Positions 1 through 64,000 of a DNA stretch of 64,000 bases are shown here, piece after piece (the first letter of the stretch is position 1; each line of letters starts with the position of its first letter). The translations under genes and the position numbers were made by a program. Origin of the DNA: an uncultured Bacteroidota bacterium (GTDB lineage Bacteria > Bacteroidota > Bacteroidia > JABEUT01). The stretch is from contig CAIPDV010000122.1 in assembly GCA_903863935.1 (NCBI GenBank), positions 1 through 64,000 on the forward strand. Direction: 5' to 3'. Below the pieces are notes generated by a model, which did no database searches, was not told where the DNA came from, and saw only the letters and a program-made list of their open reading frames with translations.

Positions 1-403
1 ACACCACTACATTCTCTAATGGAAAATTTTTAGATATCGCACAACTGCCTACTATACCATTTTCGTAATATATTTTATCAACCCCATTAATATATTCACC
101 ATTATAACTGTAAGGGATTTCTTCCAGTAACCTCCCACTTTTATAATAAACTCTTACCATTCCAATATGTCGGCCAGCCTTGTAAATTGTTAAACTGTAA
201 TAAAGCAAATTAGTATCTTTTACTTTTGGCGTATTTTCATAGATAGGGAATATCGCTTCATATTCCAACCACTTCCCCTCTTTCACCCCATTCACCATTT
301 TATTTTCTGCTTCGGCTTTATTGGTAAAACCTAAACTATCCTGCTGTGCAAATGCCAGAATGGAAAGGGAAAGCGATAGTATGAAAGCCAAAATAAATTT
401 CAT
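1..403 (-). CDS. Secreted YwqK/MORN-like repeat protein, C-terminus cut by window edge
   Basis: The reading frame opens with ATG at 403 and runs off the left edge without a stop, so the C-terminus is missing. The N-terminus is a clear signal peptide (MKFILAFILSLSLSILAFAQ). It is followed by repeats of the type NGVKEGKWLEY, YYKSGRLLEE and NGVDKIYYENG, which resemble the MORN_2 repeats of the YwqK family (often annotated as antitoxins, although most Bacteroidota members are simply secreted repeat proteins). The role is unknown. The export prediction rests on the signal sequence, and the family call on the repeat pattern only. Confidence 0.65.
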   Translation of the reverse strand, partial: MKFILAFILSLSLSILAFAQQDSLGFTNKAEAENKMVNGVKEGKWLEYEAIFPIYENTPKVKDTNLLYYSLTIYKAGRHIGMVRVYYKSGRLLEEIPYSYNGEYINGVDKIYYENGIVGSCAISKNFPLENVVV

Positions 404-461
404 GGGTTATTTTTATCTTTTACAAATATAAATCAAAATAAATAGCTCCATACTGCCTTTT

Positions 462-556
462 AACCTTAGTAGAAAAGCTATACCCTTAACACTGGCAACC
501 TTATTAACATTTCTAATAAGGTTAAACACTAAGACGATTAATCTTCTACTAAGGTT
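462..556. repeat. Nested inverted repeats sharing AACCTTA ends
   Basis: An outer perfect 13-bp inverted repeat (AACCTTAGTAGAA at 462-474, TTCTACTAAGGTT at 544-556) encloses an inner perfect 10-bp one (AACCTTATTA at 497-506, TAATAAGGTT at 514-523, 7-nt loop). The heptamer AACCTTA therefore occurs twice in each orientation. The right outer arm runs into a T-tract (555-560), so the structure could act as a plus-strand terminator. It could equally be a protein-binding site or a small mobile relic. Confidence 0.6.
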
Positions 557-824
557 TTTTATTACCTTCAACTAAATTTTAATCATAATTACCTCACCAC
601 CAATCAGTGTTTATAACTAGTCATTGACTTTTTTAAGAAATTATTTCTTGTGATTTAATTTTGTATTCAGAAAAAATAAAAATGGCTGCGATCTTTCAAA
701 TATGGTATCTTTTTATTCCAATTTTCAGTCCATGTTATTTTTTTTCAATAACAACGGCTAATTTTCAACAAACTAATTTTCAGGATATTACACAGATACA
801 CTTTACTGTTCCTCTTGTTATTTT

Positions 825-898
825 GTTGTTATTTTCATTGATATTTCATTGTTATTCCGTTGTTATTTCATTGATATTTCATTGTTTTTTCGTTGTTA
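825..898. repeat. Tandem repeat, 33-34 bp unit, about 2.2 copies
   Basis: Copy 1 spans 825-858, copy 2 spans 859-891, and a third copy begins at 892 with GTTGTTA. The units share GTTGTTATTTCATTGATA and CATTGTT, differing by one T insertion and a few substitutions. It sits directly upstream of the small gene at 922 and may be polymorphic in copy number. Confidence 0.7.
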
Positions 899-921
899 AT
901 TTTTAATATAAATAATCAATT

Positions 922-1233
922 ATGAGTTTCAAAAAAGGACAAAGTGGTAATCCAAAAGGCAGACCAAAAGGAACCTATAAAGTAAGTTCCGAGCAGCGCG
1001 ATTTTTTAAGGGAGTTTATTGTCGAAAATAAAAGTAAGTTTTTGTTACACATGAAAAAACTCGAACCTGATAAGTTCATTAAAATCTATATCCTGTTAAT
1101 GCAGTACGTTATTTCAAAGCCTGCCACAGCAGAATTGTTTGAAGTACCTAAACTGGCTGAATTCATTGCCATGACCATTGAAGAACGTCGGAATATTATT
1201 GAGGAAGTAACGGCCACCCTGCCAAATGCTTAG
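922..1233 (+). CDS. Small DUF5681-like protein
   Basis: A 103-residue basic protein whose N-terminus carries KGQSGNPKGRPKG, the hallmark of the DUF5681 domain often found near phage terminase or mobile-element genes. The rest is predicted helical (residues about 25-95) with no recognisable catalytic motif. No phage or mobile genes are visible nearby, so it may be a stand-alone remnant. The start is the only ATG before the motif. Function is unknown. Confidence 0.65.
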   Translation: MSFKKGQSGNPKGRPKGTYKVSSEQRDFLREFIVENKSKFLLHMKKLEPDKFIKIYILLMQYVISKPATAELFEVPKLAEFIAMTIEERRNIIEEVTATLPNA

Positions 1234-1358
1234 ATGAAATAATTCAAAATTGATAGAATTTGTGAAGCAATATCATCTAATTTAGAGATCCTTTTGGGTA
1301 GGATTGTTTCGCAAAGCCCCGCGTTCGGCAGAAAACAGGCATCCGTAATTTCTAATTA

Positions 1359-2402
1359 TTACTTACTAAGTGCAGCAAGGTTTGCTATTTTGTAAAGCAG
1401 CCGTGCTCCTACGTTTGCGTCCCACTCATCTTCTCCTGGTGCAACTTCATTAATATCAAAAGAAACTATTTTCCTTCCGGATTCAACAACTTTTTCAATT
1501 AAGTAAACAGCCTGGTGGTATTCTAATCCGCCGGGCACAGGAGTGCCTGTGTTGTGGCAGAGTTTAGGGTCGAGGCCGTCAATATCAAAACTTACATACA
1601 CATTTTGAGGAAGCGTATCAATAATGCTTTGGGTTATCTTTTTCCAGGTATCGCCCTCGTACATCCTTTCCTTCATGGCCTTGTCGGAGAAGAGGCGAAC
1701 CCTCCCTTTTGAATCCTGAATAATTTTATTCTCTCCTTCCGAAAAGTCGCGTATACCAACCTGTACAAGCCTTTCAAGGTTCTTAATCTTTAATGCATTG
1801 AACATTATAGAGGCATGGGAATAGGTGAAACCTTCGTAGGCATTCCGTAAATCACAATGGGCATCAATATGTAATATCCCGAATAATTTATACCGCTCGG
1901 AAACCGCTTCCATCAAGCCTAGCGGGGTGCTATGGTCCCCTCCTATCAATGCTACTATCTTATCCTTTTTCAAAAATGAAAGTGATTTACTTTTCACATG
2001 TTTTCTCAGGTCATCGCACTTTCTGTTCACTTCATCCAATATTGCTTTCATGGCCTTGGTATCGGCTTTGCCGTCTACAAAAGCATTTATATAAGTCTCT
2101 GCTTTTTTGCGCAGCGAACCATTCAATTTTTCAAACTCTTTGGGAAATACATCCATAGCTATACCCATCTTCCATGCATTGGGAATGCTTTCATCAAACA
2201 GGTCGACCTGACAGGATGCATCCAGTATGGCTTTCGGACCTTTGGAAGCACCAGTTCTGTATGACACGGTTACATCCCATGGCACCGGGATTGCGACAAC
2301 ACGTGCATTTTCAACTGTGTACGGAAGTCCGTATAATGTACCTACTGCTGCCGGTGCATCCGGATCGAATTGTATGGAAGTTTTTTTGCTCATAGGTTTC
2401 AA
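1359..2402 (-). CDS. Agmatinase/arginase family ureohydrolase
   Basis: A 347-residue member of the binuclear manganese ureohydrolase family, which hydrolyses guanidino groups (agmatine, arginine or related substrates) to urea. The metal-binding motifs are all present: GGDHS with His157, DAHCD (Asp180, His182, Asp184) and SFDIDGLDP (Asp273, Asp275). Length and overall order fit agmatinase, but substrate cannot be decided from motifs, so formimidoylglutamase or another guanidino hydrolase remains possible. A second in-frame ATG at 2393 (residue 4) is an equally good start. It is followed on its 5' side by a long palindrome (2416-2486). Confidence 0.85.
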   Translation of the reverse strand: MKPMSKKTSIQFDPDAPAAVGTLYGLPYTVENARVVAIPVPWDVTVSYRTGASKGPKAILDASCQVDLFDESIPNAWKMGIAMDVFPKEFEKLNGSLRKKAETYINAFVDGKADTKAMKAILDEVNRKCDDLRKHVKSKSLSFLKKDKIVALIGGDHSTPLGLMEAVSERYKLFGILHIDAHCDLRNAYEGFTYSHASIMFNALKIKNLERLVQVGIRDFSEGENKIIQDSKGRVRLFSDKAMKERMYEGDTWKKITQSIIDTLPQNVYVSFDIDGLDPKLCHNTGTPVPGGLEYHQAVYLIEKVVESGRKIVSFDINEVAPGEDEWDANVGARLLYKIANLAALSK

Positions 2403-2415
2403 AAATAAGAATTAT

Positions 2416-2486
2416 AGAGATTGCTTCGTTCCTCGCAATGACGCTGTAACGCTATGTTCGTCATTGCGAGGAACGAAGCAATCTCT
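2416..2486. repeat. REP-like perfect 28-bp inverted repeat (copy 1)
   Basis: Left arm 2416-2443 (begins AGAGATTGCTTCGTTCC) and right arm 2459-2486 (begins CGTCATTGCGAGGAACG) are perfect reverse complements, 28 bp each, separated by 15 nt. A second, diverged copy lies at 4028-4099. The core word CATTGCGAGGAACGAAGCAA is of a kind I recall as an intergenic palindromic repeat in many genomes; here it sits upstream of the agmatinase-family gene. Confidence 0.9.
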
Positions 2487-2540
2487 GTGACATACGGTAA
2501 ACTTTACTCAGTAATAGAACTTTTATTCATTTCCCAAAAA

Positions 2541-2573
2541 TAAAAAAGTCCCTCCGAAGAGAGACTCTTTTAT
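2541..2573 (-). terminator. Intrinsic terminator of the HU gene
   Basis: Read on the minus strand, an 8-bp stem (AGTCTCTC/GAGGGACT, one G-T pair) closed by a TTCG tetraloop is followed by TTTTTTATTTTT. It lies just downstream of the HU stop codon at 2592. Confidence 0.85.
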
Positions 2574-2591
2574 TTTTTCAAAAAAAGTAAA

Positions 2592-2864
2592 TTACTTTAC
2601 TTTAGATGCTAACTCAGCGCCAGCTTTGAATTTTACAACTTTCTTTGCAGCGATCTTGATTGCTTTTCCGGTTTGTGGATTGCGTCCATTACGGGCAGCT
2701 CTCTTAGCTACTGAAAAGGAACCGAAACCTACAAGAGCGATTCTGTCGCCTTTCTTGAGAGCTTTGGTTGCTGAGGTGATGAATCCATCAACTGCACGTG
2801 CAGCATCAGCTTTGGTGATTTTCGCCTCACCAGAAATGGCATCGATTAATTCTGCTTTGTTCAT
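2592..2864 (-). CDS. hup: HU family DNA-binding protein
   Basis: A 90-residue histone-like nucleoid protein of standard length. It begins [11 protein letters not shown], has the helical dimerisation region up to about residue 45, and contains the signature [20 protein letters not shown], including the conserved Arg-Asn-Pro of the DNA-bending arm. It coats and bends chromosomal DNA as a dimer. It is monocistronic, with its own terminator at 2541-2573. Confidence 0.97.
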
Positions 2865-2939
2865 TTTGTATAAATTTTATTGGTTAATACTGATGCGAAT
2901 ATATTATATAATCTCAATACACACGCATGTTCCCAAGCC

Positions 2940-2975
2940 AAAACACCCCAATATTGTTGATAAATGGGGTGTTTT
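2940..2975 (-). terminator. Possible weak terminator downstream of fmt
   Basis: AAAACACCCC (2940-2949) and GGGGTGTTTT (2966-2975) form a perfect 10-bp stem with a 16-nt loop. On the minus strand it follows the fmt stop and ends in only four Ts, so termination may be inefficient. A nearby CACCCC (about 2986-2991) could compete for pairing. Confidence 0.4.
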
Positions 2976-3032
2976 GTTAATAACTCACCCCAAAAAGGGC
3001 ATTATATAAGGGATTTTTACTGATGATTTTGC

Positions 3033-4001
3033 TCACATAGCAATATGCCAGCCGTCATCCTTCAGCCTGAAACCCCTCAGAAAATCCGCCACTGGCATGG
3101 TTTTACGGCCTTCCAGTTGCAATTCTAACACCTCTATAGCTGAATCACTGCATCCTATATATATATGTACTCCATCTATAACTTCTATTACTGAAGGAGC
3201 TACTTTAATATCTTTATTAATAGTAGAAGCATATATTTTCAATGTTAGTTTCTTTCCTTCTTTATTCTCCAGCACAGTCCATGCGGCCGGATATGGGCTT
3301 AACCCACGTATGAAGTTAAATACTTCACGTGCGGGTTTATTCCAATTAATAAGGCAATCTTGTTTGAAGATTTTTGGGGCGGGTTTTAAATGGGTAATTG
3401 GAATTTGATTTTGAGGAAATCCGTGATGATTTAAACCATTTGCAATTGCATCAATGCTTTCAACTAATACCTCAGCACCTTTTTTCATAAGTCTATCATG
3501 TAAAGAACCTGCTGTATCATTTTCCATTATGTCCTCATCTCTCTCCCTAATTAAGTCACCAGTGTCAATATGCTCATTTATATAGAATGTTGTAACTCCT
3601 GTTTTCTTTTCTCCATTAATGATTGCCCAATTTATAGGAGCGGCACCTCTATAATTAGGAAGTTGTGAAGCATGAAGGTTAATGGTTCCTTTTGCAGGCA
3701 TTTCCCAGATCACCTTAGGCAGCATCCGAAAAGCCACTACTACAAAGAGGTCTGCCTTAAGTTCTTTAAGTTGATTTATAAAAGTTTCATCCTTTAGCTT
3801 TTCGGGTTGCAAAACGGGAATCTTTTTTTCATCGGCATATCTTTTCACATCTGATTGTTGCAACTTAAGTCCACGGCTGGCGGGCCTGTCAGGCGCAGTG
3901 ACTACAGCCACAACTTTATGATTGCTATGTACCAATGCATCCAGGCTTGCGACTGCAAATTCGGGTGTACCCATAAATACTATACGAAGGCTGTTACTCA
4001 T
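3033..4001 (-). CDS. fmt: Methionyl-tRNA formyltransferase
   Basis: This 322-residue cytoplasmic enzyme formylates initiator Met-tRNA using 10-formyl-tetrahydrofolate. The N-terminal Rossmann domain begins LRIVFMGTPEFA. The catalytic residues are Asn108 and His110 in GTINLHASQLPNYRGAAP and Asp146 in HIDTGD. The C-terminal OB-like tRNA-binding domain (from about residue 210) is complete. Length is normal for the family. It sits alone on the minus strand between HU and a glycosyltransferase, with a REP-like palindrome just upstream of its start. Confidence 0.97.
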   Translation of the reverse strand: MSNSLRIVFMGTPEFAVASLDALVHSNHKVVAVVTAPDRPASRGLKLQQSDVKRYADEKKIPVLQPEKLKDETFINQLKELKADLFVVVAFRMLPKVIWEMPAKGTINLHASQLPNYRGAAPINWAIINGEKKTGVTTFYINEHIDTGDLIRERDEDIMENDTAGSLHDRLMKKGAEVLVESIDAIANGLNHHGFPQNQIPITHLKPAPKIFKQDCLINWNKPAREVFNFIRGLSPYPAAWTVLENKEGKKLTLKIYASTINKDIKVAPSVIEVIDGVHIYIGCSDSAIEVLELQLEGRKTMPVADFLRGFRLKDDGWHIAM

Positions 4002-4027
4002 GCTACATTAAAATGCATTGAATTGTA

Positions 4028-4099
4028 GAGATTGCTTCGCAAAGCCTCGCAATGACGAATTACCGCTATGTTCGTCATTGCGAGAAACGAAGCAATCTC
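4028..4099. repeat. REP-like inverted repeat (copy 2, diverged)
   Basis: Left arm 4028-4057 and right arm 4073-4099 are imperfect reverse complements related to the copy at 2416-2486. The right arm differs from copy 1 by a single base, while the left arm carries CAAAGC in place of TTC. The loops also share GCTATGTT. It separates fmt from the glycosyltransferase gene. Confidence 0.85.
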
Positions 4100-4128
4100 A
4101 TTAAATACGGAAAATCCCTTTCTCATTT

Positions 4129-5292
4129 TTATTGTCTTTTTGTAGGTTCCCACACGCTGGATGATACACCTCCAATGGCTTTCAGCATACCAATAAACAC
4201 AGCGAGGTTTGTGAAAAAGAAATACCGCAGGATATGTATTACCTTAAAATGGATTCCTATTATATAGAATAAGTAATCAATTGGGATAATGATAAGCATT
4301 AGTATTTCGATCCAGAAGATGTAGGCAAATAAAGGATATTCATAGGCCAGAACACAACTGGAGAAGAACATACAAAGGAAAAAGACCGGACCTAACCAAC
4401 GTATTACCTTATGCGAGAAAAAGCTAAAGCCTATTGCCCCCGGACGAAACAAGAGCTTGAAAAACACAAACAGGTTCTGAAAACTGCCGGTCGCTATCCG
4501 TACCTTACGGTTGAATTCGACCTTGGGCTTGTGTGATACATCTTCGTAAACTTCTGCATTCAACTCACTGATGGCCTTACCTCCCATTTCGAGGGCTTTC
4601 ATATTAATATAGAAATCATCCACCAAAAAATTGCCCGGAACATTATGAAAATACTCCTTTCTTACTGCATAGCATCCGCCAAATGGGCCCATCATAGTGC
4701 CCCATAAAACACCTTCATGGTTTTTGGTTTTCACCTCCTGCCGAACGTAAAAACTCTCTCCAGATGAGGCACCGGTCTTATGACTTCCCTTGTGCATCAT
4801 ATGCGAATCAACGAGGGCTATTTGCTTGTTGGCAAAGTGCTTTACAAGTTCATGCAACGTTTCTTCATTAAACATAACGTTAGCGTCCGTAATTACTATA
4901 ATAGGATTAGTAGAGAGGCTTACCAGTTTATTAATGATATTTATTTTTCCAGTTCTTGATGTGAATTTCTCCAAATGCAGATTACCATATTCCTTACCAA
5001 GACTTTCAACAATTTCATCGGTCCTATCAATACTGGCATCAGAACCTACAAACACTTCCAGTTTATCATTTGAGTAATGGCTACCGAAAATGCTCCTTAA
5101 TTTTTCTTCAATTACGTGTTCTTCATTATGGGCCGCTATAAGAATAGATAAAGGAGGCAGTTCTTCAAAAGAATAAACTGTTTTGTTCGATTCCTTATTT
5201 CGGGCTAGAAAATTAAGCAACACCGGATACACCAAATAGGAATAAAATAATGCAGCTAAGGGTATCCAGAAAATAAGTTGTGCGATTATCAT
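4129..5292 (-). CDS. Membrane-anchored family 2 glycosyltransferase
   Basis: A 387-residue GT2 (GT-A fold) enzyme of the inner membrane. One N-terminal membrane segment (about 2-29) is followed by the catalytic domain (about 47-265) with ILIAAHNEE, the metal-binding ITDAN around Asp136, and the acidic pair in VDDFYI at Asp225-Asp226. Three or four C-terminal membrane segments follow (about 285-375). The topology resembles processive polysaccharide synthases, but the canonical QxxRW is replaced by a region reading RKVRIATG. Its start lies 1 nt after the stop of the upstream GT4 gene, so the two are co-transcribed and probably act in surface glycan assembly. The sugar is unknown. Confidence 0.85.
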   Translation of the reverse strand: MIIAQLIFWIPLAALFYSYLVYPVLLNFLARNKESNKTVYSFEELPPLSILIAAHNEEHVIEEKLRSIFGSHYSNDKLEVFVGSDASIDRTDEIVESLGKEYGNLHLEKFTSRTGKINIINKLVSLSTNPIIVITDANVMFNEETLHELVKHFANKQIALVDSHMMHKGSHKTGASSGESFYVRQEVKTKNHEGVLWGTMMGPFGGCYAVRKEYFHNVPGNFLVDDFYINMKALEMGGKAISELNAEVYEDVSHKPKVEFNRKVRIATGSFQNLFVFFKLLFRPGAIGFSFFSHKVIRWLGPVFFLCMFFSSCVLAYEYPLFAYIFWIEILMLIIIPIDYLFYIIGIHFKVIHILRYFFFTNLAVFIGMLKAIGGVSSSVWEPTKRQ

Positions 5293-5293
5293 T

Positions 5294-6511
5294 CTATGCG
5301 TTTGTTTGGCCTTTACTTTTTATTCTCTCCTCATAGAACTGCACTAACTTTTTCAATATTTTTCCAATATCATAATGCTCTTCAACCAACTTTCTTCCAT
5401 TCTGTCCGAGTGATAAAGCAGCATTTGAATCCTGTATCAGACTGCAAACTGCTTCACCAAAATCCTTTGTGGAATCCTTTACAATAACCTCCTGCCCGAA
5501 AGAACATTCTATCCCTTCAATTCCTTTATCGGTTGTTATTATTGGTTTACCCATTGCCATCCCTTCTATTATTTTCACGCGCATTCCACCGCCTGCCAGC
5601 AAAGGTACAATCATGAGGTTATAATCCTGCATAAAAGTTTTTGCATCCTCAATCTCTCCATGAAATATTACTCCTTTATATCCGCTGTTTTTAAGGCTGT
5701 CGGGCATATTGCGCCCTGCAACATGAAATTGAGTTTGCGGGAACTTTGTATGAATATCATTCCATACGTTTTTCAAGAACCAATCCAACCCTTGTAAATT
5801 CGGTAGCCAGTCAAGTGCCCCAATAAAGAATAATGTGTTGGGGTATTTACATGCTGTTGGATTATACTTTGAAACATCTATTCCAAAAGGAATGTTCACC
5901 ATAGGGACTTTACAACCTGCTTTCTTAAAATCATTCAAATCCACCTCCGTAATAGTAGCAATGCCATCAAAGTAATTGATCGCGTATTCTTCATAACGCC
6001 TGAGCTGTTTTGTCAACTTGTTCAAATACCATTTTTTAAATCCGGGCTTTTCCTCAGAAGCTAATTTCTTCCATATTTTCCACTCTACATTATGGGTTCG
6101 TAGTATAGTTGGAGCATCCGAATTCTCTCGGATGGTTTTTAAATATAATGCAACAAAAAGTCCGTCCAAATGGATTACATCAAACTTTTCCTTTTGCAGT
6201 ATTTCAATTAATCTCTTCCTGAAATCTTCCGATTCGAACCTGGAAATATTATAGGATTTCCCAAGTAACATTGCCGTAAACGCATCGAGAGGTTTTACTG
6301 ACGTATCAATTGGAACAGCCTCCAAGTGCCTTTCATTCCTGAACTTTTCAGGTATCGATGCAATATCAATAAAATGTTTTTTTGTATTCATGGCAAGCAA
6401 CTTCACCTCGCATCCGCTCTGAATCAACCCATCGGTAATGGCATTGATAGCTATTGCGCCGCCGTCTTTTTCAGGGTATGGAATTTTATTGCTTATCTGT
6501 AATACCTTCAT
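5294..6511 (-). CDS. GT4-type glycosyltransferase (group 1)
   Basis: A cytoplasmic glycosyltransferase with two Rossmann domains (GT-B). The N-terminus MKVLQISNKIPYPEKDGGAI is typical of the family. The C-terminal half has LFFIGALDWLPN and the nucleotide-sugar region MIVPLLAGGGMRVKIIEGMAMGK with the expected Glu. The frame is open to an ATG at 6547, but the ATG at 6511 begins exactly at the conserved MKVLQISN, so I chose it (405 residues). It is directly followed by the GT2 gene, which suggests a two-enzyme surface-sugar pathway. Donor and acceptor cannot be told. Confidence 0.85.
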   Translation of the reverse strand: MKVLQISNKIPYPEKDGGAIAINAITDGLIQSGCEVKLLAMNTKKHFIDIASIPEKFRNERHLEAVPIDTSVKPLDAFTAMLLGKSYNISRFESEDFRKRLIEILQKEKFDVIHLDGLFVALYLKTIRENSDAPTILRTHNVEWKIWKKLASEEKPGFKKWYLNKLTKQLRRYEEYAINYFDGIATITEVDLNDFKKAGCKVPMVNIPFGIDVSKYNPTACKYPNTLFFIGALDWLPNLQGLDWFLKNVWNDIHTKFPQTQFHVAGRNMPDSLKNSGYKGVIFHGEIEDAKTFMQDYNLMIVPLLAGGGMRVKIIEGMAMGKPIITTDKGIEGIECSFGQEVIVKDSTKDFGEAVCSLIQDSNAALSLGQNGRKLVEEHYDIGKILKKLVQFYEERIKSKGQTNA

Positions 6512-6580
6512 CAGTTCCGCCAAAGTAAAACTTTTTTCGAAAATCAAAATTAACGGAATTTCTGTCAGCGGAGAGGTGCT

Positions 6581-6949
6581 TTAGTTTTCAATCACCACAC
6601 TTACCTCATCCACTTCTCCGCCAATAGGCGGATTCTTTTTAATTACCTCGACTGAAAGATGGGTGATTGAAGTGAATGCTTGCCTAAGATTATCGGAAAT
6701 CCGCTTCGCAACATGTTCTATGAGTTTGGAACGAATTCCCATTTCATGTTTTACAATTTTATACACATCAACATAGTCGATGGTTTCCTCCAATATATCG
6801 TCAGAAGCAGCATTTGCAATGTCACCTTTTATAGAAATATTCACTATATAATCTCCGCCAACTAATGCTTCTTCTGGCAGGCAGCCATGATGAGCATAAA
6901 TACGAATGTTCCTGATATTAATTGTATACACTAGTTTATTTTGAGACAA
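6581..6949 (-). CDS. folB: Dihydroneopterin aldolase
   Basis: A 122-residue FolB-fold enzyme that cleaves 7,8-dihydroneopterin to 6-hydroxymethyl-dihydropterin and glycolaldehyde in folate synthesis. It has the family features IRIYAHHGCLPEEALVGGDY near the N-terminus, TIDYVDVYKIV around residue 60, LIEHVAKRI and the C-terminal KKNPPIGGEVDEVSV. Length is standard. Its start overlaps the end of the upstream membrane-protein gene by 14 nt, so it is in an operon with it. folP and the pab genes are elsewhere in this window. Confidence 0.93.
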   Translation of the reverse strand: MSQNKLVYTINIRNIRIYAHHGCLPEEALVGGDYIVNISIKGDIANAASDDILEETIDYVDVYKIVKHEMGIRSKLIEHVAKRISDNLRQAFTSITHLSVEVIKKNPPIGGEVDEVSVVIEN

Positions 6950-7283
6950 AACTAATTATTAAAAGAGTCAGGACCGCAGCATTTATTAGAATTGTAACTA
7001 CGGATTTTAAAAACTTCCAGATCATTCCACAGTATATTAGAAGACTGAGAGTTGCAATGCCGGCAATAAGATAAGCCCAGTTTTCGTGTTTTTCCAACCC
7101 ACTATATGAACAAACCTGGATTGCGCCGCAGGTTATCAGAACATGTCCGTCCATTAATAAGCGCAATAATTCACGGTCATACTTCTTTCCGTATTCGGAA
7201 CGAAGCACAAAAATATCATGGAGTATTCCGTTAATTACGGACCACAACCCAGCTCCAATAAATACATATCCTAAATAGCTCAC
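6936..7283 (-). CDS. Small four-helix membrane protein, unknown function
   Basis: A 115-residue protein with about four hydrophobic helices (residues 3-24, 43-60, 66-85, 89-113) and few charged residues outside the 28-42 loop (RSEYGKKYDRELLRLL). No family was recognised. It overlaps the preceding NAD(P)-binding gene by 4 nt (ATGA) and folB by 14 nt, so all three are translated from one message. A role linked to the neighbours is inference only. Confidence 0.7.
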   Translation of the reverse strand: MSYLGYVFIGAGLWSVINGILHDIFVLRSEYGKKYDRELLRLLMDGHVLITCGAIQVCSYSGLEKHENWAYLIAGIATLSLLIYCGMIWKFLKSVVTILINAAVLTLLIISFVSK

Positions 7284-7930
7284 TTCACTATTTTAAAGTT
7301 GAATTGAGGCGATTGGAATTTCATCATTAAACGCACCCAGATTGGCAACAGCATTTCGGTGGCTCTTGCTCCGGTAATATCTCCCAGGTCGATAATGGAA
7401 GTCCATCCGAAAGATTTTAAAATATCGGTGACTGCAGCTTTTGCCGCTTCATCGTTACCGCAAATAAACTGATCGTGCTCGCCCGGAACCATTGTAGGAT
7501 TTACCATTAAAATGCAATTCATAGTGTTAAGTGTCTTCACCACTTTTGCACCCGGCACTGTTTTCTGAATTTCTTCTCCCAATGAATTGGTATTGCTCAG
7601 GGCAGGATATAAGGAAGGTGGCATACCTTTTGAAAAGTCAAGCGGGTTTGATACATCCACAACAATTTTACCATTCAAGTTATCCGCTCCTGCTGCTTTA
7701 ATGGCATCAATAGTTCCTTCGCCTTTAGTACAAACGAAAACTACTTCTCCATATGCAGCGGCATCAGAAAAAGTACCTTGTGAGGCACTTGCATCATTTT
7801 CACTTACCCATTTCATAGCCTTTTCATTATTTGCGGTGCGTGAGCCCATCTTAACCTGATGCCCCAATTGCAACAACTTATTACCAATTGTAGCACCAAC
7901 CATACCTGTTCCTAATATTCCTATTTTCAT
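7280..7930 (-). CDS. NADPH-dependent F420 reductase-like oxidoreductase
   Basis: A 216-residue soluble protein with an N-terminal Rossmann fold (MKIGILGTGMVGATIGNKL) and the arrangement GSRTANNEKA expected for NADP(H) selectivity. The later KVVKTLNTMNCILMVNP and ICGNDEAAK segments are typical of the family annotated as F420-dependent NADP reductase or NAD(P)-binding domain protein. Bacteroidota generally lack F420, so the real substrate is probably different and is unknown. It is the first gene of a three-gene operon with the membrane protein and folB. Confidence 0.8.
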   Translation of the reverse strand: MKIGILGTGMVGATIGNKLLQLGHQVKMGSRTANNEKAMKWVSENDASASQGTFSDAAAYGEVVFVCTKGEGTIDAIKAAGADNLNGKIVVDVSNPLDFSKGMPPSLYPALSNTNSLGEEIQKTVPGAKVVKTLNTMNCILMVNPTMVPGEHDQFICGNDEAAKAAVTDILKSFGWTSIIDLGDITGARATEMLLPIWVRLMMKFQSPQFNFKIVK

Positions 7931-7951
7931 AATTTTATTGTTGATTTAAGA

Positions 7952-7959
7952 CAAAGATA
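7952..7959 (-). promoter_or_regulatory. Putative -7 box TATCTTTG for the 7930-6581 operon
   Basis: On the minus strand TATCTTTG matches the Bacteroidota -7 consensus TAnnTTTG exactly and lies 21 nt before the ATG at 7930. No clear TTG -33 element is visible at the usual distance, so support is from the -7 box only. Confidence 0.4.
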
Positions 7960-8018
7960 AAAAATTTACGATTCCTACTTCCATTTCTACCTATCTTTAT
8001 CCACCATAAAATTTACCC

Positions 8019-9005
8019 ATGACATCCAGAAGAGACTTTATAAAAAAATCGGCATTTGCTTCGGCATTTGTTGTTAGTGGCTTACCTAAACTCGGAAAAG
8101 GCATGCCTCTGTCTAACCCGGCAGGCTCAACGAAACCAATTGTAATCTCTACCTGGAAACATGGTATACCAGCCAATGATGCTGCATGGAAGATATTATC
8201 GGCCGGAGGCAGGGCTTTGGATGCAGTTGAAAAAGGAGTAATGGTTCCGGAAGCGGATCCCAATAATACTAGTGTAGGCTTAGGTGGTAACCCTGATCGT
8301 GATGGACACGTGACGCTTGATGCCTCCATAATGGATGAAAAAGGAAATGCAGGGTCGGTTGCTTTTTTAGAGCATATCCTCCACCCTATTTCTGTTGCAA
8401 GAATGGTTATGGAAAAAACTCCGCATGTAATGTTGGTTGGTGAAGGTGCTTATCAGTTTGCCATTGATAATGGGTTTCCCCGTTCAGATCAAGGAATGAC
8501 ACCAGAAGTGAAAGAAGCATGGGAAAAATGGAAAGCCGAAAATAAGTACAATCCTAAAATTGATAAGAATAATCATGATACCATTGGGATGGTTGCCTTG
8601 GATGCTGCCGGTGATGTTTCCGGGGCTTGTACTACAAGTGGTTTAGGCATGAAAATGCACGGCCGCGTGGGCGACTCCCCAATTATAGGTGCCGGTATGT
8701 TTGCCGACAATGATATAGGTGCTGCTTGTGCAACCGGAGTTGGTGAGGCTGTTATAAAAATATGCGGGTCTCACCTTATTGTTGAATTAATGCGGCAGGG
8801 TAAAACCCCGCAACAAGCCTGTGAAGAAGCCGTTCATCGTATAGCTAAAAAGCAAAGCAATTATAAAGACATTCAAGTAGGTTTTTTAGCAGTGAACAAA
8901 GCGGGAGACGTTGGCGCATATTCAATAGTGAAAGGATTCAATTATGCCGTTGCATGCAATGGTCAGAACAGATTGTTTGATGCGGATTACTTTGTGAAAG
9001 AATAA
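8019..9005 (+). CDS. Exported N4-(beta-N-acetylglucosaminyl)-L-asparaginase (Ntn hydrolase)
   Basis: A 328-residue glycosylasparaginase that removes asparagine from N-linked glycan stubs. The N-terminus SRRDFIKKSAFASAFVVSG has the twin-arginine export pattern, so the enzyme is probably folded in the cytoplasm and moved to the periplasm. The autocatalytic cleavage site is HDT|IGMVA with Thr188 as predicted nucleophile. Substrate-binding GRVGDSP (Arg216, Asp219) and ACATGVGEA follow. All features needed for self-processing into alpha and beta chains are present. It is probably used to scavenge glycoprotein material. Confidence 0.92.
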   Translation: MTSRRDFIKKSAFASAFVVSGLPKLGKGMPLSNPAGSTKPIVISTWKHGIPANDAAWKILSAGGRALDAVEKGVMVPEADPNNTSVGLGGNPDRDGHVTLDASIMDEKGNAGSVAFLEHILHPISVARMVMEKTPHVMLVGEGAYQFAIDNGFPRSDQGMTPEVKEAWEKWKAENKYNPKIDKNNHDTIGMVALDAAGDVSGACTTSGLGMKMHGRVGDSPIIGAGMFADNDIGAACATGVGEAVIKICGSHLIVELMRQGKTPQQACEEAVHRIAKKQSNYKDIQVGFLAVNKAGDVGAYSIVKGFNYAVACNGQNRLFDADYFVKE

Positions 9006-9030
9006 TGTATTTCTGCATTTATTCATTCAA

Positions 9031-10533
9031 ATGCTAAAACAACGATTCTCTCAATTCTTTCTTCGCAATACTTCTGAATGGAAATTTTGGGTTCTGTTCG
9101 CATTAGTTTGCAAAGGACTTTTCTTTATTTTCCTTATCTCACGCCAATGGTGGGATAATCACTACCCCGGCTTTTGGGGAGTGGATGCAGGAGACACCGG
9201 AAGTTATACTGTTCCAATTCAAAACTTGATTGCCAATGGCAATTACTCACCCGATTTCCGTATGCCCGGCTATGGGGCTATCTATTTGCCATTCGCCTTA
9301 TTTTTCAGTAATCCTGTTGCTTATAATTGCCTTATTGTATGTCAATTTATATTGGCATCGCTTACAGTTTATCCATTGGCTTTAATTGCCAAATATGTTT
9401 TCAAATCAACCTCCCTATTTTACCTCACGTTTTATTTATTTGCCTTCAATATCTACTCCAATTTATTTGACTCAACTTTACTTACAGAGAGCTTTGCCGT
9501 TTCATTTCTTATTCTATCCGTTTTTTTCCTTATTAAGGCCTTCGAAAATGAATCTAAAAGAAATATCAATTTGCTTTTATCCGGCCTTTTTCTTACCGAA
9601 GTAATTTTTCTAAGGCCTGTGTTTATCCCTTTGTTATTGCTGTTCTCCATTGTCTTGGTGGTTTATCTCTTCAAGAATAATTTGGGCAAACAATCCATAG
9701 CTAAAGTATTACTGTTCTTACTACCTTTTCTAATTATTGATGGTGCATGGGTCACACGGAACTTTATAAAATACAACCGGATTATTCCGGCTACCCCTGC
9801 TCTGTATTACCCATCGTTTGGCAATTCATATTATGTTCCACTTTATGAATTGGTGCGGAGTTGGGGTGGCAGCGATCAGCACTGGGACCCGGATGCAGAG
9901 ATACGCTGGTTTGGAATGAACGACGGCCTTCAACCAGAACTTCACAATGTAAAAGTTTCATTACCCGAAAACATTTATACCTCTATATTCAACTATGATT
10001 CACTGGTGGTTTTAAAGCAACAACTTGCAGTATACATTGCCAATGAATCAGACTTTGTTAAGGTCCACTCATCTGAAATGAAAGCCTTGCTTGAAACAAT
10101 AAGGAACAAATGTTTTCTGTATGCGAAGTCAGTAAGGCAAGAAAGACCATTCTTATTTTATTTGATTGCGCCCCTAAAACGAACCAAGGTCTTTCTTATT
10201 CACTCCGGAACCTATAATATGTTTACTACACTGACAAGTAAGCTCGACCCCATTTCCTATGGCACTAAAGTGTTCTTTTCATTATTGTACCTTTCAATGA
10301 TTGGACTTGGGCTACTTGGGATAATTTTGCTCATCAAAAAAAGTATTTTGTTTTCTCCGCTTACCCTAATCACAGGAATTGTGTTTTATACCATCTTTAT
10401 CCATCCCATATACTTTGGCATGTGCGAAAAAAGGTATTTCTTACCTGCCTATCCATTCCTATTAATATGCGCTGCTTATATAGTTAACAGCATTTGGACC
10501 AGTGTCTCTAAGCGGCTTTTTAGAACAGCATAA
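9031..10533 (+). CDS. Polytopic membrane glycosyltransferase, GT39/ArnT-like
   Basis: A 500-residue integral membrane protein with about ten to eleven predicted membrane helices. The first periplasmic loop contains WGVDAGDTGSYTVPIQNL with an acidic residue in the position of the catalytic Asp of GT-C enzymes, followed by FRMPGYG, the equivalent of the R-x-PGYP motif. A hydrophilic periplasmic domain occupies about residues 260-370. Such enzymes transfer sugars from polyprenyl-phosphate donors to proteins or lipids. The acceptor is unknown. It follows the asparaginase by 25 nt, which may mean co-transcription. Confidence 0.75.
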   Translation: MLKQRFSQFFLRNTSEWKFWVLFALVCKGLFFIFLISRQWWDNHYPGFWGVDAGDTGSYTVPIQNLIANGNYSPDFRMPGYGAIYLPFALFFSNPVAYNCLIVCQFILASLTVYPLALIAKYVFKSTSLFYLTFYLFAFNIYSNLFDSTLLTESFAVSFLILSVFFLIKAFENESKRNINLLLSGLFLTEVIFLRPVFIPLLLLFSIVLVVYLFKNNLGKQSIAKVLLFLLPFLIIDGAWVTRNFIKYNRIIPATPALYYPSFGNSYYVPLYELVRSWGGSDQHWDPDAEIRWFGMNDGLQPELHNVKVSLPENIYTSIFNYDSLVVLKQQLAVYIANESDFVKVHSSEMKALLETIRNKCFLYAKSVRQERPFLFYLIAPLKRTKVFLIHSGTYNMFTTLTSKLDPISYGTKVFFSLLYLSMIGLGLLGIILLIKKSILFSPLTLITGIVFYTIFIHPIYFGMCEKRYFLPAYPFLLICAAYIVNSIWTSVSKRLFRTA

Positions 10534-10585
10534 ATTACTTATTCATTACTTTTCAACACAGCTACTAAAAAAGGTGCTGAAAGAT

Positions 10586-10593
10586 TAAATTTG
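10586..10593 (+). promoter_or_regulatory. Putative -7 box TAAATTTG upstream of dnaE
   Basis: An exact TAnnTTTG match 34 nt before the dnaE start codon. A TTG -33 box is not evident at the expected spacing. Confidence 0.4.
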
Positions 10594-10627
10594 CAATCCT
10601 TAAAAAATTAAGGCGACCAACTGATCT

Positions 10628-13600
10628 ATGCCAGACTTCACACACCTACACGTACATACTAAATATTCATTATTAGACGGGGCTTCACAGGTACCTGCCC
10701 TGATGAAAAAGGCCAAGGAAAATGGCATGAAAGCTATTGCCATTACTGACCATGGAAACATGTTGGGCGTGCCTGAGTTTTGTGCCGAAGCTGAGAAGAT
10801 GGATTTGCTTCCAATAATTGGTTGCGAATTCTACATAGCACCCCGTAGTCGCTTCGAAAAATCGAAGGTAGAAGGTAGCGAAGAGAAGAATTACTATCAC
10901 CAGTTATTGCTTGCAAAAAACCCTATCGGCTATAAAAATATCTCTAAACTCTGTTCATTCGGATTTATTGATGGGTACTACTACAAACCACGGATTGACC
11001 GTGAACTTATCAAGCAATATAAAGATGGACTTATTGCTACCACGTCATGTTTGGCCAGCGAGGTAAACCGTACCATTATTGACAAGGGTGAGGAAGCTGG
11101 AGAAAAAGTATTTCTGGAATGGAGGGAAATTTTCGGTGAAGATTATTACATCGAACTCCAACGCCATGGTATTAAAGAGCAGGATATTTGCAACGAGATT
11201 TTAAAGAAGTGGAGCAAGAAATACAACGTTAAAATCATTGCAACCAACGATGTGCACTACGTAGATTTGCAAGATGCCGAAGCACAGGATATTTTGTTGT
11301 GCATTCAAACCGGAAAAGATTTCAGCGACCCTAAACGGATGCGTTTCGATAACGACCAGTTCTTCTTCAAGACCAGAGAAGAGATGGGGTTGTTATTTGA
11401 AGACACCCCCGAAGCTATTGACAATACAGGCGAAATAGTATCTAAGATTGAGAAGATAAGTCTGAAACGCAGTTTACAATTGCCGGTCTACAATCTACCC
11501 GAAGGCTTCACTAATGCAGATGATTATTTAAAGCACCTGACGTATGAAGGTGCAAAACGTAAATATCAAAGCATTACCGAAGAAGTCCGCAACAGGATAG
11601 AGTTTGAGTTAAGCGAAATAAAGATTACCGGCTACGCAGGATACTTCCTGATTGTTCAGGATTTTATTGCCGCAGCCAAAAGGTTAGATGTTTGGGTTGG
11701 CCCGGGACGTGGTTCTGCGGCGAGTTCTATCGTGGCATATTGTACTGGAATCACCAACATCGACCCGGTTGGTTATAAATTGCTTTTCGAGCGTTTCCTA
11801 ACATCGGAGCGGGTTTCCATGCCAGATATAGACATAGACTTTGACGATAAAGGCCGTGAGCGTGTAATTCAATATGTGGTTGAAAAGTATGGCAGGGAGC
11901 GGGTTGCACAGATTGTAACCATAGGAACCATGGCTGCTAAAAGTGCGGTGAAGGATGTGGCACGCACCTTGAAAGTCCCTCTCCAGGAGGCTAACCGCCT
12001 CACAAAAATGATTCCTTTTAATGCTAAAGACTTGGCAGATGCTATAGATAAATCGAAAGAGTTGCGAGATGTTCTTGCCCAACAAGATACTGACCTCGGA
12101 AAAACCTTAAGACTAGCAACGGTTTTAGACGGAACCGCCCGCCAAACAGGCATTCACGCAGCAGGTATTATTATTGCTCCTGATGATATAAAAGAATTTT
12201 TACCAGTCCTTACCAACAAAGATTCTGAACTCTATATTACACAATATGAAGGTCAGTTTGTTGAAAAGGTAGGCATGTTAAAAATGGACTTCCTCGGCCT
12301 GAAAACCCTTACCATCCTGAAGGAAGCTATTGCCCTTATCAAAAAGACAAGAGGAATAGAAATTGATATTGATAAAGTCCCGATCGATGACAAAAAGACC
12401 TACGAGCTTTTCCAGCGTGGTGAAATGGTTGGCATTTTCCAGTTTGAGTCGCCGGGAATGCAGGCTTACCTCAAGGATTTAAAGCCCACCAATATTGAGG
12501 ATCTTATAGCTATGAACGCCCTTTATCGCCCAGGCCCAATGGATGATATTCCTGCTTATATCGCCCGAAAGAACGGTAAAGAAAAACCATATTATTTTGA
12601 TCCGCTTGCGGAGGAAATTTTAAAACCAACCTTTGGTGTTATTGTATATCAGGAGCAAGTGATGCTTATCTCACAGGTGATGGCAAGTTTCACCCGCGGC
12701 CAGGCAGATATGCTCCGCAAGGCGATGGGTAAAAAAGACGTTGTTCTGCTGGCGCAACAAAAAGGTAAATTTATTGATGGTGCTATTGCCAAAGGGGTTT
12801 CAGAAAAAGTTGCAACTGAACTCTTCGACAAGATGGCCAAGTTCGGCGGCTATGGCTTCAACCGTGCACATGCTGCGGCGTATTCGGTTCTTGCGTATCA
12901 AACAGGTTATCTCAAAGCTAACTACCTGGCAGAGTATATGGCATCGGTACTAACTAACAGTATGGGTGACATTGAAAAACTCACATTCTTTATTGATGAG
13001 TGCCGCAAGATGGGCTTGCCTGTTCTCGGTCCTGATTTAAATAAGAGTGAACACGTATTTTCAGTTACAACCAAAGGAGAAATAAGTTTCGGACTTGGTG
13101 CCGTTAAAGGTGTTGGTGAAGCTGCTGTTGCAGCTATTGTACAGGAACGTGAAACCAACGGATTATTCAAAGATGTGTATGATTTGATGAGCCGCGTGAA
13201 CCTGAGAAGCGCAAACAAAAAAACCTTTGAAAGCCTTATTATGGCGGGTGCTTTTGACTCGCTTGGTTCGGCTCACCGTGCACAATATTTTATGCAGGAA
13301 AATGGAAAGAACTCATTCCTTGAATCGTTAATTCGCTTTGGTAATGCGGTTCAGGATGCCAGCACCCAAGGGCAAAATTCCCTTTTTGGAGAAACAATTG
13401 ATAGTTCAGTTTCAAAACCACAGCCTCTTCAAGCAGCTCCGTGGAGTAGAATTGAGTTGATCAATAAAGAAAAGGAAGTAGCAGGATTTTATATCTCAGG
13501 CCATCCTTTGGATGACTACAAATTTGATATTGAAAACTTCTGTACAGTAACGCTAAACGGCCTGGAAGACCTTACTCCTTATAAGGGGAAAGAGATATCC

Positions 13601-14089
13601 ATTGCAGGAATTGTTACCGAAGCAGCCCACCGCCTTACTCAGGCTGGCAAACAGTTTGGCAGCTTTACACTGGAAGACTATCATGGAAAAGTATCGATGA
13701 TGTTGTGGCAGGACGACTATCTTAAATTCAAGCATTACCTCGAGAATGGTCAGTTTCTTTTTATAAAAGCAAAAGTCAACAACCGTTTTAATACAGAGCA
13801 GTTGGAATTAAAGGTCACTCAGATATACTTACTTAATTCCATACGGGAAAAATATTCAAAGAGCCTTACGTTGCAAATTCCGTTGAAAGATGTTTCGGCT
13901 GATATGGCAAAGTACATCAATGAAATTACAAGTGGTTCTCCGGGTGCATGCAGCTTAAAAATATTACTGGTAGACCCTGAAGCTAACATGACCGTTGACC
14001 TGGTATCCAAAAAGATTCGCCTGAACCTTAGCAACGACCTGATTGGCCAGGTGCAAAAGATGCGTGGAGTGAGCATGAAACTGAATTAA
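10628..14089 (+). CDS. dnaE: DNA polymerase III alpha subunit
   Basis: The 1153-residue replicative polymerase. An N-terminal PHP domain starts FTHLHVHTKYSLLDGA and extends to about residue 280. The family C polymerase core follows, with the catalytic aspartates in MPDIDIDFDD (about residues 399-406) and in LKMDFLGLKT (about 553). A helix-hairpin-helix region lies at about 820-890, and an OB-fold from about 990 reads ISIAGIVTEAAHRLTQAGK. Length and order are those of DnaE1. The start is supported by the conserved N-terminus. Confidence 0.98.
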   Translation: MPDFTHLHVHTKYSLLDGASQVPALMKKAKENGMKAIAITDHGNMLGVPEFCAEAEKMDLLPIIGCEFYIAPRSRFEKSKVEGSEEKNYYHQLLLAKNPIGYKNISKLCSFGFIDGYYYKPRIDRELIKQYKDGLIATTSCLASEVNRTIIDKGEEAGEKVFLEWREIFGEDYYIELQRHGIKEQDICNEILKKWSKKYNVKIIATNDVHYVDLQDAEAQDILLCIQTGKDFSDPKRMRFDNDQFFFKTREEMGLLFEDTPEAIDNTGEIVSKIEKISLKRSLQLPVYNLPEGFTNADDYLKHLTYEGAKRKYQSITEEVRNRIEFELSEIKITGYAGYFLIVQDFIAAAKRLDVWVGPGRGSAASSIVAYCTGITNIDPVGYKLLFERFLTSERVSMPDIDIDFDDKGRERVIQYVVEKYGRERVAQIVTIGTMAAKSAVKDVARTLKVPLQEANRLTKMIPFNAKDLADAIDKSKELRDVLAQQDTDLGKTLRLATVLDGTARQTGIHAAGIIIAPDDIKEFLPVLTNKDSELYITQYEGQFVEKVGMLKMDFLGLKTLTILKEAIALIKKTRGIEIDIDKVPIDDKKTYELFQRGEMVGIFQFESPGMQAYLKDLKPTNIEDLIAMNALYRPGPMDDIPAYIARKNGKEKPYYFDPLAEEILKPTFGVIVYQEQVMLISQVMASFTRGQADMLRKAMGKKDVVLLAQQKGKFIDGAIAKGVSEKVATELFDKMAKFGGYGFNRAHAAAYSVLAYQTGYLKANYLAEYMASVLTNSMGDIEKLTFFIDECRKMGLPVLGPDLNKSEHVFSVTTKGEISFGLGAVKGVGEAAVAAIVQERETNGLFKDVYDLMSRVNLRSANKKTFESLIMAGAFDSLGSAHRAQYFMQENGKNSFLESLIRFGNAVQDASTQGQNSLFGETIDSSVSKPQPLQAAPWSRIELINKEKEVAGFYISGHPLDDYKFDIENFCTVTLNGLEDLTPYKGKEISIAGIVTEAAHRLTQAGKQFGSFTLEDYHGKVSMMLWQDDYLKFKHYLENGQFLFIKAKVNNRFNTEQLELKVTQIYLLNSIREKYSKSLTLQIPLKDVSADMAKYINEITSGSPGACSLKILLVDPEANMTVDLVSKKIRLNLSNDLIGQVQKMRGVSMKLN

Positions 14090-14176
14090 GGTAAGATTCA
14101 AAGCTGCGTTTGCACTGTTCACCTCAGCTATTTACAACGGAAAATTGACTAATCTTGTATGTCATAAACCTATGAG

Positions 14177-14761
14177 ATGATCAAAGCACCGGCTAAAAAG
14201 GAAATCGTATTCTTCGAGAACAATGATTCGTTCTCGTGGAATGTGATTGACGTGTTGCCTTTTTCACGCTCCGAAATAAAAATAGTAACCCATCAACTGA
14301 AAGCCGATTTCAGCAGTCATCTTGAAAATGCATCATGTGTGGTAATAGGCCCGGGGCCTATGGATCCAATACGGACAGGATTGACCGAACTGGTTTTAGC
14401 TTGCGCTGAAAAGGGTATCCCAACGCTTGGTATCTGTCTGGGTTTTCAGGCTATAGGGATAGCTTTCGGAGCAAAACTGATCCGTACAACGCCGGTACAT
14501 GGCAAGCGAAGTGTAATTGAATTTTCTCAATCGCGTTTTTTTCCTGCATTCAATGGAGGTGTTGAGGTGATGCGTTATCACTCACTTGCATTGGAGCGCA
14601 TGCGGGCTCCATTAAACATTATTGCAACTTCCAGCGATGGAATACCAATGGCTTTGGAACACGAAACCTTGCCCATAGCGGGTTTTCAGTTTCACCCGGA
14701 TTCCTTTGCCACGTTTCGCGGACAGGAAATGATCAATTCTTTTTTTAAACATGCACTATGA
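14177..14761 (+). CDS. pabA: Aminodeoxychorismate/anthranilate synthase glutamine amidotransferase
   Basis: A 194-residue class I glutamine amidotransferase that supplies ammonia to the chorismate-binding partner. The nucleophile Cys87 is in LGICLGFQAIG, the oxyanion-hole GPGPMDP is at about 58-64, and the catalytic His173 is in FQFHPDSF. The third triad position is Asp175 instead of the usual Glu (FHPES), a conservative but notable change. Its stop overlaps the start of pabB as ATGA, so the two subunits are translationally coupled. Placement with pabB and a pabC-like gene favours folate (p-aminobenzoate) rather than tryptophan synthesis. Confidence 0.9.
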   Translation: MIKAPAKKEIVFFENNDSFSWNVIDVLPFSRSEIKIVTHQLKADFSSHLENASCVVIGPGPMDPIRTGLTELVLACAEKGIPTLGICLGFQAIGIAFGAKLIRTTPVHGKRSVIEFSQSRFFPAFNGGVEVMRYHSLALERMRAPLNIIATSSDGIPMALEHETLPIAGFQFHPDSFATFRGQEMINSFFKHAL

Positions 14762-15732
14762 ATCTCTCGGAACTTGAATATATGGATTCCTTTGCATTGC
14801 TGTCTCCCGGCTTTGGTGACGGACATTATCTTTTATGTGAAAGCCTCCACCCTTCCGGATCGAACGGCAACATTGTAGTTCAGCCCTTTGAAGGGCCAGC
14901 CCAATGGTTCATTTCATCGGCACGCGAGGTTACCGTAAATATGGATGCTGCCAGATCAGATATTTCTTTTTCAGCAGATGAAGCAGGCTATTGTGAAGGG
15001 GTTGAAACTATTCGTGCAAAAATTGCCGCAGGTGATGTTTACCAGGTAAACCTTACAATGAGAGCAACTGTTAATGATGTTACCGGGGCAGAATTGTTTG
15101 CCGCTCTGTGCAAAACAGCCGTCCCCCGGTTTGCTGCATGGGTAAGGCTTCCGGATGGAAATGAGTTTATATCGGCATCACCGGAAATGTTCTTCGAAAA
15201 GACAGGCAACACACTACATTGCCAACCCATGAAAGGAACGGCACCGAAAGATAAAAAAGACTGGCTCGAAAAAAGTGAAAAAGATGCTGCTGAATTGGCA
15301 ATGATAACTGACCTAATCAGAAACGATATGACCCCCCTTTGCAACCCGCGGAGTGTAAAGGTTACACATGAGCGGAGGTTCATTGAATTACCGTATGTGG
15401 TGCAGGCAGTAAGTGATGTGGAAGGAACCTTGTTACCTGATATTTCGACAGGAGAGATACTGCGTGCGCTGCACCCCTGTGGATCAGTTACCGGTGCACC
15501 AAAACAGGCTGCCCTGGAATTAATTCAATCGTTGGAAAGCACTAAACGAAAATATTATTGCGGCTCGCTAGGATTTATCAACGGGCATAATGCCATATTC
15601 AGCATACTTATTCGTACAGCGTATAAAACAACGAATGGCTGGATATATGGAACGGGCGGAGGTATCGTCTGGGACTCTGACCCGCAACTTGAACTGGAAG
15701 AAGCCCGCATGAAAATGGGAATTTTAAAATGA
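14758..15732 (+). CDS. pabB: Aminodeoxychorismate synthase component I, short form
   Basis: A 324-residue chorismate-binding enzyme. It has the complete catalytic domain: IAAGDVYQVNLT, PMKGTAPKD, ITDLIRNDMTPLC, HPCGSVTGAPKQAA and GTGGGIVWDSDP. The N-terminal domain of classical PabB/TrpE (about 120 residues) is mostly absent, as is usual for the short form in Bacteroidota. It converts chorismate plus ammonia to 4-amino-4-deoxychorismate. ATGA overlaps tie it to both pabA and the downstream gene. Confidence 0.92.
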   Translation: MNLSELEYMDSFALLSPGFGDGHYLLCESLHPSGSNGNIVVQPFEGPAQWFISSAREVTVNMDAARSDISFSADEAGYCEGVETIRAKIAAGDVYQVNLTMRATVNDVTGAELFAALCKTAVPRFAAWVRLPDGNEFISASPEMFFEKTGNTLHCQPMKGTAPKDKKDWLEKSEKDAAELAMITDLIRNDMTPLCNPRSVKVTHERRFIELPYVVQAVSDVEGTLLPDISTGEILRALHPCGSVTGAPKQAALELIQSLESTKRKYYCGSLGFINGHNAIFSILIRTAYKTTNGWIYGTGGGIVWDSDPQLELEEARMKMGILK

Positions 15733-16349
15733 GTTTTACTACTCTAAAAATTAATGACAACGGTGTTCTGCTCTATTCCCAACATGAGCAACGCTTTCGC
15801 ATCGCGGGAAATGATGCACTAAAAGCATACAGACAATTTGCGGCGGAAGCAGCGCAAGGGGTATATAACCTTGTTTGGGATGGGAAAAACGTATTGGTAA
15901 AAGTGCGTGATGAAAGCACCTTATTCGACGGAATGCCTGTCAGATACATGATTTCACCTATTGCCCATCTAAAAAACCGCATAGACAAACCAATGCCGCC
16001 GAGTATTTATTCAAGCTTTGTGGAACTTGCTATTTCAACGCTTCTCACCTCTAGTGACGGAAAAGAAATTTATGAAAGCTGCAGGGCATCTGTAATTGCA
16101 TGGAATGGAAAAAATATAATACGCGTTCCGGATAACAGGCCTGCTGTGAAATCCACCATGGAGATGTTTTTAAAAGAAATGCCCAATGTAATTGAAGAAC
16201 CTATCCTTAAAGATTCAGATTATCCAATTGCCTTGGTAAATGCAGTAAAATGTACTTGTACAATTTCAGTTGAAGGACGAAAAGAATTTCCTGCCAAACA
16301 ACTTGAAAAAATAAAGGAGGCGTATTTGGCCAGTGCAAAAAGGTACTGA
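15729..16349 (+). CDS. Diverged PabC-like aminotransferase class IV protein
   Basis: A 206-residue protein translated with an ATGA overlap from pabB, in the position of 4-amino-4-deoxychorismate lyase. The pattern LLTSSDGKEIYESCRASVIAW matches the class IV fold segment that normally reads ...GxVxEGTxSNLF. The segment RIDKPMPPSIY lies where the PLP lysine segment HKTTxR is expected, giving a candidate lysine. The sequence is short and strongly diverged from canonical PabC, so lyase activity is inferred mainly from context. It ends 1 nt before the convergent M23 gene. Confidence 0.65.
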   Translation: MSFTTLKINDNGVLLYSQHEQRFRIAGNDALKAYRQFAAEAAQGVYNLVWDGKNVLVKVRDESTLFDGMPVRYMISPIAHLKNRIDKPMPPSIYSSFVELAISTLLTSSDGKEIYESCRASVIAWNGKNIIRVPDNRPAVKSTMEMFLKEMPNVIEEPILKDSDYPIALVNAVKCTCTISVEGRKEFPAKQLEKIKEAYLASAKRY

Positions 16350-16350
16350 A

Positions 16351-18126
16351 CTACCTCACAAAATCTGTTTCGTAAACGCTTGTATTGCCTACTTCGTCAC
16401 TTGCAACAAGTTTTACATGATGGGTTCCTTTTCCTACTTTCTCATCAAACAAATAGTAAATCCAGTTGTTCTTAGGATTCAACTCCATCAAAACCCATTT
16501 CCCATCAATGGTTCCTCTGAAATATCCAACACCCGAAAGGTTATCAGTTACCTCAAAAGCCATAGCCGTATCGCGGCTCATATCCTTGTCTTTGTAAACA
16601 TTCACAGGTTTAATAATAGGCCTATATAAGTCAATGGCAATTACATAACTGCCGAATACTTTAGGATGGGTAACCAGGTAGCCATTATCCCATTTACCAC
16701 CAATGCTCACTTTGCGCTTTCCTTCCAAACGAACCACCACAGCTTTCTTCATAAGTGAATCGGGCAAATAAGGTTTTGGCTTCAGCATAAGGGTATAGTT
16801 GGCCGACAGCGGCACATTTTCATCCTGAATATGGTAAATAGATGATATTTCGGTATGCGTTCCCGCCGTATCCATGGTATACCGGAAATGCATGGTATTA
16901 AATAATGCACCCGCCGGTATTTGAATCCGCATCCCATTGCCGCTATAGTCAAACGGTTTATCGGTATATGCCGTGCTGATAAACTTAACCGTATCGTGAT
17001 AAATTTTGCTTTTCTTTATTTCACCCTGAATGGTAAATGAAAGTGTAGAAGTATTTCCATTATAGTCGCTGATACAATATTCCAAGTTGTGGTTCTTTTT
17101 TGTGCGGCAATATATCCTTCCTTTATTAATAAGCTTTTTATAGATCTTCAACCTGTCATTTTCCTGAAGAAAACTGTATTCAAGCGTATCAATCCTGTTA
17201 TGCATAGCTGAATAGTCTATATGTCCATTTACATAATGAATGGTTGCAAAATTCAGCACATTCATTTGCGTATAATAAATTGTATCACCATTATCCTTCA
17301 GCACTTTTACATAAGGACCATTGCGGTTTTCAATACTATCTGCCATGTCGTAGCAACTAATTCCAACGCCTATACTTCCATAGGCGTTTATATTACTATC
17401 CGATGCCAGCAGATACTTATTATTTACTTTTTCCGCTTTTATATACAGAATTTCATGCTTGTTATTGATTGTGCTGGAATCATTCAGCGGGTATAACGCA
17501 ACTCCTTTTATTATAGGTTGCACCTTGTCAATAACTTTATATCCGGCAAGTAAAGGATTTATCGGGTCATCGTTCTTAGCGTTCCTTATTTCATAGTGCA
17601 AATGTGGGCCATCAGCTCCGCCTGTACTGCCACTGAAAGCTATCGTATCACCTTTATCCACCGTAAACTGGCCCGGCATAGGTGCTATGTCTTGCGTGTA
17701 TTTTTCTTCAGTATATTGTTTGTTCTTTACAAATTTTGAAATTACTGAATTGAATTTACTAAGGTGTCCATATAATGAAATATAGCCATTAGGATGAGTT
17801 ATATATAACGCATTCCCATAACCATAAGGAGAAACTACTATACGTGAGATATACCCTTTAGCCACAGCCCTTACTACAAGCCCGTCGTGTCCGTCAGTTC
17901 GAATGTCTATTCCTGTATGATAATGGTCGCTACGGATCTCGCCAAATGTACCAGCGAGTGTCATTGGAATATCAAGCGGATTGCCAAAATAGTTTTTGGG
18001 AAGGGAATCCTGTGCAAACAGATTCAATGAAAATAAAATAAAAGCTCCTAAACCCAGCCTTGTCTTGCTCTTGAAAGGATATAGCATTACCCACTTGCAA
18101 TCTTTTTTTCTCTTTACTGAATACAT
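16351..18126 (-). CDS. Secreted M23 family metallopeptidase
   Basis: A 591-residue exported protein with an N-terminal LytM/M23 domain (about 45-195), which cleaves peptidoglycan cross-bridges. The zinc ligands are visible: His70 and Asp74 in HYHTGIDIR and His177 in PHLHYEIR, with the conserved LYGH at 118-121. A long C-terminal beta-rich region (about 200-591) is of unknown function. The signal peptide ends near LNLFAQ. A second ATG at 18087 would place the signal peptide at the very N-terminus and is a credible alternative start. It is probably involved in cell-wall turnover. Confidence 0.9.
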   Translation of the reverse strand: MYSVKRKKDCKWVMLYPFKSKTRLGLGAFILFSLNLFAQDSLPKNYFGNPLDIPMTLAGTFGEIRSDHYHTGIDIRTDGHDGLVVRAVAKGYISRIVVSPYGYGNALYITHPNGYISLYGHLSKFNSVISKFVKNKQYTEEKYTQDIAPMPGQFTVDKGDTIAFSGSTGGADGPHLHYEIRNAKNDDPINPLLAGYKVIDKVQPIIKGVALYPLNDSSTINNKHEILYIKAEKVNNKYLLASDSNINAYGSIGVGISCYDMADSIENRNGPYVKVLKDNGDTIYYTQMNVLNFATIHYVNGHIDYSAMHNRIDTLEYSFLQENDRLKIYKKLINKGRIYCRTKKNHNLEYCISDYNGNTSTLSFTIQGEIKKSKIYHDTVKFISTAYTDKPFDYSGNGMRIQIPAGALFNTMHFRYTMDTAGTHTEISSIYHIQDENVPLSANYTLMLKPKPYLPDSLMKKAVVVRLEGKRKVSIGGKWDNGYLVTHPKVFGSYVIAIDLYRPIIKPVNVYKDKDMSRDTAMAFEVTDNLSGVGYFRGTIDGKWVLMELNPKNNWIYYLFDEKVGKGTHHVKLVASDEVGNTSVYETDFVR

Positions 18127-18129
18127 CTC

Positions 18130-18159
18130 TTTGAAAATTGGTCAATTGATTTATTTTTG
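18130..18159 (+). promoter_or_regulatory. Bacteroidota-type promoter TTTG-N18-TATTTTTG
   Basis: A -33 element TTTG at 18130-18133 and an exact TAnnTTTG -7 box at 18152-18159, separated by 18 nt, precede the DUF3078 gene by about 40 nt. This is the best-formed promoter in the window. An overlapping minus-strand TAATTTTG (18169-18162) could serve the divergent M23 gene. Confidence 0.6.
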
Positions 18160-18200
18160 CACAAAATTATGAATGTGCCCTTCTTAAATCCCACTGAGTT

Positions 18201-19151
18201 ATGAACATAAAAAAGACAATTACGCTTTCTCTCATTATTTGTATTTCAACAGCTGCTTTTTCTCAAGCACAAAAAAAAGACACGGTTAAGAAAGATACGG
18301 CATGGAATTTCGGAGGTATTGTTAATGTTGCATTTTCACAGGCAAGCTTTACAAATTGGGCCGCCGGTGGTCAAAACTCCATAGGCCTGGTTTCCCTTGT
18401 TTCCTTTCATGCTAATTATAAGAAAAATAAAATAAATTGGCTTAACAGTATTGATATGGGATATGGCTTTCAAAAACAAGGTGAGTTGCCTTTTCAGAAA
18501 ACCACAGACAAAATAGAAGCTACCACTAACATCGGGTATACTGTATTCGATCACTGCATGGCGGGCTTGCTGGTTGATTTCAAATCGCAATTTGCCGCGG
18601 GATATCTTACAACCACTGATTCAGTTCTGCTTTCTAATTTTATGGCTCCTGGCTATCTCACAATTGCTGCAGGGCTTACCTACAATCCTAATAAAGCATT
18701 GAATGTATTTTTCTCTCCGGCTACACTTAAATATACTTTTGTTGGAAATCAGATGTTAGCCGATGCCGGCGATTTTGGTGTTACTCCGGCTGTTTATGAT
18801 GCTAACGGAATTAAAACAACGAACGGGAAAGAAGTTTTATTACAGGCAGGTGCTTACTTTAAGGGCAACTATTCAGCAACGGTATGCAAAGGGATAACAC
18901 TCACAACTAACCTCGAATTGTTCTCCAATTATCTTAAAAATCCACAGGATGTTGTGGTGGATTGGACCAACCTGATTCAATTAAAAGTCAACAAATGGAT
19001 TTCGGTTACAATTAACACAGAGTTGATCTACGATCAAAATGTACTTGTACCGATTTACAACGATGAGAACCATGTACAGGTTCTAGTGGGTAAAGGCCCT
19101 CGCACCCAGTTTAAGGAAATTTCAGGTGTTGGTATTGCGTATAACCTCTAA
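18201..19151 (+). CDS. DUF3078 outer-membrane-type protein
   Basis: A 316-residue exported protein. A signal peptide (to about residue 22, AFSQA) is followed by FTNWAAGGQNSIGLVSL, the signature of DUF3078, a Bacteroidota family predicted to form a beta-barrel. Alternating hydrophobic strands fill the rest, ending in a hydrophobic C-terminus. The function of the family is unknown. The stop overlaps the stop of the convergent gene at 19148 by 4 nt. Confidence 0.85.
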   Translation: MNIKKTITLSLIICISTAAFSQAQKKDTVKKDTAWNFGGIVNVAFSQASFTNWAAGGQNSIGLVSLVSFHANYKKNKINWLNSIDMGYGFQKQGELPFQKTTDKIEATTNIGYTVFDHCMAGLLVDFKSQFAAGYLTTTDSVLLSNFMAPGYLTIAAGLTYNPNKALNVFFSPATLKYTFVGNQMLADAGDFGVTPAVYDANGIKTTNGKEVLLQAGAYFKGNYSATVCKGITLTTNLELFSNYLKNPQDVVVDWTNLIQLKVNKWISVTINTELIYDQNVLVPIYNDENHVQVLVGKGPRTQFKEISGVGIAYNL

Positions 19152-19960
19152 AGACCAAACTCCCTGATTATTCCAAAGTGAACAATATAACTTCCTAGGT
19201 TGATCGCATCTTTCGGTACCGCATTGCCATTGTGGTCGTAAAGAGCGTATGAAACGGGAATGCTATGTATATAAAAATTTATTTTTTCATGATAGGAAAA
19301 AACATAGTTGTAATATATCCCCGCATAAAAATCCCAGCCGGATCCACGGTGCATGAATTCAACACCGGGGCTTGCCGTAAAAATGCTGTTCACATATTTC
19401 ACATTTTTCACACTTGTGCCGACGTTAACCCCATCCACAACAAAACCAACCAATTTGGAATCATAATAATCACCTAATCCATAAGTAATATCCTGGAAAT
19501 ACACATTCAGGGTAGCATTCATCCGCCATGTTTGTTTTTTATTAAGGTCAATAAAATAACCAGCCCCTACTCCAACATTCCAGTTCAATACATTTGAGAG
19601 ATACCCTATAGATGCATTAAAGAAATTCAGGACAAGATGCTTCCCAAGGTTTTCTTCCAATCCTAAACCAACATTGTAAAAACCATTTATACCCGAAATA
19701 TTCATGTCGTGGTTGAAAATATAAACCGGCCCCAATGGATTAACTGACTTATATTTAAAACGCAAATCCTGGTTCAAACTCTTAACCCCATAATCGGCTA
19801 GGAAAAACTTGATGCCGACAAAATTTTTAAAAAGGGCACTATGGGTTGTATCATCCATGTAAGCATCCTGAGAGAAACCGGAATACGAAACTATCAGCAA
19901 GGAGAGGCACAAGGTCACCCTTTTAAACAAACTGTTCATTCTTTCAATTTTGAACTTCAA
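19148..19960 (-). CDS. Predicted outer-membrane beta-barrel protein
   Basis: A 270-residue exported protein of unknown function. The signal peptide may include residues 8-30 (MNSLFKRVTLCLSLLIVSYS), in which case the start could be the internal ATG at about residue 8. The remainder is rich in aromatic and glycine residues in short alternating strands (for example YNVGLGLEEN, WNVGVGAGYFID, FYAGIYYNYVFSYHE), consistent with a porin-like barrel. It ends 2 nt from lysA, so it may be read from the lysC-lysA message. Confidence 0.7.
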   Translation of the reverse strand: MKFKIERMNSLFKRVTLCLSLLIVSYSGFSQDAYMDDTTHSALFKNFVGIKFFLADYGVKSLNQDLRFKYKSVNPLGPVYIFNHDMNISGINGFYNVGLGLEENLGKHLVLNFFNASIGYLSNVLNWNVGVGAGYFIDLNKKQTWRMNATLNVYFQDITYGLGDYYDSKLVGFVVDGVNVGTSVKNVKYVNSIFTASPGVEFMHRGSGWDFYAGIYYNYVFSYHEKINFYIHSIPVSYALYDHNGNAVPKDAINLGSYIVHFGIIREFGL

Positions 19961-19962
19961 AA

Positions 19963-21123
19963 CTATAAATCTTCCGCAAGATAGGCTTTTGCCCTGTCTC
20001 GTAAATTATAATCAAGTGACATACTTTCGGCATAAGCTCCTGTAGTTCGTATGACAATTAAATCTCCGCGCTTTGTTTCCGACATATCCACGGCTTTTCC
20101 AAAACAGTCGGAGGACTCACATATCGGACCTGTTACATCGTATTTACAGCTTTCCTTTCTTTTAGCACCTGTCAGGTTTTCGATTTTATGATAGGATTGA
20201 TATAAAGCAGGTCGTATTAATTCCGTCATGCCTGCATCCAGAATAATAAAATTGGTCTGAACTCCTTTTTTCACAAAAAGTACTTTCGCAATAAGAGAGC
20301 CGCATTGGGCTACTATTGCTCTTCCGGGCTCCAAATGAAGCTTTTGACCGGGTTCTACCTTCAGGAATTTGCGAAACAGGCTGCAATAAGTTTCAAAGTC
20401 AGCAATTGGATTTTTGTCAGGATTATAATAATCTACACCCAAACCGCCTCCCAGATTGATGTTTTCAATAAAAATAGTACGGTTTGAAAACCATTCCATT
20501 ATTTCATTCACCTTTATGCAAAGTGTTTTGAAAACTGTAAGATCTGTTATTTGTGAACCAACGTGAAAGTGCAAACCGATCAGTTTCAAATGACTTGATT
20601 TTTTTATAACACTAAGGGCAGACTCCAATTCCCATAAGTTGATACCGAACTTATTTTCTTCAAGACCAGTAGTGATGTATTTATGTGTATTGGCATTTAC
20701 ATTCGGATTTATCCTTAAGGCAATGCTTGCCGTTTTCTTTTCACTTTTAGCAATGTCATTAATTACTTTCAGTTCATCAATTGACTCGCAGTTAAAACAG
20801 AAAATGTTCTTCTTAATAGCGAAACGAATTTCCTCATCGGATTTACCAACGCCTGCAAATACAATTTTATCTGCCTTGAACCCGCACTCTAAAGCTCTTT
20901 TAACTTCATTGCCACTAACACAATCGGCACCGAAACCGGTGCCTTTAATAAGCTTTAATATCTTCTTATTCGAATTTGCTTTAAGTGCATAATGCAACTC
21001 TATTTCATATTTATCGGCACTTCGTTTTGCAGTTTTTAGGGTATTCAGCAAAAGCGGAGTATCGTAATAATAGAATGGCGTTTGAACACTCTGAAACTTT
21101 TTTAGCAATGATGGACTAAACAT
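19963..21123 (-). CDS. lysA: Diaminopimelate decarboxylase
   Basis: A 386-residue PLP enzyme that decarboxylates meso-diaminopimelate to lysine. Fold III hallmarks are visible: PLP lysine Lys48 in HYALKANSN, the glycine loop NLGGGLGVDY, EPGRAIVAQCG for phosphate binding, and the partner-subunit motif GPICESSDCFGK. Length is slightly short but complete. It lies 6 nt downstream of lysC, giving a lysine operon. dapA is about 11 kb away at 33034. Confidence 0.95.
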   Translation of the reverse strand: MFSPSLLKKFQSVQTPFYYYDTPLLLNTLKTAKRSADKYEIELHYALKANSNKKILKLIKGTGFGADCVSGNEVKRALECGFKADKIVFAGVGKSDEEIRFAIKKNIFCFNCESIDELKVINDIAKSEKKTASIALRINPNVNANTHKYITTGLEENKFGINLWELESALSVIKKSSHLKLIGLHFHVGSQITDLTVFKTLCIKVNEIMEWFSNRTIFIENINLGGGLGVDYYNPDKNPIADFETYCSLFRKFLKVEPGQKLHLEPGRAIVAQCGSLIAKVLFVKKGVQTNFIILDAGMTELIRPALYQSYHKIENLTGAKRKESCKYDVTGPICESSDCFGKAVDMSETKRGDLIVIRTTGAYAESMSLDYNLRDRAKAYLAEDL

Positions 21124-21129
21124 ACATAC

Positions 21130-22452
21130 TTATTTCTTTAAGTTAAAAAGTCCCTTATTCAAAGCAAGTAAAGCTTCTTTTTTATGTTCAGCACTTACCA
21201 GAATGGAAATATTGTTTTTACTTCCTCCGTATGATATCATACGAATTGGCACATCCTTTAGTGATTCAAATATTTTAACCGCATACCCATGTTTATCTGC
21301 CAGAAAGTCGCCAACAATGCAAATGATAACCTGGTTTATTTCCATTTCAACAGTGCCGTAGGTTTCCAGTTCTTTCAAAATTTCATCAATGTGTGAGTTA
21401 TCATCAATGGTAAGCGAAACGGCAACCTCCGATGTCGTGATCATATCTATCGGTGTTTTGTACCTTTCAAACACTTCAAAAACACTGCGCAGAAAACCAT
21501 AGGCCATTAACATTCGGGTGGACTTGATCTTGATAACGATAATATGGTCTTTAGCTGCTACTGCCTTTATTTCATCGCCCGATGCCTCTCGGCTTATGAG
21601 CGTTCCTTTTGCCTCTGGCTGCATTGTATTCAGCAAGCGTACTGGAACATTCCTTTTTTTAGCGGGTCGAATACAATATGGATGCAATATCTTTGCTCCG
21701 AAATAAGCCAACTCTGCCGCTTCGTCAAATGATAACTCCGCAATTGGGTATGTATTCGGAACATAGCGCGGATCGTTGTTATGCATCCCGTCAATATCTG
21801 TCCATATTTGTATTTCTTCGGCCGTAATGGCTGCGCCAATAAGCGAAGCAGTGTAGTCACTTCCACCTCTTTTTAAATTATCTATCTGGCCGAAAATATT
21901 GCGGCATATATAGCCCTGGGTTATAAATAACTGTTCGTGTGGATTTTTAAGCAATTCCCTTTTCAAATTTGATTCGATATATTGTAAATCAGGTTCACCG
22001 TTCTCATCAATGCGCATAAAGTTGAGAGCGGAAAGCAAGACAGATGGAACCTTTTGTTCTTCGAGGTAATAATGAAATAAAGCCGTAGAAAGAAGTTCGC
22101 CTTCGGCAAGAATTGTTTTTTCCTCATTGTGGGTGAACATATCAAGGGTAAAAGAACGCAACAAATTAAAGTGTTCCGTTATCAGATCATTTCCTTTCTT
22201 TTTAGCCTCGTCTGAATTGAAAAGTGCTTCAACAGTATTTCTGTATCGGGGCTCTAACTCATTTAACAAACCAGTAGCCTCGCCAATATTATGCTTGTAC
22301 AGCGCATTTGTTAACTTAACCAAATGGTCAGTGGTGCCTGACATAGCTGAAAGAACCACAATTTTTTTACCAGGGCAGTTAACCAAACGGGCAACGTCTT
22401 TCATGCGTTCTGCTGAACCCACTGATGTTCCTCCGAATTTTAATACCTGCAT
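21130..22452 (-). CDS. lysC: Aspartate kinase
   Basis: A 440-residue monofunctional aspartokinase, catalysing the first step toward lysine, threonine and methionine. The kinase domain starts MQVLKFGGTSVGSAERM and contains FITQGYICRN, LKRGGSDYTASL and WTDIDGMHNNDPR. Two C-terminal ACT domains (about 300-440), including TTSEVAVSLTID and MISYGGSKNNISILV, imply feedback control by an amino acid. It is the first gene of the lysC-lysA pair. Confidence 0.95.
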   Translation of the reverse strand: MQVLKFGGTSVGSAERMKDVARLVNCPGKKIVVLSAMSGTTDHLVKLTNALYKHNIGEATGLLNELEPRYRNTVEALFNSDEAKKKGNDLITEHFNLLRSFTLDMFTHNEEKTILAEGELLSTALFHYYLEEQKVPSVLLSALNFMRIDENGEPDLQYIESNLKRELLKNPHEQLFITQGYICRNIFGQIDNLKRGGSDYTASLIGAAITAEEIQIWTDIDGMHNNDPRYVPNTYPIAELSFDEAAELAYFGAKILHPYCIRPAKKRNVPVRLLNTMQPEAKGTLISREASGDEIKAVAAKDHIIVIKIKSTRMLMAYGFLRSVFEVFERYKTPIDMITTSEVAVSLTIDDNSHIDEILKELETYGTVEMEINQVIICIVGDFLADKHGYAVKIFESLKDVPIRMISYGGSKNNISILVSAEHKKEALLALNKGLFNLKK

Positions 22453-22498
22453 GAAAGTTTATTTTGGAAACGCAAAAGTAAGAAAAGAGAAGTTCTAA

Positions 22499-22506
22499 TA
22501 CATTTG
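22499..22506 (+). promoter_or_regulatory. Putative -7 box TACATTTG upstream of the acyl-CoA reductase gene
   Basis: An exact TAnnTTTG match 20 nt before the ATG at 22527. The -33 element is not clear. Confidence 0.4.
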
Positions 22507-22526
22507 CAGCCTCATAAAAATACACC

Positions 22527-23591
22527 ATGCTGCTGAACACTGCCATAGAAAGCTTTCATTCTCTCGGGGAAGATATCCGAAATTTCTTTGAGACAAAGGC
22601 TTTCCGCCAGGAAGAATGGGAACAAAAACTGCAAATAGCAGAACTGGAAAACCCTTGGTTTACCCAGGAAAATATAAGGCTGGCATTGCGTGGCATTTTA
22701 ACATGGTTGGATAGAGACGCTTTGAATAAATGGCTCTCTGCCTACCCCGATCTTGAATTTGAAAGTATAAAGCTCTTAACAATCGGAGTAGTTATGGCAG
22801 GGAATATTCCATTAGTAGGCTTTCATGATTTTATGTGTGTCTTATTAAGTGGAAACGTTCTTCATGCCAAACTATCACAATCTGATAAGGTTTTGCTTCC
22901 ATTCCTTGCCAATAAACTTATGGAGATTGAACCGGAGTGGAAAGAACGAATCCATTTTGTAGAGAAGCTTAACAATTCACCCGATGCCATTATTGCTACC
23001 GGCAGTAACAATACGGCAAAACATTTTGAATATTATTTTAAAAATGTTCCTAATATAATTCGCAGAAACCGCAATGGTATTGCCATTCTGGATGGTTCAG
23101 AAACCAGGGAAGAGCTATACAAAATGGGACAGGATATATTCAGTTATTTTGGATTAGGGTGCCGGAATGTTTCAAAGCTTTATGTTCCGCAAGGTTATAT
23201 TTTCAACACTTTTTTTGAATCTGTTGAACCATACAAAACGGTTATCAATCATAATAAATACCATTCCAACTATGTGTACAACCGCACCATTTATTTAATG
23301 GATGGAAAAGTATTTACCGATAATGGTTTTTTAGCTGTGATTAATAATCCCCAACTTTCATCTCCTATCGCTGTATTAAATTTTGAGGAATATGAATCTG
23401 TTGAAACACTAAAAACTAAGTTGCCTGAATTAAAGGAACAGATTCAATGTATTGCAGTTTCAGATAAATTTAAAAATGAATTGAAGGATATTGAACTTCC
23501 GTTAGTGGGGTTTGGAGAAACCCAATCGCCCTCCCTCACCGATTATGCCGACGGAGTGGATGTAATGGAGTTCCTGCTCAAAAGAAATTAA
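22527..23591 (+). CDS. LuxC-like acyl-CoA reductase
   Basis: A 354-residue member of the acyl-CoA reductase (LuxC-like) branch of the aldehyde dehydrogenase superfamily. The cofactor region IGVVMAGNIPLVGFHDF and the probable nucleophile Cys212 in GLGCRNVSKL are present. It would reduce an acyl-CoA to the aldehyde with NAD(P)H. No lux genes are near, and this type is widespread in Bacteroidota, so bioluminescence is not implied. It is transcribed divergently from lysC. Confidence 0.85.
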   Translation: MLLNTAIESFHSLGEDIRNFFETKAFRQEEWEQKLQIAELENPWFTQENIRLALRGILTWLDRDALNKWLSAYPDLEFESIKLLTIGVVMAGNIPLVGFHDFMCVLLSGNVLHAKLSQSDKVLLPFLANKLMEIEPEWKERIHFVEKLNNSPDAIIATGSNNTAKHFEYYFKNVPNIIRRNRNGIAILDGSETREELYKMGQDIFSYFGLGCRNVSKLYVPQGYIFNTFFESVEPYKTVINHNKYHSNYVYNRTIYLMDGKVFTDNGFLAVINNPQLSSPIAVLNFEEYESVETLKTKLPELKEQIQCIAVSDKFKNELKDIELPLVGFGETQSPSLTDYADGVDVMEFLLKRN

Positions 23592-23708
23592 ACTTTTATA
23601 AAGGATTAACCCTTATTGCCTGCCTAAATCTTAGTATGATTCACATCCCCTATATTATCAAGATTACTTTGTATCTTCGTCCCTAACTAATTACTATTTA
23701 CTTTAGGT

Positions 23709-24443
23709 GTGATAGGGGCAAAAAAGACATTCTATAAAATTTTTATTTCTTGTTTTTGTTTGTACTTCTGTGCATTACGTCCTTTAAAGGCAACGTCTTT
23801 GCTTTTCCCGGCGCATCCCATTATTGAAAATTATTCACCAGAACCACTTCCTGATAGACAACATACAGCAGCCTGTATGAATTTCGGCGATGAAAGTTAT
23901 GGGCATATAACGTTAGGCATACGAACCGGGATTTGCACACTTTTTGATCCATTTCCGGCTATAGGTTTTGGTATTGGAGCAGACATGCGAATACGGCTTT
24001 CGAAACACTGGGAGCTTGAAATTTATACTGATTATTTTAAAACAAATATTTTAAATATCGGATATAGGTACGAGATCGATTTTGGAGCCAATCTTCTTTA
24101 TAGCTGGGTTGACAGGCCCTGTTTACCGAAGCATTTCACACCTTTTGTATTTGCAGGGTTTAGTTATGATAATAATAACATTCGTTCTGCTGCCTACTAT
24201 TCCGGCGATTACCAGAACTGGAGCCCCTGGTTTAATGTAGGGTATGGCGAGCATTATTTTTTCAACAAGAGATTTGATATTACTCTGGAGGCATTCTACT
24301 CATTGCCCATTGCTACCCATCCCGCTTCCTACATCACAGAAATCCCCAACCGGGAAATATTAAATGTTAAGTACTTAGGTGGTTTTCACCCCGGTGGTAT
24401 TTTTGTAATTCTCAGCTTCAACTATACTTTCGGAGCAATATAG
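23709..24443 (+). CDS. Predicted outer-membrane protein, GTG start
   Basis: A 244-residue exported protein. The frame is open only from 23691, no ATG occurs before residue 55, and the GTG at 23709 gives a good signal peptide (KKTFYKIFISCFCLYFCALRP), so I take GTG as the start. The mature part has beta-barrel-like alternation (YGHITLGIRTG, IGFGIGADMRIRLS, PFVFAGFSYDNNN) and ends in FNYTFGAI with a C-terminal aromatic strand. The family was not recognised. Confidence 0.7.
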   Translation: MIGAKKTFYKIFISCFCLYFCALRPLKATSLLFPAHPIIENYSPEPLPDRQHTAACMNFGDESYGHITLGIRTGICTLFDPFPAIGFGIGADMRIRLSKHWELEIYTDYFKTNILNIGYRYEIDFGANLLYSWVDRPCLPKHFTPFVFAGFSYDNNNIRSAAYYSGDYQNWSPWFNVGYGEHYFFNKRFDITLEAFYSLPIATHPASYITEIPNREILNVKYLGGFHPGGIFVILSFNYTFGAI

Positions 24444-24515
24444 TATAACTGTCCGTAGCACTAAAACCTTCCCTTCTCTTAATTTTCCCCGGCTCATATT
24501 CATACCACTTTGATT

Positions 24516-24523
24516 TATATTTG
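24516..24523 (+). promoter_or_regulatory. Putative -7 box TATATTTG upstream of the 1399-residue protein
   Basis: An exact match to TAnnTTTG, leaving a leader of about 85 nt before the ATG at 24617. No clear -33 TTG was found. Confidence 0.35.
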
Positions 24524-24616
24524 AAAAAAAATTATCTTTACCAAGTTTTAAATAAAATTCAATTAACGAGAGATTTCAACTTTCAGATTTACCAATACCC
24601 CTCATGCTGAAATAGG

Positions 24617-27600
24617 ATGAAGAAAAAAATACTTCTTTTTTTGTTTTATACAAGCATTATTCTACCAAACACCCATGTAGCTGCACAGCAATGGCTCTGG
24701 GCCAGACAGGGCTATACCGGAATTAAGGCCTATTGCAGTGCCCCTTCTATAGCTACTGATAATAGCGGCAATGTATGGCATACTGGATCTTTTTTAAGCA
24801 TATTCAATATAGGGCCAGACACCTTAGTGTCCAATGGTATGGATGCATTTCTTATAACGTACAACAATTCGGGCAACCTGTTATGGGTTAAGCAGTCGGA
24901 ATGCGCACCCAGAGCAATGTGCCAGTCTAACTATGTTGCAACCGATGATTCGGGCAATACCTATATCACCGGGTTTTATAAAGGAACTACAGTGAAATTC
25001 GGTTCAGTTACTTTAACCGGAATAGCTAATCAACGTTTTGTTTTCATTACCAAATATGATAAACTTGGTAATGTTATCTGGTCGAAACAATCTACCACTT
25101 CTGGTTCTGCTAATGCTTTTGGGCAATCTATTGCCTGCGATGGAAAAGGGTATGAATATGTTACCGGTTATTTTTCCGGCGGAAGTATTTCATTTGATAC
25201 CTATACAGTCACCTCAACCCTGCCTGCATCATTCCTTGTAAAATACGATTACAATGGAAACGCACTCTGGGCTTCCCAATCCACAGGTACTGCCGATTCT
25301 GCCTATTCAAATTCGGTGACAGTTTCAAGAACGGGTGATGAATACATTACAGGTTATTTTAACGGGGCTGCAACCTTCGGATCGACAACCCTTACTACTC
25401 ACTTATATGACATCTTTTTAGCCAAATACGATCCGAATGGTAATGTACTTTGGGCCGAACAATCACATGGCACAAATCCGCACCCTTCCACCAGTAGTTG
25501 TGATATTGGAATGAGTGTAGCTGCTGACATCAATGATAATGTTTATATGACCGGAAGTTTCGCGGATAACCTCTCTTTTGGTTCAGATACTATAAAACAT
25601 ATAGATTCCACCAATATTTTTTATGCCAAGTTCGGGCCAGGCGGAAATATAAAATGGTTAAAACAACCTACGCCTTTTAATGGGAAACACAACAGATGGT
25701 ATGGAAATTCGGTTGCAACAGATGCAACCAATCATTTTTACCTTACAGGTGATGATTCACCGGGTATTGGTACTCCGGTAATAAATGGGGACATTTCTTT
25801 TTATCCTGATTCCTTATATGGCAGCATATTTCACCCGACTTTTGGAGGTGAAGGCCAATCCGTTCTAATTAAGTTCGACTCTTCCGGAATGGCTCTTTGC
25901 GGATCAATTTTTGATGATAATATTGAAACTGACTTTAGCTCATGCAAGGTGAATGCCGTAGCTTCCGATTCCACCGGAAATTATGTATTTATGGGCGGTG
26001 TTTTTGCTAACGCGAATGTTGTTTTAGGCGATACCCTCAACTTTTACAACGATGGGAATTTGCCCTATACTGCAAGGTGGACAGGTTGCACAAATATGAA
26101 CTTCACCAGCACAGCTGCATCCACACCATCAACTCCATGTAATTATACTTGTAACGGAACTGCCACAGTAACCCCAATAGGCGGTACTGCGCCTTATACC
26201 TATTTTTGGAGTACCGGACAAACAAATCAAACAATAAGCAGCCTTTGCCAGGGTACTTATTCAGTAATCGTCACCGATGCTGCAGGATACAAATCAATAC
26301 AAACAGTTACCGTAACCAGTCCGGCTATAAGTTTAATTATTAAACATAGTCCCGATAGTGTTTGTGCAGGAGGCAGTGTTAATTTTAATGCGTCAGGAAT
26401 AACTACCTATACCTGGTTCCCCGCAACAGGACTTAGTTGCACTACCTGCCCCAACCCTACTGCCACACCCACAGCAACAACAACTTATTCAGTAACTGGC
26501 CAGGATACAAACCATTTTGGATGTATTGATACCGCCAGTATAACGGTGATGGTTACTCAAAAACCAAACATTATTATTACACAGTCTTCGAGTTCCTGCA
26601 GCGGAGAAATAGTATTGATGGCAACCGGTGCAACAACGTATGACTGGATGCCATCCACTTTTCTGAGTTGCTCAACCTGTGCAAATACCTTTTGCACTCC
26701 TACGGTTACCACAACATACACTGTTATTGGCAGCAATAATGGTTGCCCCGACACTACTACTGTTACAGTTATTCCGGTTACACCAGTTTCACTGAATTTG
26801 AAAGTTACTCCTGCAGGAGATACAATATGTCCAGGCGATACTGTACAACTTAACGCTACCGGAACAAAAGTTACAAAATGGGCCTGGACCCCGACACTTG
26901 GCTTGAGTTGCACTACTTGTCCCAATCCCGAAGCATCACCAACCGTAACCACAACGTATACTTTATTCGGGTACGATTCTGCAGGGTGCGATAGTACCGT
27001 AAGTATTACTATCCGGGTTGCGCATCATTTACCGGTAATTAAAGCCTTCCCCGACACGGTTTGTATAGGCGATAGTACGCGGCTAATAGCTACAGGGGAT
27101 AATTCATATGTATGGAGCACCAGCCAAACGAATGACACGATTTGGGTAAAACCAAGCGTACCAACAACCTATTCGGTAACAGGAACCTTGCGCGGCTGTG
27201 TCAGTTCAGCCTCGTTATTAGTGAATGTTGCACCATTACCGGTTATTACGGTTTCAAAAAATGACACCATTTGCCAGGGTCATTCCATTTCTATTTCGGC
27301 TTCCGGGGCAAGCACTTACTCCTGGCTGCCCAATATCGGTTTAAGCTGTTATAATTGCCCCAACCCGACAGCCACACCAACCGCAACAACAACGTATAGT
27401 GTTGTTGGAATATCATCATCGGGTTGCATTGGGACAAATACAGTTACGCTCGTTGTAACCCAACCTCCCATTGCTACAATTGTATCTTCCAGAGATACTG
27501 TTTGCTCGGGTGATACGGTCAAATTAATTGGAGGTGGAGGCGGAACTTATCAATGGAACAACTCTGCAACAACCGATTCAATTTATGTAACCCCTGCAAC

Positions 27601-28816
27601 GCTTACCACATATACTCTAACGGTTTTCAAAAATGGCTGCTCCGATACTATTACAAAAACCATTCAGGTCTTTTCAGCAAGCAGCGCAAGTATTTTTTTA
27701 TCCAGGGATAGTATTTGCGCCGGTGATTCAACCCTAATAATAGCCAGTGGAGCAACTACTTTCCAATGGAGCACAGGTGCTACCACATCTTCCATAAAAA
27801 TAGCTCCGGGAACTACGGCTACCTATACAGTGATTACACATAGCCAATGCGCTAATGATACACTTATAAAAACAGTTCACGTTATTCCATACCCTAAGCC
27901 ATTGATACTTGGTAAAACCTCTATTTGTTCTGGAAAGAAGGACACTCTTGTAGCTTCCGGCGGCTCCACCTATAAATGGAGTACAGGCGCAACTTCTAAA
28001 ACCATTTATCCTGTTATTTCCGGTACTACGACCATTACCCTTACAGCATTTAATGGAATATGTTCCAAGGATACCACCATCGTTATTACTATTCTTCCTT
28101 CACCGGTAGTTACTGTTAATTCACCAAATCCCGTTTGCCCGGGCGATAGTGTTACGCTTACTGCTTCCGGCGGCGGAACATATCATTGGAGTACCGGTTC
28201 TAATGACAGTATACTAGTGGTTGATCCATCTATTACCACCACCTACTCAGTTACTGTTACAAATTCTTTAGGGTGTAGCTCTGTCTCCAGTACAAAAGTC
28301 ACCATTATTATCCCTACTATTTTTGCTTGTTGCGACAGTACAATATTGCTTGGGAATAGTACCATTCTATATGCAGATAGTTCATCCCATTATAAATGGT
28401 ATCCATCCACCGGAATCAGTTGCGATACCTGTCCTGAGATAATCGTGAGCCCGACCATTACTACCACCTATACGGTAATTGGCACCGATAAATGGGGTTG
28501 CGAAGCTGCACGGATAATCACTGTAATTGTAGAGCCGCCTTGTGCTGATTTTATTGTTCCGAATGTTTTTTCACCTAACGGGGATAACATAAATGACCAG
28601 TTTGAGGTTAAAACCCGCAACTTAACCACCTATTCTATTATTATTTATGATCGCTGGGGAAAAGAAATGTATAAATCAACCAATCCGGATGTATATTGGA
28701 ATGGCAACACAGAAGGTGGTGCGCCTTCTCCTACAGGCGTTTATTATTACATCATAAAGTCCACTTGTAAAGACAACAGCTACAACAAAGATGGATTTTT
28801 GCAATTGATAAGATAA
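24617..28816 (+). CDS. Giant T9SS type B secreted protein with SBBP, SprB-like and Ig-like repeats
   Basis: A 1399-residue secreted protein. After the signal peptide (about 1-23) come SBBP-type propeller repeats (about 25-490; for example GNVLWAEQS, GNIKWLKQP, DDSGNTYITGFY). A SprB-like repeat follows (about 500-570, APYTYFWSTGQTNQTISSLC). About ten Ig-like/PKD-like modules come next (about 575-1310), half of them carrying the CxxC element GLSCTTCPNP and ending TTTYSV. The last 90 residues (VPNVFSPNGDNINDQF, YDRWGKEMYKS, PTGVYYYIIK) are a gliding-motility/T9SS type B sorting domain. It is probably a cell-surface adhesin. Confidence 0.93.
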   Translation: MKKKILLFLFYTSIILPNTHVAAQQWLWARQGYTGIKAYCSAPSIATDNSGNVWHTGSFLSIFNIGPDTLVSNGMDAFLITYNNSGNLLWVKQSECAPRAMCQSNYVATDDSGNTYITGFYKGTTVKFGSVTLTGIANQRFVFITKYDKLGNVIWSKQSTTSGSANAFGQSIACDGKGYEYVTGYFSGGSISFDTYTVTSTLPASFLVKYDYNGNALWASQSTGTADSAYSNSVTVSRTGDEYITGYFNGAATFGSTTLTTHLYDIFLAKYDPNGNVLWAEQSHGTNPHPSTSSCDIGMSVAADINDNVYMTGSFADNLSFGSDTIKHIDSTNIFYAKFGPGGNIKWLKQPTPFNGKHNRWYGNSVATDATNHFYLTGDDSPGIGTPVINGDISFYPDSLYGSIFHPTFGGEGQSVLIKFDSSGMALCGSIFDDNIETDFSSCKVNAVASDSTGNYVFMGGVFANANVVLGDTLNFYNDGNLPYTARWTGCTNMNFTSTAASTPSTPCNYTCNGTATVTPIGGTAPYTYFWSTGQTNQTISSLCQGTYSVIVTDAAGYKSIQTVTVTSPAISLIIKHSPDSVCAGGSVNFNASGITTYTWFPATGLSCTTCPNPTATPTATTTYSVTGQDTNHFGCIDTASITVMVTQKPNIIITQSSSSCSGEIVLMATGATTYDWMPSTFLSCSTCANTFCTPTVTTTYTVIGSNNGCPDTTTVTVIPVTPVSLNLKVTPAGDTICPGDTVQLNATGTKVTKWAWTPTLGLSCTTCPNPEASPTVTTTYTLFGYDSAGCDSTVSITIRVAHHLPVIKAFPDTVCIGDSTRLIATGDNSYVWSTSQTNDTIWVKPSVPTTYSVTGTLRGCVSSASLLVNVAPLPVITVSKNDTICQGHSISISASGASTYSWLPNIGLSCYNCPNPTATPTATTTYSVVGISSSGCIGTNTVTLVVTQPPIATIVSSRDTVCSGDTVKLIGGGGGTYQWNNSATTDSIYVTPATLTTYTLTVFKNGCSDTITKTIQVFSASSASIFLSRDSICAGDSTLIIASGATTFQWSTGATTSSIKIAPGTTATYTVITHSQCANDTLIKTVHVIPYPKPLILGKTSICSGKKDTLVASGGSTYKWSTGATSKTIYPVISGTTTITLTAFNGICSKDTTIVITILPSPVVTVNSPNPVCPGDSVTLTASGGGTYHWSTGSNDSILVVDPSITTTYSVTVTNSLGCSSVSSTKVTIIIPTIFACCDSTILLGNSTILYADSSSHYKWYPSTGISCDTCPEIIVSPTITTTYTVIGTDKWGCEAARIITVIVEPPCADFIVPNVFSPNGDNINDQFEVKTRNLTTYSIIIYDRWGKEMYKSTNPDVYWNGNTEGGAPSPTGVYYYIIKSTCKDNSYNKDGFLQLIR

Positions 28817-28852
28817 GTATGCTAATGCCATTATCAATTTTAAACATTTAGT

Positions 28853-29920
28853 ATGCACAATCTATCCGGAAGTAGAAAATTACTGCAGACTTTATTGTTT
28901 TTTTCACTTTTCATTTTCCATTTTACTTTTAGTTATTGTCAATCTTGGCAAACTTTACCTAATTCTCCGGCACAGGATTTCAGGCATGATGATGTTTGTT
29001 TTACGGATGTAAACATGGGTTGGGTTGTGAACATTAAAGGTGAGGTTTGGAAAACAATTGACGGAGGCAATATATGGCAAAAGATCTTCACTCAAAAAAC
29101 AGCATTCAGGGATGTAGGTTTTATCGATTCACTTAATGGCTTCACCGGAAACCTTGGGCGCAGTGCATGGACAAGTTTCATAGATACTATTCCACTTTAC
29201 AAAACCCATGATGGAGGCTATTCATGGATTCCGGTTACAAAATTTGAGGGACCAACACCCGAGGGTATTTGCGGGATGCAGGTAGTGGATAAAAATACTA
29301 TTGTGGCAGTAGGCCGGGTAGACGGCCCTCCTTTCTTTGTAAGAAGTACCGATGGTGGCAACACCTGGCATTCTAAGGACATGCAACAATATGCTGGTAT
29401 GCTTATTGATGTACTTTTCACTTCCCGGGATACAGGGTTTGTCATTGGAGGCACCGATGCATCGAGATTAAAAAGTGCGGCCATTGTGTTATATACAACC
29501 GATGGAGGTGAACACTGGAAAACTAAAATTAAAGATGCCGGAAAAAGCAACCATTGCTGGAAAATCTGCCATCCTACCAAAAACACTTTTTATGTTTCAA
29601 TTGAAGAATTATATATGGGCAATGCGCTCAAGTATTTCAAATCGGTGGATGGCGGTAACACTTGGAAAGAAAATCAAATAAATAATGTGCCCTATGGAGT
29701 CAGTCAGGGAATCGGGTTTGTGAATGATACGGTTGGCTGGGTTGGTGGTGCCAAATATGCATTAAGCACAACAGATGGAGGCAAAACCTTCAAACAAATG
29801 CCATCCAATATATTTGTCAATTTAAACCGGATTCGCATGATTAACGATACGCTTGGTTATGCAACTGGGCAAAGGGTTTATAAATATTGCAAACCTATGG
29901 TAACTGCCACAGGGCATTAG
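28853..29920 (+). CDS. Secreted Ycf48-like beta-propeller protein
   Basis: A 355-residue exported protein. The signal peptide reaches SYCQ at about residue 30. The mature protein is built from repeats of the BNR/Ycf48 type ending in a T-x-DGG-x-TW element: KTIDGGNIWQK, KTHDGGYSWIP, RSTDGGNTWHS, YTTDGGEHWKT, KSVDGGNTWKE and STTDGGKTFKQ. These form a beta-propeller. There is no T9SS domain. Photosystem assembly is irrelevant here, and the role is unknown. It lies 36 nt after the giant repeat protein and could share its transcript. Confidence 0.85.
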   Translation: MHNLSGSRKLLQTLLFFSLFIFHFTFSYCQSWQTLPNSPAQDFRHDDVCFTDVNMGWVVNIKGEVWKTIDGGNIWQKIFTQKTAFRDVGFIDSLNGFTGNLGRSAWTSFIDTIPLYKTHDGGYSWIPVTKFEGPTPEGICGMQVVDKNTIVAVGRVDGPPFFVRSTDGGNTWHSKDMQQYAGMLIDVLFTSRDTGFVIGGTDASRLKSAAIVLYTTDGGEHWKTKIKDAGKSNHCWKICHPTKNTFYVSIEELYMGNALKYFKSVDGGNTWKENQINNVPYGVSQGIGFVNDTVGWVGGAKYALSTTDGGKTFKQMPSNIFVNLNRIRMINDTLGYATGQRVYKYCKPMVTATGH

Positions 29921-29947
29921 ATACTTTCAAACATATTCCATTTTTCG

Positions 29948-29955
29948 TAAGTTTG
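29948..29955 (+). promoter_or_regulatory. Putative -7 box TAAGTTTG upstream of folP
   Basis: An exact TAnnTTTG match only 10 nt before the folP ATG, implying a very short leader. The -33 element is not evident. Confidence 0.35.
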
Positions 29956-29965
29956 TAGCGAACCA

Positions 29966-30835
29966 ATGGAAAAGACCCTAAAGCACATAGAATCTCAGGA
30001 AATCCAAAAGGCTAACATCTATAACCGGATGGCAAATTGCCATTTGATTATGGGTATTGTAAATATTACTCCCGATTCATTTTATGATGGTGGACGATAT
30101 ATTACTATAGACGATGCCATTAAGCAATGTGCAAAGCTCATTACAGAAGGAGTAGATATTATTGACCTCGGAGCTGCTTCAACCCGCCCGGGAGCTAATG
30201 AAATAAGTCCTGAAGAGGAATTAAAGAGGTTGCTTCCTGTACTGGCATACCTGGTTTCAAACCATCCGCAGATTCCGGTTTCAATTGATACTTTTCATTC
30301 CCACGTGGCAAAAGAAATGGCAGAAAAAGGGGCTTCCATCATAAATGATATTTCGGGTGGAAGTTTTGATAAAGAAATGTTCAGAACGGCTGCAAAACTT
30401 CACGTACCATACATATTGATGCACATTCAGGGAACCCCTAAAGACATGCAACTTGAGCCTCATTATATCAATGTTGTGGAGGAAGTTTACGCTTATTTTT
30501 CCCAACGAATAATGGAATTAAAAGCTGCTGGAGTAAATCAAATAATAATTGACCCTGGTTTTGGATTTGGTAAAACGGTTGAACACAACTACTCCCTTTT
30601 AAGAAACCTTAACAAATTTAAGAATTTTGGATTGCCTATTTTAGCGGGGCTTTCCCGAAAATCGATGATAAATAAAGTGCTAAAAATCAAACCCGAAAAT
30701 GCCCTCAATGGAACTACTGCATTAAACGCCATTGCACTTTTGAATGGGGCTAATATACTAAGGGTTCATGATGTGAAAGAAGCCAGACAAGTGATTCAAT
30801 TAATAGAACAATACAATAAAACTAAAGAATGCTGA
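29966..30835 (+). CDS. folP: Dihydropteroate synthase
   Basis: A 289-residue TIM-barrel enzyme that joins p-aminobenzoate to dihydropterin pyrophosphate, the target of sulfonamides. Motifs in order: MGIVNITPDSFYDGGRY, DLGAASTRPGANEIS, SIDTFHSHVA, INDISGG, DPGFGFGKTVEHNY and GLSRKSMI. It overlaps cdaA by 7 nt, an arrangement common in Bacteroidota. With folB and the pab genes it covers most of folate synthesis in this window. Confidence 0.97.
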   Translation: MEKTLKHIESQEIQKANIYNRMANCHLIMGIVNITPDSFYDGGRYITIDDAIKQCAKLITEGVDIIDLGAASTRPGANEISPEEELKRLLPVLAYLVSNHPQIPVSIDTFHSHVAKEMAEKGASIINDISGGSFDKEMFRTAAKLHVPYILMHIQGTPKDMQLEPHYINVVEEVYAYFSQRIMELKAAGVNQIIIDPGFGFGKTVEHNYSLLRNLNKFKNFGLPILAGLSRKSMINKVLKIKPENALNGTTALNAIALLNGANILRVHDVKEARQVIQLIEQYNKTKEC

Positions 30836-31608
30836 CCCTGTTTATTACATTCCGTTTTATTGATGCTATTGACATTTTGCTCGTAGCTGTTTTGTTATAT
30901 GAGTTATACAACCTTGTAAAGGGGACTACAGCTATCAATATCCTAATGGGGATGGTTCTTTTATATGTTATCTGGTTAATTGTGAAAGCACTTAATATGA
31001 CCTTGCTAAGCAGTATTCTTGGAGGATTTATTAATGCAGGTATAATAGCTATCATTATTGTGTTTCAGCAGGAGTTGCGCAGGTTTCTATTATTAATAGG
31101 TAAAACAGACTTTTTAAACAGGCGTAATTTTGCAAAGAACTTCCTTATGCTTCAAATGAGTGACAGAAGGCCGCTGGATGTTCATCCGCTAATTAAAGCC
31201 TGCCGCAATATGAGTGAGAAAAAAACCGGAGCTTTAATTGTAATTGCCCATGATACCGACCTTTCTTTCTTTTCACAAACCGGAGATATTGTAGACTCAA
31301 ATATTACAGAATCTATCCTTGAAAGCATTTTCTATAAAAACAGCCCCTTGCATGACGGCGCAATAATCATTGAAAACAACAAAATTCATGCTGTACGCTG
31401 TGTTTTGCCAAGCACCGAGAAAACTGACTTTCCCGTTCATTTGGGTATGCGCCATAGAGCAGCTGTAGGAATTACAGAGAAAACAGACGCATTAGCCATA
31501 GTAGTTTCTGAGCAGACTGGCTCGATTTCCTTAGCCTCTAATGGTGAATTGGAATATGACCTTACCCCCGAACGACTCGCAAATCTTATCCAGGAAAAAT
31601 CAGGATAA
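30829..31608 (+). CDS. cdaA: Membrane-bound diadenylate cyclase
   Basis: A 259-residue CdaA that makes the second messenger c-di-AMP from two ATP. Three N-terminal membrane helices (about 10-30, 35-55, 65-82) precede the DAC domain. The catalytic DGA (Asp176-Ala178) is in NSPLHDGAII and the RHR motif (Arg208-Arg210) in GMRHRAAVG. It overlaps folP by 7 nt, so the two are translationally coupled. c-di-AMP usually controls potassium and osmotic balance and envelope integrity. Confidence 0.96.
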   Translation: MLTLFITFRFIDAIDILLVAVLLYELYNLVKGTTAINILMGMVLLYVIWLIVKALNMTLLSSILGGFINAGIIAIIIVFQQELRRFLLLIGKTDFLNRRNFAKNFLMLQMSDRRPLDVHPLIKACRNMSEKKTGALIVIAHDTDLSFFSQTGDIVDSNITESILESIFYKNSPLHDGAIIIENNKIHAVRCVLPSTEKTDFPVHLGMRHRAAVGITEKTDALAIVVSEQTGSISLASNGELEYDLTPERLANLIQEKSG

Positions 31609-31618
31609 AAAGAATATT

Positions 31619-31626
31619 TACATTTG
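31619..31626 (+). promoter_or_regulatory. Putative -7 box TACATTTG upstream of the OmpH-like gene
   Basis: An exact TAnnTTTG match 53 nt before the ATG at 31680 and just after the cdaA stop. Confidence 0.4.
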
Positions 31627-31679
31627 CACCCCGAATAGTTGAACTTTTAAATACTGAAACAACCAAATAAATCTGAAAA

Positions 31680-32309
31680 ATGAAAAACCTTTCACTTGCA
31701 CTTAATGGCGTATTATTCATATTTGTAATCGTTCTTTTCGTTATGGTTAACAACCTTAAGAAGAGCATTAATGGAGAAGAAGGAAGCGGTGGAAATGGTG
31801 CTAAAGTGGGCACAACAAAACCGCTTCGTGTTGCTTATATCAACGCTGATTCCATCACTTCGAATTACCTGGTTGAAAAAGATTTTAATGCTGAAATTCA
31901 AGCAAAGGAAAATGCATTCCAGGAAGAATACAACACTAAAATGAAGAAATTCCAGGACGAATACCAGGAATACATGCAGAAGAAACAAGCAGGAAACATT
32001 TCTGATATTGATGATGAAAGAGTAAAGAAAGATCTGCAGGCTAAACAGAATGAACTGGACGGTATGCAACAACAGAAGCAAGACCTGGTAAAATATGTTC
32101 AGGATAAGACATTAGCAGTTCGCAGCAAAATTGTAAAATACATCAATGCCTATAATAAAAAGGCCAATTTTGACTATGTGTTATACTATATCAATATTGA
32201 TGGACAAGTGCTTTATGCCAACGACAGCCTTGATATTACAAAGCCGATTCTTGCAGGGCTAAATCAAATGTATAAGGATAGCGTTCAAAAGGCGGGGCCT
32301 ACTCACTAG
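31680..32309 (+). CDS. OmpH/Skp-like periplasmic chaperone
   Basis: A 209-residue protein with one N-terminal membrane segment (about 5-25, uncleaved anchor or signal) and the Skp/OmpH pattern: a strand LRVAYINADSI, a long coiled-coil hairpin (about 70-155, rich in Gln/Lys/Glu), then a closing strand FDYVLYYINIDGQVLYAN. Skp-type proteins hold unfolded outer-membrane proteins in the periplasm. Its 3' end overlaps the convergent LysE gene by 11 nt. Confidence 0.88.
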   Translation: MKNLSLALNGVLFIFVIVLFVMVNNLKKSINGEEGSGGNGAKVGTTKPLRVAYINADSITSNYLVEKDFNAEIQAKENAFQEEYNTKMKKFQDEYQEYMQKKQAGNISDIDDERVKKDLQAKQNELDGMQQQKQDLVKYVQDKTLAVRSKIVKYINAYNKKANFDYVLYYINIDGQVLYANDSLDITKPILAGLNQMYKDSVQKAGPTH

Positions 32310-32952
32310 CCTTTCCGGAGAAAACATCGTACAACAATACGATACCTGAAATTATTAAAGCTATTGCCATAACAAAATGGATGAACACCATTAATTTATG
32401 GGTAAGCAGTTTTTTTAGCCTGTTTGCAGCCAGTGCTTTAAGCACGTCTAATACCAATATCATTCCCAATGTTCCGGCAAAAAATATAAGAATATCTTCT
32501 TTTGCTGTATAGTGGGTGCTGACATTTGCCATTACACCTATCCACATAAATAACACCATCGGGTTTAGAAGATTTAAAGCAAAACCTTTGGCAAGCATTA
32601 AAGGCAAACGCTTATTCTGATTCATCTTTGCAGCCATTTCCATGCCTTTCTGGGCATCCTTTTCGTCTTCATGTTTTTGAAATAGTGTGTATATCCCAAA
32701 CGCAAATAATATCAAACTTCCTCCAATACCCTCATAAATTTTTACGTTCCGATTGCTTAAAAACTGCGAAGCACCCAGATAGGCCAGAAATACAAAGAAT
32801 GCGTCACTTAAATTAATACCCAATGCCATAATGGCACCGGAACGAAATCCATTCTTAATACTGGTTTGAATAAGGGCAAACAAAGCAGGGCCGATAAATA
32901 TTATCGACATGGTAAAACCAAGTATTATGCCTTTAAAAAATGTTTCAATCAT
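32299..32952 (-). CDS. LysE family exporter
   Basis: A 217-residue inner-membrane protein with six predicted helices. It starts with the family pattern IILGFTMSIIFIGPALFALIQTSIKNGFRSG and later reads FALNLLNPMVLFMWIG. LysE/RhtB proteins export amino acids or similar small molecules; the substrate is unknown. A charged cytoplasmic loop (KHEDEKDAQKGMEMAAKMNQ) sits at about residue 90-110. It is convergent with the OmpH-like gene. Confidence 0.88.
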   Translation of the reverse strand: MIETFFKGIILGFTMSIIFIGPALFALIQTSIKNGFRSGAIMALGINLSDAFFVFLAYLGASQFLSNRNVKIYEGIGGSLILFAFGIYTLFQKHEDEKDAQKGMEMAAKMNQNKRLPLMLAKGFALNLLNPMVLFMWIGVMANVSTHYTAKEDILIFFAGTLGMILVLDVLKALAANRLKKLLTHKLMVFIHFVMAIALIISGIVLLYDVFSGKASE

Positions 32953-33033
32953 GTAGCTTTGATTACCTCTTTGGGTTCTAAAAATACAAAATTTAATAAC
33001 TTCGTACCTTTACCATCTCAATAAAACAATAAA

Positions 33034-33945
33034 ATGACTTCAAAAAAGCAAACGAAATCCGCTTCACTCCAATTTGGCAAAGGTACTGGTGTGGCTATTG
33101 TTACTCCATTCAAAAAAGATGGAAGTGTCGATTTAAAAGCATTGGAAAATATTGTGAAGCACCTTATTAAAGGAAAAGTGGAATATATTGTAATAATGGG
33201 TACCACAGGTGAATCAGTAACACTTCGAAAAGATGAAAAGATTACTGTTACCAAACATATAATTGAAGTGGCCGATGGTAAAATTCCATTAGTACTTGGT
33301 ATTGGTGGAAATAATACAGCAGAAATTGTTCATTCGCTGGACTCTACCGACCTTTCAGGCATTACCGCCATTCTTTCTGTTTGTCCTTATTACAATCGAC
33401 CAAACCAGGAAGGGTTGTACCAACACTTTAAGGCTGTGGCAGAAGCATCCCCCCTTCCGGTGATATTATATAATGTACCGGGAAGGACAAGCTGCAACAT
33501 GACAGATGAAACAACACTAAGGTTAGCAAATGATTTCAGTACTATTATAGGTGTTAAAGAAGCATCGGGAAATTTATTGCAGATAATGAACATAATAAAA
33601 AACAAGCCAAAAAATTTCATGGTAATTTCAGGTGATGATCAGATTACACTACCAATTATTGCAGCAGGTGGTGATGGTGTAATTTCTGTTGTAGCCAATG
33701 CCTACCCCAAAGATTTCTCAGAAATGACAAGACAGGCACTTGCAGGAAACTTTGAGGTTGCCCGTAAATTGCATTATAAACTTATTTCAATAACCAATTT
33801 GTTATTTGCTGATGGAAGCCCTGCTGGGATTAAGGCTGCACTTGAAATTATGGGGCTTTGCACGTCACATGTTCGGCTGCCTTTGGTTAATATTAACAGC
33901 AAAGTACAACTAGCTTTGGCTTCAGAAATGAAGAAATATAAATGA
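33034..33945 (+). CDS. dapA: 4-hydroxy-tetrahydrodipicolinate synthase
   Basis: A 303-residue TIM-barrel aldolase that condenses pyruvate with aspartate semialdehyde for diaminopimelate and lysine synthesis. The Schiff-base lysine is Lys175 in IIGVKEASG and the catalytic Tyr146 is in ILYNVPGRT. MGTTGES at 55-61 binds the pyruvate carboxylate. The N-terminus is about ten residues longer than usual (TSKKQTKSAS), so a slightly later start cannot be excluded, although no other ATG is near. Confidence 0.95.
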   Translation: MTSKKQTKSASLQFGKGTGVAIVTPFKKDGSVDLKALENIVKHLIKGKVEYIVIMGTTGESVTLRKDEKITVTKHIIEVADGKIPLVLGIGGNNTAEIVHSLDSTDLSGITAILSVCPYYNRPNQEGLYQHFKAVAEASPLPVILYNVPGRTSCNMTDETTLRLANDFSTIIGVKEASGNLLQIMNIIKNKPKNFMVISGDDQITLPIIAAGGDGVISVVANAYPKDFSEMTRQALAGNFEVARKLHYKLISITNLLFADGSPAGIKAALEIMGLCTSHVRLPLVNINSKVQLALASEMKKYK

Positions 33946-33963
33946 TCTTCACACGATAGAGAA

Positions 33964-34893
33964 ATGGGCCATAACCATGAACATAGCCACGATGGCCATC
34001 ATCATCACAACCATACCGTACATGCCGAGGATGTAAATATGGCGTTTGTTATAGGCATTATTCTTAATTTTTCTTTTGTAATTATTGAGGTTATTGTTGG
34101 TATCGCCATTCATTCTCTTTCATTACTTTCAGATGCAGGGCACAACCTGGCAGATGTGGGTATGCTTGCCTTATCTCTTCTCGCATTCCGTATGATGAAA
34201 ATAAAATCGAATGAACGTTATACCTACGGATATAAAAAGACCTCTGTATTTGTTGCACTCCTCAATTCAGTCATATTGCTCATTTCGATAGGAGCTATTG
34301 TTTATGAGGCTTTCCACAGGTTGTTCACCCCTGAACCTTTGCCTGGAAAAACCATTGCCATTGTAGCCGGAATTGGAATATTGGTAAATGGACTTTCAGC
34401 GATGCTGTTCATGAAAGGAAAAGACAAAGATCTGAATGTAAAGAGTGCGTACATCCATCTTTTATCCGATGCATTAGTTTCGCTAGGAATAGTAATTGGT
34501 GGTATCATTATAATTTATACTCAATGGTATATCCTCGACAGTATATTGAGTTTGATAATTGCAGGTGTTATTTTAATAAGTACATGGAATTTGTTGAGGG
34601 ATAGTTTGAGGCTTACTCTGGATGCAGTACCAACCGGTATGAGCATTGAAAAGATCCGGAATGCAGCTTTGAAGATTAATGGAGTGAAAGATCTGCATCA
34701 TATTCATGTATGGGCTATCAGTACGACAGAAAATGCTCTAACAGCTCACCTCGTATTACCTCTGGGCCTTACAAGCGTTGAAGAACAAACTATAAAACAC
34801 AACCTGAAACACGAACTGGAGCACAACAACATTCACCACATCACACTCGAATCAGAACACGAGAATGAACCTTGTGAAGAAGAAAAGTGCTGA
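33964..34893 (+). CDS. Cation diffusion facilitator (CzcD/ZitB-like) metal exporter
   Basis: A 309-residue metal/proton antiporter of the inner membrane. The N-terminus is very His-rich (GHNHEHSHDGHHHHNH), fitting zinc or cobalt binding. Six membrane helices follow, with metal-site motifs LSDAGHNLADV and HLLSDALVSLG. A cytoplasmic ferredoxin-like domain (about 215-295) contains LHHIHVWAIST. The tail EHENEPCEEEKC carries two more potential ligands. It lies 18 nt after dapA. Confidence 0.93.
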   Translation: MGHNHEHSHDGHHHHNHTVHAEDVNMAFVIGIILNFSFVIIEVIVGIAIHSLSLLSDAGHNLADVGMLALSLLAFRMMKIKSNERYTYGYKKTSVFVALLNSVILLISIGAIVYEAFHRLFTPEPLPGKTIAIVAGIGILVNGLSAMLFMKGKDKDLNVKSAYIHLLSDALVSLGIVIGGIIIIYTQWYILDSILSLIIAGVILISTWNLLRDSLRLTLDAVPTGMSIEKIRNAALKINGVKDLHHIHVWAISTTENALTAHLVLPLGLTSVEEQTIKHNLKHELEHNNIHHITLESEHENEPCEEEKC

Positions 34894-34902
34894 TTCCGGA
34901 AA

Positions 34903-34938
34903 TAAAAAAGTCCCCTGACCTTTGGGGCCAGGGGACTT
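34903..34938 (-). terminator. Intrinsic terminator of the YceI gene
   Basis: A stem AAGTCCCCTG (34909-34918) with CAGGGGACTT (34929-34938), extended by further partial pairing toward the loop. On the minus strand it is followed by TTTTTT and lies just downstream of the YceI stop at 34961. On the plus strand it could also help end the CDF transcript, but lacks a T-tract there. Confidence 0.8.
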
Positions 34939-34960
34939 ACCAGATTCAACTCATTTATCC

Positions 34961-35503
34961 TTAAGCCGCAGTAAATTCTACGTTACATCTGATTTCAACA
35001 TCATTGCTAAGTGCAATGGCAGGGAAATTGCCTCCAAAGTTGAAGTCAGAACGTTTTACTTCGCCGGTAATCTTAAATCCTGCAACGGTAGTAGCCGGGT
35101 TCATGGGATGTTGTACCACATTTCCTTTCACATCCATGTTAACGTTTTTAGTAACACCATTAAAGGTTAAATCACCATTCAGAACATATTTTTTATCGGC
35201 CACCTTTACAAATGACTTGCTTTTAAAAGTCAGTTGAGGGTTCTTCTCAGCATGGAAAAAATCTGCTTGTTTTAAATGGTTGTCGCGCATTTCATTAGCA
35301 GTATCAATGCTGTGAACGTCAGCGGTAACTTCTATTTCAGCACCGCTGAAATCTTCACTGGGTGCATTTAGCTTTACATCAAAGTTCTTAAAAGAACCTT
35401 CAATTTCAGATACAAGCATATGGGTAATGCCAAATCCGATTTTTGCATGAGCTTTGTCTAAAGTCCAAACTTTAGATGTTGTTGTTTTTTCTGTTGTGTC
35501 CAT
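34961..35503 (-). CDS. YceI family protein, no signal peptide
   Basis: A 180-residue protein with the YceI lipocalin-like barrel, which binds polyisoprenoid or other amphipathic lipids. Motifs: VWTLDKAHAKIGFGITHMLV, FKNFDVKLN, HLKQADFFHAEKNPQLTFKS, LTFNGVTKNV and SDFNFGG. Unlike E. coli YceI it starts MDTTEKTTTSKVW without a signal peptide, so it is probably cytoplasmic. The leader upstream of the ATG is an AAC-rich stretch (35504-35522) expected to be unstructured. Confidence 0.9.
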   Translation of the reverse strand: MDTTEKTTTSKVWTLDKAHAKIGFGITHMLVSEIEGSFKNFDVKLNAPSEDFSGAEIEVTADVHSIDTANEMRDNHLKQADFFHAEKNPQLTFKSKSFVKVADKKYVLNGDLTFNGVTKNVNMDVKGNVVQHPMNPATTVAGFKITGEVKRSDFNFGGNFPAIALSNDVEIRCNVEFTAA

Positions 35504-35684
35504 TTTTGTTTGTTGTTGTTGTTAAATTATTTAAATAAATTTTAAGTTATACAGGAGTCATTATGCAATAAATATCTACAGTGCAAAATTTGGAAAGAGA
35601 CCTATTTAAAGCGTTACATATCGATAGAAAAATATTACATCCATTACACTAAATGGCTCTTTTTAATATCCGGTGTCCATTACA

Positions 35685-36086
35685 TTACTTTCCTTTTGAT
35701 GCATCTATACTAATAGGCCCTGCACCGAAATAAGTAATCATTAAAGCTCCACCTATCAAACCAATGTTTTTCATAAAAAACACCATTTGCATCTGGCTTT
35801 GCGTCGGGTCGGTTATACCCCAGAATTTATGCATGGTAAAAGTCACAGGAATAAGAAACAGTACAATTAACCAGGCACCTAATTTGGCTTTACATCCAAG
35901 AATGATGCTTAAAGCTCCTAAAAGAGCCACTATGCCCGATATTACAACCAGGGCCATTGGCGCAGGAAGTCCGGCTGAGGCGGCGTAGGCTGCTGTACCT
36001 GTTGCACCCACCATGTGTCCCATTATACCCGACATCAGGAAAATAAGAGAGAAAAGGGTTCTTCCGATTAAAGGAACGTATTTCAT
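35685..36086 (-). CDS. DoxX family membrane protein
   Basis: A 133-residue protein with four predicted membrane helices. It begins VPLIGRTLFSLIFLMSGIMG and contains LPAPMALVVISG and LIGGALMITYFGAGPIS, typical of DoxX. Members are linked to thiol or redox stress, but the biochemical role is poorly known. It is divergent from an HxlR regulator, with shared operator-like repeats between them, so it is probably the regulator's target. Confidence 0.9.
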   Translation of the reverse strand: MKYVPLIGRTLFSLIFLMSGIMGHMVGATGTAAYAASAGLPAPMALVVISGIVALLGALSIILGCKAKLGAWLIVLFLIPVTFTMHKFWGITDPTQSQMQMVFFMKNIGLIGGALMITYFGAGPISIDASKGK

Positions 36087-36115
36087 AATTATAGTTTTTT
36101 ATTGATTTATGAGCG

Positions 36116-36144
36116 CAAAGATATGGCATAGTTAGTATACAAAA
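36116..36144 (-). promoter_or_regulatory. DoxX promoter overlapping repeated operator
   Basis: On the minus strand TTTTG (36144-36140) and an exact -7 box TATCTTTG (36123-36116) are separated by 16 nt and precede the DoxX start by about 30 nt. The -33 part overlaps the first copy of the TATAC direct repeats. Confidence 0.45.
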
Positions 36145-36200
36145 GTTACCACTATACTAAAAGATACCAGTATACTTCGGGATACTACCTATATTACTGG
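36136..36200. promoter_or_regulatory. Tandem TATAC direct repeats, candidate HxlR operator
   Basis: TATAC recurs at 36136, 36153 and 36071-plus-100 (36171), that is at 17 and 18 bp spacing, each followed by an A-rich or GG segment and then TACC/TACT. A weaker fourth copy (TATAT) starts at 36190. The array fills the gap between the divergent DoxX and HxlR genes and overlaps the DoxX -33 element, which fits repressor binding. Confidence 0.5.
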
Positions 36201-36209
36201 GAATTTTCC

Positions 36210-36217
36210 TACTTTTG
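36210..36217 (+). promoter_or_regulatory. -7 box TACTTTTG for the HxlR gene
   Basis: An exact TAnnTTTG match. It ends only 1 nt before the upstream-most ATG (36219), so a transcript starting about 7 nt further on would lack that codon. This supports a later start for the HxlR protein. Confidence 0.5.
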
Positions 36218-36236
36218 CATGTTAGAATTAATACCC

Positions 36237-36641
36237 ATGAATATGGCTACCACTATAGAAAAGGAAATTAAAAAGCGAAAAGCAAACGGAGAAACAGGTA
36301 TTGAACAGCACAGCGAATGCAAAAAAAACCTGCTGCCGGTTAAAGATGCACTGGATATCCTGAGCGGTAAATGGAAGTTGCCAATCATTGTTGCCCTGAC
36401 CTTTGGCAACAAGCGCTTTAAAGAAATGCAACGGGAAATTGAAGGTATCACCCCGAAGATGTTATCAAAGGAATTGAAAGAACTGGAGCTTAACCAGCTT
36501 GTGAAGCGGACCGTATATGATACGCTTCCGGTTACAGTTGAATATTCTCTTACTTCCTATGGCAAATCGTTGCATAAGGTAATTGAAGAATTACGAACCT
36601 GGGGTTTGCAACACAGAAAAAGATTACTTTCGAAAAACTAA
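36237..36641 (+). CDS. HxlR family winged-helix transcriptional regulator
   Basis: An HxlR-type regulator of about 134 residues. The single conserved cysteine is in ECKKNLLPVKDALDILSGKWKL, and the winged-helix domain continues RFKEMQREIEGITPKMLSKEL to EYSLTSYGKSL. Many relatives sense electrophiles or oxidants through this cysteine. The frame opens at an ATG at 36219, but a -7 promoter box ends at 36217, so I chose the next ATG (36237); 36243 is also possible. It probably represses itself and the divergent DoxX gene. Confidence 0.88.
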   Translation: MNMATTIEKEIKKRKANGETGIEQHSECKKNLLPVKDALDILSGKWKLPIIVALTFGNKRFKEMQREIEGITPKMLSKELKELELNQLVKRTVYDTLPVTVEYSLTSYGKSLHKVIEELRTWGLQHRKRLLSKN

Positions 36642-36651
36642 TTCTATTTAT

Positions 36652-37029
36652 ATGAAAGCTATTTACACTAAAAATTGTCCTGAACCTATTGGCCCATATA
36701 GCCAGGCGGTGCAGGCTGGCAACTTTGTATTTGTATCGGGACAAGTGGGAAAAGACCCTGTAAGCGGAGCCATGAAAACCGAAAACATTAAAGTAGAAGC
36801 CACACAGGTTATGAACAATATTAAAAACATATTGGAAACTGCCGGATTGAAAATGTCGAACATAGTAAAGACTACCATTTTCCTTAGCAGCATGGATGAT
36901 TTTGCCCAGGTGAATGAAGTATATGGTTCTTATTTCACAGGTAATTTTCCTGCCCGTGAAACCGTTCAGGTATCGCGCTTGCCGCTCAATGCCAATATTG
37001 AGGTGTCGGTTACTGCGGTTATTGAATAG
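36652..37029 (+). CDS. RidA family enamine/imine deaminase
   Basis: A 125-residue RidA (YjgF/UK114) protein that hydrolyses reactive 2-aminoacrylate and related enamines. It starts MKAIYTKNCPEPIGPYSQAV and has VSGQVGKDP, ETAGLKMSNIVKTTIFL, GNFPARETVQVSRLP and VSVTAVIE, including the conserved Arg and the C-terminal Glu. The frame is open from 36583, but that would overlap HxlR, and homology begins at the ATG at 36652, 10 nt after the HxlR stop. It may be co-transcribed with hxlR. Confidence 0.95.
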   Translation: MKAIYTKNCPEPIGPYSQAVQAGNFVFVSGQVGKDPVSGAMKTENIKVEATQVMNNIKNILETAGLKMSNIVKTTIFLSSMDDFAQVNEVYGSYFTGNFPARETVQVSRLPLNANIEVSVTAVIE

Positions 37030-37125
37030 CCGGAGTTAATGACGATAAATGTCATGATGGTGACCGAAGCGTCATCCACCCCGATTGGAAGTGTCAAAGC
37101 CCGTTTAGTAGTTTGGGGAGCACTT

Positions 37126-38874
37126 TCAGAATTCTTGTCGGCTCCATGCTTTGTAAGCTGCTTTCTGCACGGGTGTAGCATCCTTTATCTTTACTACAAA
37201 GAAGGAAGGGAAGAACTCTTTTCCAGCTATAGGTTTTACGTTGGTGTATCTCCTGAAACTTTGAGATACGAGGCTTAACCTAACTTGCTCCTGTCCATAA
37301 TAGCTGCACCAATCATGGAAGTTGCCTTTTAAGGAATGTCCGTTAATAAGATCTATTTCGTCATTCACACTTATACCCGCCTGTTCAGCCGGAGATGAGG
37401 GAACTACAGCAGTTACCTTGTATTTACCATCGTCCTCAACTACCTTCATTCCCCAAAAACGCTCACAATGTTTTTTAGAAGGGGCTGTTTGCATCATCAG
37501 ACCGATATACTTCAATGCCTCCACCAGTGGCACATCAAGGTCTGCTGCTTTGTTTACATAATTATCAAAAATGTATTTACAGGATTGTCCTGCTGTTTTT
37601 TCAATAATGTTCCAATAATCGGACTCGCTGTAAGGCTTGCCCTGCTTGGCAAAATCGTGGTAAAGATTTCTCATCACGTCATCCAGAGACTTGGTATTGT
37701 TAGTATGACTGCGGATAAAGGTATCCACTATAAAAGCCAACAGTGCACCTTCAGTATAGATTGATACTTTGCGGTAAGGAGCACCTTGAATATAGCCATC
37801 TAACCAAGTGTCAAAAGATGAATCGGCAACACTAAGATTGAACCTGCCGTAATTATCAAAATGCTTTTGAATCTGTTGCTGCACGGCTTTCAGGTAGTCG
37901 AACTCACTAAATACTCCCGATCGTAATAAAAGATAATCACCATAATAATCGGTTACACCTTCATACACATAGCCAAGTCTTGAGTAGTTCTCCTTTGTAT
38001 AATCATACGGGAACATTTCAACAGGTCGAATTGTCTTTATATTCCAGCAGTGGAAAAACTCATGACAGGATACACCCAGAAAACTATTGAACGGATCGTA
38101 TTTCATCAGATTGTATGATGGGCCTATTGCAATAACAGTTGAGCCAAGATGTTCCACACCGTGATGAAACTTATATGGCAATGCCTGAAAAATAAAATGG
38201 TATTCATCTACGGGACAACCATCCATCATTTGTATTTGTTCGCCGATGAAAGTTTGAAAATCCTTTTTAAGCTTTATCCATTCCGGCTTTACCTCTCCCT
38301 GAAACCAGATATTCACTTTCAGTTTATCCACCTGAATTGTTTCCAATTGAAGTGCAGGACTGGCTATTAGTGGGCTGTCCGCAAGTTCATCGTAGTTGGC
38401 CGCAGTAAGCGTATGAAGATAATGTGTTTCTACTTTTATTGGTGTTCCCATTTTCATGGAACAGGCAATTCGATAGCCTTCAGGAAGCAGCATTTCCATG
38501 ACTATAGGCTCGTTTCGGTATTCAGGTACATACATACAACAGTTAACTGGATTCATGTAAAGCTGGCGGTCATCGAGATACGTAGAACCCGCATTCAGAT
38601 CGGATGCATAATATTTGTAGAACACATGCAACTCATTACAGTTGGCGGTTTCCACTTCCCATAAGTCCTTTGTCAACTTTTTGAAAGTAAGGGCTTCACC
38701 TTTTTCATTCAATGCCTTCCAACCCCTTACATTGCCTGCAAAGTTGCCCATTTCATAACGGCCGGGTCTCCACGCAGGGCACTGCACCTGTGTTTTGACG
38801 GCATTTACCTTTATTACAATTTCAATATCTATAAAATGCTGATGGTGGGGAGAATAGGAAACAATATACTTCAT
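37126..38874 (-). CDS. M61 family (glycyl aminopeptidase-like) metallopeptidase with PDZ domain
   Basis: A 582-residue cytoplasmic or peripheral peptidase. The N-terminal beta domain starts MKYIVSYSPHHQHFIDIEI and includes CPAWRPGRYEMGNF. The gluzincin core has HEFFHCWNIKTIRP (HExxH variant with the two zinc His and the catalytic Glu) and, downstream, YEGVTDYYGD supplying the third ligand. A C-terminal PDZ domain contains VVPSSPAEQAGISVND. The frame is open to 38940, but conserved sequence begins at the ATG at 38874, which I chose. No signal peptide is visible. Confidence 0.9.
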   Translation of the reverse strand: MKYIVSYSPHHQHFIDIEIVIKVNAVKTQVQCPAWRPGRYEMGNFAGNVRGWKALNEKGEALTFKKLTKDLWEVETANCNELHVFYKYYASDLNAGSTYLDDRQLYMNPVNCCMYVPEYRNEPIVMEMLLPEGYRIACSMKMGTPIKVETHYLHTLTAANYDELADSPLIASPALQLETIQVDKLKVNIWFQGEVKPEWIKLKKDFQTFIGEQIQMMDGCPVDEYHFIFQALPYKFHHGVEHLGSTVIAIGPSYNLMKYDPFNSFLGVSCHEFFHCWNIKTIRPVEMFPYDYTKENYSRLGYVYEGVTDYYGDYLLLRSGVFSEFDYLKAVQQQIQKHFDNYGRFNLSVADSSFDTWLDGYIQGAPYRKVSIYTEGALLAFIVDTFIRSHTNNTKSLDDVMRNLYHDFAKQGKPYSESDYWNIIEKTAGQSCKYIFDNYVNKAADLDVPLVEALKYIGLMMQTAPSKKHCERFWGMKVVEDDGKYKVTAVVPSSPAEQAGISVNDEIDLINGHSLKGNFHDWCSYYGQEQVRLSLVSQSFRRYTNVKPIAGKEFFPSFFVVKIKDATPVQKAAYKAWSRQEF

Positions 38875-39003
38875 TAAACAGGAATTAGGAATTAAAAAAT
38901 CAAAAGTAGAGTAAGAACACCTTGTACTTCGTATCATCAACTATAAACTATGAACATATTAATGTTGAATTATTAAATACCTTTAGGCTTTCAAGCAACC
39001 CCA

Positions 39004-39960
39004 ATGAGACCATACCAAACCATACGTGTAATTGAACAAGCTACCGATCAAAACTTCAATGAAGAGACCTACAGAAAGGCAAATCCGGATGTTGCGGAAG
39101 CAATAAAAAATGGTTCTATACATTCGGGTCATGCGCATTTTTTATTTTATGGAAAACAGGAAGGAAGACAGCAATTCAATCCTTTACTGGCTGAGGCTAA
39201 GCGTGGCAAACAAACCCGCATACAGCGTTTGCTGAAGGAAGAAATACCCCATAAAAAGCTGGATGGAATGTATGACTTTCTTACCGATGATATACGCAAG
39301 ACCTGGGGTATTATTGATGCTTACTTAGTCAGCAGCAATGGATACGACCAGTATGCAAAAAGCATTATCGAACGCAATGCCGATGATATGGTGCTCGATG
39401 CCGGTGCAGGCTATCGTGCAGACTATTACCCCAACGTTATAAATTTTGAGATTGAACCCTATGAATCGACCGACGTGCTCGGGGTGGGCGAAGAATTGCC
39501 ATTTAAAGATAATAGTATAGATGCCGTTATCAGCAGTGCTGTACTTGAGCATGTAAAAGACCCCTTCCGTTGTGCAAAAGAAATAACCCGTGTGTTGAAG
39601 CCCGGTGGCGAATTATACTGCTGTGTGCCATTCTTGCAGCCTTACCATGGTTATCCTAACCATTATTATAATATGACCCATCAGGGTTTAAGTAACCTGT
39701 TTCAGGGACCTATGGTAGTAGACCATATTGAAGTGCTTGACAGCACCTCTCCTATCTGGACCCTCACATGGTTCCTGGATAGTTGGATAAAAGGGCTGCC
39801 TGAAGCTAACCGCGAAGAGTTTTTGAACATGAAAGTGAGTGATCTTTTGCCTCCTGTTGAGCAACACCTTACAAAGCCTTTTGTTACTGAACTTTCGCAG
39901 GCTGCTCAATTTGAACTTGCTTCTGCCTTTGTTTTGTTTGCCCATAAAAAGCACGCTTGA
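39004..39960 (+). CDS. SAM-dependent methyltransferase with N-terminal NPDVA/EGR module
   Basis: A 318-residue protein in two parts. Residues about 15-60 (FNEETYRKANPDVAEAIKNG then HFLFYGKQEGRQ) match a small module often found in front of glycosyltransferases and methyltransferases of surface-glycan clusters. Residues about 110-250 are a class I methyltransferase: LDAGAGYRADYYPNVINFEIE, EELPFKDNSIDAVISSAVLEHV and EITRVLKPGGELYCCVPFLQ. The substrate is unknown; sugar or lipid methylation is possible. Confidence 0.82.
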   Translation: MRPYQTIRVIEQATDQNFNEETYRKANPDVAEAIKNGSIHSGHAHFLFYGKQEGRQQFNPLLAEAKRGKQTRIQRLLKEEIPHKKLDGMYDFLTDDIRKTWGIIDAYLVSSNGYDQYAKSIIERNADDMVLDAGAGYRADYYPNVINFEIEPYESTDVLGVGEELPFKDNSIDAVISSAVLEHVKDPFRCAKEITRVLKPGGELYCCVPFLQPYHGYPNHYYNMTHQGLSNLFQGPMVVDHIEVLDSTSPIWTLTWFLDSWIKGLPEANREEFLNMKVSDLLPPVEQHLTKPFVTELSQAAQFELASAFVLFAHKKHA

Positions 39961-40105
39961 TATTTTCAGAATAGCCTTGGAGGTATGAATTTGCAAATGA
40001 GACTTCTGAAAGGGAATAAAACTGTAAGGGTAATTCGGTGTAATTTTATTATTTTCGCCTTCCAATCCTTAAAACTTTACGAACTTTAAAACTTTTAACT
40101 GAGCA

Positions 40106-41491
40106 ATGACATACGATTTAATAGTAATAGGCAGCGGTCCCGGTGGATATGTGGCTGCAATAAGGGCCTCCCAACTGGGCATGAAAGTGGCTATTGTAGA
40201 ACGTTCGGAACTGGGTGGTATATGCCTCAACTGGGGCTGTATCCCAACCAAAGCTCTGCTTAAAAGCGCACAGGTGTTTGAATACCTTAAACATGCTGCC
40301 GACTACGGCATAAAGGTAAACGGCGGCGAAGCTGACTTTGGGGCTATTGTAAAACGCAGCCGTGGTGTGGCTGAAGGTATGAGCAAAGGTGTACAGTTTT
40401 TGATGCGTAAAAATAAAATTGAAGTAATAAAAGGCACCGGCAAACTGAAAGCAGGAAAAAAGGTGGCTGTAACTGCCGATGGTAAGACTACCGACTACGA
40501 AGCAAAAAACATAATAGTTGCTGTCGGAGCGCGTTCTCGTGAATTACCAAACTTGAAAATTGACGGTAAAAAAATCATTGGCTACCGTGAAGCTATGGTG
40601 TTACCATCCCTGCCAAAATCAATGGTGATAATAGGCTCCGGAGCTATCGGTTCAGAGTTTGCATATTTCTATGCAACTATGGGAACCAAAGTAACCCTTG
40701 TGGAAATGTTGCCAAACATTGTGCCTGTAGAGGATGAAGAAGTATCAAAGACCCTGGCTAAATCGTTTGCGAAATTGGGTATTGATGTGAAGCTTGAAGC
40801 CGCTGTACAAAGCGTTGACACAGCAGGCACAGGATGCAAAGTAAAGATTAAAGATGCCAAAGGAGAATCAGTTGTTGATTGCGATGTTGTGCTTTCGGCT
40901 GTGGGCATAGCTTCTAACCTTGAAAATATTGGACTGGAAGATCTGGGTGTTATTACCGATAAAGGAAAAATTGTTGTAAATGGATATTACCAAACCAACA
41001 TACCGGGCGTTCATGCTATTGGTGATTGTGTTGGAGGACAAGCATTGGCCCACGTGGCAAGTGCTGAAGGAATTATTTGTGTAGAAAAAATGGCTGGACA
41101 AAATCCTGAACCGCTCAATTATAATAACATTCCGGGTTGTACTTATTGCCAGCCTGAAATTGCTTCGGTTGGATATACTGAAAAAGCGGCCAAAGCTGTG
41201 GGCTATGAATTAAAGATTGGCAAGTTTCCATTCTCAGCATCGGGTAAAGCAAGTGCCGCCGGCGCGAAAGACGGTTTTGTGAAACTCATCTTTGATGCAA
41301 AGTATGGTGAGCTTTTAGGCGCACACATGATAGGATATAACGTTACTGAAATGATAGCTGAAATTGTGGTTGCCCGCAAACTGGAAACAACCGGTCACGA
41401 ATTGATCAAATCGGTACACCCGCACCCTACCATGAGTGAAGCCATTATGGAAGCTGCTGCGGCGGCTTACGGTGAGGTAATACATTTATAA
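40106..41491 (+). CDS. lpdA: Dihydrolipoyl dehydrogenase
   Basis: A 461-residue FAD flavoprotein, the E3 component of 2-oxo-acid dehydrogenase complexes and glycine cleavage. The FAD fold is VIGSGPGGYVAAIRA, the redox disulfide is Cys40-Cys45 in GGICLNWGCIPTKALL, the NAD fold is VIIGSGAIGSEFAYFYATMG, and the C-terminal active-site His is in SVHPHPTMSEAIMEAA. No E1 or E2 gene is adjacent, so it is encoded separately. Confidence 0.97.
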   Translation: MTYDLIVIGSGPGGYVAAIRASQLGMKVAIVERSELGGICLNWGCIPTKALLKSAQVFEYLKHAADYGIKVNGGEADFGAIVKRSRGVAEGMSKGVQFLMRKNKIEVIKGTGKLKAGKKVAVTADGKTTDYEAKNIIVAVGARSRELPNLKIDGKKIIGYREAMVLPSLPKSMVIIGSGAIGSEFAYFYATMGTKVTLVEMLPNIVPVEDEEVSKTLAKSFAKLGIDVKLEAAVQSVDTAGTGCKVKIKDAKGESVVDCDVVLSAVGIASNLENIGLEDLGVITDKGKIVVNGYYQTNIPGVHAIGDCVGGQALAHVASAEGIICVEKMAGQNPEPLNYNNIPGCTYCQPEIASVGYTEKAAKAVGYELKIGKFPFSASGKASAAGAKDGFVKLIFDAKYGELLGAHMIGYNVTEMIAEIVVARKLETTGHELIKSVHPHPTMSEAIMEAAAAAYGEVIHL

Positions 41492-41492
41492 A

Positions 41493-42263
41493 ATGAAACT
41501 AAAGAATAAAATTGTTGTATTAGCAGGGTTTTTATTTTTGCTATTATCAGAAACCGGCTTTTCACAAAACTCTGCTCTTTTTACCAAGGCAGTTCAGTTG
41601 AGGAAACAAGGAAAGTTTCATGATGCATTAGCCATTTTCCGGTTGCTGTTGAGCAAGGACTCTAACAATACTGCTTACCTTGATTATGTTTCGGTGCTTA
41701 CATGCAAAACACTTCACGATGAAACCAAGCCTGATAATCCCCCCATTGATGCATACAAACATTGTGAATATCTTGCAAAAAAATCATTGAAACTCGACTC
41801 TACCAATGGTGAATCGCACTATGCCTATGCTTTTGCCATTGGAGTGATAAGTGAATACGCTACACATAAGCAGCAGATATCAATTGCCGGCATAATGAAA
41901 ACGGAACTGGATAAAACTATAAAAATAATACCACACCATGCGGGAGCCTACCATTTGCTGGGGCGGTGGTTTGATAAGCTGGCAAGTTTTAATTCTGTTG
42001 AAAAATTAGCCGTGCGGGTTTTATATGGCACTTCACTTCCCGAAGGAACCTATGCACAAGCCGCTGCTGCGTATGAAAAAGCAGTACTTTATGAACCTGA
42101 CTATATTTTGCACCAATATGAATTGGCCGCTGTATACCATAAAATGGGTAAAGATGCCGATGCTAAGGTATGGCTGCAAAATGCTATTGGCGCACCCTAT
42201 GCCGGCGACGATTCTCAACAAGTGAAAAACAGTTGTAAAAAACTGTTGGGAGATTTGAAATAA
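41493..42263 (+). CDS. Secreted TPR protein (regulator of microtubule dynamics-like)
   Basis: A 256-residue exported protein, with a signal peptide to about residue 24 (SETGFSQ) and tetratricopeptide-like repeats. The segment YHLLGRWFDKLASFNSVEKLAVRVLYGTSLPEGTYAQAA resembles the RMDN/FAM82-type TPR family, which is also widespread in Bacteroidota with unknown function. It starts 1 nt after the lpdA stop, so it is probably co-transcribed, although a functional link is not obvious. Confidence 0.8.
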   Translation: MKLKNKIVVLAGFLFLLLSETGFSQNSALFTKAVQLRKQGKFHDALAIFRLLLSKDSNNTAYLDYVSVLTCKTLHDETKPDNPPIDAYKHCEYLAKKSLKLDSTNGESHYAYAFAIGVISEYATHKQQISIAGIMKTELDKTIKIIPHHAGAYHLLGRWFDKLASFNSVEKLAVRVLYGTSLPEGTYAQAAAAYEKAVLYEPDYILHQYELAAVYHKMGKDADAKVWLQNAIGAPYAGDDSQQVKNSCKKLLGDLK

Positions 42264-42266
42264 AAC

Positions 42267-43670
42267 TTATCTGTTTTTCATTACCTCGCTGATATCCTGC
42301 ATCAGTTTTTGGGCAAGATTATCGGCAGTAGTGCGTGAGGCACCTTCTGCAATAATGCGAATGATCGGCTCTGTATTGGAACGGCGCAAGTGAATCCAGT
42401 CTTTGTCAAATTCTAATTTAATTCCATCTCGTGTATCAACAATATACTTTTTATATTTGTCTTTAATGCCGGTAAGAACCTTGTCAACGTTAAGATCCGG
42501 TGACAGTTCAATCTTGTTTTTTGAAATATGGTAATTCGGATATTGTGAACGTAACATAGAACAACTTTTTCCAAACTTTGCAAGGTGAGTAAGGAATAAA
42601 GCAATCCCCACAAGCGCATCGCGGCCATAATGTAAATCAGGATAGATGATGCCACCATTACCCTCACCTCCTATTACAGCCTCATTCTTTTTCATGCATT
42701 CAACAACATTCACTTCGCCAACGGCAGAAGGAAAATAATTGCAACCTGCCTTTATTGTAATGTCTTTAAGTGCACGCGTGGATGAGAGGTTGGAAACGGT
42801 ATTTCCTTTTTTATTTTTCAGAACATAATCTGCAACAGCTACAAGTGTATATTCTTCGCCGAACATTTCGCCATCTTCACAAACAAGTGCAAGCCTGTCA
42901 ACATCCGGATCAACAGCTATACCCAGGTGGGCATTCTTCCGTTCTACGGTTTTCGATAACTCAGTCAGGTTTTCCGGTAATGGTTCGGCTTCATGCTTAA
43001 AGTCTCCCGTAGGCTCGCAGAAAATTGGAATAATTTCTTCCACTCCTAACTGTTTTAATAAAGTAGGAACAATAATTCCTCCAACAGAATTAACAGCATC
43101 CAGAACAACTTTAAATTTCTTTGCCTTTATAGCTTTAACATCTACTAAAGGAAGATTCAATATAAGGTCAATATGTTTTTGAAGATAGGTATCATCCAAC
43201 TTTATTTCACCCAGAGAGTTAACATTAGCAAACTCAAACTGGCCAATCCTTGATATATTCAATACATCCTTTCCTTCAGCTTCTGAAATAAATTCTCCTT
43301 TGGAATTGAGCAATTTCATTGCATTCCAGTTTTTAGGATTATGGCTGGCAGTAATAATAATACCTCCATCTGCATTTTCTCCTGTTACGGCTAATTCAAC
43401 TGTCGGAGTTGATGCCAGACCTAAATCAGTAACATCAATTCCAAGCCCCTGCAAGGTTCCGGCAATAATATTCCGGACAAACAAACCTGACATACGTGCA
43501 TCACGTCCAATTACAACGCGGGGTTTCTTTTTGGTCTTGTCTTTCTGGTTGCGCTTCACCCAAGTGCCATATCCGGCAGTGAATTTCACAATTTCAGTAG
43601 GCGACAAACCACCATCCCCATTGCTGCCAATGGTTCCTCTGATGCCTGAAATAGATTTAATAAGTGTCAC
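42267..43670 (-). CDS. glmM: Phosphoglucosamine mutase (phosphohexomutase family)
   Basis: A 467-residue alpha-D-phosphohexomutase, probably converting glucosamine-6-phosphate to glucosamine-1-phosphate for peptidoglycan and lipid A precursors. It starts LIKSISGIRGTIG. The phosphoserine is Ser109 in TASHNPKNWNA, the metal loop is DPDVDRLALV at about 254-263, sugar recognition is GGEGNGGII, and the phosphate-binding loop is RRSNTEPIIRI. Phosphomannomutase activity cannot be excluded from sequence. Confidence 0.92.
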   Translation of the reverse strand: MTLIKSISGIRGTIGSNGDGGLSPTEIVKFTAGYGTWVKRNQKDKTKKKPRVVIGRDARMSGLFVRNIIAGTLQGLGIDVTDLGLASTPTVELAVTGENADGGIIITASHNPKNWNAMKLLNSKGEFISEAEGKDVLNISRIGQFEFANVNSLGEIKLDDTYLQKHIDLILNLPLVDVKAIKAKKFKVVLDAVNSVGGIIVPTLLKQLGVEEIIPIFCEPTGDFKHEAEPLPENLTELSKTVERKNAHLGIAVDPDVDRLALVCEDGEMFGEEYTLVAVADYVLKNKKGNTVSNLSSTRALKDITIKAGCNYFPSAVGEVNVVECMKKNEAVIGGEGNGGIIYPDLHYGRDALVGIALFLTHLAKFGKSCSMLRSQYPNYHISKNKIELSPDLNVDKVLTGIKDKYKKYIVDTRDGIKLEFDKDWIHLRRSNTEPIIRIIAEGASRTTADNLAQKLMQDISEVMKNR

Positions 43671-43913
43671 AGGTTTTTTTTAATTCGGGACGCAAATGTA
43701 AAATTTTTGGTCTGACTGAAACATGGCAAATTCCATACTGTGTAAATATTTATTTTTTTCAACAAGTTATTAGCATACAATTGCAGTTTTATTGCGATAA
43801 AGCGGTGAAAAATGGCTTTATTATCTTTAATGTAAATAATATCACTTCCATATATTATAAATATTTCATAGCTTCGAATTCTGAAACTATAAAACTGACC
43901 CTTTTACCGGCGC

Positions 43914-45335
43914 ATGAGGAAAATTACTATTCTTACTTTTTTATTTTCTCCGCTGATATCCTTTGCACAGATTGACTTTGGCGGGCCTACCGCTACTGCC
44001 AGGGGGGGGTCGGTAACAGCTACTGCAAAAGATTGGGAGGCTATCAATATCAACCCGGCAAATCTGGGCTGGAGCGACAATCATGGTTTTTCGCTGAGTG
44101 TAGCTAATATCAGCCTTAATATTGAAGACCAAGCCTTGACAATTCATGAAGTAAAATCAGCACAATTTGATTCATTAACATCCCAGCAGAGGCAACAGGC
44201 TTACGAAGCCATGACAACTCCGGGCGGACTGAATGCTGCAGTTTCAGCCAATTTCTTCTCCTTTTCATTTCATTTTAAAAAACTGGGCGGATTTGCGATA
44301 AGCCTCACGGACCACGCTTATGCACATGCCTACTTCAGTCCTAATTCAGCCAAAATTATTACTGATCTGGTCGACATAAAAGATTCTGCCACACTCATTA
44401 AAGCCATCAGAAAAGATTCTGCATTGTTAACTAAAACCCCGGCTGAATTACTTGATGGAACAAATATGGGTGGTTACCATTACCGTGAACTTAATATTGA
44501 TTATGGTCATAAACTTTTGACCATTAAAATTAAAAGTACAGGCAAAGGCGGAGCTTCTTTTCAAAATTCAGACTACCTCGATTATAAATCTAAAACCTCG
44601 GATACTGTTTCCAATCCGATAGAGATATTTGGAGGTTTTGGATTAAAGCCTATTTGGGGATTAGGACAATTCAGTTCTCAATTTATAGGGAATCAAAACA
44701 TAGAAGAAGGAACCTATGTTTATGGGAACTCGAACTACACAAAAAATATACTGTCCAATATATTTACAGCCAATGGTCGGGGATTTGGAGTTGATCTTGG
44801 ATTAAGTGCCAGCTATAAAAGATGGAAATTGGGCATGTCAGTAACCGACCTCGGAAAAATACACTGGCAGAATATAGATTTTATTCCTGCTACTTTAACC
44901 TTTCCAAATGCAGACAGTTTGCGAAAATATGTTCAAAACAGTGCCAAGATCCTGAATTACTTTTATACCCAAAAGCCCGGACCTGATTATACCACTCAAT
45001 TACCTACTAAATTCAGGATAGGTGTTAGTTACCGCTTATCAAAAGGAATTCAACTGGCATCAGATTTTGTTTCTCCTTTGAATACGGTTCCCGGAAATCT
45101 TCTAAGCTCTTACTTTTCAGTTGGAGCACAAATCAATGTATTCCATTATATAGAATTAAACTTTGGAATTGCCACCGAAAAAGGATTTGGATATGTTGTT
45201 CCTTTGGGAGTATTTGTCAACTTTATCGGCGGACTTGATTTTTATGTTGGCACCAATGATATTACTGCGTATTTAAATAATGGCGGTGGGCATGTATTAT
45301 CAGTTGCTGCAGGAATTAGATTATTAGGATTTTAA
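43914..45335 (+). CDS. DUF5723-type outer-membrane barrel protein
   Basis: A 473-residue exported protein with a short signal peptide (MRKITILTFLFSPLISFAQ). It continues TATARGGSVTATAKDWEAININPANLGW, the pattern of the FadL-like/DUF5723 family, then long alternating strands to a C-terminal hydrophobic strand (LSVAAGIRLLGF). It is probably an outer-membrane barrel. The next gene begins at the base after its stop, so it forms an operon with the TPR and OmpA-like proteins, which suggests a common envelope complex. Confidence 0.82.
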   Translation: MRKITILTFLFSPLISFAQIDFGGPTATARGGSVTATAKDWEAININPANLGWSDNHGFSLSVANISLNIEDQALTIHEVKSAQFDSLTSQQRQQAYEAMTTPGGLNAAVSANFFSFSFHFKKLGGFAISLTDHAYAHAYFSPNSAKIITDLVDIKDSATLIKAIRKDSALLTKTPAELLDGTNMGGYHYRELNIDYGHKLLTIKIKSTGKGGASFQNSDYLDYKSKTSDTVSNPIEIFGGFGLKPIWGLGQFSSQFIGNQNIEEGTYVYGNSNYTKNILSNIFTANGRGFGVDLGLSASYKRWKLGMSVTDLGKIHWQNIDFIPATLTFPNADSLRKYVQNSAKILNYFYTQKPGPDYTTQLPTKFRIGVSYRLSKGIQLASDFVSPLNTVPGNLLSSYFSVGAQINVFHYIELNFGIATEKGFGYVVPLGVFVNFIGGLDFYVGTNDITAYLNNGGGHVLSVAAGIRLLGF

Positions 45336-46490
45336 ATGAAGAAAACGAATTATAAGGTTAATAAAGTTTGTAAAGTTCATAAAGTTGGAATGCCAATTTT
45401 AGCTTTATGCTTTATTGCTTTTACATTTATTTCATTATCTGCTGCAAACGCTCAAGCTCCTGCAAAAGGCAACGCTAAAACTCCTGCTAAAAAATCAAGC
45501 AGTAAGGATACAGTGAAAACAATTCAGGTTTCACCGGACCAAAATGCAAAAATGAGTTATAATAGCGGGTTGAGTGATTTTTCAAAAGGGAACTACCCTT
45601 CAGCTCTCACTAACTTCACGCAAGCTATAAATGGCAATCCAAAGTTTGAACAGGCGTATGTTGGACGAGCAAATACAAAATTCAGGCAAAAAGATTATCA
45701 GAATGCTGCTGACGATTATAAAAAAGCCCTGGGCCTTGATTCGAATGACGAAAAAGCATGGTATGGTTACGCACAGGTTCAAACAGTATTGGGTAATAAT
45801 GATCAGGCCTTAATTGCATTTAAACGCATTGTAAAGAAAAACTCAAACAATGGCGATGTCTGGTTTTGCCTTGGGGAACTTTTGGCAAAATCTGGCCTGT
45901 ATAAAGAAGCCTTGACCGATTTCACGCTCGCAATTTCTTCCAAATCGGGCTTTGCCGAAGCTTATAATGACAGAGGAGTATGCAATTACCAGCTTGGAAA
46001 CTATAAAGCAGCAGTTGATGACTATCGTACTGCCCTTTCATTTTCTAAAAGTGCCGAAGCATACAATAACATGGGTAATTCAGAATTTAAAGACAGTGAT
46101 TTTGATGGTGCAATTGGTGCCTTTGGTGAAGCCCTTGCCTTGAAACCAAACTTCCCCGATGCTTTCAACAACAGAGGTACTGTATATCTCGCTAAGAAAA
46201 AGTATTTGGATGCCATTAGCGATTTCAATAAGACCCTTTCGATGGATTCAACAAATGTTTATGCCTATTCCAACCGCGCAATGGCTGAATATAAAATGAA
46301 TAACCTTGTAAAAGCCAAGGCTGATTGCGACCAGGCCATTAAATTGAAACCGGAATATGGCCCTGCCTATCTGAACCGCGGTATAATTGAAGAGTTGATG
46401 CGTAAACCAAAAGATGCCTGTGCCGATTGGCAGAAAGCAATTCAATATGGTATGGCTATTGCGAATGATTATATAACGGATTGCAAATGA
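45336..46490 (+). CDS. Secreted tetratricopeptide repeat protein
   Basis: A 384-residue exported protein. The signal region runs to about residue 40 (FISLSAANAQA) and is followed by a Lys/Ala-rich linker. About nine TPR units follow (residues 70-380; for example YPSALTNFTQAINGNPKFEQ, NYKAAVDDYRTALSFSK, YLDAISDFNKTLSMDSTNVY). TPR proteins scaffold complexes. It starts immediately after the DUF5723 stop and its own TGA overlaps the ATG of the OmpA-like gene, so the three are tightly coupled. Confidence 0.9.
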   Translation: MKKTNYKVNKVCKVHKVGMPILALCFIAFTFISLSAANAQAPAKGNAKTPAKKSSSKDTVKTIQVSPDQNAKMSYNSGLSDFSKGNYPSALTNFTQAINGNPKFEQAYVGRANTKFRQKDYQNAADDYKKALGLDSNDEKAWYGYAQVQTVLGNNDQALIAFKRIVKKNSNNGDVWFCLGELLAKSGLYKEALTDFTLAISSKSGFAEAYNDRGVCNYQLGNYKAAVDDYRTALSFSKSAEAYNNMGNSEFKDSDFDGAIGAFGEALALKPNFPDAFNNRGTVYLAKKKYLDAISDFNKTLSMDSTNVYAYSNRAMAEYKMNNLVKAKADCDQAIKLKPEYGPAYLNRGIIEELMRKPKDACADWQKAIQYGMAIANDYITDCK

Positions 46491-48574
46491 GAGTGAGTAA
46501 TAAAATACATAAAGCTTATAAAGTGCATAAAGTAACGAGGTTGCTTTTAACATTATGCTTTATGCATTTTTCACTTGTAGGGTTTAGCCAGAATTTAGAT
46601 TTTGTAAAAAAGAACTTTAAAGATAATGTTAAGGGCTATAAAAAAGCAGTTGATTCCATAAAAAAAGGAAACTCGTATTACGATATGGGTGCGCATTACT
46701 ATAGGTACGCTATCTCCTATTATTTGAGTGCCGAGAATTTCTATGCCGATAATGCAAAGCTTAATTTTAAAATAGGCAAATGCATGATATATTCATCGCA
46801 GAAGAATAATGCGGCAAAATATTTAATAAAAGCTATTAAACTTGACCCTACGGCTAATACTGAAGCACATTATTACCTTGGCAGGGCACTTCATTTAAAT
46901 ATGTATTGGGATAGTGCTATTCGTGAATATAACACTTACCTTCAAACCTTAACTCCGGATAAAACCATGGAGATTTCAGATGTGCGAAAGAAAATTGAAG
47001 AATGCAACAATGGTAAATTAATAAGTCAGGCTCCAACAAGGGTTTTTGTGGATAATCTTGGTACTACTATTAATACCAAATACCCTGAATACCGTCCGTT
47101 AATTAATGCCGACGAAACAGAACTTATTTATACCTCGCGTATGCCTGCCAGCTCCGGTGATAAAATAGATATTACGGACGGTGAAAGTTTTGAAGATGTT
47201 TTTGTTTCCCATAACAAGAATGGGGCCTGGAGTACCTCTGTTAGCCTTAGTGCACCGGTTGACACAAAATCGCACGATGCAACCGCCGGGCTTTCTCCTG
47301 ACGGACACACATTGTACATATACAGAACCAACCAGAACGGGGATATTTACCAAACTCAATTCGCCAACAATTTGTGGTCGGCACCAAAAAGAGTTGATGA
47401 TAAAATTAATTCGGGCGGAAAAGAATCATCGCTTGCAATTTCGGCTGACGGAAAAGTAATTTACTTTATAAGCGACAAAATTGGTGGCTACGGAATGGGG
47501 GATATTTATAAAACGGTATTGGATGGTAATGGAAAATGGACCGATGCCCAGAACCTCGGACCAACCATTAATACCCAATACGATGAACAAGGTGTATTTC
47601 TTTCTCCGGATGGGTTAACACTCTACTTCAGTTCGAACGGACACAACACCATGGGTGGTTATGACATTTTCAAATCGACTTACAACTCGGGCCAATGGTC
47701 GGTGCCTGAAAACCTGGGATACCCTATAAATACCCCCGGCGACGATGTGTTTTTTGTTGCTCCTGCCAATAAGAAACATGCTTACTATTCTTCCAACCAG
47801 GATGGTGGCAGTGGAGATATGGATATCTATATGATCACTTTCCTTGGCCCTGAAAAGCCATTGTATATAAGCAACTCCCCTAACCTGCTTGCCGGAACTT
47901 CCAATATTCCGGATGTGATGATGAATGGGGCCGTTACAGTTGCCGCTTCAAATAAAGCCCTTCTAAGAGGAACGGTTGTTGACTCCGAAACCCACAAACC
48001 GCTTTTTGCAACTATTAAACTTGTAGATAATAAGAAAAACAAAGCTATTGCTGAATTTACTACCGACAGTGCCACTGGAAAATATGTGGTTTCGCTTTCT
48101 TCCGGTATCAATTATGGTATTGCTGTAACAGCTGATAATTACCTCTTCTATTCAGCTAATATTGATTTAACCGACTCATCTCACTACCGTGAAATTGAAA
48201 AGGATGTTGCTCTTCAACCTTTGCAAGTGGGCAGCCATATTGCATTACGTAATATATTCTTCGATTTCAATAAATCTACCTTACGTAAGGAATCAAACCC
48301 TGAATTGCAACGCGTAATTGACCTGATGAAAAAATACCCGACTATTAAAATTGAATTATCGGGGTACACCGACAATAAGGGGACACAGGCCTACAACCTC
48401 AAACTATCTGCCGCCCGTGCAAAATCAGTTATGACATATCTTACAACTCATGGAATTTCTGCCAAACGCATGACCTCAAAAGGTTATGGGGCAGATGATC
48501 CGGTTGCCTCCAATACAACTGATGAAGGCAGGCAGATGAACCGCAGAACGGAGTTTAAGATTACTGAGAGATAA
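46487..48574 (+). CDS. PorE-like OmpA family lipobox-less envelope protein (TPR, PD40 propeller, CarboxypepD_reg-like, OmpA)
   Basis: A 695-residue envelope protein with the four-part order described for the type IX secretion component PorE. It has N-terminal TPR units (about 25-150), a WD40-like PD40 propeller (about 185-450; GLSPDGHTLYIYR, AISADGKVIYFIS, LSPDGLTLYFSSNG), a carboxypeptidase regulatory-like domain (about 485-570) and a C-terminal OmpA peptidoglycan-binding domain (FFDFNKSTLRKES, LSGYTDNKGTQAYNLKLS). The frame also opens at TTG 46481, but the ATG at 46487 gives the ATGA overlap with the TPR gene and is preferred. It may anchor the secretion machinery to the cell wall. Confidence 0.88.
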   Translation: MRVSNKIHKAYKVHKVTRLLLTLCFMHFSLVGFSQNLDFVKKNFKDNVKGYKKAVDSIKKGNSYYDMGAHYYRYAISYYLSAENFYADNAKLNFKIGKCMIYSSQKNNAAKYLIKAIKLDPTANTEAHYYLGRALHLNMYWDSAIREYNTYLQTLTPDKTMEISDVRKKIEECNNGKLISQAPTRVFVDNLGTTINTKYPEYRPLINADETELIYTSRMPASSGDKIDITDGESFEDVFVSHNKNGAWSTSVSLSAPVDTKSHDATAGLSPDGHTLYIYRTNQNGDIYQTQFANNLWSAPKRVDDKINSGGKESSLAISADGKVIYFISDKIGGYGMGDIYKTVLDGNGKWTDAQNLGPTINTQYDEQGVFLSPDGLTLYFSSNGHNTMGGYDIFKSTYNSGQWSVPENLGYPINTPGDDVFFVAPANKKHAYYSSNQDGGSGDMDIYMITFLGPEKPLYISNSPNLLAGTSNIPDVMMNGAVTVAASNKALLRGTVVDSETHKPLFATIKLVDNKKNKAIAEFTTDSATGKYVVSLSSGINYGIAVTADNYLFYSANIDLTDSSHYREIEKDVALQPLQVGSHIALRNIFFDFNKSTLRKESNPELQRVIDLMKKYPTIKIELSGYTDNKGTQAYNLKLSAARAKSVMTYLTTHGISAKRMTSKGYGADDPVASNTTDEGRQMNRRTEFKITER

Positions 48575-48579
48575 TTACG

Positions 48580-48598
48580 AAATAAGGAGGTCTTATTT
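48580..48598 (+). terminator. Weak hairpin after the OmpA-like gene
   Basis: AAATAAG/CTTATTT with a GAGGT loop lies 6 nt after the stop codon and is followed by TTTTAAA-like sequence. The stem is AT-rich and the U-tract short, so termination would be weak. Confidence 0.35.
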
Positions 48599-48713
48599 TA
48601 AATATTGCTTAACCTCTTTGTTATTATCATTACCAAAAAATGCATTCCGGTTGATCCTGATGAAAGTCATCAAGCAATTTGATTCCTGTCATTTAAGTAG
48701 ATTAAAGCAGATG

Positions 48714-48721
48714 TACTTTTG
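48714..48721 (+). promoter_or_regulatory. Putative -7 box TACTTTTG in the leader of the CoA-transferase gene
   Basis: An exact TAnnTTTG match about 140 nt before the ATG at 48863 and about 76 nt before a strong terminator hairpin. A -33 element at normal spacing is not clear. Confidence 0.4.
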
Positions 48722-48727
48722 CATTGT

Positions 48728-48845
48728 AAAAATGAAGTTACTATAATCAACCTTAAAATAGAAACTAAAACTTCTTAAATTTCTGCTTTTCTTTTTAACC
48801 TGCCCCTAAAGGATTAACAGACGTCCTTTAGGGCAGGTTTTTTTA
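48728..48845 (+). ncRNA. Possible small RNA or attenuator leader
   Basis: If transcription starts about 7 nt after the TACTTTTG box, it would end at the strong intrinsic terminator at 48797-48844. That gives an RNA of about 118 nt placed between the OmpA-like gene and the acyl-CoA hydrolase/transferase gene. Readthrough would continue into the gene at 48863. No known RNA family was recognised, and the hairpin could instead be only the late terminator of the upstream operon. Confidence 0.3.
48797..48844 (+). terminator. Strong intrinsic terminator upstream of the CoA-transferase gene
   Basis: Arms 48797-48813 (AACCTGCCCCTAAAGGA) and 48824-48839 (TCCTTTAGGGCAGGTT) pair over 16 bp with one bulged C and a 10-nt loop, followed by seven Ts. 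It sits only 18 nt before the ATG at 48863. Confidence 0.85.
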
Positions 48846-48862
48846 TAAATAATTAATACCCC

Positions 48863-50149
48863 ATGACAAAAAACGTTAATTACATCTCGGCAACGGAAGC
48901 ATTATCAATTCTTAAATCTGGTGATAATGTTTTTATTCAAACGGCAGCGGCAGCACCCCAGCAACTTATTCATGCAATGACAGAAAGAGGAAAATCATTG
49001 GAAAATGTTTCCGTTTATCATTTGCATACTGAAGGGGCAACACCCTATGCAACAGAAGAAATGCACCCCCATTTTAATGTTCATTGCTTTTTTATTGGCC
49101 CTAACATGCGTGCATCGGTAAACAAGGGCATATCCGATTATATTCCTGTTTTCATGAGTGAGGTTCCTTACCTGTTCAGAAGAGGAATCATCAAGATCAA
49201 TGTGGCCTTGCTGCATGTATCTCCTCCTGATGAACACGGATATTGCAGCCTTGGGGTATCTGTTGATGCAGCATTGGCTGCAATTGAAAGTGCCCGGCAT
49301 ATTATAGCCCAGGTAAACCCGAATATGCCCCGAACCTTTGGCGGAAGCATTATTCATTCTTCCAGGTTTACAGCACTGGTAGAAGTTGATGAGCCTATTT
49401 TTGAAATTACTTCCGGAGAAGCTAATGAAACCGATTTAATGATAGCCCAAAATGTTGCGAGCCTTATAGAAGACGGTGCTACACTGCAAATGGGAATTGG
49501 AAAAATACCAAATGCTGTGCTTGCTAAACTACATAACCATAAGCAACTGGGTGTGCACACCGAAATGTTTTCGGATGGTATTATTGACCTAGTTGAAAAT
49601 GGAGTGATAACAGGAGAACTGAAGAAAATAGATAAAGGCAAAATAGTTAGCGGGTTTGCAATGGGGACTCGTAAATTATATGATTACATCGACAATAATC
49701 CTTTATTCGAAATGCACGAATCATCGTATGTGAACGACACACAGAATATCAGGAAAAACCCTAAGGTTACTGCCATTAACAGTGCCATTGAGGTGGATAT
49801 AACAGGGCAAGTGTGTGCCGATTCAATTGGCAGTTATTTGTACTCGGGTGTAGGAGGGCAAATGGATTTTATGAGAGGTGCTTCTTTATCGGAAGGTGGA
49901 AAACCCATCATAGCAATGCCATCAATTACAAATAAAGGAGCTTCTAAAATTGTGGGGACACTTAAATTAGGTTCCGGAGTTGTTACAACACGCGCACACG
50001 TACACTATATTGTTACTGAATATGGAGTTGCTGACCTTTATGGAAAAAACATTAAACAACGAGTAAAGGAATTTATAAAAATAGCTCATCCGGCCCATCG
50101 TGATAACCTGGCCAAAGAAGCTTTTGAAACATTTAAGATATTGTTTTAG
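48863..50149 (+). CDS. Acetyl-CoA hydrolase / 4-hydroxybutyrate CoA-transferase family protein
   Basis: A 428-residue class I CoA-transferase-type protein. Conserved blocks are VFIQTAAAAPQQLIHAM, LHVSPPDEHGYCSLGVSVDA, MQMGIGKIPNA-type LQMGIGKIPNAVL, the predicted catalytic Glu234 in HTEMFSDGI, and GGQMDFMRGASLSEGGKPI with VVTTRAHVHYIVTEYGVADLYGK. It exchanges CoA between short-chain acids or hydrolyses acetyl-CoA. The exact substrate is unclear. It lies behind a terminator-containing leader. Confidence 0.9.
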   Translation: MTKNVNYISATEALSILKSGDNVFIQTAAAAPQQLIHAMTERGKSLENVSVYHLHTEGATPYATEEMHPHFNVHCFFIGPNMRASVNKGISDYIPVFMSEVPYLFRRGIIKINVALLHVSPPDEHGYCSLGVSVDAALAAIESARHIIAQVNPNMPRTFGGSIIHSSRFTALVEVDEPIFEITSGEANETDLMIAQNVASLIEDGATLQMGIGKIPNAVLAKLHNHKQLGVHTEMFSDGIIDLVENGVITGELKKIDKGKIVSGFAMGTRKLYDYIDNNPLFEMHESSYVNDTQNIRKNPKVTAINSAIEVDITGQVCADSIGSYLYSGVGGQMDFMRGASLSEGGKPIIAMPSITNKGASKIVGTLKLGSGVVTTRAHVHYIVTEYGVADLYGKNIKQRVKEFIKIAHPAHRDNLAKEAFETFKILF

Positions 50150-50348
50150 CAACCAGGAGAAGTTCATTATTTCTTTCTTGCATTTTTTATATTTTTTAAT
50201 TAAGATATTTTCCACATGATTCAACGCGGATGATGGCAATCAGCCAATCGGATTGATATTGATCACCTGCACTCATTAATTATTCATATTTTAACTTTAT
50301 TTGATTACATATTTAACCAAGAGTACATGATTTAAATTAGGTACTACC

Positions 50349-50364
50349 TGTGATAATTGTCATG
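50349..50364. promoter_or_regulatory. CRP-like palindrome upstream of the REC-Crp/Fnr gene
   Basis: TGTGATAATTGTCATG fits TGTGA-N6-TCACA with a perfect left half-site and 3 of 5 bases in the right. It lies 59 nt before the regulator's ATG, so autoregulation is plausible. It is also near an imperfect -7-like CATGTTTG. No other strong signal was seen in 50150-50422. Confidence 0.35.
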
Positions 50365-50422
50365 TTTGCATTACTCATTTCAATATCTCTTTGTAATCAA
50401 ATTATTCGGTTAAATTCTGGAG

Positions 50423-51487
50423 ATGAATAAATTGCTAGTTATTACGGGAAATGTATCAGCCGGAGAAGGGGTAAAGAAACTCCCCCAACTGTCAGGATAC
50501 GAAACTCATTTTGCCACATCGGGAATGCAGGGTATTGAATTGGCAAAAACTGAGAACCCCACTTTTATTATTTGCGATACGATCCTCCCCGATATTGACG
50601 GATACTGTGTTTCAACCATGCTTTCTAAAAACGGGCCAACCGAAAATATTCCGGTTTTACTATTGAAACTTTCCGGTGGTGCCGCAAGTTCCGGTATAAC
50701 GAAGGATGTATTGGAGGTACTGATTCCTGTTGCTAATAGCATGCCATCTATCCATTCCCTAACTAAGACTGCCAATCTTCAAAACAATACTGCCCCTCCG
50801 GAATATTCCCCAAGCATGAACAATCTGCTTCAACTTTTAAGCAGCCCAAACCCGGAAAAAATATCCAACGATAGTTTAACAGGTTACAGAACACGAAGCT
50901 TTAATAAACGTGAAAATATTTACTACGAAGGAGATGAACCGAATATGGTTTATCTTGTTAAAAAAGGGAAAATCAAGACTGTAAAACTTGGCCCGGAAGG
51001 AAAAGAATTTATTATTGATATTCACGAAAAAGGAGAATTTTTTGGCTATATAGCCGTGCTTGAGAATAGCACTTATCCTGATACGGCTGTTGCCGCAGAA
51101 GAATCTGAAGTATTGTTAATTCCAAAGGATGATTTCCTTTTGCTTATTAATTCAGACCAGCAATTGGGTCGGCATTTTATTAAACTCCTGGCTAACGACA
51201 TCAGCGATATTGAGGAACGACTGATGACGCTAGCATTTAATTCCGTTCGTGCCCGCGTGGCAGGCGCGCTATTACAATTAAAGAAAAAACATCACAACAA
51301 AAAAGAGTATACTACTTATACACTTCATGTTTCCCGCGATGATCTGGCAGGATTAATCGGTACAACAACAGAATCACTCATCAGAACACTTACCGATTTT
51401 AAACATGAAAATATTGTAGATACAGACATTGGAGAGATAAAGATCCTCGACATTAAAGCCCTCGAAAAAATCAGGCGATTATCATAA
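50423..51487 (+). CDS. Crp/Fnr family regulator with N-terminal degenerate receiver domain
   Basis: A 354-residue transcription factor with an unusual order: a receiver-like domain (about 1-110), a linker, a cyclic-nucleotide-binding fold (about 150-265) and a Crp-type HTH (about 290-350, VSRDDLAGLIGTTTESLIRTL). The receiver keeps Asp52 in IICDTILPDIDGY, but the acidic pair is replaced (LLVITGN) and the conserved Lys is absent (IP instead of KP), so ordinary phosphorylation is doubtful. The sensor pocket GEFFGYIAVLENSTYPDTAVA lacks the Arg needed for cAMP. No Fnr cysteine cluster is seen. It heads a five-gene operon, 18 nt before the first lyase. Confidence 0.9.
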   Translation: MNKLLVITGNVSAGEGVKKLPQLSGYETHFATSGMQGIELAKTENPTFIICDTILPDIDGYCVSTMLSKNGPTENIPVLLLKLSGGAASSGITKDVLEVLIPVANSMPSIHSLTKTANLQNNTAPPEYSPSMNNLLQLLSSPNPEKISNDSLTGYRTRSFNKRENIYYEGDEPNMVYLVKKGKIKTVKLGPEGKEFIIDIHEKGEFFGYIAVLENSTYPDTAVAAEESEVLLIPKDDFLLLINSDQQLGRHFIKLLANDISDIEERLMTLAFNSVRARVAGALLQLKKKHHNKKEYTTYTLHVSRDDLAGLIGTTTESLIRTLTDFKHENIVDTDIGEIKILDIKALEKIRRLS

Positions 51488-51505
51488 ACTAAAACATATT
51501 CATTC

Positions 51506-52912
51506 ATGAAAAACAAAACAGTTACAATACCTATCCGGCAAAAACGGTCGTGGGCCGAACCTTACAAAATTAAGATGGTTGAACCCATTCATATGACAAC
51601 TGAAAAAGAAAGGGCAAAATGCCTTGCGGATGCAGGGTATAATACATTTCTTTTACGCTCCAAAGACGTATATATTGATTTATTAACCGATAGCGGAACA
51701 TCTGCCATGAGCGACCGTCAGTGGGCCGCCTTAATGTTAGGTGATGAAGCGTATGCAGGTAGCAGCAATTTTTATAACCTGGAAGCGGCCGTAACAAAAT
51801 ATTACGGCTATAAATACACCATACCTACGCACCAGGGAAGAGGTGCCGAGCATATTATATCTCAAATTCTTATCAAGAAAGGGGATATAATACCTGGCAA
51901 CATGTATTTCACCACAACACGACTTCACCAGGAAATTGCAGGAGGAACTTTTATTGATGTTATTATTGATGAAGCTCACGATCCGGACAGCACTCATCCT
52001 TTTAAAGGCAATGTAGATATTGGCAAAATGGAGGATGTAATTAAGAAATACGGAGCTTCAAAAATACCATATATATGCGTTGCTACTTCTGTAAATATGG
52101 CTGGTGGGCAACCTATATCAATCGCCAATTTGAAAGAGCTGAGAAAACTTACCCAGAAGCATGGTATAAGGATTGTCCATGATATGACACGAGTAGCAGA
52201 AAATGCTTTTTTCATTCAACAAAGAGAGGCCGGATATAAATCAAAATCCATAGCACAAATCGTTCTTGAAATTTGCAGGCTTACGGATATCGCTACCATG
52301 AGTGCAAAAAAAGACGCACTGGTAAACATAGGTGGAATACTTGCAATGAATGATGAAAAACTTTTATCGGAAGCACAGAACCTGGCAGTGGTTTACGAAG
52401 GGCTGCATACGTACGGTGGCCTTGCGGGTCGCGACATGGAAGCGATGTCGGTAGGTATTTCAGAATCCGTGCAGGATGACCATATTCGAGCCAGAATAGG
52501 ACAAGTTGAATATTTGGGAAACCACATTCAGGCAAGTGGCGTTCCTGTGGTTCTTCCTTTTGGAGGCCATGGTATTTTTTTAAATGCCAAGAAAATACTG
52601 GAACATGTACCGCAAGATAATTTTCCTGCCCAGGCTTTGACAGCAGAGATATACAGGGACTCAGGTGTTAGAAGCATGGAACGAGGAATAGTTTCATCGG
52701 GCCGTGATAAAAAAACAGGAAAAAACATTTACCCTAAACTCGAATTAGTAAGACTGACAATTCCTCGCCGGGTATATACTCAGGCGCACATGGATGTTGT
52801 TGCTGAATCGGTTGAAAGGGTTTATCAGGAGCGAAAAAAAATCAAAGGTCTTAAAATGGTTTACGAGCCTGAATATCTTCGTTTCTTTCAAGCAAAATTT
52901 AAAAAACTTTAA
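51506..52912 (+). CDS. Tyrosine phenol-lyase-like beta-eliminating lyase
   Basis: A 468-residue PLP enzyme of the tyrosine phenol-lyase/tryptophanase family. The core TDSGTSAMSDRQWAALMLGD and PLP Lys269 in TMSAKKDALVNIGG are intact. At the three sites that separate the enzymes it has the phenol-lyase residues: Thr136 in MYFTTTR (TPL Thr124), Arg393 in SMERG (TPL Arg381) and Phe460 in LRFFQAKF (TPL Phe448). It is therefore predicted to split tyrosine to phenol, pyruvate and ammonia. It is followed 2 nt later by a tryptophanase-type paralogue. Annotation pipelines would probably call both tryptophanase. Confidence 0.85.
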   Translation: MKNKTVTIPIRQKRSWAEPYKIKMVEPIHMTTEKERAKCLADAGYNTFLLRSKDVYIDLLTDSGTSAMSDRQWAALMLGDEAYAGSSNFYNLEAAVTKYYGYKYTIPTHQGRGAEHIISQILIKKGDIIPGNMYFTTTRLHQEIAGGTFIDVIIDEAHDPDSTHPFKGNVDIGKMEDVIKKYGASKIPYICVATSVNMAGGQPISIANLKELRKLTQKHGIRIVHDMTRVAENAFFIQQREAGYKSKSIAQIVLEICRLTDIATMSAKKDALVNIGGILAMNDEKLLSEAQNLAVVYEGLHTYGGLAGRDMEAMSVGISESVQDDHIRARIGQVEYLGNHIQASGVPVVLPFGGHGIFLNAKKILEHVPQDNFPAQALTAEIYRDSGVRSMERGIVSSGRDKKTGKNIYPKLELVRLTIPRRVYTQAHMDVVAESVERVYQERKKIKGLKMVYEPEYLRFFQAKFKKL

Positions 52913-52914
52913 AC

Positions 52915-54297
52915 ATGGTGGAATTTAAAACCATTATTGAGCCCTTTAAAATAAAGGTGATCGAGCCAATCCGGATTACAACTGAAGAGGAACGCAAACA
53001 ATACCTGAAAGAAGCAAATTACAATCTTTTCAGTTTGAAATCTGATCAGGTAATTATTGATTTCCTTACTGACAGCGGTACATCTGCCATGAGCGATAAC
53101 CAATGGGCCGGATTGATGCTGGGTGATGAATCGTATGCGGGTTCAAAAAGCTGGGATAGGATGAGGGAATCTATTCACTCTCTCACGGGTTATCCATACA
53201 TCTTCCCAACCCACCAGGGTAGGGCTGCAGAACGCATTGTTTATGGCAAACTTGGAGGACCAGGTAAGGTTTTTATAAGCAACACACACTTCGACACAAC
53301 ACGTGCCAATATAGAGGTAACAGGTGCAGAAGCTATTGATATACCAATTGCAGAAGCTAAGGAAAGGAATGTTCTTCATCCATTTAAAGGAAACATGAAT
53401 ATTGAAAAACTGGAAACATTGGTGGCTCAATATGGAAAAGAAAAAATAGGGGCCGTTATATTAACAGTTACTAACAACAGCAGCGGTGGCCAACCTGTGA
53501 GCATGGAAAATGCAATTCAGATAAGCAACATTTGCCGTGATCATGAGTTACTTTTTATTCTCGATTGTTGCCGAATTGCCGAAAACGCCTACTTTATTAA
53601 ACATCGGGAAGAAGGTTTTGAAAACACAAGTTATTTCGATATAGCCCGAAAAATGTTCGCTCTGGCAGATGGCTGCATTATGAGTGCAAAAAAAGATGCC
53701 ATTGTAAACATGGGCGGATTTTTCGCTTTAAAGGATAAAGATTTTGCAGACAAATGCCGCGAAACTCTTATTATAACTGAAGGATACATTACCTACGGTG
53801 GTTTATCAGGCAGAGATATGGAGACTATTGCTACCGGCCTTCAGGAAGTTTTTGACCCCGATTATCTTCACTACCGAATTAGCAGCACTGGTTACCTTGG
53901 AAAAAAACTGCATGAAATGGGGGTGCCGGTTATGTTGCCAATTGGCGGCCATGCCGTTTATGTGGATGCAAAAGAACTTTATTCCCATATTCCACCGGAA
54001 AGTTATCCGGGTCAGGCATTAGCTTGCGAACTCTATATTAAAGGCGGAATCCGTTCTTGTGAAATTGGCTCTGTTATGTCAGGCCATGAGGATGTAGATG
54101 GAAAATTTATATGCGCACCTATGGAACTTGTGCGGCTAGCTATTCCACGAAGGGTTTATACGCAAAGCCATATCGAATATGTTATTGAAGTTTTTGAAAA
54201 AATATTGGAAGATAAGGAGAAAATAAAAGGCTATAAAATTATTGAAGCCCCTCATTTTTTAAGACATTTTACGGCCAAGTTTCAACAATTAGTTTAA
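52915..54297 (+). CDS. tnaA: Tryptophanase (tryptophan indole-lyase)
   Basis: A 460-residue PLP lyase paralogous to its neighbour. PLP Lys260 is in IMSAKKDAIVNMGG. The specificity residues are those of tryptophanase: Asp127 in HFDTTR (E. coli Asp137), Ile384 in SCEIG (Ile394) and His451 in LRHFTAKF (His463). It is predicted to convert tryptophan to indole, pyruvate and ammonia. No tnaC-like leader or tnaB permease is present; the gene is translated 2 nt after the phenol-lyase-like gene and 3 nt before a cytochrome c gene. Confidence 0.87.
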   Translation: MVEFKTIIEPFKIKVIEPIRITTEEERKQYLKEANYNLFSLKSDQVIIDFLTDSGTSAMSDNQWAGLMLGDESYAGSKSWDRMRESIHSLTGYPYIFPTHQGRAAERIVYGKLGGPGKVFISNTHFDTTRANIEVTGAEAIDIPIAEAKERNVLHPFKGNMNIEKLETLVAQYGKEKIGAVILTVTNNSSGGQPVSMENAIQISNICRDHELLFILDCCRIAENAYFIKHREEGFENTSYFDIARKMFALADGCIMSAKKDAIVNMGGFFALKDKDFADKCRETLIITEGYITYGGLSGRDMETIATGLQEVFDPDYLHYRISSTGYLGKKLHEMGVPVMLPIGGHAVYVDAKELYSHIPPESYPGQALACELYIKGGIRSCEIGSVMSGHEDVDGKFICAPMELVRLAIPRRVYTQSHIEYVIEVFEKILEDKEKIKGYKIIEAPHFLRHFTAKFQQLV

Positions 54298-54300
54298 TGT

Positions 54301-54762
54301 ATGGCTCCCCTGCCCCCAACAGAAAACAACACAGGTTTTTCGAACACTTTTAAAATAGCTGCGATATCCATTATTCTAACGCTTTTTGCCGGATACACAA
54401 TTTGGGTTGATACAGGAAATATCGGTCTTCAGAAACCACACATTGCAACAGGTATCGCAGCGGATGGAAAATTATTATTCCAAAAATACAATTGCCAGGC
54501 TTGCCACCAGATCTATGGCCTCGGCGGGTATATGGGGCCAGATTTGACCAATGTTTATTCCACTCCGAATAAAGGCTCGTTATACATTAATGCATTTTTA
54601 CAAAATGGCACAAACCGGATGCCAAATTTTCATTTAAGCCAACAGGAAATTTCCTCACTCACTGCCTATTTAGCAACTGTTGACTCAACCGGAAATTCAC
54701 CTATTCTGAAACATAAAACATCCTGGTATGGATCCATTGAATTCAGCTACAAAAGTCAATAA
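54301..54762 (+). CDS. NorC-like membrane-anchored cytochrome c
   Basis: A 153-residue protein with one N-terminal membrane anchor (about 16-34) and a single periplasmic haem c. The haem motif is Cys65-Gln-Ala-Cys68-His69, followed by QIYGLGGYMGPDLTNVYS and the predicted axial Met107 in GTNRMPNF. This matches NorC, the electron-entry subunit of cytochrome-c-dependent nitric oxide reductase. Its 3' end overlaps the NorB-like gene by 35 nt, and it begins 3 nt after the tryptophanase stop. Confidence 0.9.
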   Translation: MAPLPPTENNTGFSNTFKIAAISIILTLFAGYTIWVDTGNIGLQKPHIATGIAADGKLLFQKYNCQACHQIYGLGGYMGPDLTNVYSTPNKGSLYINAFLQNGTNRMPNFHLSQQEISSLTAYLATVDSTGNSPILKHKTSWYGSIEFSYKSQ

Positions 54763-56107
54763 AACTGCTCTTTGCTTCATTCTGCTTAGCCTCATTTGCT
54801 TGCTGGGAGGAGCCTTGTTTGGCTGCATTGCTGCTTTACAATTTGTATATCCTGATTTTCTTCGCACTCTGCCATTCTTTAAAAACCGTCCGTTGCATGT
54901 TTCACTCGTTATTTCCTGGATATTCCTTAGTGCAACAGGCGGCATATACTACTACCTTCCTATTATTGGTAAAGGGTTCTGGCAAACTTTCAAAATGCAA
55001 AAACTCCATCTTATTTTATTTATTGTAACAGGTATTTGCATTTTGTCTTGCTATGTGCTGGGTATATTCGGCGGGCGGGAATATTGGGAATATCCTCCTG
55101 TGTTTTCAATCTGTATTATTATCACATGGATAATTTTCGCATTCAATTTTTTCCTATCCATTACCGGGTTTAAAGGCAAATGGCCGGTCTATATCTGGAT
55201 GTGGGCAACCGGGGTAATATTTTTCTTCCTCACTTTCAGTGAATCGTATTTATGGCTGCTGCCTGCTATTCGCAATGATCCGCTGCGCGATGTTACTATC
55301 CAATGGAAAGCTTATGGTTCGCTTGTTGGCTCATGGAATATGCTCGTATACGGAACAGGTATCTTTCTCATGGAAAAGATCTCCGGAAACCCGGAAGTAT
55401 CCAGATCAAAAACAGCATTTCTTTTGTATATGCTGGGGTTTATAAATTTAATGTTCGGCTGGGCGCATCACATCTATGTAGTGCCTATCAGTCCGTGGAT
55501 TAGGAATATTTCTTATGTCGTAAGCATGAGTGAGTGGATCTTGCTTTTCCGTATGATTTACAGCTGGCGAAAAACAGTCACAAAAGCACAGGAACACCTT
55601 TGGTCGTTTTCATTCCGGTTCTTACTAACTTCCGATATCTGGATCTTTCTCAATATTATTCTTGCGTTATTGATTTCTATTCCTGCAATTAATGCATATA
55701 CGCATGGCACTCATATTACAGTGGCCCACGCAATGGGAAGCACCATTGGAATTAACACAATGATCTTACTGGCCTCCTGTTTTTTTATTGCTAACGACGC
55801 TTCAAATGGAAGGGCAAAAACAGGCCAGGATAAATTGCAGCTATGGGGATGGGCTATTTTAAATCTTTCGCTTTTGTTTTTTTGGATAATGTTGATTATA
55901 GCCGGACTCAGGAAAGGGTTGATGGTTGTGCAAGGAATATCATTTTCGGAAATAATGATTGCAATAACACCTTACCTAAAACTTTTTGCATTTTCAGGAC
56001 TGGGGATTTTTACCGGGCTATCATTACTTATTACCCCTTTGAGTATTAAGCTTTGTAAAACCATTCTCTCTTCCCGGAACAGCATTATTAAAACTACTAT
56101 AAGCTGA
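54728..56107 (+). CDS. Divergent NorB-like haem-copper superfamily protein with altered active site
   Basis: A 459-residue polytopic membrane protein with about twelve helices, collinear with NorB of nitric oxide reductase: FGCIAALQFVYPDF, RPLHVSLVISW, GREYWEYPP, GWAHHIYVVP, THGTHITVAHAMG. Compared with my recollection of Pseudomonas NorB, His57 (haem b), His247/His248 (FeB), Glu269 (Glu280) and His334 (haem b3) are kept. FeB ligand His207 is Tyr196, Glu211 is Val200, Glu215 is Asn204, and haem-b ligand His349 is Met336. Normal NO reduction is therefore doubtful. The start overlaps norC-like by 35 nt. Last gene of the operon. Confidence 0.85.
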   Translation: MDPLNSATKVNKTALCFILLSLICLLGGALFGCIAALQFVYPDFLRTLPFFKNRPLHVSLVISWIFLSATGGIYYYLPIIGKGFWQTFKMQKLHLILFIVTGICILSCYVLGIFGGREYWEYPPVFSICIIITWIIFAFNFFLSITGFKGKWPVYIWMWATGVIFFFLTFSESYLWLLPAIRNDPLRDVTIQWKAYGSLVGSWNMLVYGTGIFLMEKISGNPEVSRSKTAFLLYMLGFINLMFGWAHHIYVVPISPWIRNISYVVSMSEWILLFRMIYSWRKTVTKAQEHLWSFSFRFLLTSDIWIFLNIILALLISIPAINAYTHGTHITVAHAMGSTIGINTMILLASCFFIANDASNGRAKTGQDKLQLWGWAILNLSLLFFWIMLIIAGLRKGLMVVQGISFSEIMIAITPYLKLFAFSGLGIFTGLSLLITPLSIKLCKTILSSRNSIIKTTIS

Positions 56108-56162
56108 TTTCAATCATCCTATTTAGAAGAGTAATATCATCTTTAATTTTTGGGATTCAAAA

Positions 56163-56170
56163 TAAATTTG
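56163..56170 (+). promoter_or_regulatory. Putative -7 box TAAATTTG upstream of nadA
   Basis: An exact TAnnTTTG match 25 nt before the GTG start of nadA. It suggests nadA-nadB can be transcribed separately from the NorB-like operon. Confidence 0.4.
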
Positions 56171-56195
56171 CCGATTAATTATTTACCCATAAAAA

Positions 56196-57170
56196 GTGGA
56201 ACAACTTGAGATAACATCCATTAAGAAAGAAATACAGCGGCTTAAAAAAGAAAAAAATGCTGTTGTGCTTTCACATTATTATATGACGCCTGAATTGCAG
56301 ACTCTGGCAGGTAAAGGGGGCGTTGCTGATTTTGTAGGAGATTCGCTGGGTTTAAGTATTGAGGCCACGAGAGTTACCCAACAGAATATTATTTTTTGCG
56401 GAGTAAGGTTTATGGCGGAGACCGCCAAAATTCTGAATCCTTCAAAAAACGTTTTCATCCCTGATAAAGATGCAGGGTGTTCGTTAGCTTCCAGTATTAC
56501 TGCGGCTGATGTAATAAAACTAAGACAGCAACATCCGGGAATACCTGTGATTGCATATATTAATACCTATGCCGCAACCAAAGCCGAATGCGACATTTGC
56601 TGCACTTCGCGAAATGCATTAAACATAGCGAAGTCATTTGATTCCGGTACATTAATTTTTGTTCCGGATGTGCACATGGGTCACAACCTTCAAAAGAAAA
56701 TTGCAGAAGAAACAGGGAAAAAATTAATTCTTTGGAATGGAATTTGTGATGTGCACGAACAATTTTCCGGTTCATCTTTAAAGGCATTAAAAGAAATATA
56801 CCCCCGTGCAGAGTTTCTTCTCCACTGGGAGGTTCCGGAAGATGCCGTTGCGGTATCTTTAAACAACAGAAAAGGAGTTCTTGGAAGTACAAATGATATT
56901 CTCAGGTATGCAGGGGAAAGTGCTTCAAAGCAATTTATACTTGCTTCGGAATGTGACCTGGGTGCAACCCTAAAAGGTATGTATCCCGAAAAGGAATTCA
57001 TTACCCCGTGCATCCGTTGCCCGAACATAAAAAAGATAAATCTGAATAATTTGCTGAAAACATTGGAGGCAATTGATACTTCCGAATCAGGAAGATTTGA
57101 AATAACTCTCGATCAGGAATTAATCCGGAGGGCCTATATTCCTATTAAAAGGATGCTTCAATTCGCGTGA
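56196..57170 (+). CDS. nadA: Quinolinate synthase, GTG start
   Basis: A 324-residue 4Fe-4S enzyme that condenses iminoaspartate with dihydroxyacetone phosphate to quinolinate for NAD synthesis. Motifs: LSHYYMTPELQ, GVRFMAETAKILNP, and the likely cluster cysteines in DAGCSLASS (Cys95), NGICDVHEQF and CIRCPNIKKI. No ATG is available before LSHYYM, so the GTG at 56196 is the start. It overlaps nadB by 4 nt (GTGA). Confidence 0.95.
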   Translation: MEQLEITSIKKEIQRLKKEKNAVVLSHYYMTPELQTLAGKGGVADFVGDSLGLSIEATRVTQQNIIFCGVRFMAETAKILNPSKNVFIPDKDAGCSLASSITAADVIKLRQQHPGIPVIAYINTYAATKAECDICCTSRNALNIAKSFDSGTLIFVPDVHMGHNLQKKIAEETGKKLILWNGICDVHEQFSGSSLKALKEIYPRAEFLLHWEVPEDAVAVSLNNRKGVLGSTNDILRYAGESASKQFILASECDLGATLKGMYPEKEFITPCIRCPNIKKINLNNLLKTLEAIDTSESGRFEITLDQELIRRAYIPIKRMLQFA

Positions 57171-58747
57171 AAAAGATCAGTGCTGATATAGTTGTTATTG
57201 GCAGCGGTATTGCAGGCTTATTCTATGCTTTGAAATGCGCTGCTTTTTCCAAGGTCCTCATTATTACAAAAGGTAAAATCGGCGAATCGAACACCATGTT
57301 TGCGCAAGGCGGAATTGCCGCAGTTTTCGGAACGGATGATTCAACCGTCTCACATAAACTGGATACAATGGTTACAGGTGATGGGTTAAGTGACGAAACT
57401 GTTACAGACTTTGTTGTTTCCAATGCTCGAAAATGTATTCTTGAACTGGAGAGGCTTCGAGTCCATTTTGATAAAAATGATTCAGGAGGGTTTGACTTAC
57501 ACAAAGAAGGTGGTCACTCCCACGCCAGAGTTGTTCATACTGTGGATGCAACAGGACGGGAAGTAGAAAACTCACTTGTGAAAGCAGTACTTAGTAATAA
57601 CAATATCTCTGTAAAAGAAAACTGTTTTGTGGTTGATTTAATTATAGAAGAAGATTGCTGCAAGGGTATTATTGCACTTGAAAAAGAAGATAGTCAATTA
57701 CTGGAAATCAACTCAAAAATTGTTATGCTTGCCACAGGCGGAGCAGGACAGATTTATGCTTTGAATACAAATCCAACTATAGCAACCGGAGATGGATATG
57801 CTATAGCTTATAGGGCTGGTGCAGAACTAAAAAACATGGAATTTGTTCAGTTTCACCCTACGGTTCTCTACTCACCCGGCAAGGACACCTTCCTTATTAC
57901 CGAAGCTTTGCGTGGCTTTGGTGCAGAATTAAAAGACAGTAAGGAAAAAACCTTCATGGAAAAATATCACCCCATGAAATCACTTGCTCCAAGAGACATT
58001 GTTTCCCGCGCGATTTTCAATGAACTACGGCGCAGTAATGATAATTGCGTTTTTCTTGATGCTAAAGGCATTGATGCAACTGAGCTAAAAAACCATTTCC
58101 CGACTATATTCAATACATTAAAAGAACAGGGGATTAATTGCACAAAAGAAATGATCCCGGTTGTTCCTGCCGCTCATTATATGTGCGGTGGGGTTGCAGT
58201 TAATTTGAATTCCGAAACAACCATTAAAAACCTTTTTGCCTGCGGCGAAGTTGCATGCACGGGGCTACATGGTGCAAACAGACTGGCCAGTAATTCCTTG
58301 CTGGAAGGCCTTGTATTTGCCGAACAGGCTGCTATTACAACTGAAAGAAGAATGAGTAAAACTGTTCACATAGGTGAGATTTCAATTACAAAAAACTTGA
58401 AGCTAGATTTGAAAGAGGATAGCACAATTCGGCAGGTAAAAGAAAAGGTTCAGAAGACTATGTGGAAATATGCAGGTATTGTGAGAAGCGCAGAGGGCTT
58501 ACTTGCTTGCATTAAAACCTTACAAGACTTACATAGAGTAATCCGGCTTAAAATTGATTCGAATGGAATTAACGTTGCAACACTCGAACTTTTGAACCTG
58601 ATCGAAACTTCTTTGATGGTTGTAACATCGGCACTGCAACGTATAGAAAGCCGAGGTTGCCATTTCCGGGAAGATTTTCCATTCAAATCACATATATCGG
58701 CGATCCCAGAACAGATTAACTTGAAGCTTGTATCACAAACACGCTAA
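57167..58747 (+). CDS. nadB: L-aspartate oxidase, GTG start
   Basis: A 526-residue FAD enzyme that oxidises aspartate to iminoaspartate, using oxygen or fumarate. The FAD fold is VVIGSGIAGLFYALKCA, with SNTMFAQGGIAAVF, EFVQFHPT and HYMCGGVAV as in the succinate dehydrogenase flavoprotein family, and GLHGANRLASNSLLEGLVF near the C-terminal third. The GTG start overlaps the nadA stop as GTGA, so the two are translationally coupled. nadC is not in this window. Confidence 0.96.
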   Translation: MKKISADIVVIGSGIAGLFYALKCAAFSKVLIITKGKIGESNTMFAQGGIAAVFGTDDSTVSHKLDTMVTGDGLSDETVTDFVVSNARKCILELERLRVHFDKNDSGGFDLHKEGGHSHARVVHTVDATGREVENSLVKAVLSNNNISVKENCFVVDLIIEEDCCKGIIALEKEDSQLLEINSKIVMLATGGAGQIYALNTNPTIATGDGYAIAYRAGAELKNMEFVQFHPTVLYSPGKDTFLITEALRGFGAELKDSKEKTFMEKYHPMKSLAPRDIVSRAIFNELRRSNDNCVFLDAKGIDATELKNHFPTIFNTLKEQGINCTKEMIPVVPAAHYMCGGVAVNLNSETTIKNLFACGEVACTGLHGANRLASNSLLEGLVFAEQAAITTERRMSKTVHIGEISITKNLKLDLKEDSTIRQVKEKVQKTMWKYAGIVRSAEGLLACIKTLQDLHRVIRLKIDSNGINVATLELLNLIETSLMVVTSALQRIESRGCHFREDFPFKSHISAIPEQINLKLVSQTR

Positions 58748-58797
58748 TTCATAGCAATTTACCAACTCATTTTATAAGCCATTCCATGTTATTTAAA

Positions 58798-58821
58798 ATT
58801 ATCCTATTTTTACAGGATAAT
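58798..58821. promoter_or_regulatory. Short perfect palindrome upstream of the C10 protease gene
   Basis: ATTATCCT (58798-58805) and AGGATAAT (58814-58821) are perfect reverse complements around an 8-nt T-rich loop, 15 nt before the ATG. It could be an operator or a 5' leader hairpin. It lacks a terminator T-tract. Confidence 0.35.
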
Positions 58822-58835
58822 AATATCCCGTTTCA

Positions 58836-61058
58836 ATGAAAAAGAATTTACTTATCACTTTTTCCCTGTTTGTTTCAATTGGAGTAATGAATGCAAAACC
58901 GATTCCGGTATCGGTGGCGCAAAGAGTTGCTTCAAACTTTTATGCGCAAAATTCCAAAACCGCTGTTAGCGGAATTACATTGGCATATACCGAAACCACT
59001 AATACAATTGGTACGCTTTACTATGCCTTCAATGTAAATTCTGGTTTTGTAATAATTGCTGCCGATGATGCCATCAGCCCAGTGCTTGGATATTCTACCG
59101 AAGGTAATTATGTAGTTCCGCAACCCGGAACCAATGCCTATTTCTGGATGCAAAATGAGGCGAGTCATATAACTTACATTAAACAACAAAACTTTAAGGC
59201 TTCAACTCAAGTTTCGGAAGAATGGAATGCACTTCAAAATAATACAAGGCTTTCTCATAGGGCTTTGCATGCTCCTATTTCGGTTGCACCTTTATGTGCC
59301 ACTACCTGGGATCAGCCTTATCCTTATAATACTATGTGTCCAGGAGGGTCTGTTACCGGTTGCGTGGCAACCTGCATGGCTCAGGTTATGAAATATTGGA
59401 ATTACCCTGCTCACGGAATTGGCTCGAGTTTTTATTATGAAACCAGCCCTGAAAATTATGGTCTGTTGCAAGCGAACTATGACACTTCTGCCTATGTATG
59501 GACTGCCATGCCTAATAAGGTTTCAACAGTTAATAAACAAGTTTCAAAATTAATGATGGACTGCGGTGTAAGCGTTGATATGTCATACTCACCAAGCGAA
59601 AGCGGTGCTTGGGTGGTAGCTTCCGATAATAAAATTTGCGCTCAGAATTCGTATGTTCAATATTTCGGATACAATGCTAAAACGATTCAGGGAATACTCC
59701 GGAAAAACTATTCCGATTCAGCATGGATTGCAGTAATTGATAGTGAACTTACCAGTAAACGTGTTATGGAATATGCAGGTTGGGATTCCGTTTATGGAGG
59801 ACACACATGGGTTTGCGATGGCTTTGATTCCACCAACATGTTGCACATGAACTGGGGCTGGAGTGGTTCTGACAATGGCTTTTTTAAACTCGATACATTA
59901 AATCCAAGACCCTATTTCTGGTCGAAAAAAGAAGAACTTGTAATAGGAATTGAACCTCCGGTATTGGCTGCCGCATTTGACGCTGCACCGACAAATGGTT
60001 GTGTTGGAACCATTGTAAACTTTACTGACAGAAGCCTTGTTTCAGATCCTACAAAACCAATTACTAACTGGCAATGGAGTTTCCCGGGTGGATATCCAAA
60101 TTCAGCCAATTCGCCTAATGCTACTGTAACTTATAGTTCAGCAGGAACATATCCGGTAACCCTTACGGTCAGCAGCATTAACGGAACCGATTCTGTTACT
60201 AAGAAAACATTTATTACTGTTGAAGGCCCCAACCCACTTCCTTTTGTCCAAAACTTCGAAACAATTTTCCCTCCTGCGCAATGGGCTATATACAATCCAT
60301 ATTTACACCCAGCTTCGTGGAGTCAATACAACGGAACAGGTGGTTTTGGAAACAGTAGCCACTGTATGTATTTCAACAACTGTCAATATGGAAATAAAGG
60401 AACCCGCGACAGGATAAATACACCCGTTTATGACCTTTCAACAGTTACAAACCCATTTATCTATTTTGATGTGGCCTACACACCTTACAATACAATATAT
60501 AGCGATAGTCTTGCGGTTTACTACTCTCTTGATTGTGGAAATACTTTTACCAGAGTTTATTTAAAAGGCGGAATGAATTTATGCACCACCGGAGGAATAA
60601 CAGTTATTCAGGGAGCAAATTCCGATATGAATGGTTGCTTTCTTCCACTAAGTAATAACTGGAGAACAGATACAGTAATGATTCCAGCAATAGCAGGGCA
60701 ATCGAATGTTATGTTTGCCTTTGAGAACAGGTCAGGTAATGGTTCGAATATTTTCCTCGACAATATTAATATTCCAATACCAACGGGAATTGATAACCTG
60801 GATGAAAGCACTTCATTGAATGTTTATCCAAATCCGAATGACGGCAGTTTCTCCATTACATTCAATACACTTTCCGGCATTAATTATGAAGTGTCGGTAT
60901 ACAATGTATTAGGTCAGCAAATCATGAGTAAAACTATTCAAAATGGCAGTGGAAAATATGTATATCCTGTAAATCTCTCACAGTATGGTAAAGGAGTTTA
61001 CTCCATAGTATTAAGGAATGGAGAGAAACAATCCATTCAAAAAGTTTCGGTTTACTAA
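58836..61058 (+). CDS. Secreted C10 (streptopain-like) cysteine protease with T9SS type A domain
   Basis: A 740-residue secreted protease. Signal peptide (1-20, GVMNA), an inhibitory Spi-type prodomain (about 21-130), then the papain-fold C10 domain with nucleophile Cys176 in VTGCVATCMAQVMKYW and His323 in GGHTWVCDGF, followed by NWGWSGSDNGFF. A PKD domain (about 385-465) and a beta-rich adhesion-type domain (about 470-650) precede the C-terminal T9SS type A domain (LNVYPNPNDGSFSI, GKGVYSIVLRNG, KVSVY). It is probably exported and anchored through type IX secretion to degrade proteins. Confidence 0.94.
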   Translation: MKKNLLITFSLFVSIGVMNAKPIPVSVAQRVASNFYAQNSKTAVSGITLAYTETTNTIGTLYYAFNVNSGFVIIAADDAISPVLGYSTEGNYVVPQPGTNAYFWMQNEASHITYIKQQNFKASTQVSEEWNALQNNTRLSHRALHAPISVAPLCATTWDQPYPYNTMCPGGSVTGCVATCMAQVMKYWNYPAHGIGSSFYYETSPENYGLLQANYDTSAYVWTAMPNKVSTVNKQVSKLMMDCGVSVDMSYSPSESGAWVVASDNKICAQNSYVQYFGYNAKTIQGILRKNYSDSAWIAVIDSELTSKRVMEYAGWDSVYGGHTWVCDGFDSTNMLHMNWGWSGSDNGFFKLDTLNPRPYFWSKKEELVIGIEPPVLAAAFDAAPTNGCVGTIVNFTDRSLVSDPTKPITNWQWSFPGGYPNSANSPNATVTYSSAGTYPVTLTVSSINGTDSVTKKTFITVEGPNPLPFVQNFETIFPPAQWAIYNPYLHPASWSQYNGTGGFGNSSHCMYFNNCQYGNKGTRDRINTPVYDLSTVTNPFIYFDVAYTPYNTIYSDSLAVYYSLDCGNTFTRVYLKGGMNLCTTGGITVIQGANSDMNGCFLPLSNNWRTDTVMIPAIAGQSNVMFAFENRSGNGSNIFLDNINIPIPTGIDNLDESTSLNVYPNPNDGSFSITFNTLSGINYEVSVYNVLGQQIMSKTIQNGSGKYVYPVNLSQYGKGVYSIVLRNGEKQSIQKVSVY

Positions 61059-61089
61059 GTAGTATTAACCTCATTTTATTCTAAACCTC

Positions 61090-63483
61090 TTGAGAAAAAG
61101 ATTCTTTTATTTTTCGCTTTTCATCCTCTGCTTTTCGCTCTCCAATGCTCAAAATGGCATTATTACTACTGTGGCTGGCGGAAACCTTGGAAACAATGTA
61201 ACCGGGGTAGATTTTGGAATCAATCCATATGCTGTTGTTCCAGATAATATGGGTAACGTATACATAGCCGACGCTTCCAATCACATAATACACAAGCTAA
61301 ATATAACAACCGGAAAATTAACAGTAGCTGCCGGAAACGGGAGTTATGGCTACACTGGTGATGGCGGACAGGCAACCGATGCACAGTTCAATTACCCGGT
61401 AGCAGTCGCATTAGATAAAGCAAATAACCTTTACATGGTTGATGAATCCGATCAATGTGTTAGGGAAATAAATGCTACAACCGGAATCATAACAACAGTA
61501 GCAGGTAATGGCAGTTGGGGGTTCAGCGGCGACAATGGCCCTGCAACCAATGCACAATTCAATAATCCGCTTGCAATTGCAATTGACACAAACAATAATT
61601 TATATATCTCAGATTACAGTAATAACAGGATTCGCAAGGTAACTGCATCAACCGGAGTTATTACAACCATTGCAGGTAATGATTCTACGGGATATAACAG
61701 GGACAGTATACCTGCTGATTCTGCCTGGCTGCATAGCCCTGCCGGAATTGCACTTGACAAAGCGGGCAACATTTACTTTGTGGATCATGACAACTGTCGC
61801 ATTAGGATGATCAAAGCTTCGAATGATACTATTTACACCCTCTCCGGCGGAAAAGCAGGTTTTTCAGGTGACGGCGGGCCTGCCATCAAGGCTCAGTTTT
61901 GGTATCCACTTGGAATAACTGTCGATGCAGCAGGTAATGTATATATCGGTGACACCTATGATAACCGCATCCGCGAAATAACAGTTGGAAATGATACCAT
62001 CCGCACAATTAGCGGAACAGGCAGCAGCAGTTTTTCAGGAGACGGCGGGCCTGCTTCTGCGGCGGCTGTTTTCCAGCCTCACTATTTATCATTTGATGCA
62101 GCAGGTAATTTGTTCGTAGCCGATATGGGAAATAATCGTATCAGGGAAATAACAGTTTCCAATGGAAATATAACTACCCTTGCGGGTGACGGTGATCCGG
62201 GTTATAATGGAAATAATATTTCAGCTGTTAGTGCACAATTATCCTACCCATTGGATATAGCGGCAGATGATTCAGGGAATGTGTATTTCTCGGAAGGAGG
62301 CAATAATATGGTTCGCGAAATAAATTCAAGGACTGGCAATGTTTTAAAAATTGCGGGCAATGGTACAGGTGGTTTTTCAGGTGATGGCGGCCCGGCCGGA
62401 AAAGCACAATTCAATGGCCCCACAGGAATTGCTGTAAATGATACAGGAAATATATTTATATCAGATGAGTACAATAATCGTATCAGGGAAGTAAACGCAC
62501 TGACCAACACCGTTACAACAATAGCGGGAAATGGCAAAGGAGGTTTTTCCGGAGATGGTGGCCGTGCAGTTACGGCTGAATTGTATTACCCTGTGGATGT
62601 TGCTATTGCCAAAAACGGTGACATTTATGTTGCAGATATGATAAATGACCGAATCCGTAAAATTAGTGCTGGTAACGGGCACATCCGTACTATTGCGGGT
62701 AATGGATTCAACTCAACCAACTGGGGTGGCGGATTCAGTGGGGATGGTGGCCCTGCTACTCTGGCAGAATTAAACCAACCTCAGGGTATAGCTTTAGATG
62801 GTTCTGATTCTAATTTATATATAGCTGATACATGGAACTTGAGAATACGCAAGGTAGATCTTACCAAAGGAATCATCACAACCATTGCCGGTAATGGCAA
62901 CTGGGGTTACTCCGGCGATGCAGGCCCTGCATCGGCCGCCACAATGACTGCCCCAACTTCCGTAAGGCTTGATGCATTCGGCAACATCTATTTTGCTGAT
63001 TTTTATAATAACTCTGTACGGCAGATAAATGTTTGGGATAGTACAATAACAACTGTTGCAGGAACAGGATATCAATCTTATAGCGGAGATGGAGGTTATG
63101 CTTCGTCTGCTGAACTTGATCTGGCCCACGGACTTGGTTTTGACAACGCAGGCAGTCTTTATATTGCAGATTATGGTAATAACCGTATCCGTAAAATAAA
63201 TACTCCGGTTGGAATAAACTCCATTGGTGAGAAAGGAAGCATTTTTGTATATCCTAATCCTGCAACAAGTGAAATCTTTATTCATGTGAATGGATTTGAT
63301 GCTGATCATGCAACACTTGAACTGCTAGACCTTACCGGAAGAATAGTTCTTGAAAAGGAGTTAAACAATTTATTTTCAGCTTCACCACTTACTCTAAATA
63401 TTTCAGGTTTATCTGCCGGAATGTATTTTGTTCAGATAAAAAGCGGTACTCATAAATTGACATCAAAGATCATAAAGGAATAG
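61090..63483 (+). CDS. Secreted NHL-repeat protein with T9SS type A domain, TTG start
   Basis: A 797-residue secreted protein. The TTG at 61090 is the only start that keeps the signal peptide (RKRFFYFSLFILCFSLSNAQ). About twelve NHL-type repeats of some 55-60 residues follow, each with a GNGxxGFSGDGGPA turn, then ALDxxGNLYIAD and NRIRKI. They would form one or two beta-propellers. The last 80 residues (IFVYPNPATSEIFIHV, GLSAGMYFVQIKSG, KIIKE) are a T9SS type A sorting domain. It starts 31 nt after the C10 protease. The ligand is unknown. Confidence 0.92.
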   Translation: MRKRFFYFSLFILCFSLSNAQNGIITTVAGGNLGNNVTGVDFGINPYAVVPDNMGNVYIADASNHIIHKLNITTGKLTVAAGNGSYGYTGDGGQATDAQFNYPVAVALDKANNLYMVDESDQCVREINATTGIITTVAGNGSWGFSGDNGPATNAQFNNPLAIAIDTNNNLYISDYSNNRIRKVTASTGVITTIAGNDSTGYNRDSIPADSAWLHSPAGIALDKAGNIYFVDHDNCRIRMIKASNDTIYTLSGGKAGFSGDGGPAIKAQFWYPLGITVDAAGNVYIGDTYDNRIREITVGNDTIRTISGTGSSSFSGDGGPASAAAVFQPHYLSFDAAGNLFVADMGNNRIREITVSNGNITTLAGDGDPGYNGNNISAVSAQLSYPLDIAADDSGNVYFSEGGNNMVREINSRTGNVLKIAGNGTGGFSGDGGPAGKAQFNGPTGIAVNDTGNIFISDEYNNRIREVNALTNTVTTIAGNGKGGFSGDGGRAVTAELYYPVDVAIAKNGDIYVADMINDRIRKISAGNGHIRTIAGNGFNSTNWGGGFSGDGGPATLAELNQPQGIALDGSDSNLYIADTWNLRIRKVDLTKGIITTIAGNGNWGYSGDAGPASAATMTAPTSVRLDAFGNIYFADFYNNSVRQINVWDSTITTVAGTGYQSYSGDGGYASSAELDLAHGLGFDNAGSLYIADYGNNRIRKINTPVGINSIGEKGSIFVYPNPATSEIFIHVNGFDADHATLELLDLTGRIVLEKELNNLFSASPLTLNISGLSAGMYFVQIKSGTHKLTSKIIKE

Positions 63484-63911
63484 TAGACTTCGGAAATTTT
63501 ATTTGACATTATTCCATGACTCTTTATTCAGGGTATTTTTCAGAATTTATTAACAAAATTTAATGTGGCGAACCATTGCCTGCATACAAACCTTTGAGTA
63601 CTAATACAATCATAAAAATAATAGTTTGAACTATGCTTTAAACCACCTTACTATTTTGTTTGACACTTGACACTTCGCCAGGCAAAAAATAGACACTTCA
63701 AAAGCACATAAATTATTGATTATTAGTAAATTATATTATTTATTTACACTCAACCTTAAACATGAAAAAGTGTAAAAAAGTGTAAAACAAAACATCCGCA
63801 TATTAAGAATCCTGTCCAAGAATTTGTTTCAGGTAACAGAACAGGCTAATTTTTATCTTAGAATATTATCTTTGGCCCGCACAACAAAAAACTATAATCA
63901 GCGTTCCTAAG
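63484..63911. other. Intergenic 0.4 kb with repeated ACACTT/AAGTGT words
   Basis: No gene is seen. GACACTT occurs at 63662, 63669 and 63692; TTTACACT at 63743-63750; and AGTGTAAA at 63769-63776 and 63779-63786. TTTACACT and AGTGTAAA form a perfect 8-bp inverted repeat. This may be a regulatory region for the gene starting at 63912. Confidence 0.5.
63867..63874 (+). promoter_or_regulatory. -7 box TATCTTTG for the gene at 63912
   Basis: An exact TAnnTTTG match 37 nt before the ATG at 63912. No TTG at normal -33 spacing. Confidence 0.4.
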
Positions 63912-64000
63912 ATGACAACATATAAAATACCGACTTTAACGCCTATAAATATCCACTCTTCAATTAAAAAGTTCTACTTAACAGTTTTAGCATTTTTGTT
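63912..64000 (+). CDS. N-terminal fragment of a probably exported protein, cut by window edge
   Basis: An ATG at 63912 opens a frame to the window end (29 codons), beginning MTTYKIPTLTPINIHSSIKK and continuing into a hydrophobic run FYLTVLAFL. This looks like the start of a signal peptide with a long n-region; an internal start cannot be judged. It is supported by a good -7 promoter box upstream. The product is unknown. Confidence 0.5.
   Translation, partial: MTTYKIPTLTPINIHSSIKKFYLTVLAFL

Follow-up and report, generated by a model that had tools for sequence, protein, structure and literature searches.

A divergent norCB-like gene pair of Bacteroidota whose product keeps four of the six signature haem-copper histidines

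Identification of the NorB-like protein and its homologues

The window considered here, the whole 64,000-nucleotide stretch of DNA from an uncultured Bacteroidota bacterium that was analysed, carries a gene pair resembling norCB of the cytochrome c-dependent nitric oxide reductases (cNOR). The features of the locus are listed in Table 1. The NorB-like protein was recognized here by a generic oxidase profile only (Pfam COX1, 114 bits against a cut-off of 34.8). Following a phmmer search of all PDB sequences, NorB chains alone were matched, namely 3o0r_B (E-value: 1.4e-13) and 4xyd_A. An initial sequence-only reading of the locus had suggested that a structure be modelled; the resulting AlphaFold2 model (pLDDT 87.9, pTM 0.90) was found by Foldseek to be nearest to cNOR (TM 0.80-0.84), with CcoN of the cbb3 oxidases as the second-best match. 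Both the Pfam match and the comparison of the model with haem-copper oxidase (HCO) structures show the 12-helix fold of an HCO subunit I, and the protein can be aligned with cNOR NorB over its whole length by phmmer, hhalign and AlphaFold2/Foldseek.

Table 1. Features of the norCB-like locus, with positions in the window
Feature	Position	Strand	Evidence or remark
FNR-type palindrome TGATGGCAATCA, 5' of operon	50231..50242
FNR-type palindrome TGATATTGATCA, 5' of operon	50254..50265
Receiver + CRP/FNR-type regulator, first gene of putative operon	50423..51487	+	Pfam cNMP_binding 1.3e-22, HTH_Crp_2 3.8e-16, Response_reg 4e-07
Tyrosine phenol-lyase, same putative operon as norCB-like genes	51506..52912	+	TIGR02618, 743 bits > cut-off 720.7
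Tryptophanase-like beta-eliminating lyase, same putative operon as norCB-like genes	52915..54297	+	PRK13238, 673 bits > cut-off 285
NorC-like membrane-anchored mono-haem cytochrome c (C65xxC68H69, Met107)	54301..54762	+	Pfam Cytochrome_CBB3 1.6e-10; 35-nt overlap with norB-like gene
NorB-like haem-copper-superfamily subunit I, 459 aa	54728..56107	+	COX1 Pfam 9.9e-33; 3o0r_B 1.4e-13; AlphaFold2 pLDDT 87.9; Foldseek NorB TM 0.80-0.84
His57 codon (NorB His60), haem-b ligand kept	54896..54898	+	Alignment, codon; invariant 46/46
Tyr196 codon (NorB His207), FeB ligand lost	55313..55315	+	Alignment, codon; Y/G/N/A in family
Val200 codon (NorB Glu211), FeB ligand position	55325..55327	+	Alignment, codon; Val/Thr in family
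Asn204 codon (NorB Glu215)	55337..55339	+	Alignment, codon; Asn invariant in family
His247-His248 codons (NorB His258-His259)	55466..55471	+	Alignment, codon; invariant
Glu269 codon (NorB Glu280)	55532..55534	+	Alignment, codon; invariant
His334 codon (NorB His347), proximal haem-b3 ligand	55727..55729	+	Alignment, codon; invariant
Met336 codon (NorB His349), haem-b ligand position	55733..55735	+	Alignment, codon; Met invariant
FNR-type palindrome TGATTTCAATCA, 5' of nadA	56105..56116
Quinolinate synthase NadA	56196..57170	+	TIGR00550 > cut-off; near family gene in 26/49 loci
L-aspartate oxidase NadB	57167..58747	+	TIGR00551 > cut-off; near family gene in 23/49 loci

When 84,980 species genomes were scanned, 48 homologues at 44-57 % identity were identified, nearly all of them in Bacteroidota and many in cultured Flavobacterium; in a sample of the phylum, the family was present in 8 of 396 genomes. 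An additional candidate from this sample (L088) turned out to possess all six histidines and is a regular haem-copper oxidase. Two homologue contigs labelled as Proteobacteria and Bifidobacterium breve (L012 and L044) are probably mis-binned contigs of metagenome-assembled genomes. No description of the clade was found in the open-licence literature, the coverage of which was incomplete, and these respiratory enzymes appear to be a branch that has not been studied so far; their hosts, cultured Flavobacterium and further Bacteroidota among them, are common in fresh water and soil.

Active-site residues

In canonical NorB, FeB is held by His207, His258, His259 and Glu211. Six histidines, among them His207 and His349, are taken as the signature of haem-copper enzymes. 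The sequence-only reading had placed Tyr196, Val200, Asn204 and Met336 of the window's protein at NorB positions His207, Glu211, Glu215 and His349, and these assignments were confirmed: the segment from helix VI to the His-His pair is free of gaps in both the phmmer and hhalign alignments with NorB, hhalign scored 99.8 % when the profile of 46 family members was set against that of 14 canonical NorBs, and the ligand codons were checked directly in the DNA. A one-residue gap introduced by MAFFT, which paired Gly197 with His207, was gone when more reference sequences were used. A shift of register that would restore His and Glu to the FeB site was also sought, and the helix-VI motif, QWKxxGSxVGSWN, contains neither residue in either register.

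His57, Asn204, the His247-His248 pair, Glu269, His334 and Met336 are identical in all 46 family sequences, a degree of invariance that is far beyond chance. These positions include every residue that had been read as kept (His57, His247, His248, Glu269 and His334) as well as the methionine predicted as partner of the low-spin haem. A clade sharing Tyr, Val, Asn and Met, as initially envisaged, was found in part: no sequence departs from Asn204 or Met336, and position 200 holds Val in 44 sequences and Thr in two, but position 196 is Tyr in 13, Gly in 29 and Asn in four, with Ala in L085. As residue 196 varies in this manner, it can be neither a ligand nor a replacement ligand, and residue 200, being Val or Thr, is no ligand either. 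The family thus retains four of the six universal HCO histidines, with Tyr, Gly, Asn or Ala at the position of His207 and Met at that of His349. From the cNOR FeB ligand set it retains His258 and His259 alone, and from the catalytic glutamate pair it retains Glu280, the position of Glu215 being an invariant Asn.

These assignments support the conclusion that the canonical FeB site (three His and one Glu) cannot form in the family. The proposal that the protein holds a different second metal or none therefore stands as far as the canonical site is concerned, but because Asn204, the His-His pair and Glu269 are all invariant, a 2-His-1-Glu metal site is possible.

Phylogeny and selection

In a tree constructed with cNOR, qNOR, NO-dismutase-type and CcoN references, the NorB-like clade is monophyletic (support 100/99). 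It is excluded from the group formed by cNOR and qNOR (100/99), and a grouping of cNOR with the clade is rejected (AU p=0.0015), with long branches as a caveat to both results. Based on this position, the clade would be a separate sister-type NOR-like lineage and not a decayed cNOR. The same position modifies the earlier claim of ligand loss: His207 and His349 have clearly been lost, but the two glutamates may never have existed in this lineage. Values of dN/dS between close family pairs are mostly 0.03-0.13 (range 0.03-0.30), and the clade is under strong purifying selection. These values, together with the invariant residues, rule out that the norB-like gene is a decaying pseudogene. The clade keeps only four of the six signature histidines, yet is maintained by selection. 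It is conceivable, although we hold this with somewhat less than even confidence, that the clade represents a new haem-copper lineage branching beside the known NO reductases. Its low-spin haem b would then have His/Met ligation, its haem-b3 pocket would be devoid of canonical FeB and CuB, and its reaction, with a nitrogen oxide or oxygen, would be one that is new to the superfamily.

Electron input and FeB insertion

A NorC partner had been claimed for this protein, and a NorC-like cytochrome c of the cNOR type does adjoin the norB-like gene in 47 of 49 loci. The CxxCH motif and the axial Met107 are invariant among 21 aligned partners. In the NorB-like subunit, the cNOR GREYxE motif (the haem-propionate/Ca region) is largely kept, as is His326. 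Because the NorC haem ligands, the GREYxE region and His326 are all retained, the electron path from haem c via haem b to haem b3 is predicted to be intact.

FeB insertion in cNOR depends on NorQ and NorD, and cNOR produced without norQDEF is fully hemylated, FeB-less and inactive; qNOR is independent of the NorQD helpers (PMC9976466). Our test of cNOR maturation covered NorD, which is half of this insertase, and its docking motif. Of 47 family genomes, 12 encode NorD, and each of these 12 also carries a canonical cNorB; no NorD was found in the 34 family genomes that lack canonical cNorB. The VDRE surface motif with which cNOR docks NorD is absent from the family. The absence of both therefore lends independent support to a complex that is never given FeB via the cNOR route, but it does not prove that the pocket is empty, as qNOR needs no NorQD and a bound metal is still possible. 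The clade may thus offer a natural FeB-less NorBC in which to ask what haem b3 does alone.

Comparison with known haem-copper enzymes

The family most resembles the cNOR NorBC of P. aeruginosa (3O0R) and R. denitrificans (4XYD) in fold, in length, in the NorC-like gene located just upstream and in the haem-b3 His, His60, the His-His pair, Glu280 and the GREYxE region. It differs from cNOR in lacking His207, Glu211, Glu215, His349, the NorD-docking motif and a NorD gene, in its identity of approximately 20 % and in its position outside of the cNOR+qNOR clade. qNOR (NorZ) shares the HCO/NOR fold and does without NorQD, but it is a chain of approximately 750 aa with an N-terminal cytochrome-like domain and other ligands, whereas the family protein has 459 aa, a cytochrome c encoded by a separate gene and a clade of its own. 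The NO dismutases (NOD) are likewise NOR homologues with changed FeB-site residues, but the set that is changed is the opposite one: NOD-type sequences keep His207, Glu211, Glu215 and His349, change His259 to Asn and Glu280 to Gln and have lost electron input (PMC3413370), while the family keeps His248, Glu269 and its cytochrome c and falls outside of qNOR. The cbb3 oxidase subunit CcoN has the HCO fold in common with the family, and there is a weak match to the ccoN profile (E-value: 1.6e-8), but the score is 33.9 bits against a cut-off of 583, and CcoN possesses all six histidines, two of which are missing here. The alternative reductases sNOR, eNOR, gNOR and CuANOR also have a substituted active-site residue (N, Q or D; PMC8756737). 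They are described with a cupredoxin-type subunit II, in contrast to the mono-haem cytochrome c of the family, and the family's His changes are not listed for them; this distinction is one of description, the reference tree covering cNOR, qNOR, NO-dismutase-type and CcoN sequences. Genome surveys that score genes of this clade as norB would give a wrong picture of which organisms reduce NO.

Genomic context and regulation

CRP/FNR-type regulators cluster with the family gene in 30 of 49 loci. The regulator that opens the putative operon of the window is a receiver domain fused to a CRP/FNR-type protein; homologues elsewhere are mostly shorter. Other recurrent neighbours are NadA and NadB, the anaerobic ribonucleotide reductase proteins NrdD/NrdG, the B12-dependent NrdJ, Rrf2 regulators, the Fe-S repair protein RIC and Nos genes with a fasciclin lipoprotein. 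Tyrosine phenol-lyase and tryptophanase-like genes lie beside the norCB-like genes and nadAB in the window (51506-54297) and also in L016, L029 and L035. The lyases and nadAB could perhaps mark a switch from O2-dependent use of tryptophan to anoxic NAD synthesis.

The palindrome TGAT-N4-ATCA is found upstream of the norC-like gene in 15 of 46 loci (0.4 expected) and also upstream of nadA, ric, nrdJ and the gene cluster c11. The window contains four such sites (1.94 expected in 64 kb), three of which lie in the two relevant upstream intergenic stretches. The E. coli FNR consensus, TTGAT-N4-ATCAA, shows no upstream enrichment at up to one mismatch, and no Rfam elements were found in 48500-59500. 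Cluster c11 (L026:18258-20066, 16 loci) encodes proteins of approximately 600 aa with no Pfam or NCBIfam match, and TGAT-N4-ATCA lies upstream in 8 of the 16.

NosZ is encoded in 36 of 47 family genomes and RIC in 41 of 47. Nitrite reductases are less frequent (NirK in 12/47 and NirS in 1/47, giving 13 genomes with a nitrite reductase), so many hosts of the clade have an N2O reductase but no nitrite reductase. In the phylum sample, NosZ occurs in seven of eight clear family positives compared to 122 of 388 other genomes (p=0.002, with kinship ignored). A link to the DNRA enzyme NrfA was rejected, as this protein is absent from all 47 family genomes. Canonical cNorB is accompanied by NirK in 12 of the 13 family genomes that have it, and there the divergent genes frequently lie at a distance of 10-25 kb; the divergent enzyme is therefore no substitute for cNorB. 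In F. croceum and F. caeni, the family gene was the sole NOR homologue identified. In three Bacteroidota genomes (G001, G002 and G013; loci L063, L064 and L065), a NO-dismutase-type qNOR (His259 to Asn, Glu280 to Gln) is encoded at a distance of approximately 4-16 kb from the divergent norCB pair. The window's own genome contains no NosZ, NirK, NirS, NrfA, RIC, canonical NorB or NorD, and besides the norB-like gene it has only two A-type oxidases. With these proteins missing, the link to NO is indirect for this genome; the genes next to the norCB-like pair are nadAB and those of the aromatic amino acid lyases.

Proposed function

The best reading of these data is that the NorCB-like complex is a cytochrome c-fed dihaem oxidoreductase of an anoxia/nitrogen-oxide regulon, with its distal pocket rebuilt and with His and Met as the predicted ligands of haem b. 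Judging by its residues, it is unlikely to be a canonical denitrification NOR; its reaction probably differs from textbook nitric oxide reduction, and it probably acts on NO or a related compound. Electrons would pass from a periplasmic donor to the NorC haem c, then to a high-potential haem b with His57 and Met336 as ligands and on to haem b3, which would be five-coordinate on His334. At haem b3 a small oxidant would be bound and reduced, the likeliest candidates being NO and related nitrogen oxides, with His247, His248, Glu269 and Asn204 of the distal pocket as a source of protons or hydrogen bonds. This pocket would be free of metal, or would at most have one that is held by two His and one Glu and inserted independently of NorQD. 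The complex would be turned on with the FNR-type anoxia/nitrogen-oxide regulon, and its most likely role would be protection or electron drainage in cells that face low O2 or NO from outside; many of these cells would be N2O respirers without nitrite reductase. That the complex reduces NO or another nitrogen oxide in this manner, fed by cytochrome c, regulated by anoxia, lacking canonical FeB and serving as a protective or electron-draining system, is our tentative proposal, to which we give slightly less than an even chance.

The residues most readily counted against a metal-free pocket are the His-His pair and Glu269, as their invariance could mean that a metal is bound and that the chemistry is truly that of a NOR. 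The protein would then be a working NO reductase with a rebuilt site, in which His247, His248 and Glu269 (with Asn204 or water) form a facial triad holding Fe or another metal beside haem b3. A metal-free pocket does not require that these residues and Asn204 be invariant in 46/46 sequences, and active-site residues can change, as in the NO dismutases (PMC3413370) and in sNOR, eNOR and gNOR (PMC8756737). Nevertheless, the canonical set of four FeB ligands is reduced to two, NorD and its docking motif are absent (although qNOR also manages without them), and we consider this alternative unlikely, if still a serious one.

The neighbouring genes suggest another possibility, namely a cytochrome c-fed peroxidase or O2 scavenger in which a metal-free haem b3 with distal histidines reduces H2O2 or O2, shielding the anaerobic enzymes encoded nearby, which are sensitive to O2 and radicals (NrdD, NadA and the targets of RIC). 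Such an enzyme would account for the proximity of O2-sensitive or O2-independent enzymes (NadA, NrdDG and NrdJ) and would need the electron path, predicted to be intact, but not canonical NOR chemistry. The association with NosZ and RIC favours nitrogen oxides over peroxide, however, and renders this function improbable.

There is little likelihood that the complex is a non-catalytic electron-transfer or assembly partner, for example of NosZ or of c7, a cryptic HCO-fold protein encoded just upstream in many Flavobacterium loci. NosZ is present in most family genomes, as noted above, but 11 of 47 lack it and many loci lack c7; furthermore, a mere wire would not need an invariant proximal haem-b3 His or a distal His-His pair and Glu.

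The sequence-only reading had also raised the possibility of a gas-binding sensor, and a regulatory pseudo-enzyme of this type would be in keeping with the loss of canonical catalytic residues and with the regulator gene that adjoins many loci. The conserved haem c/haem b electron input and the lack of a signalling domain speak against a pure gas sensor; sensing could be the task of the neighbouring CRP/FNR regulator itself, and we regard the chance of a sensor as slim. An enzyme similar to the NO dismutases, converting NO to O2 and N2, is hardly credible in spite of the NOD-type qNORs encoded in three of the genomes, as the ligand pattern is unlike that of NOD, the clade is not in qNOR and the cytochrome c partner is kept here, whereas NODs lack electron input (PMC3413370).

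The c7 family (L035:8323-9555 and 19 further loci) has 12 transmembrane segments, no Pfam or NCBIfam match and a CcoN/NorB-like fold (Foldseek TM 0.72-0.73). Only three of its histidines (46, 181 and 317) are invariant, and its genes are located near the norCB-like genes in Flavobacterium, often beside the fasciclin lipoprotein gene. c7 is thus a cryptic haem-copper-fold protein that is more degenerate than the NorB-like family.
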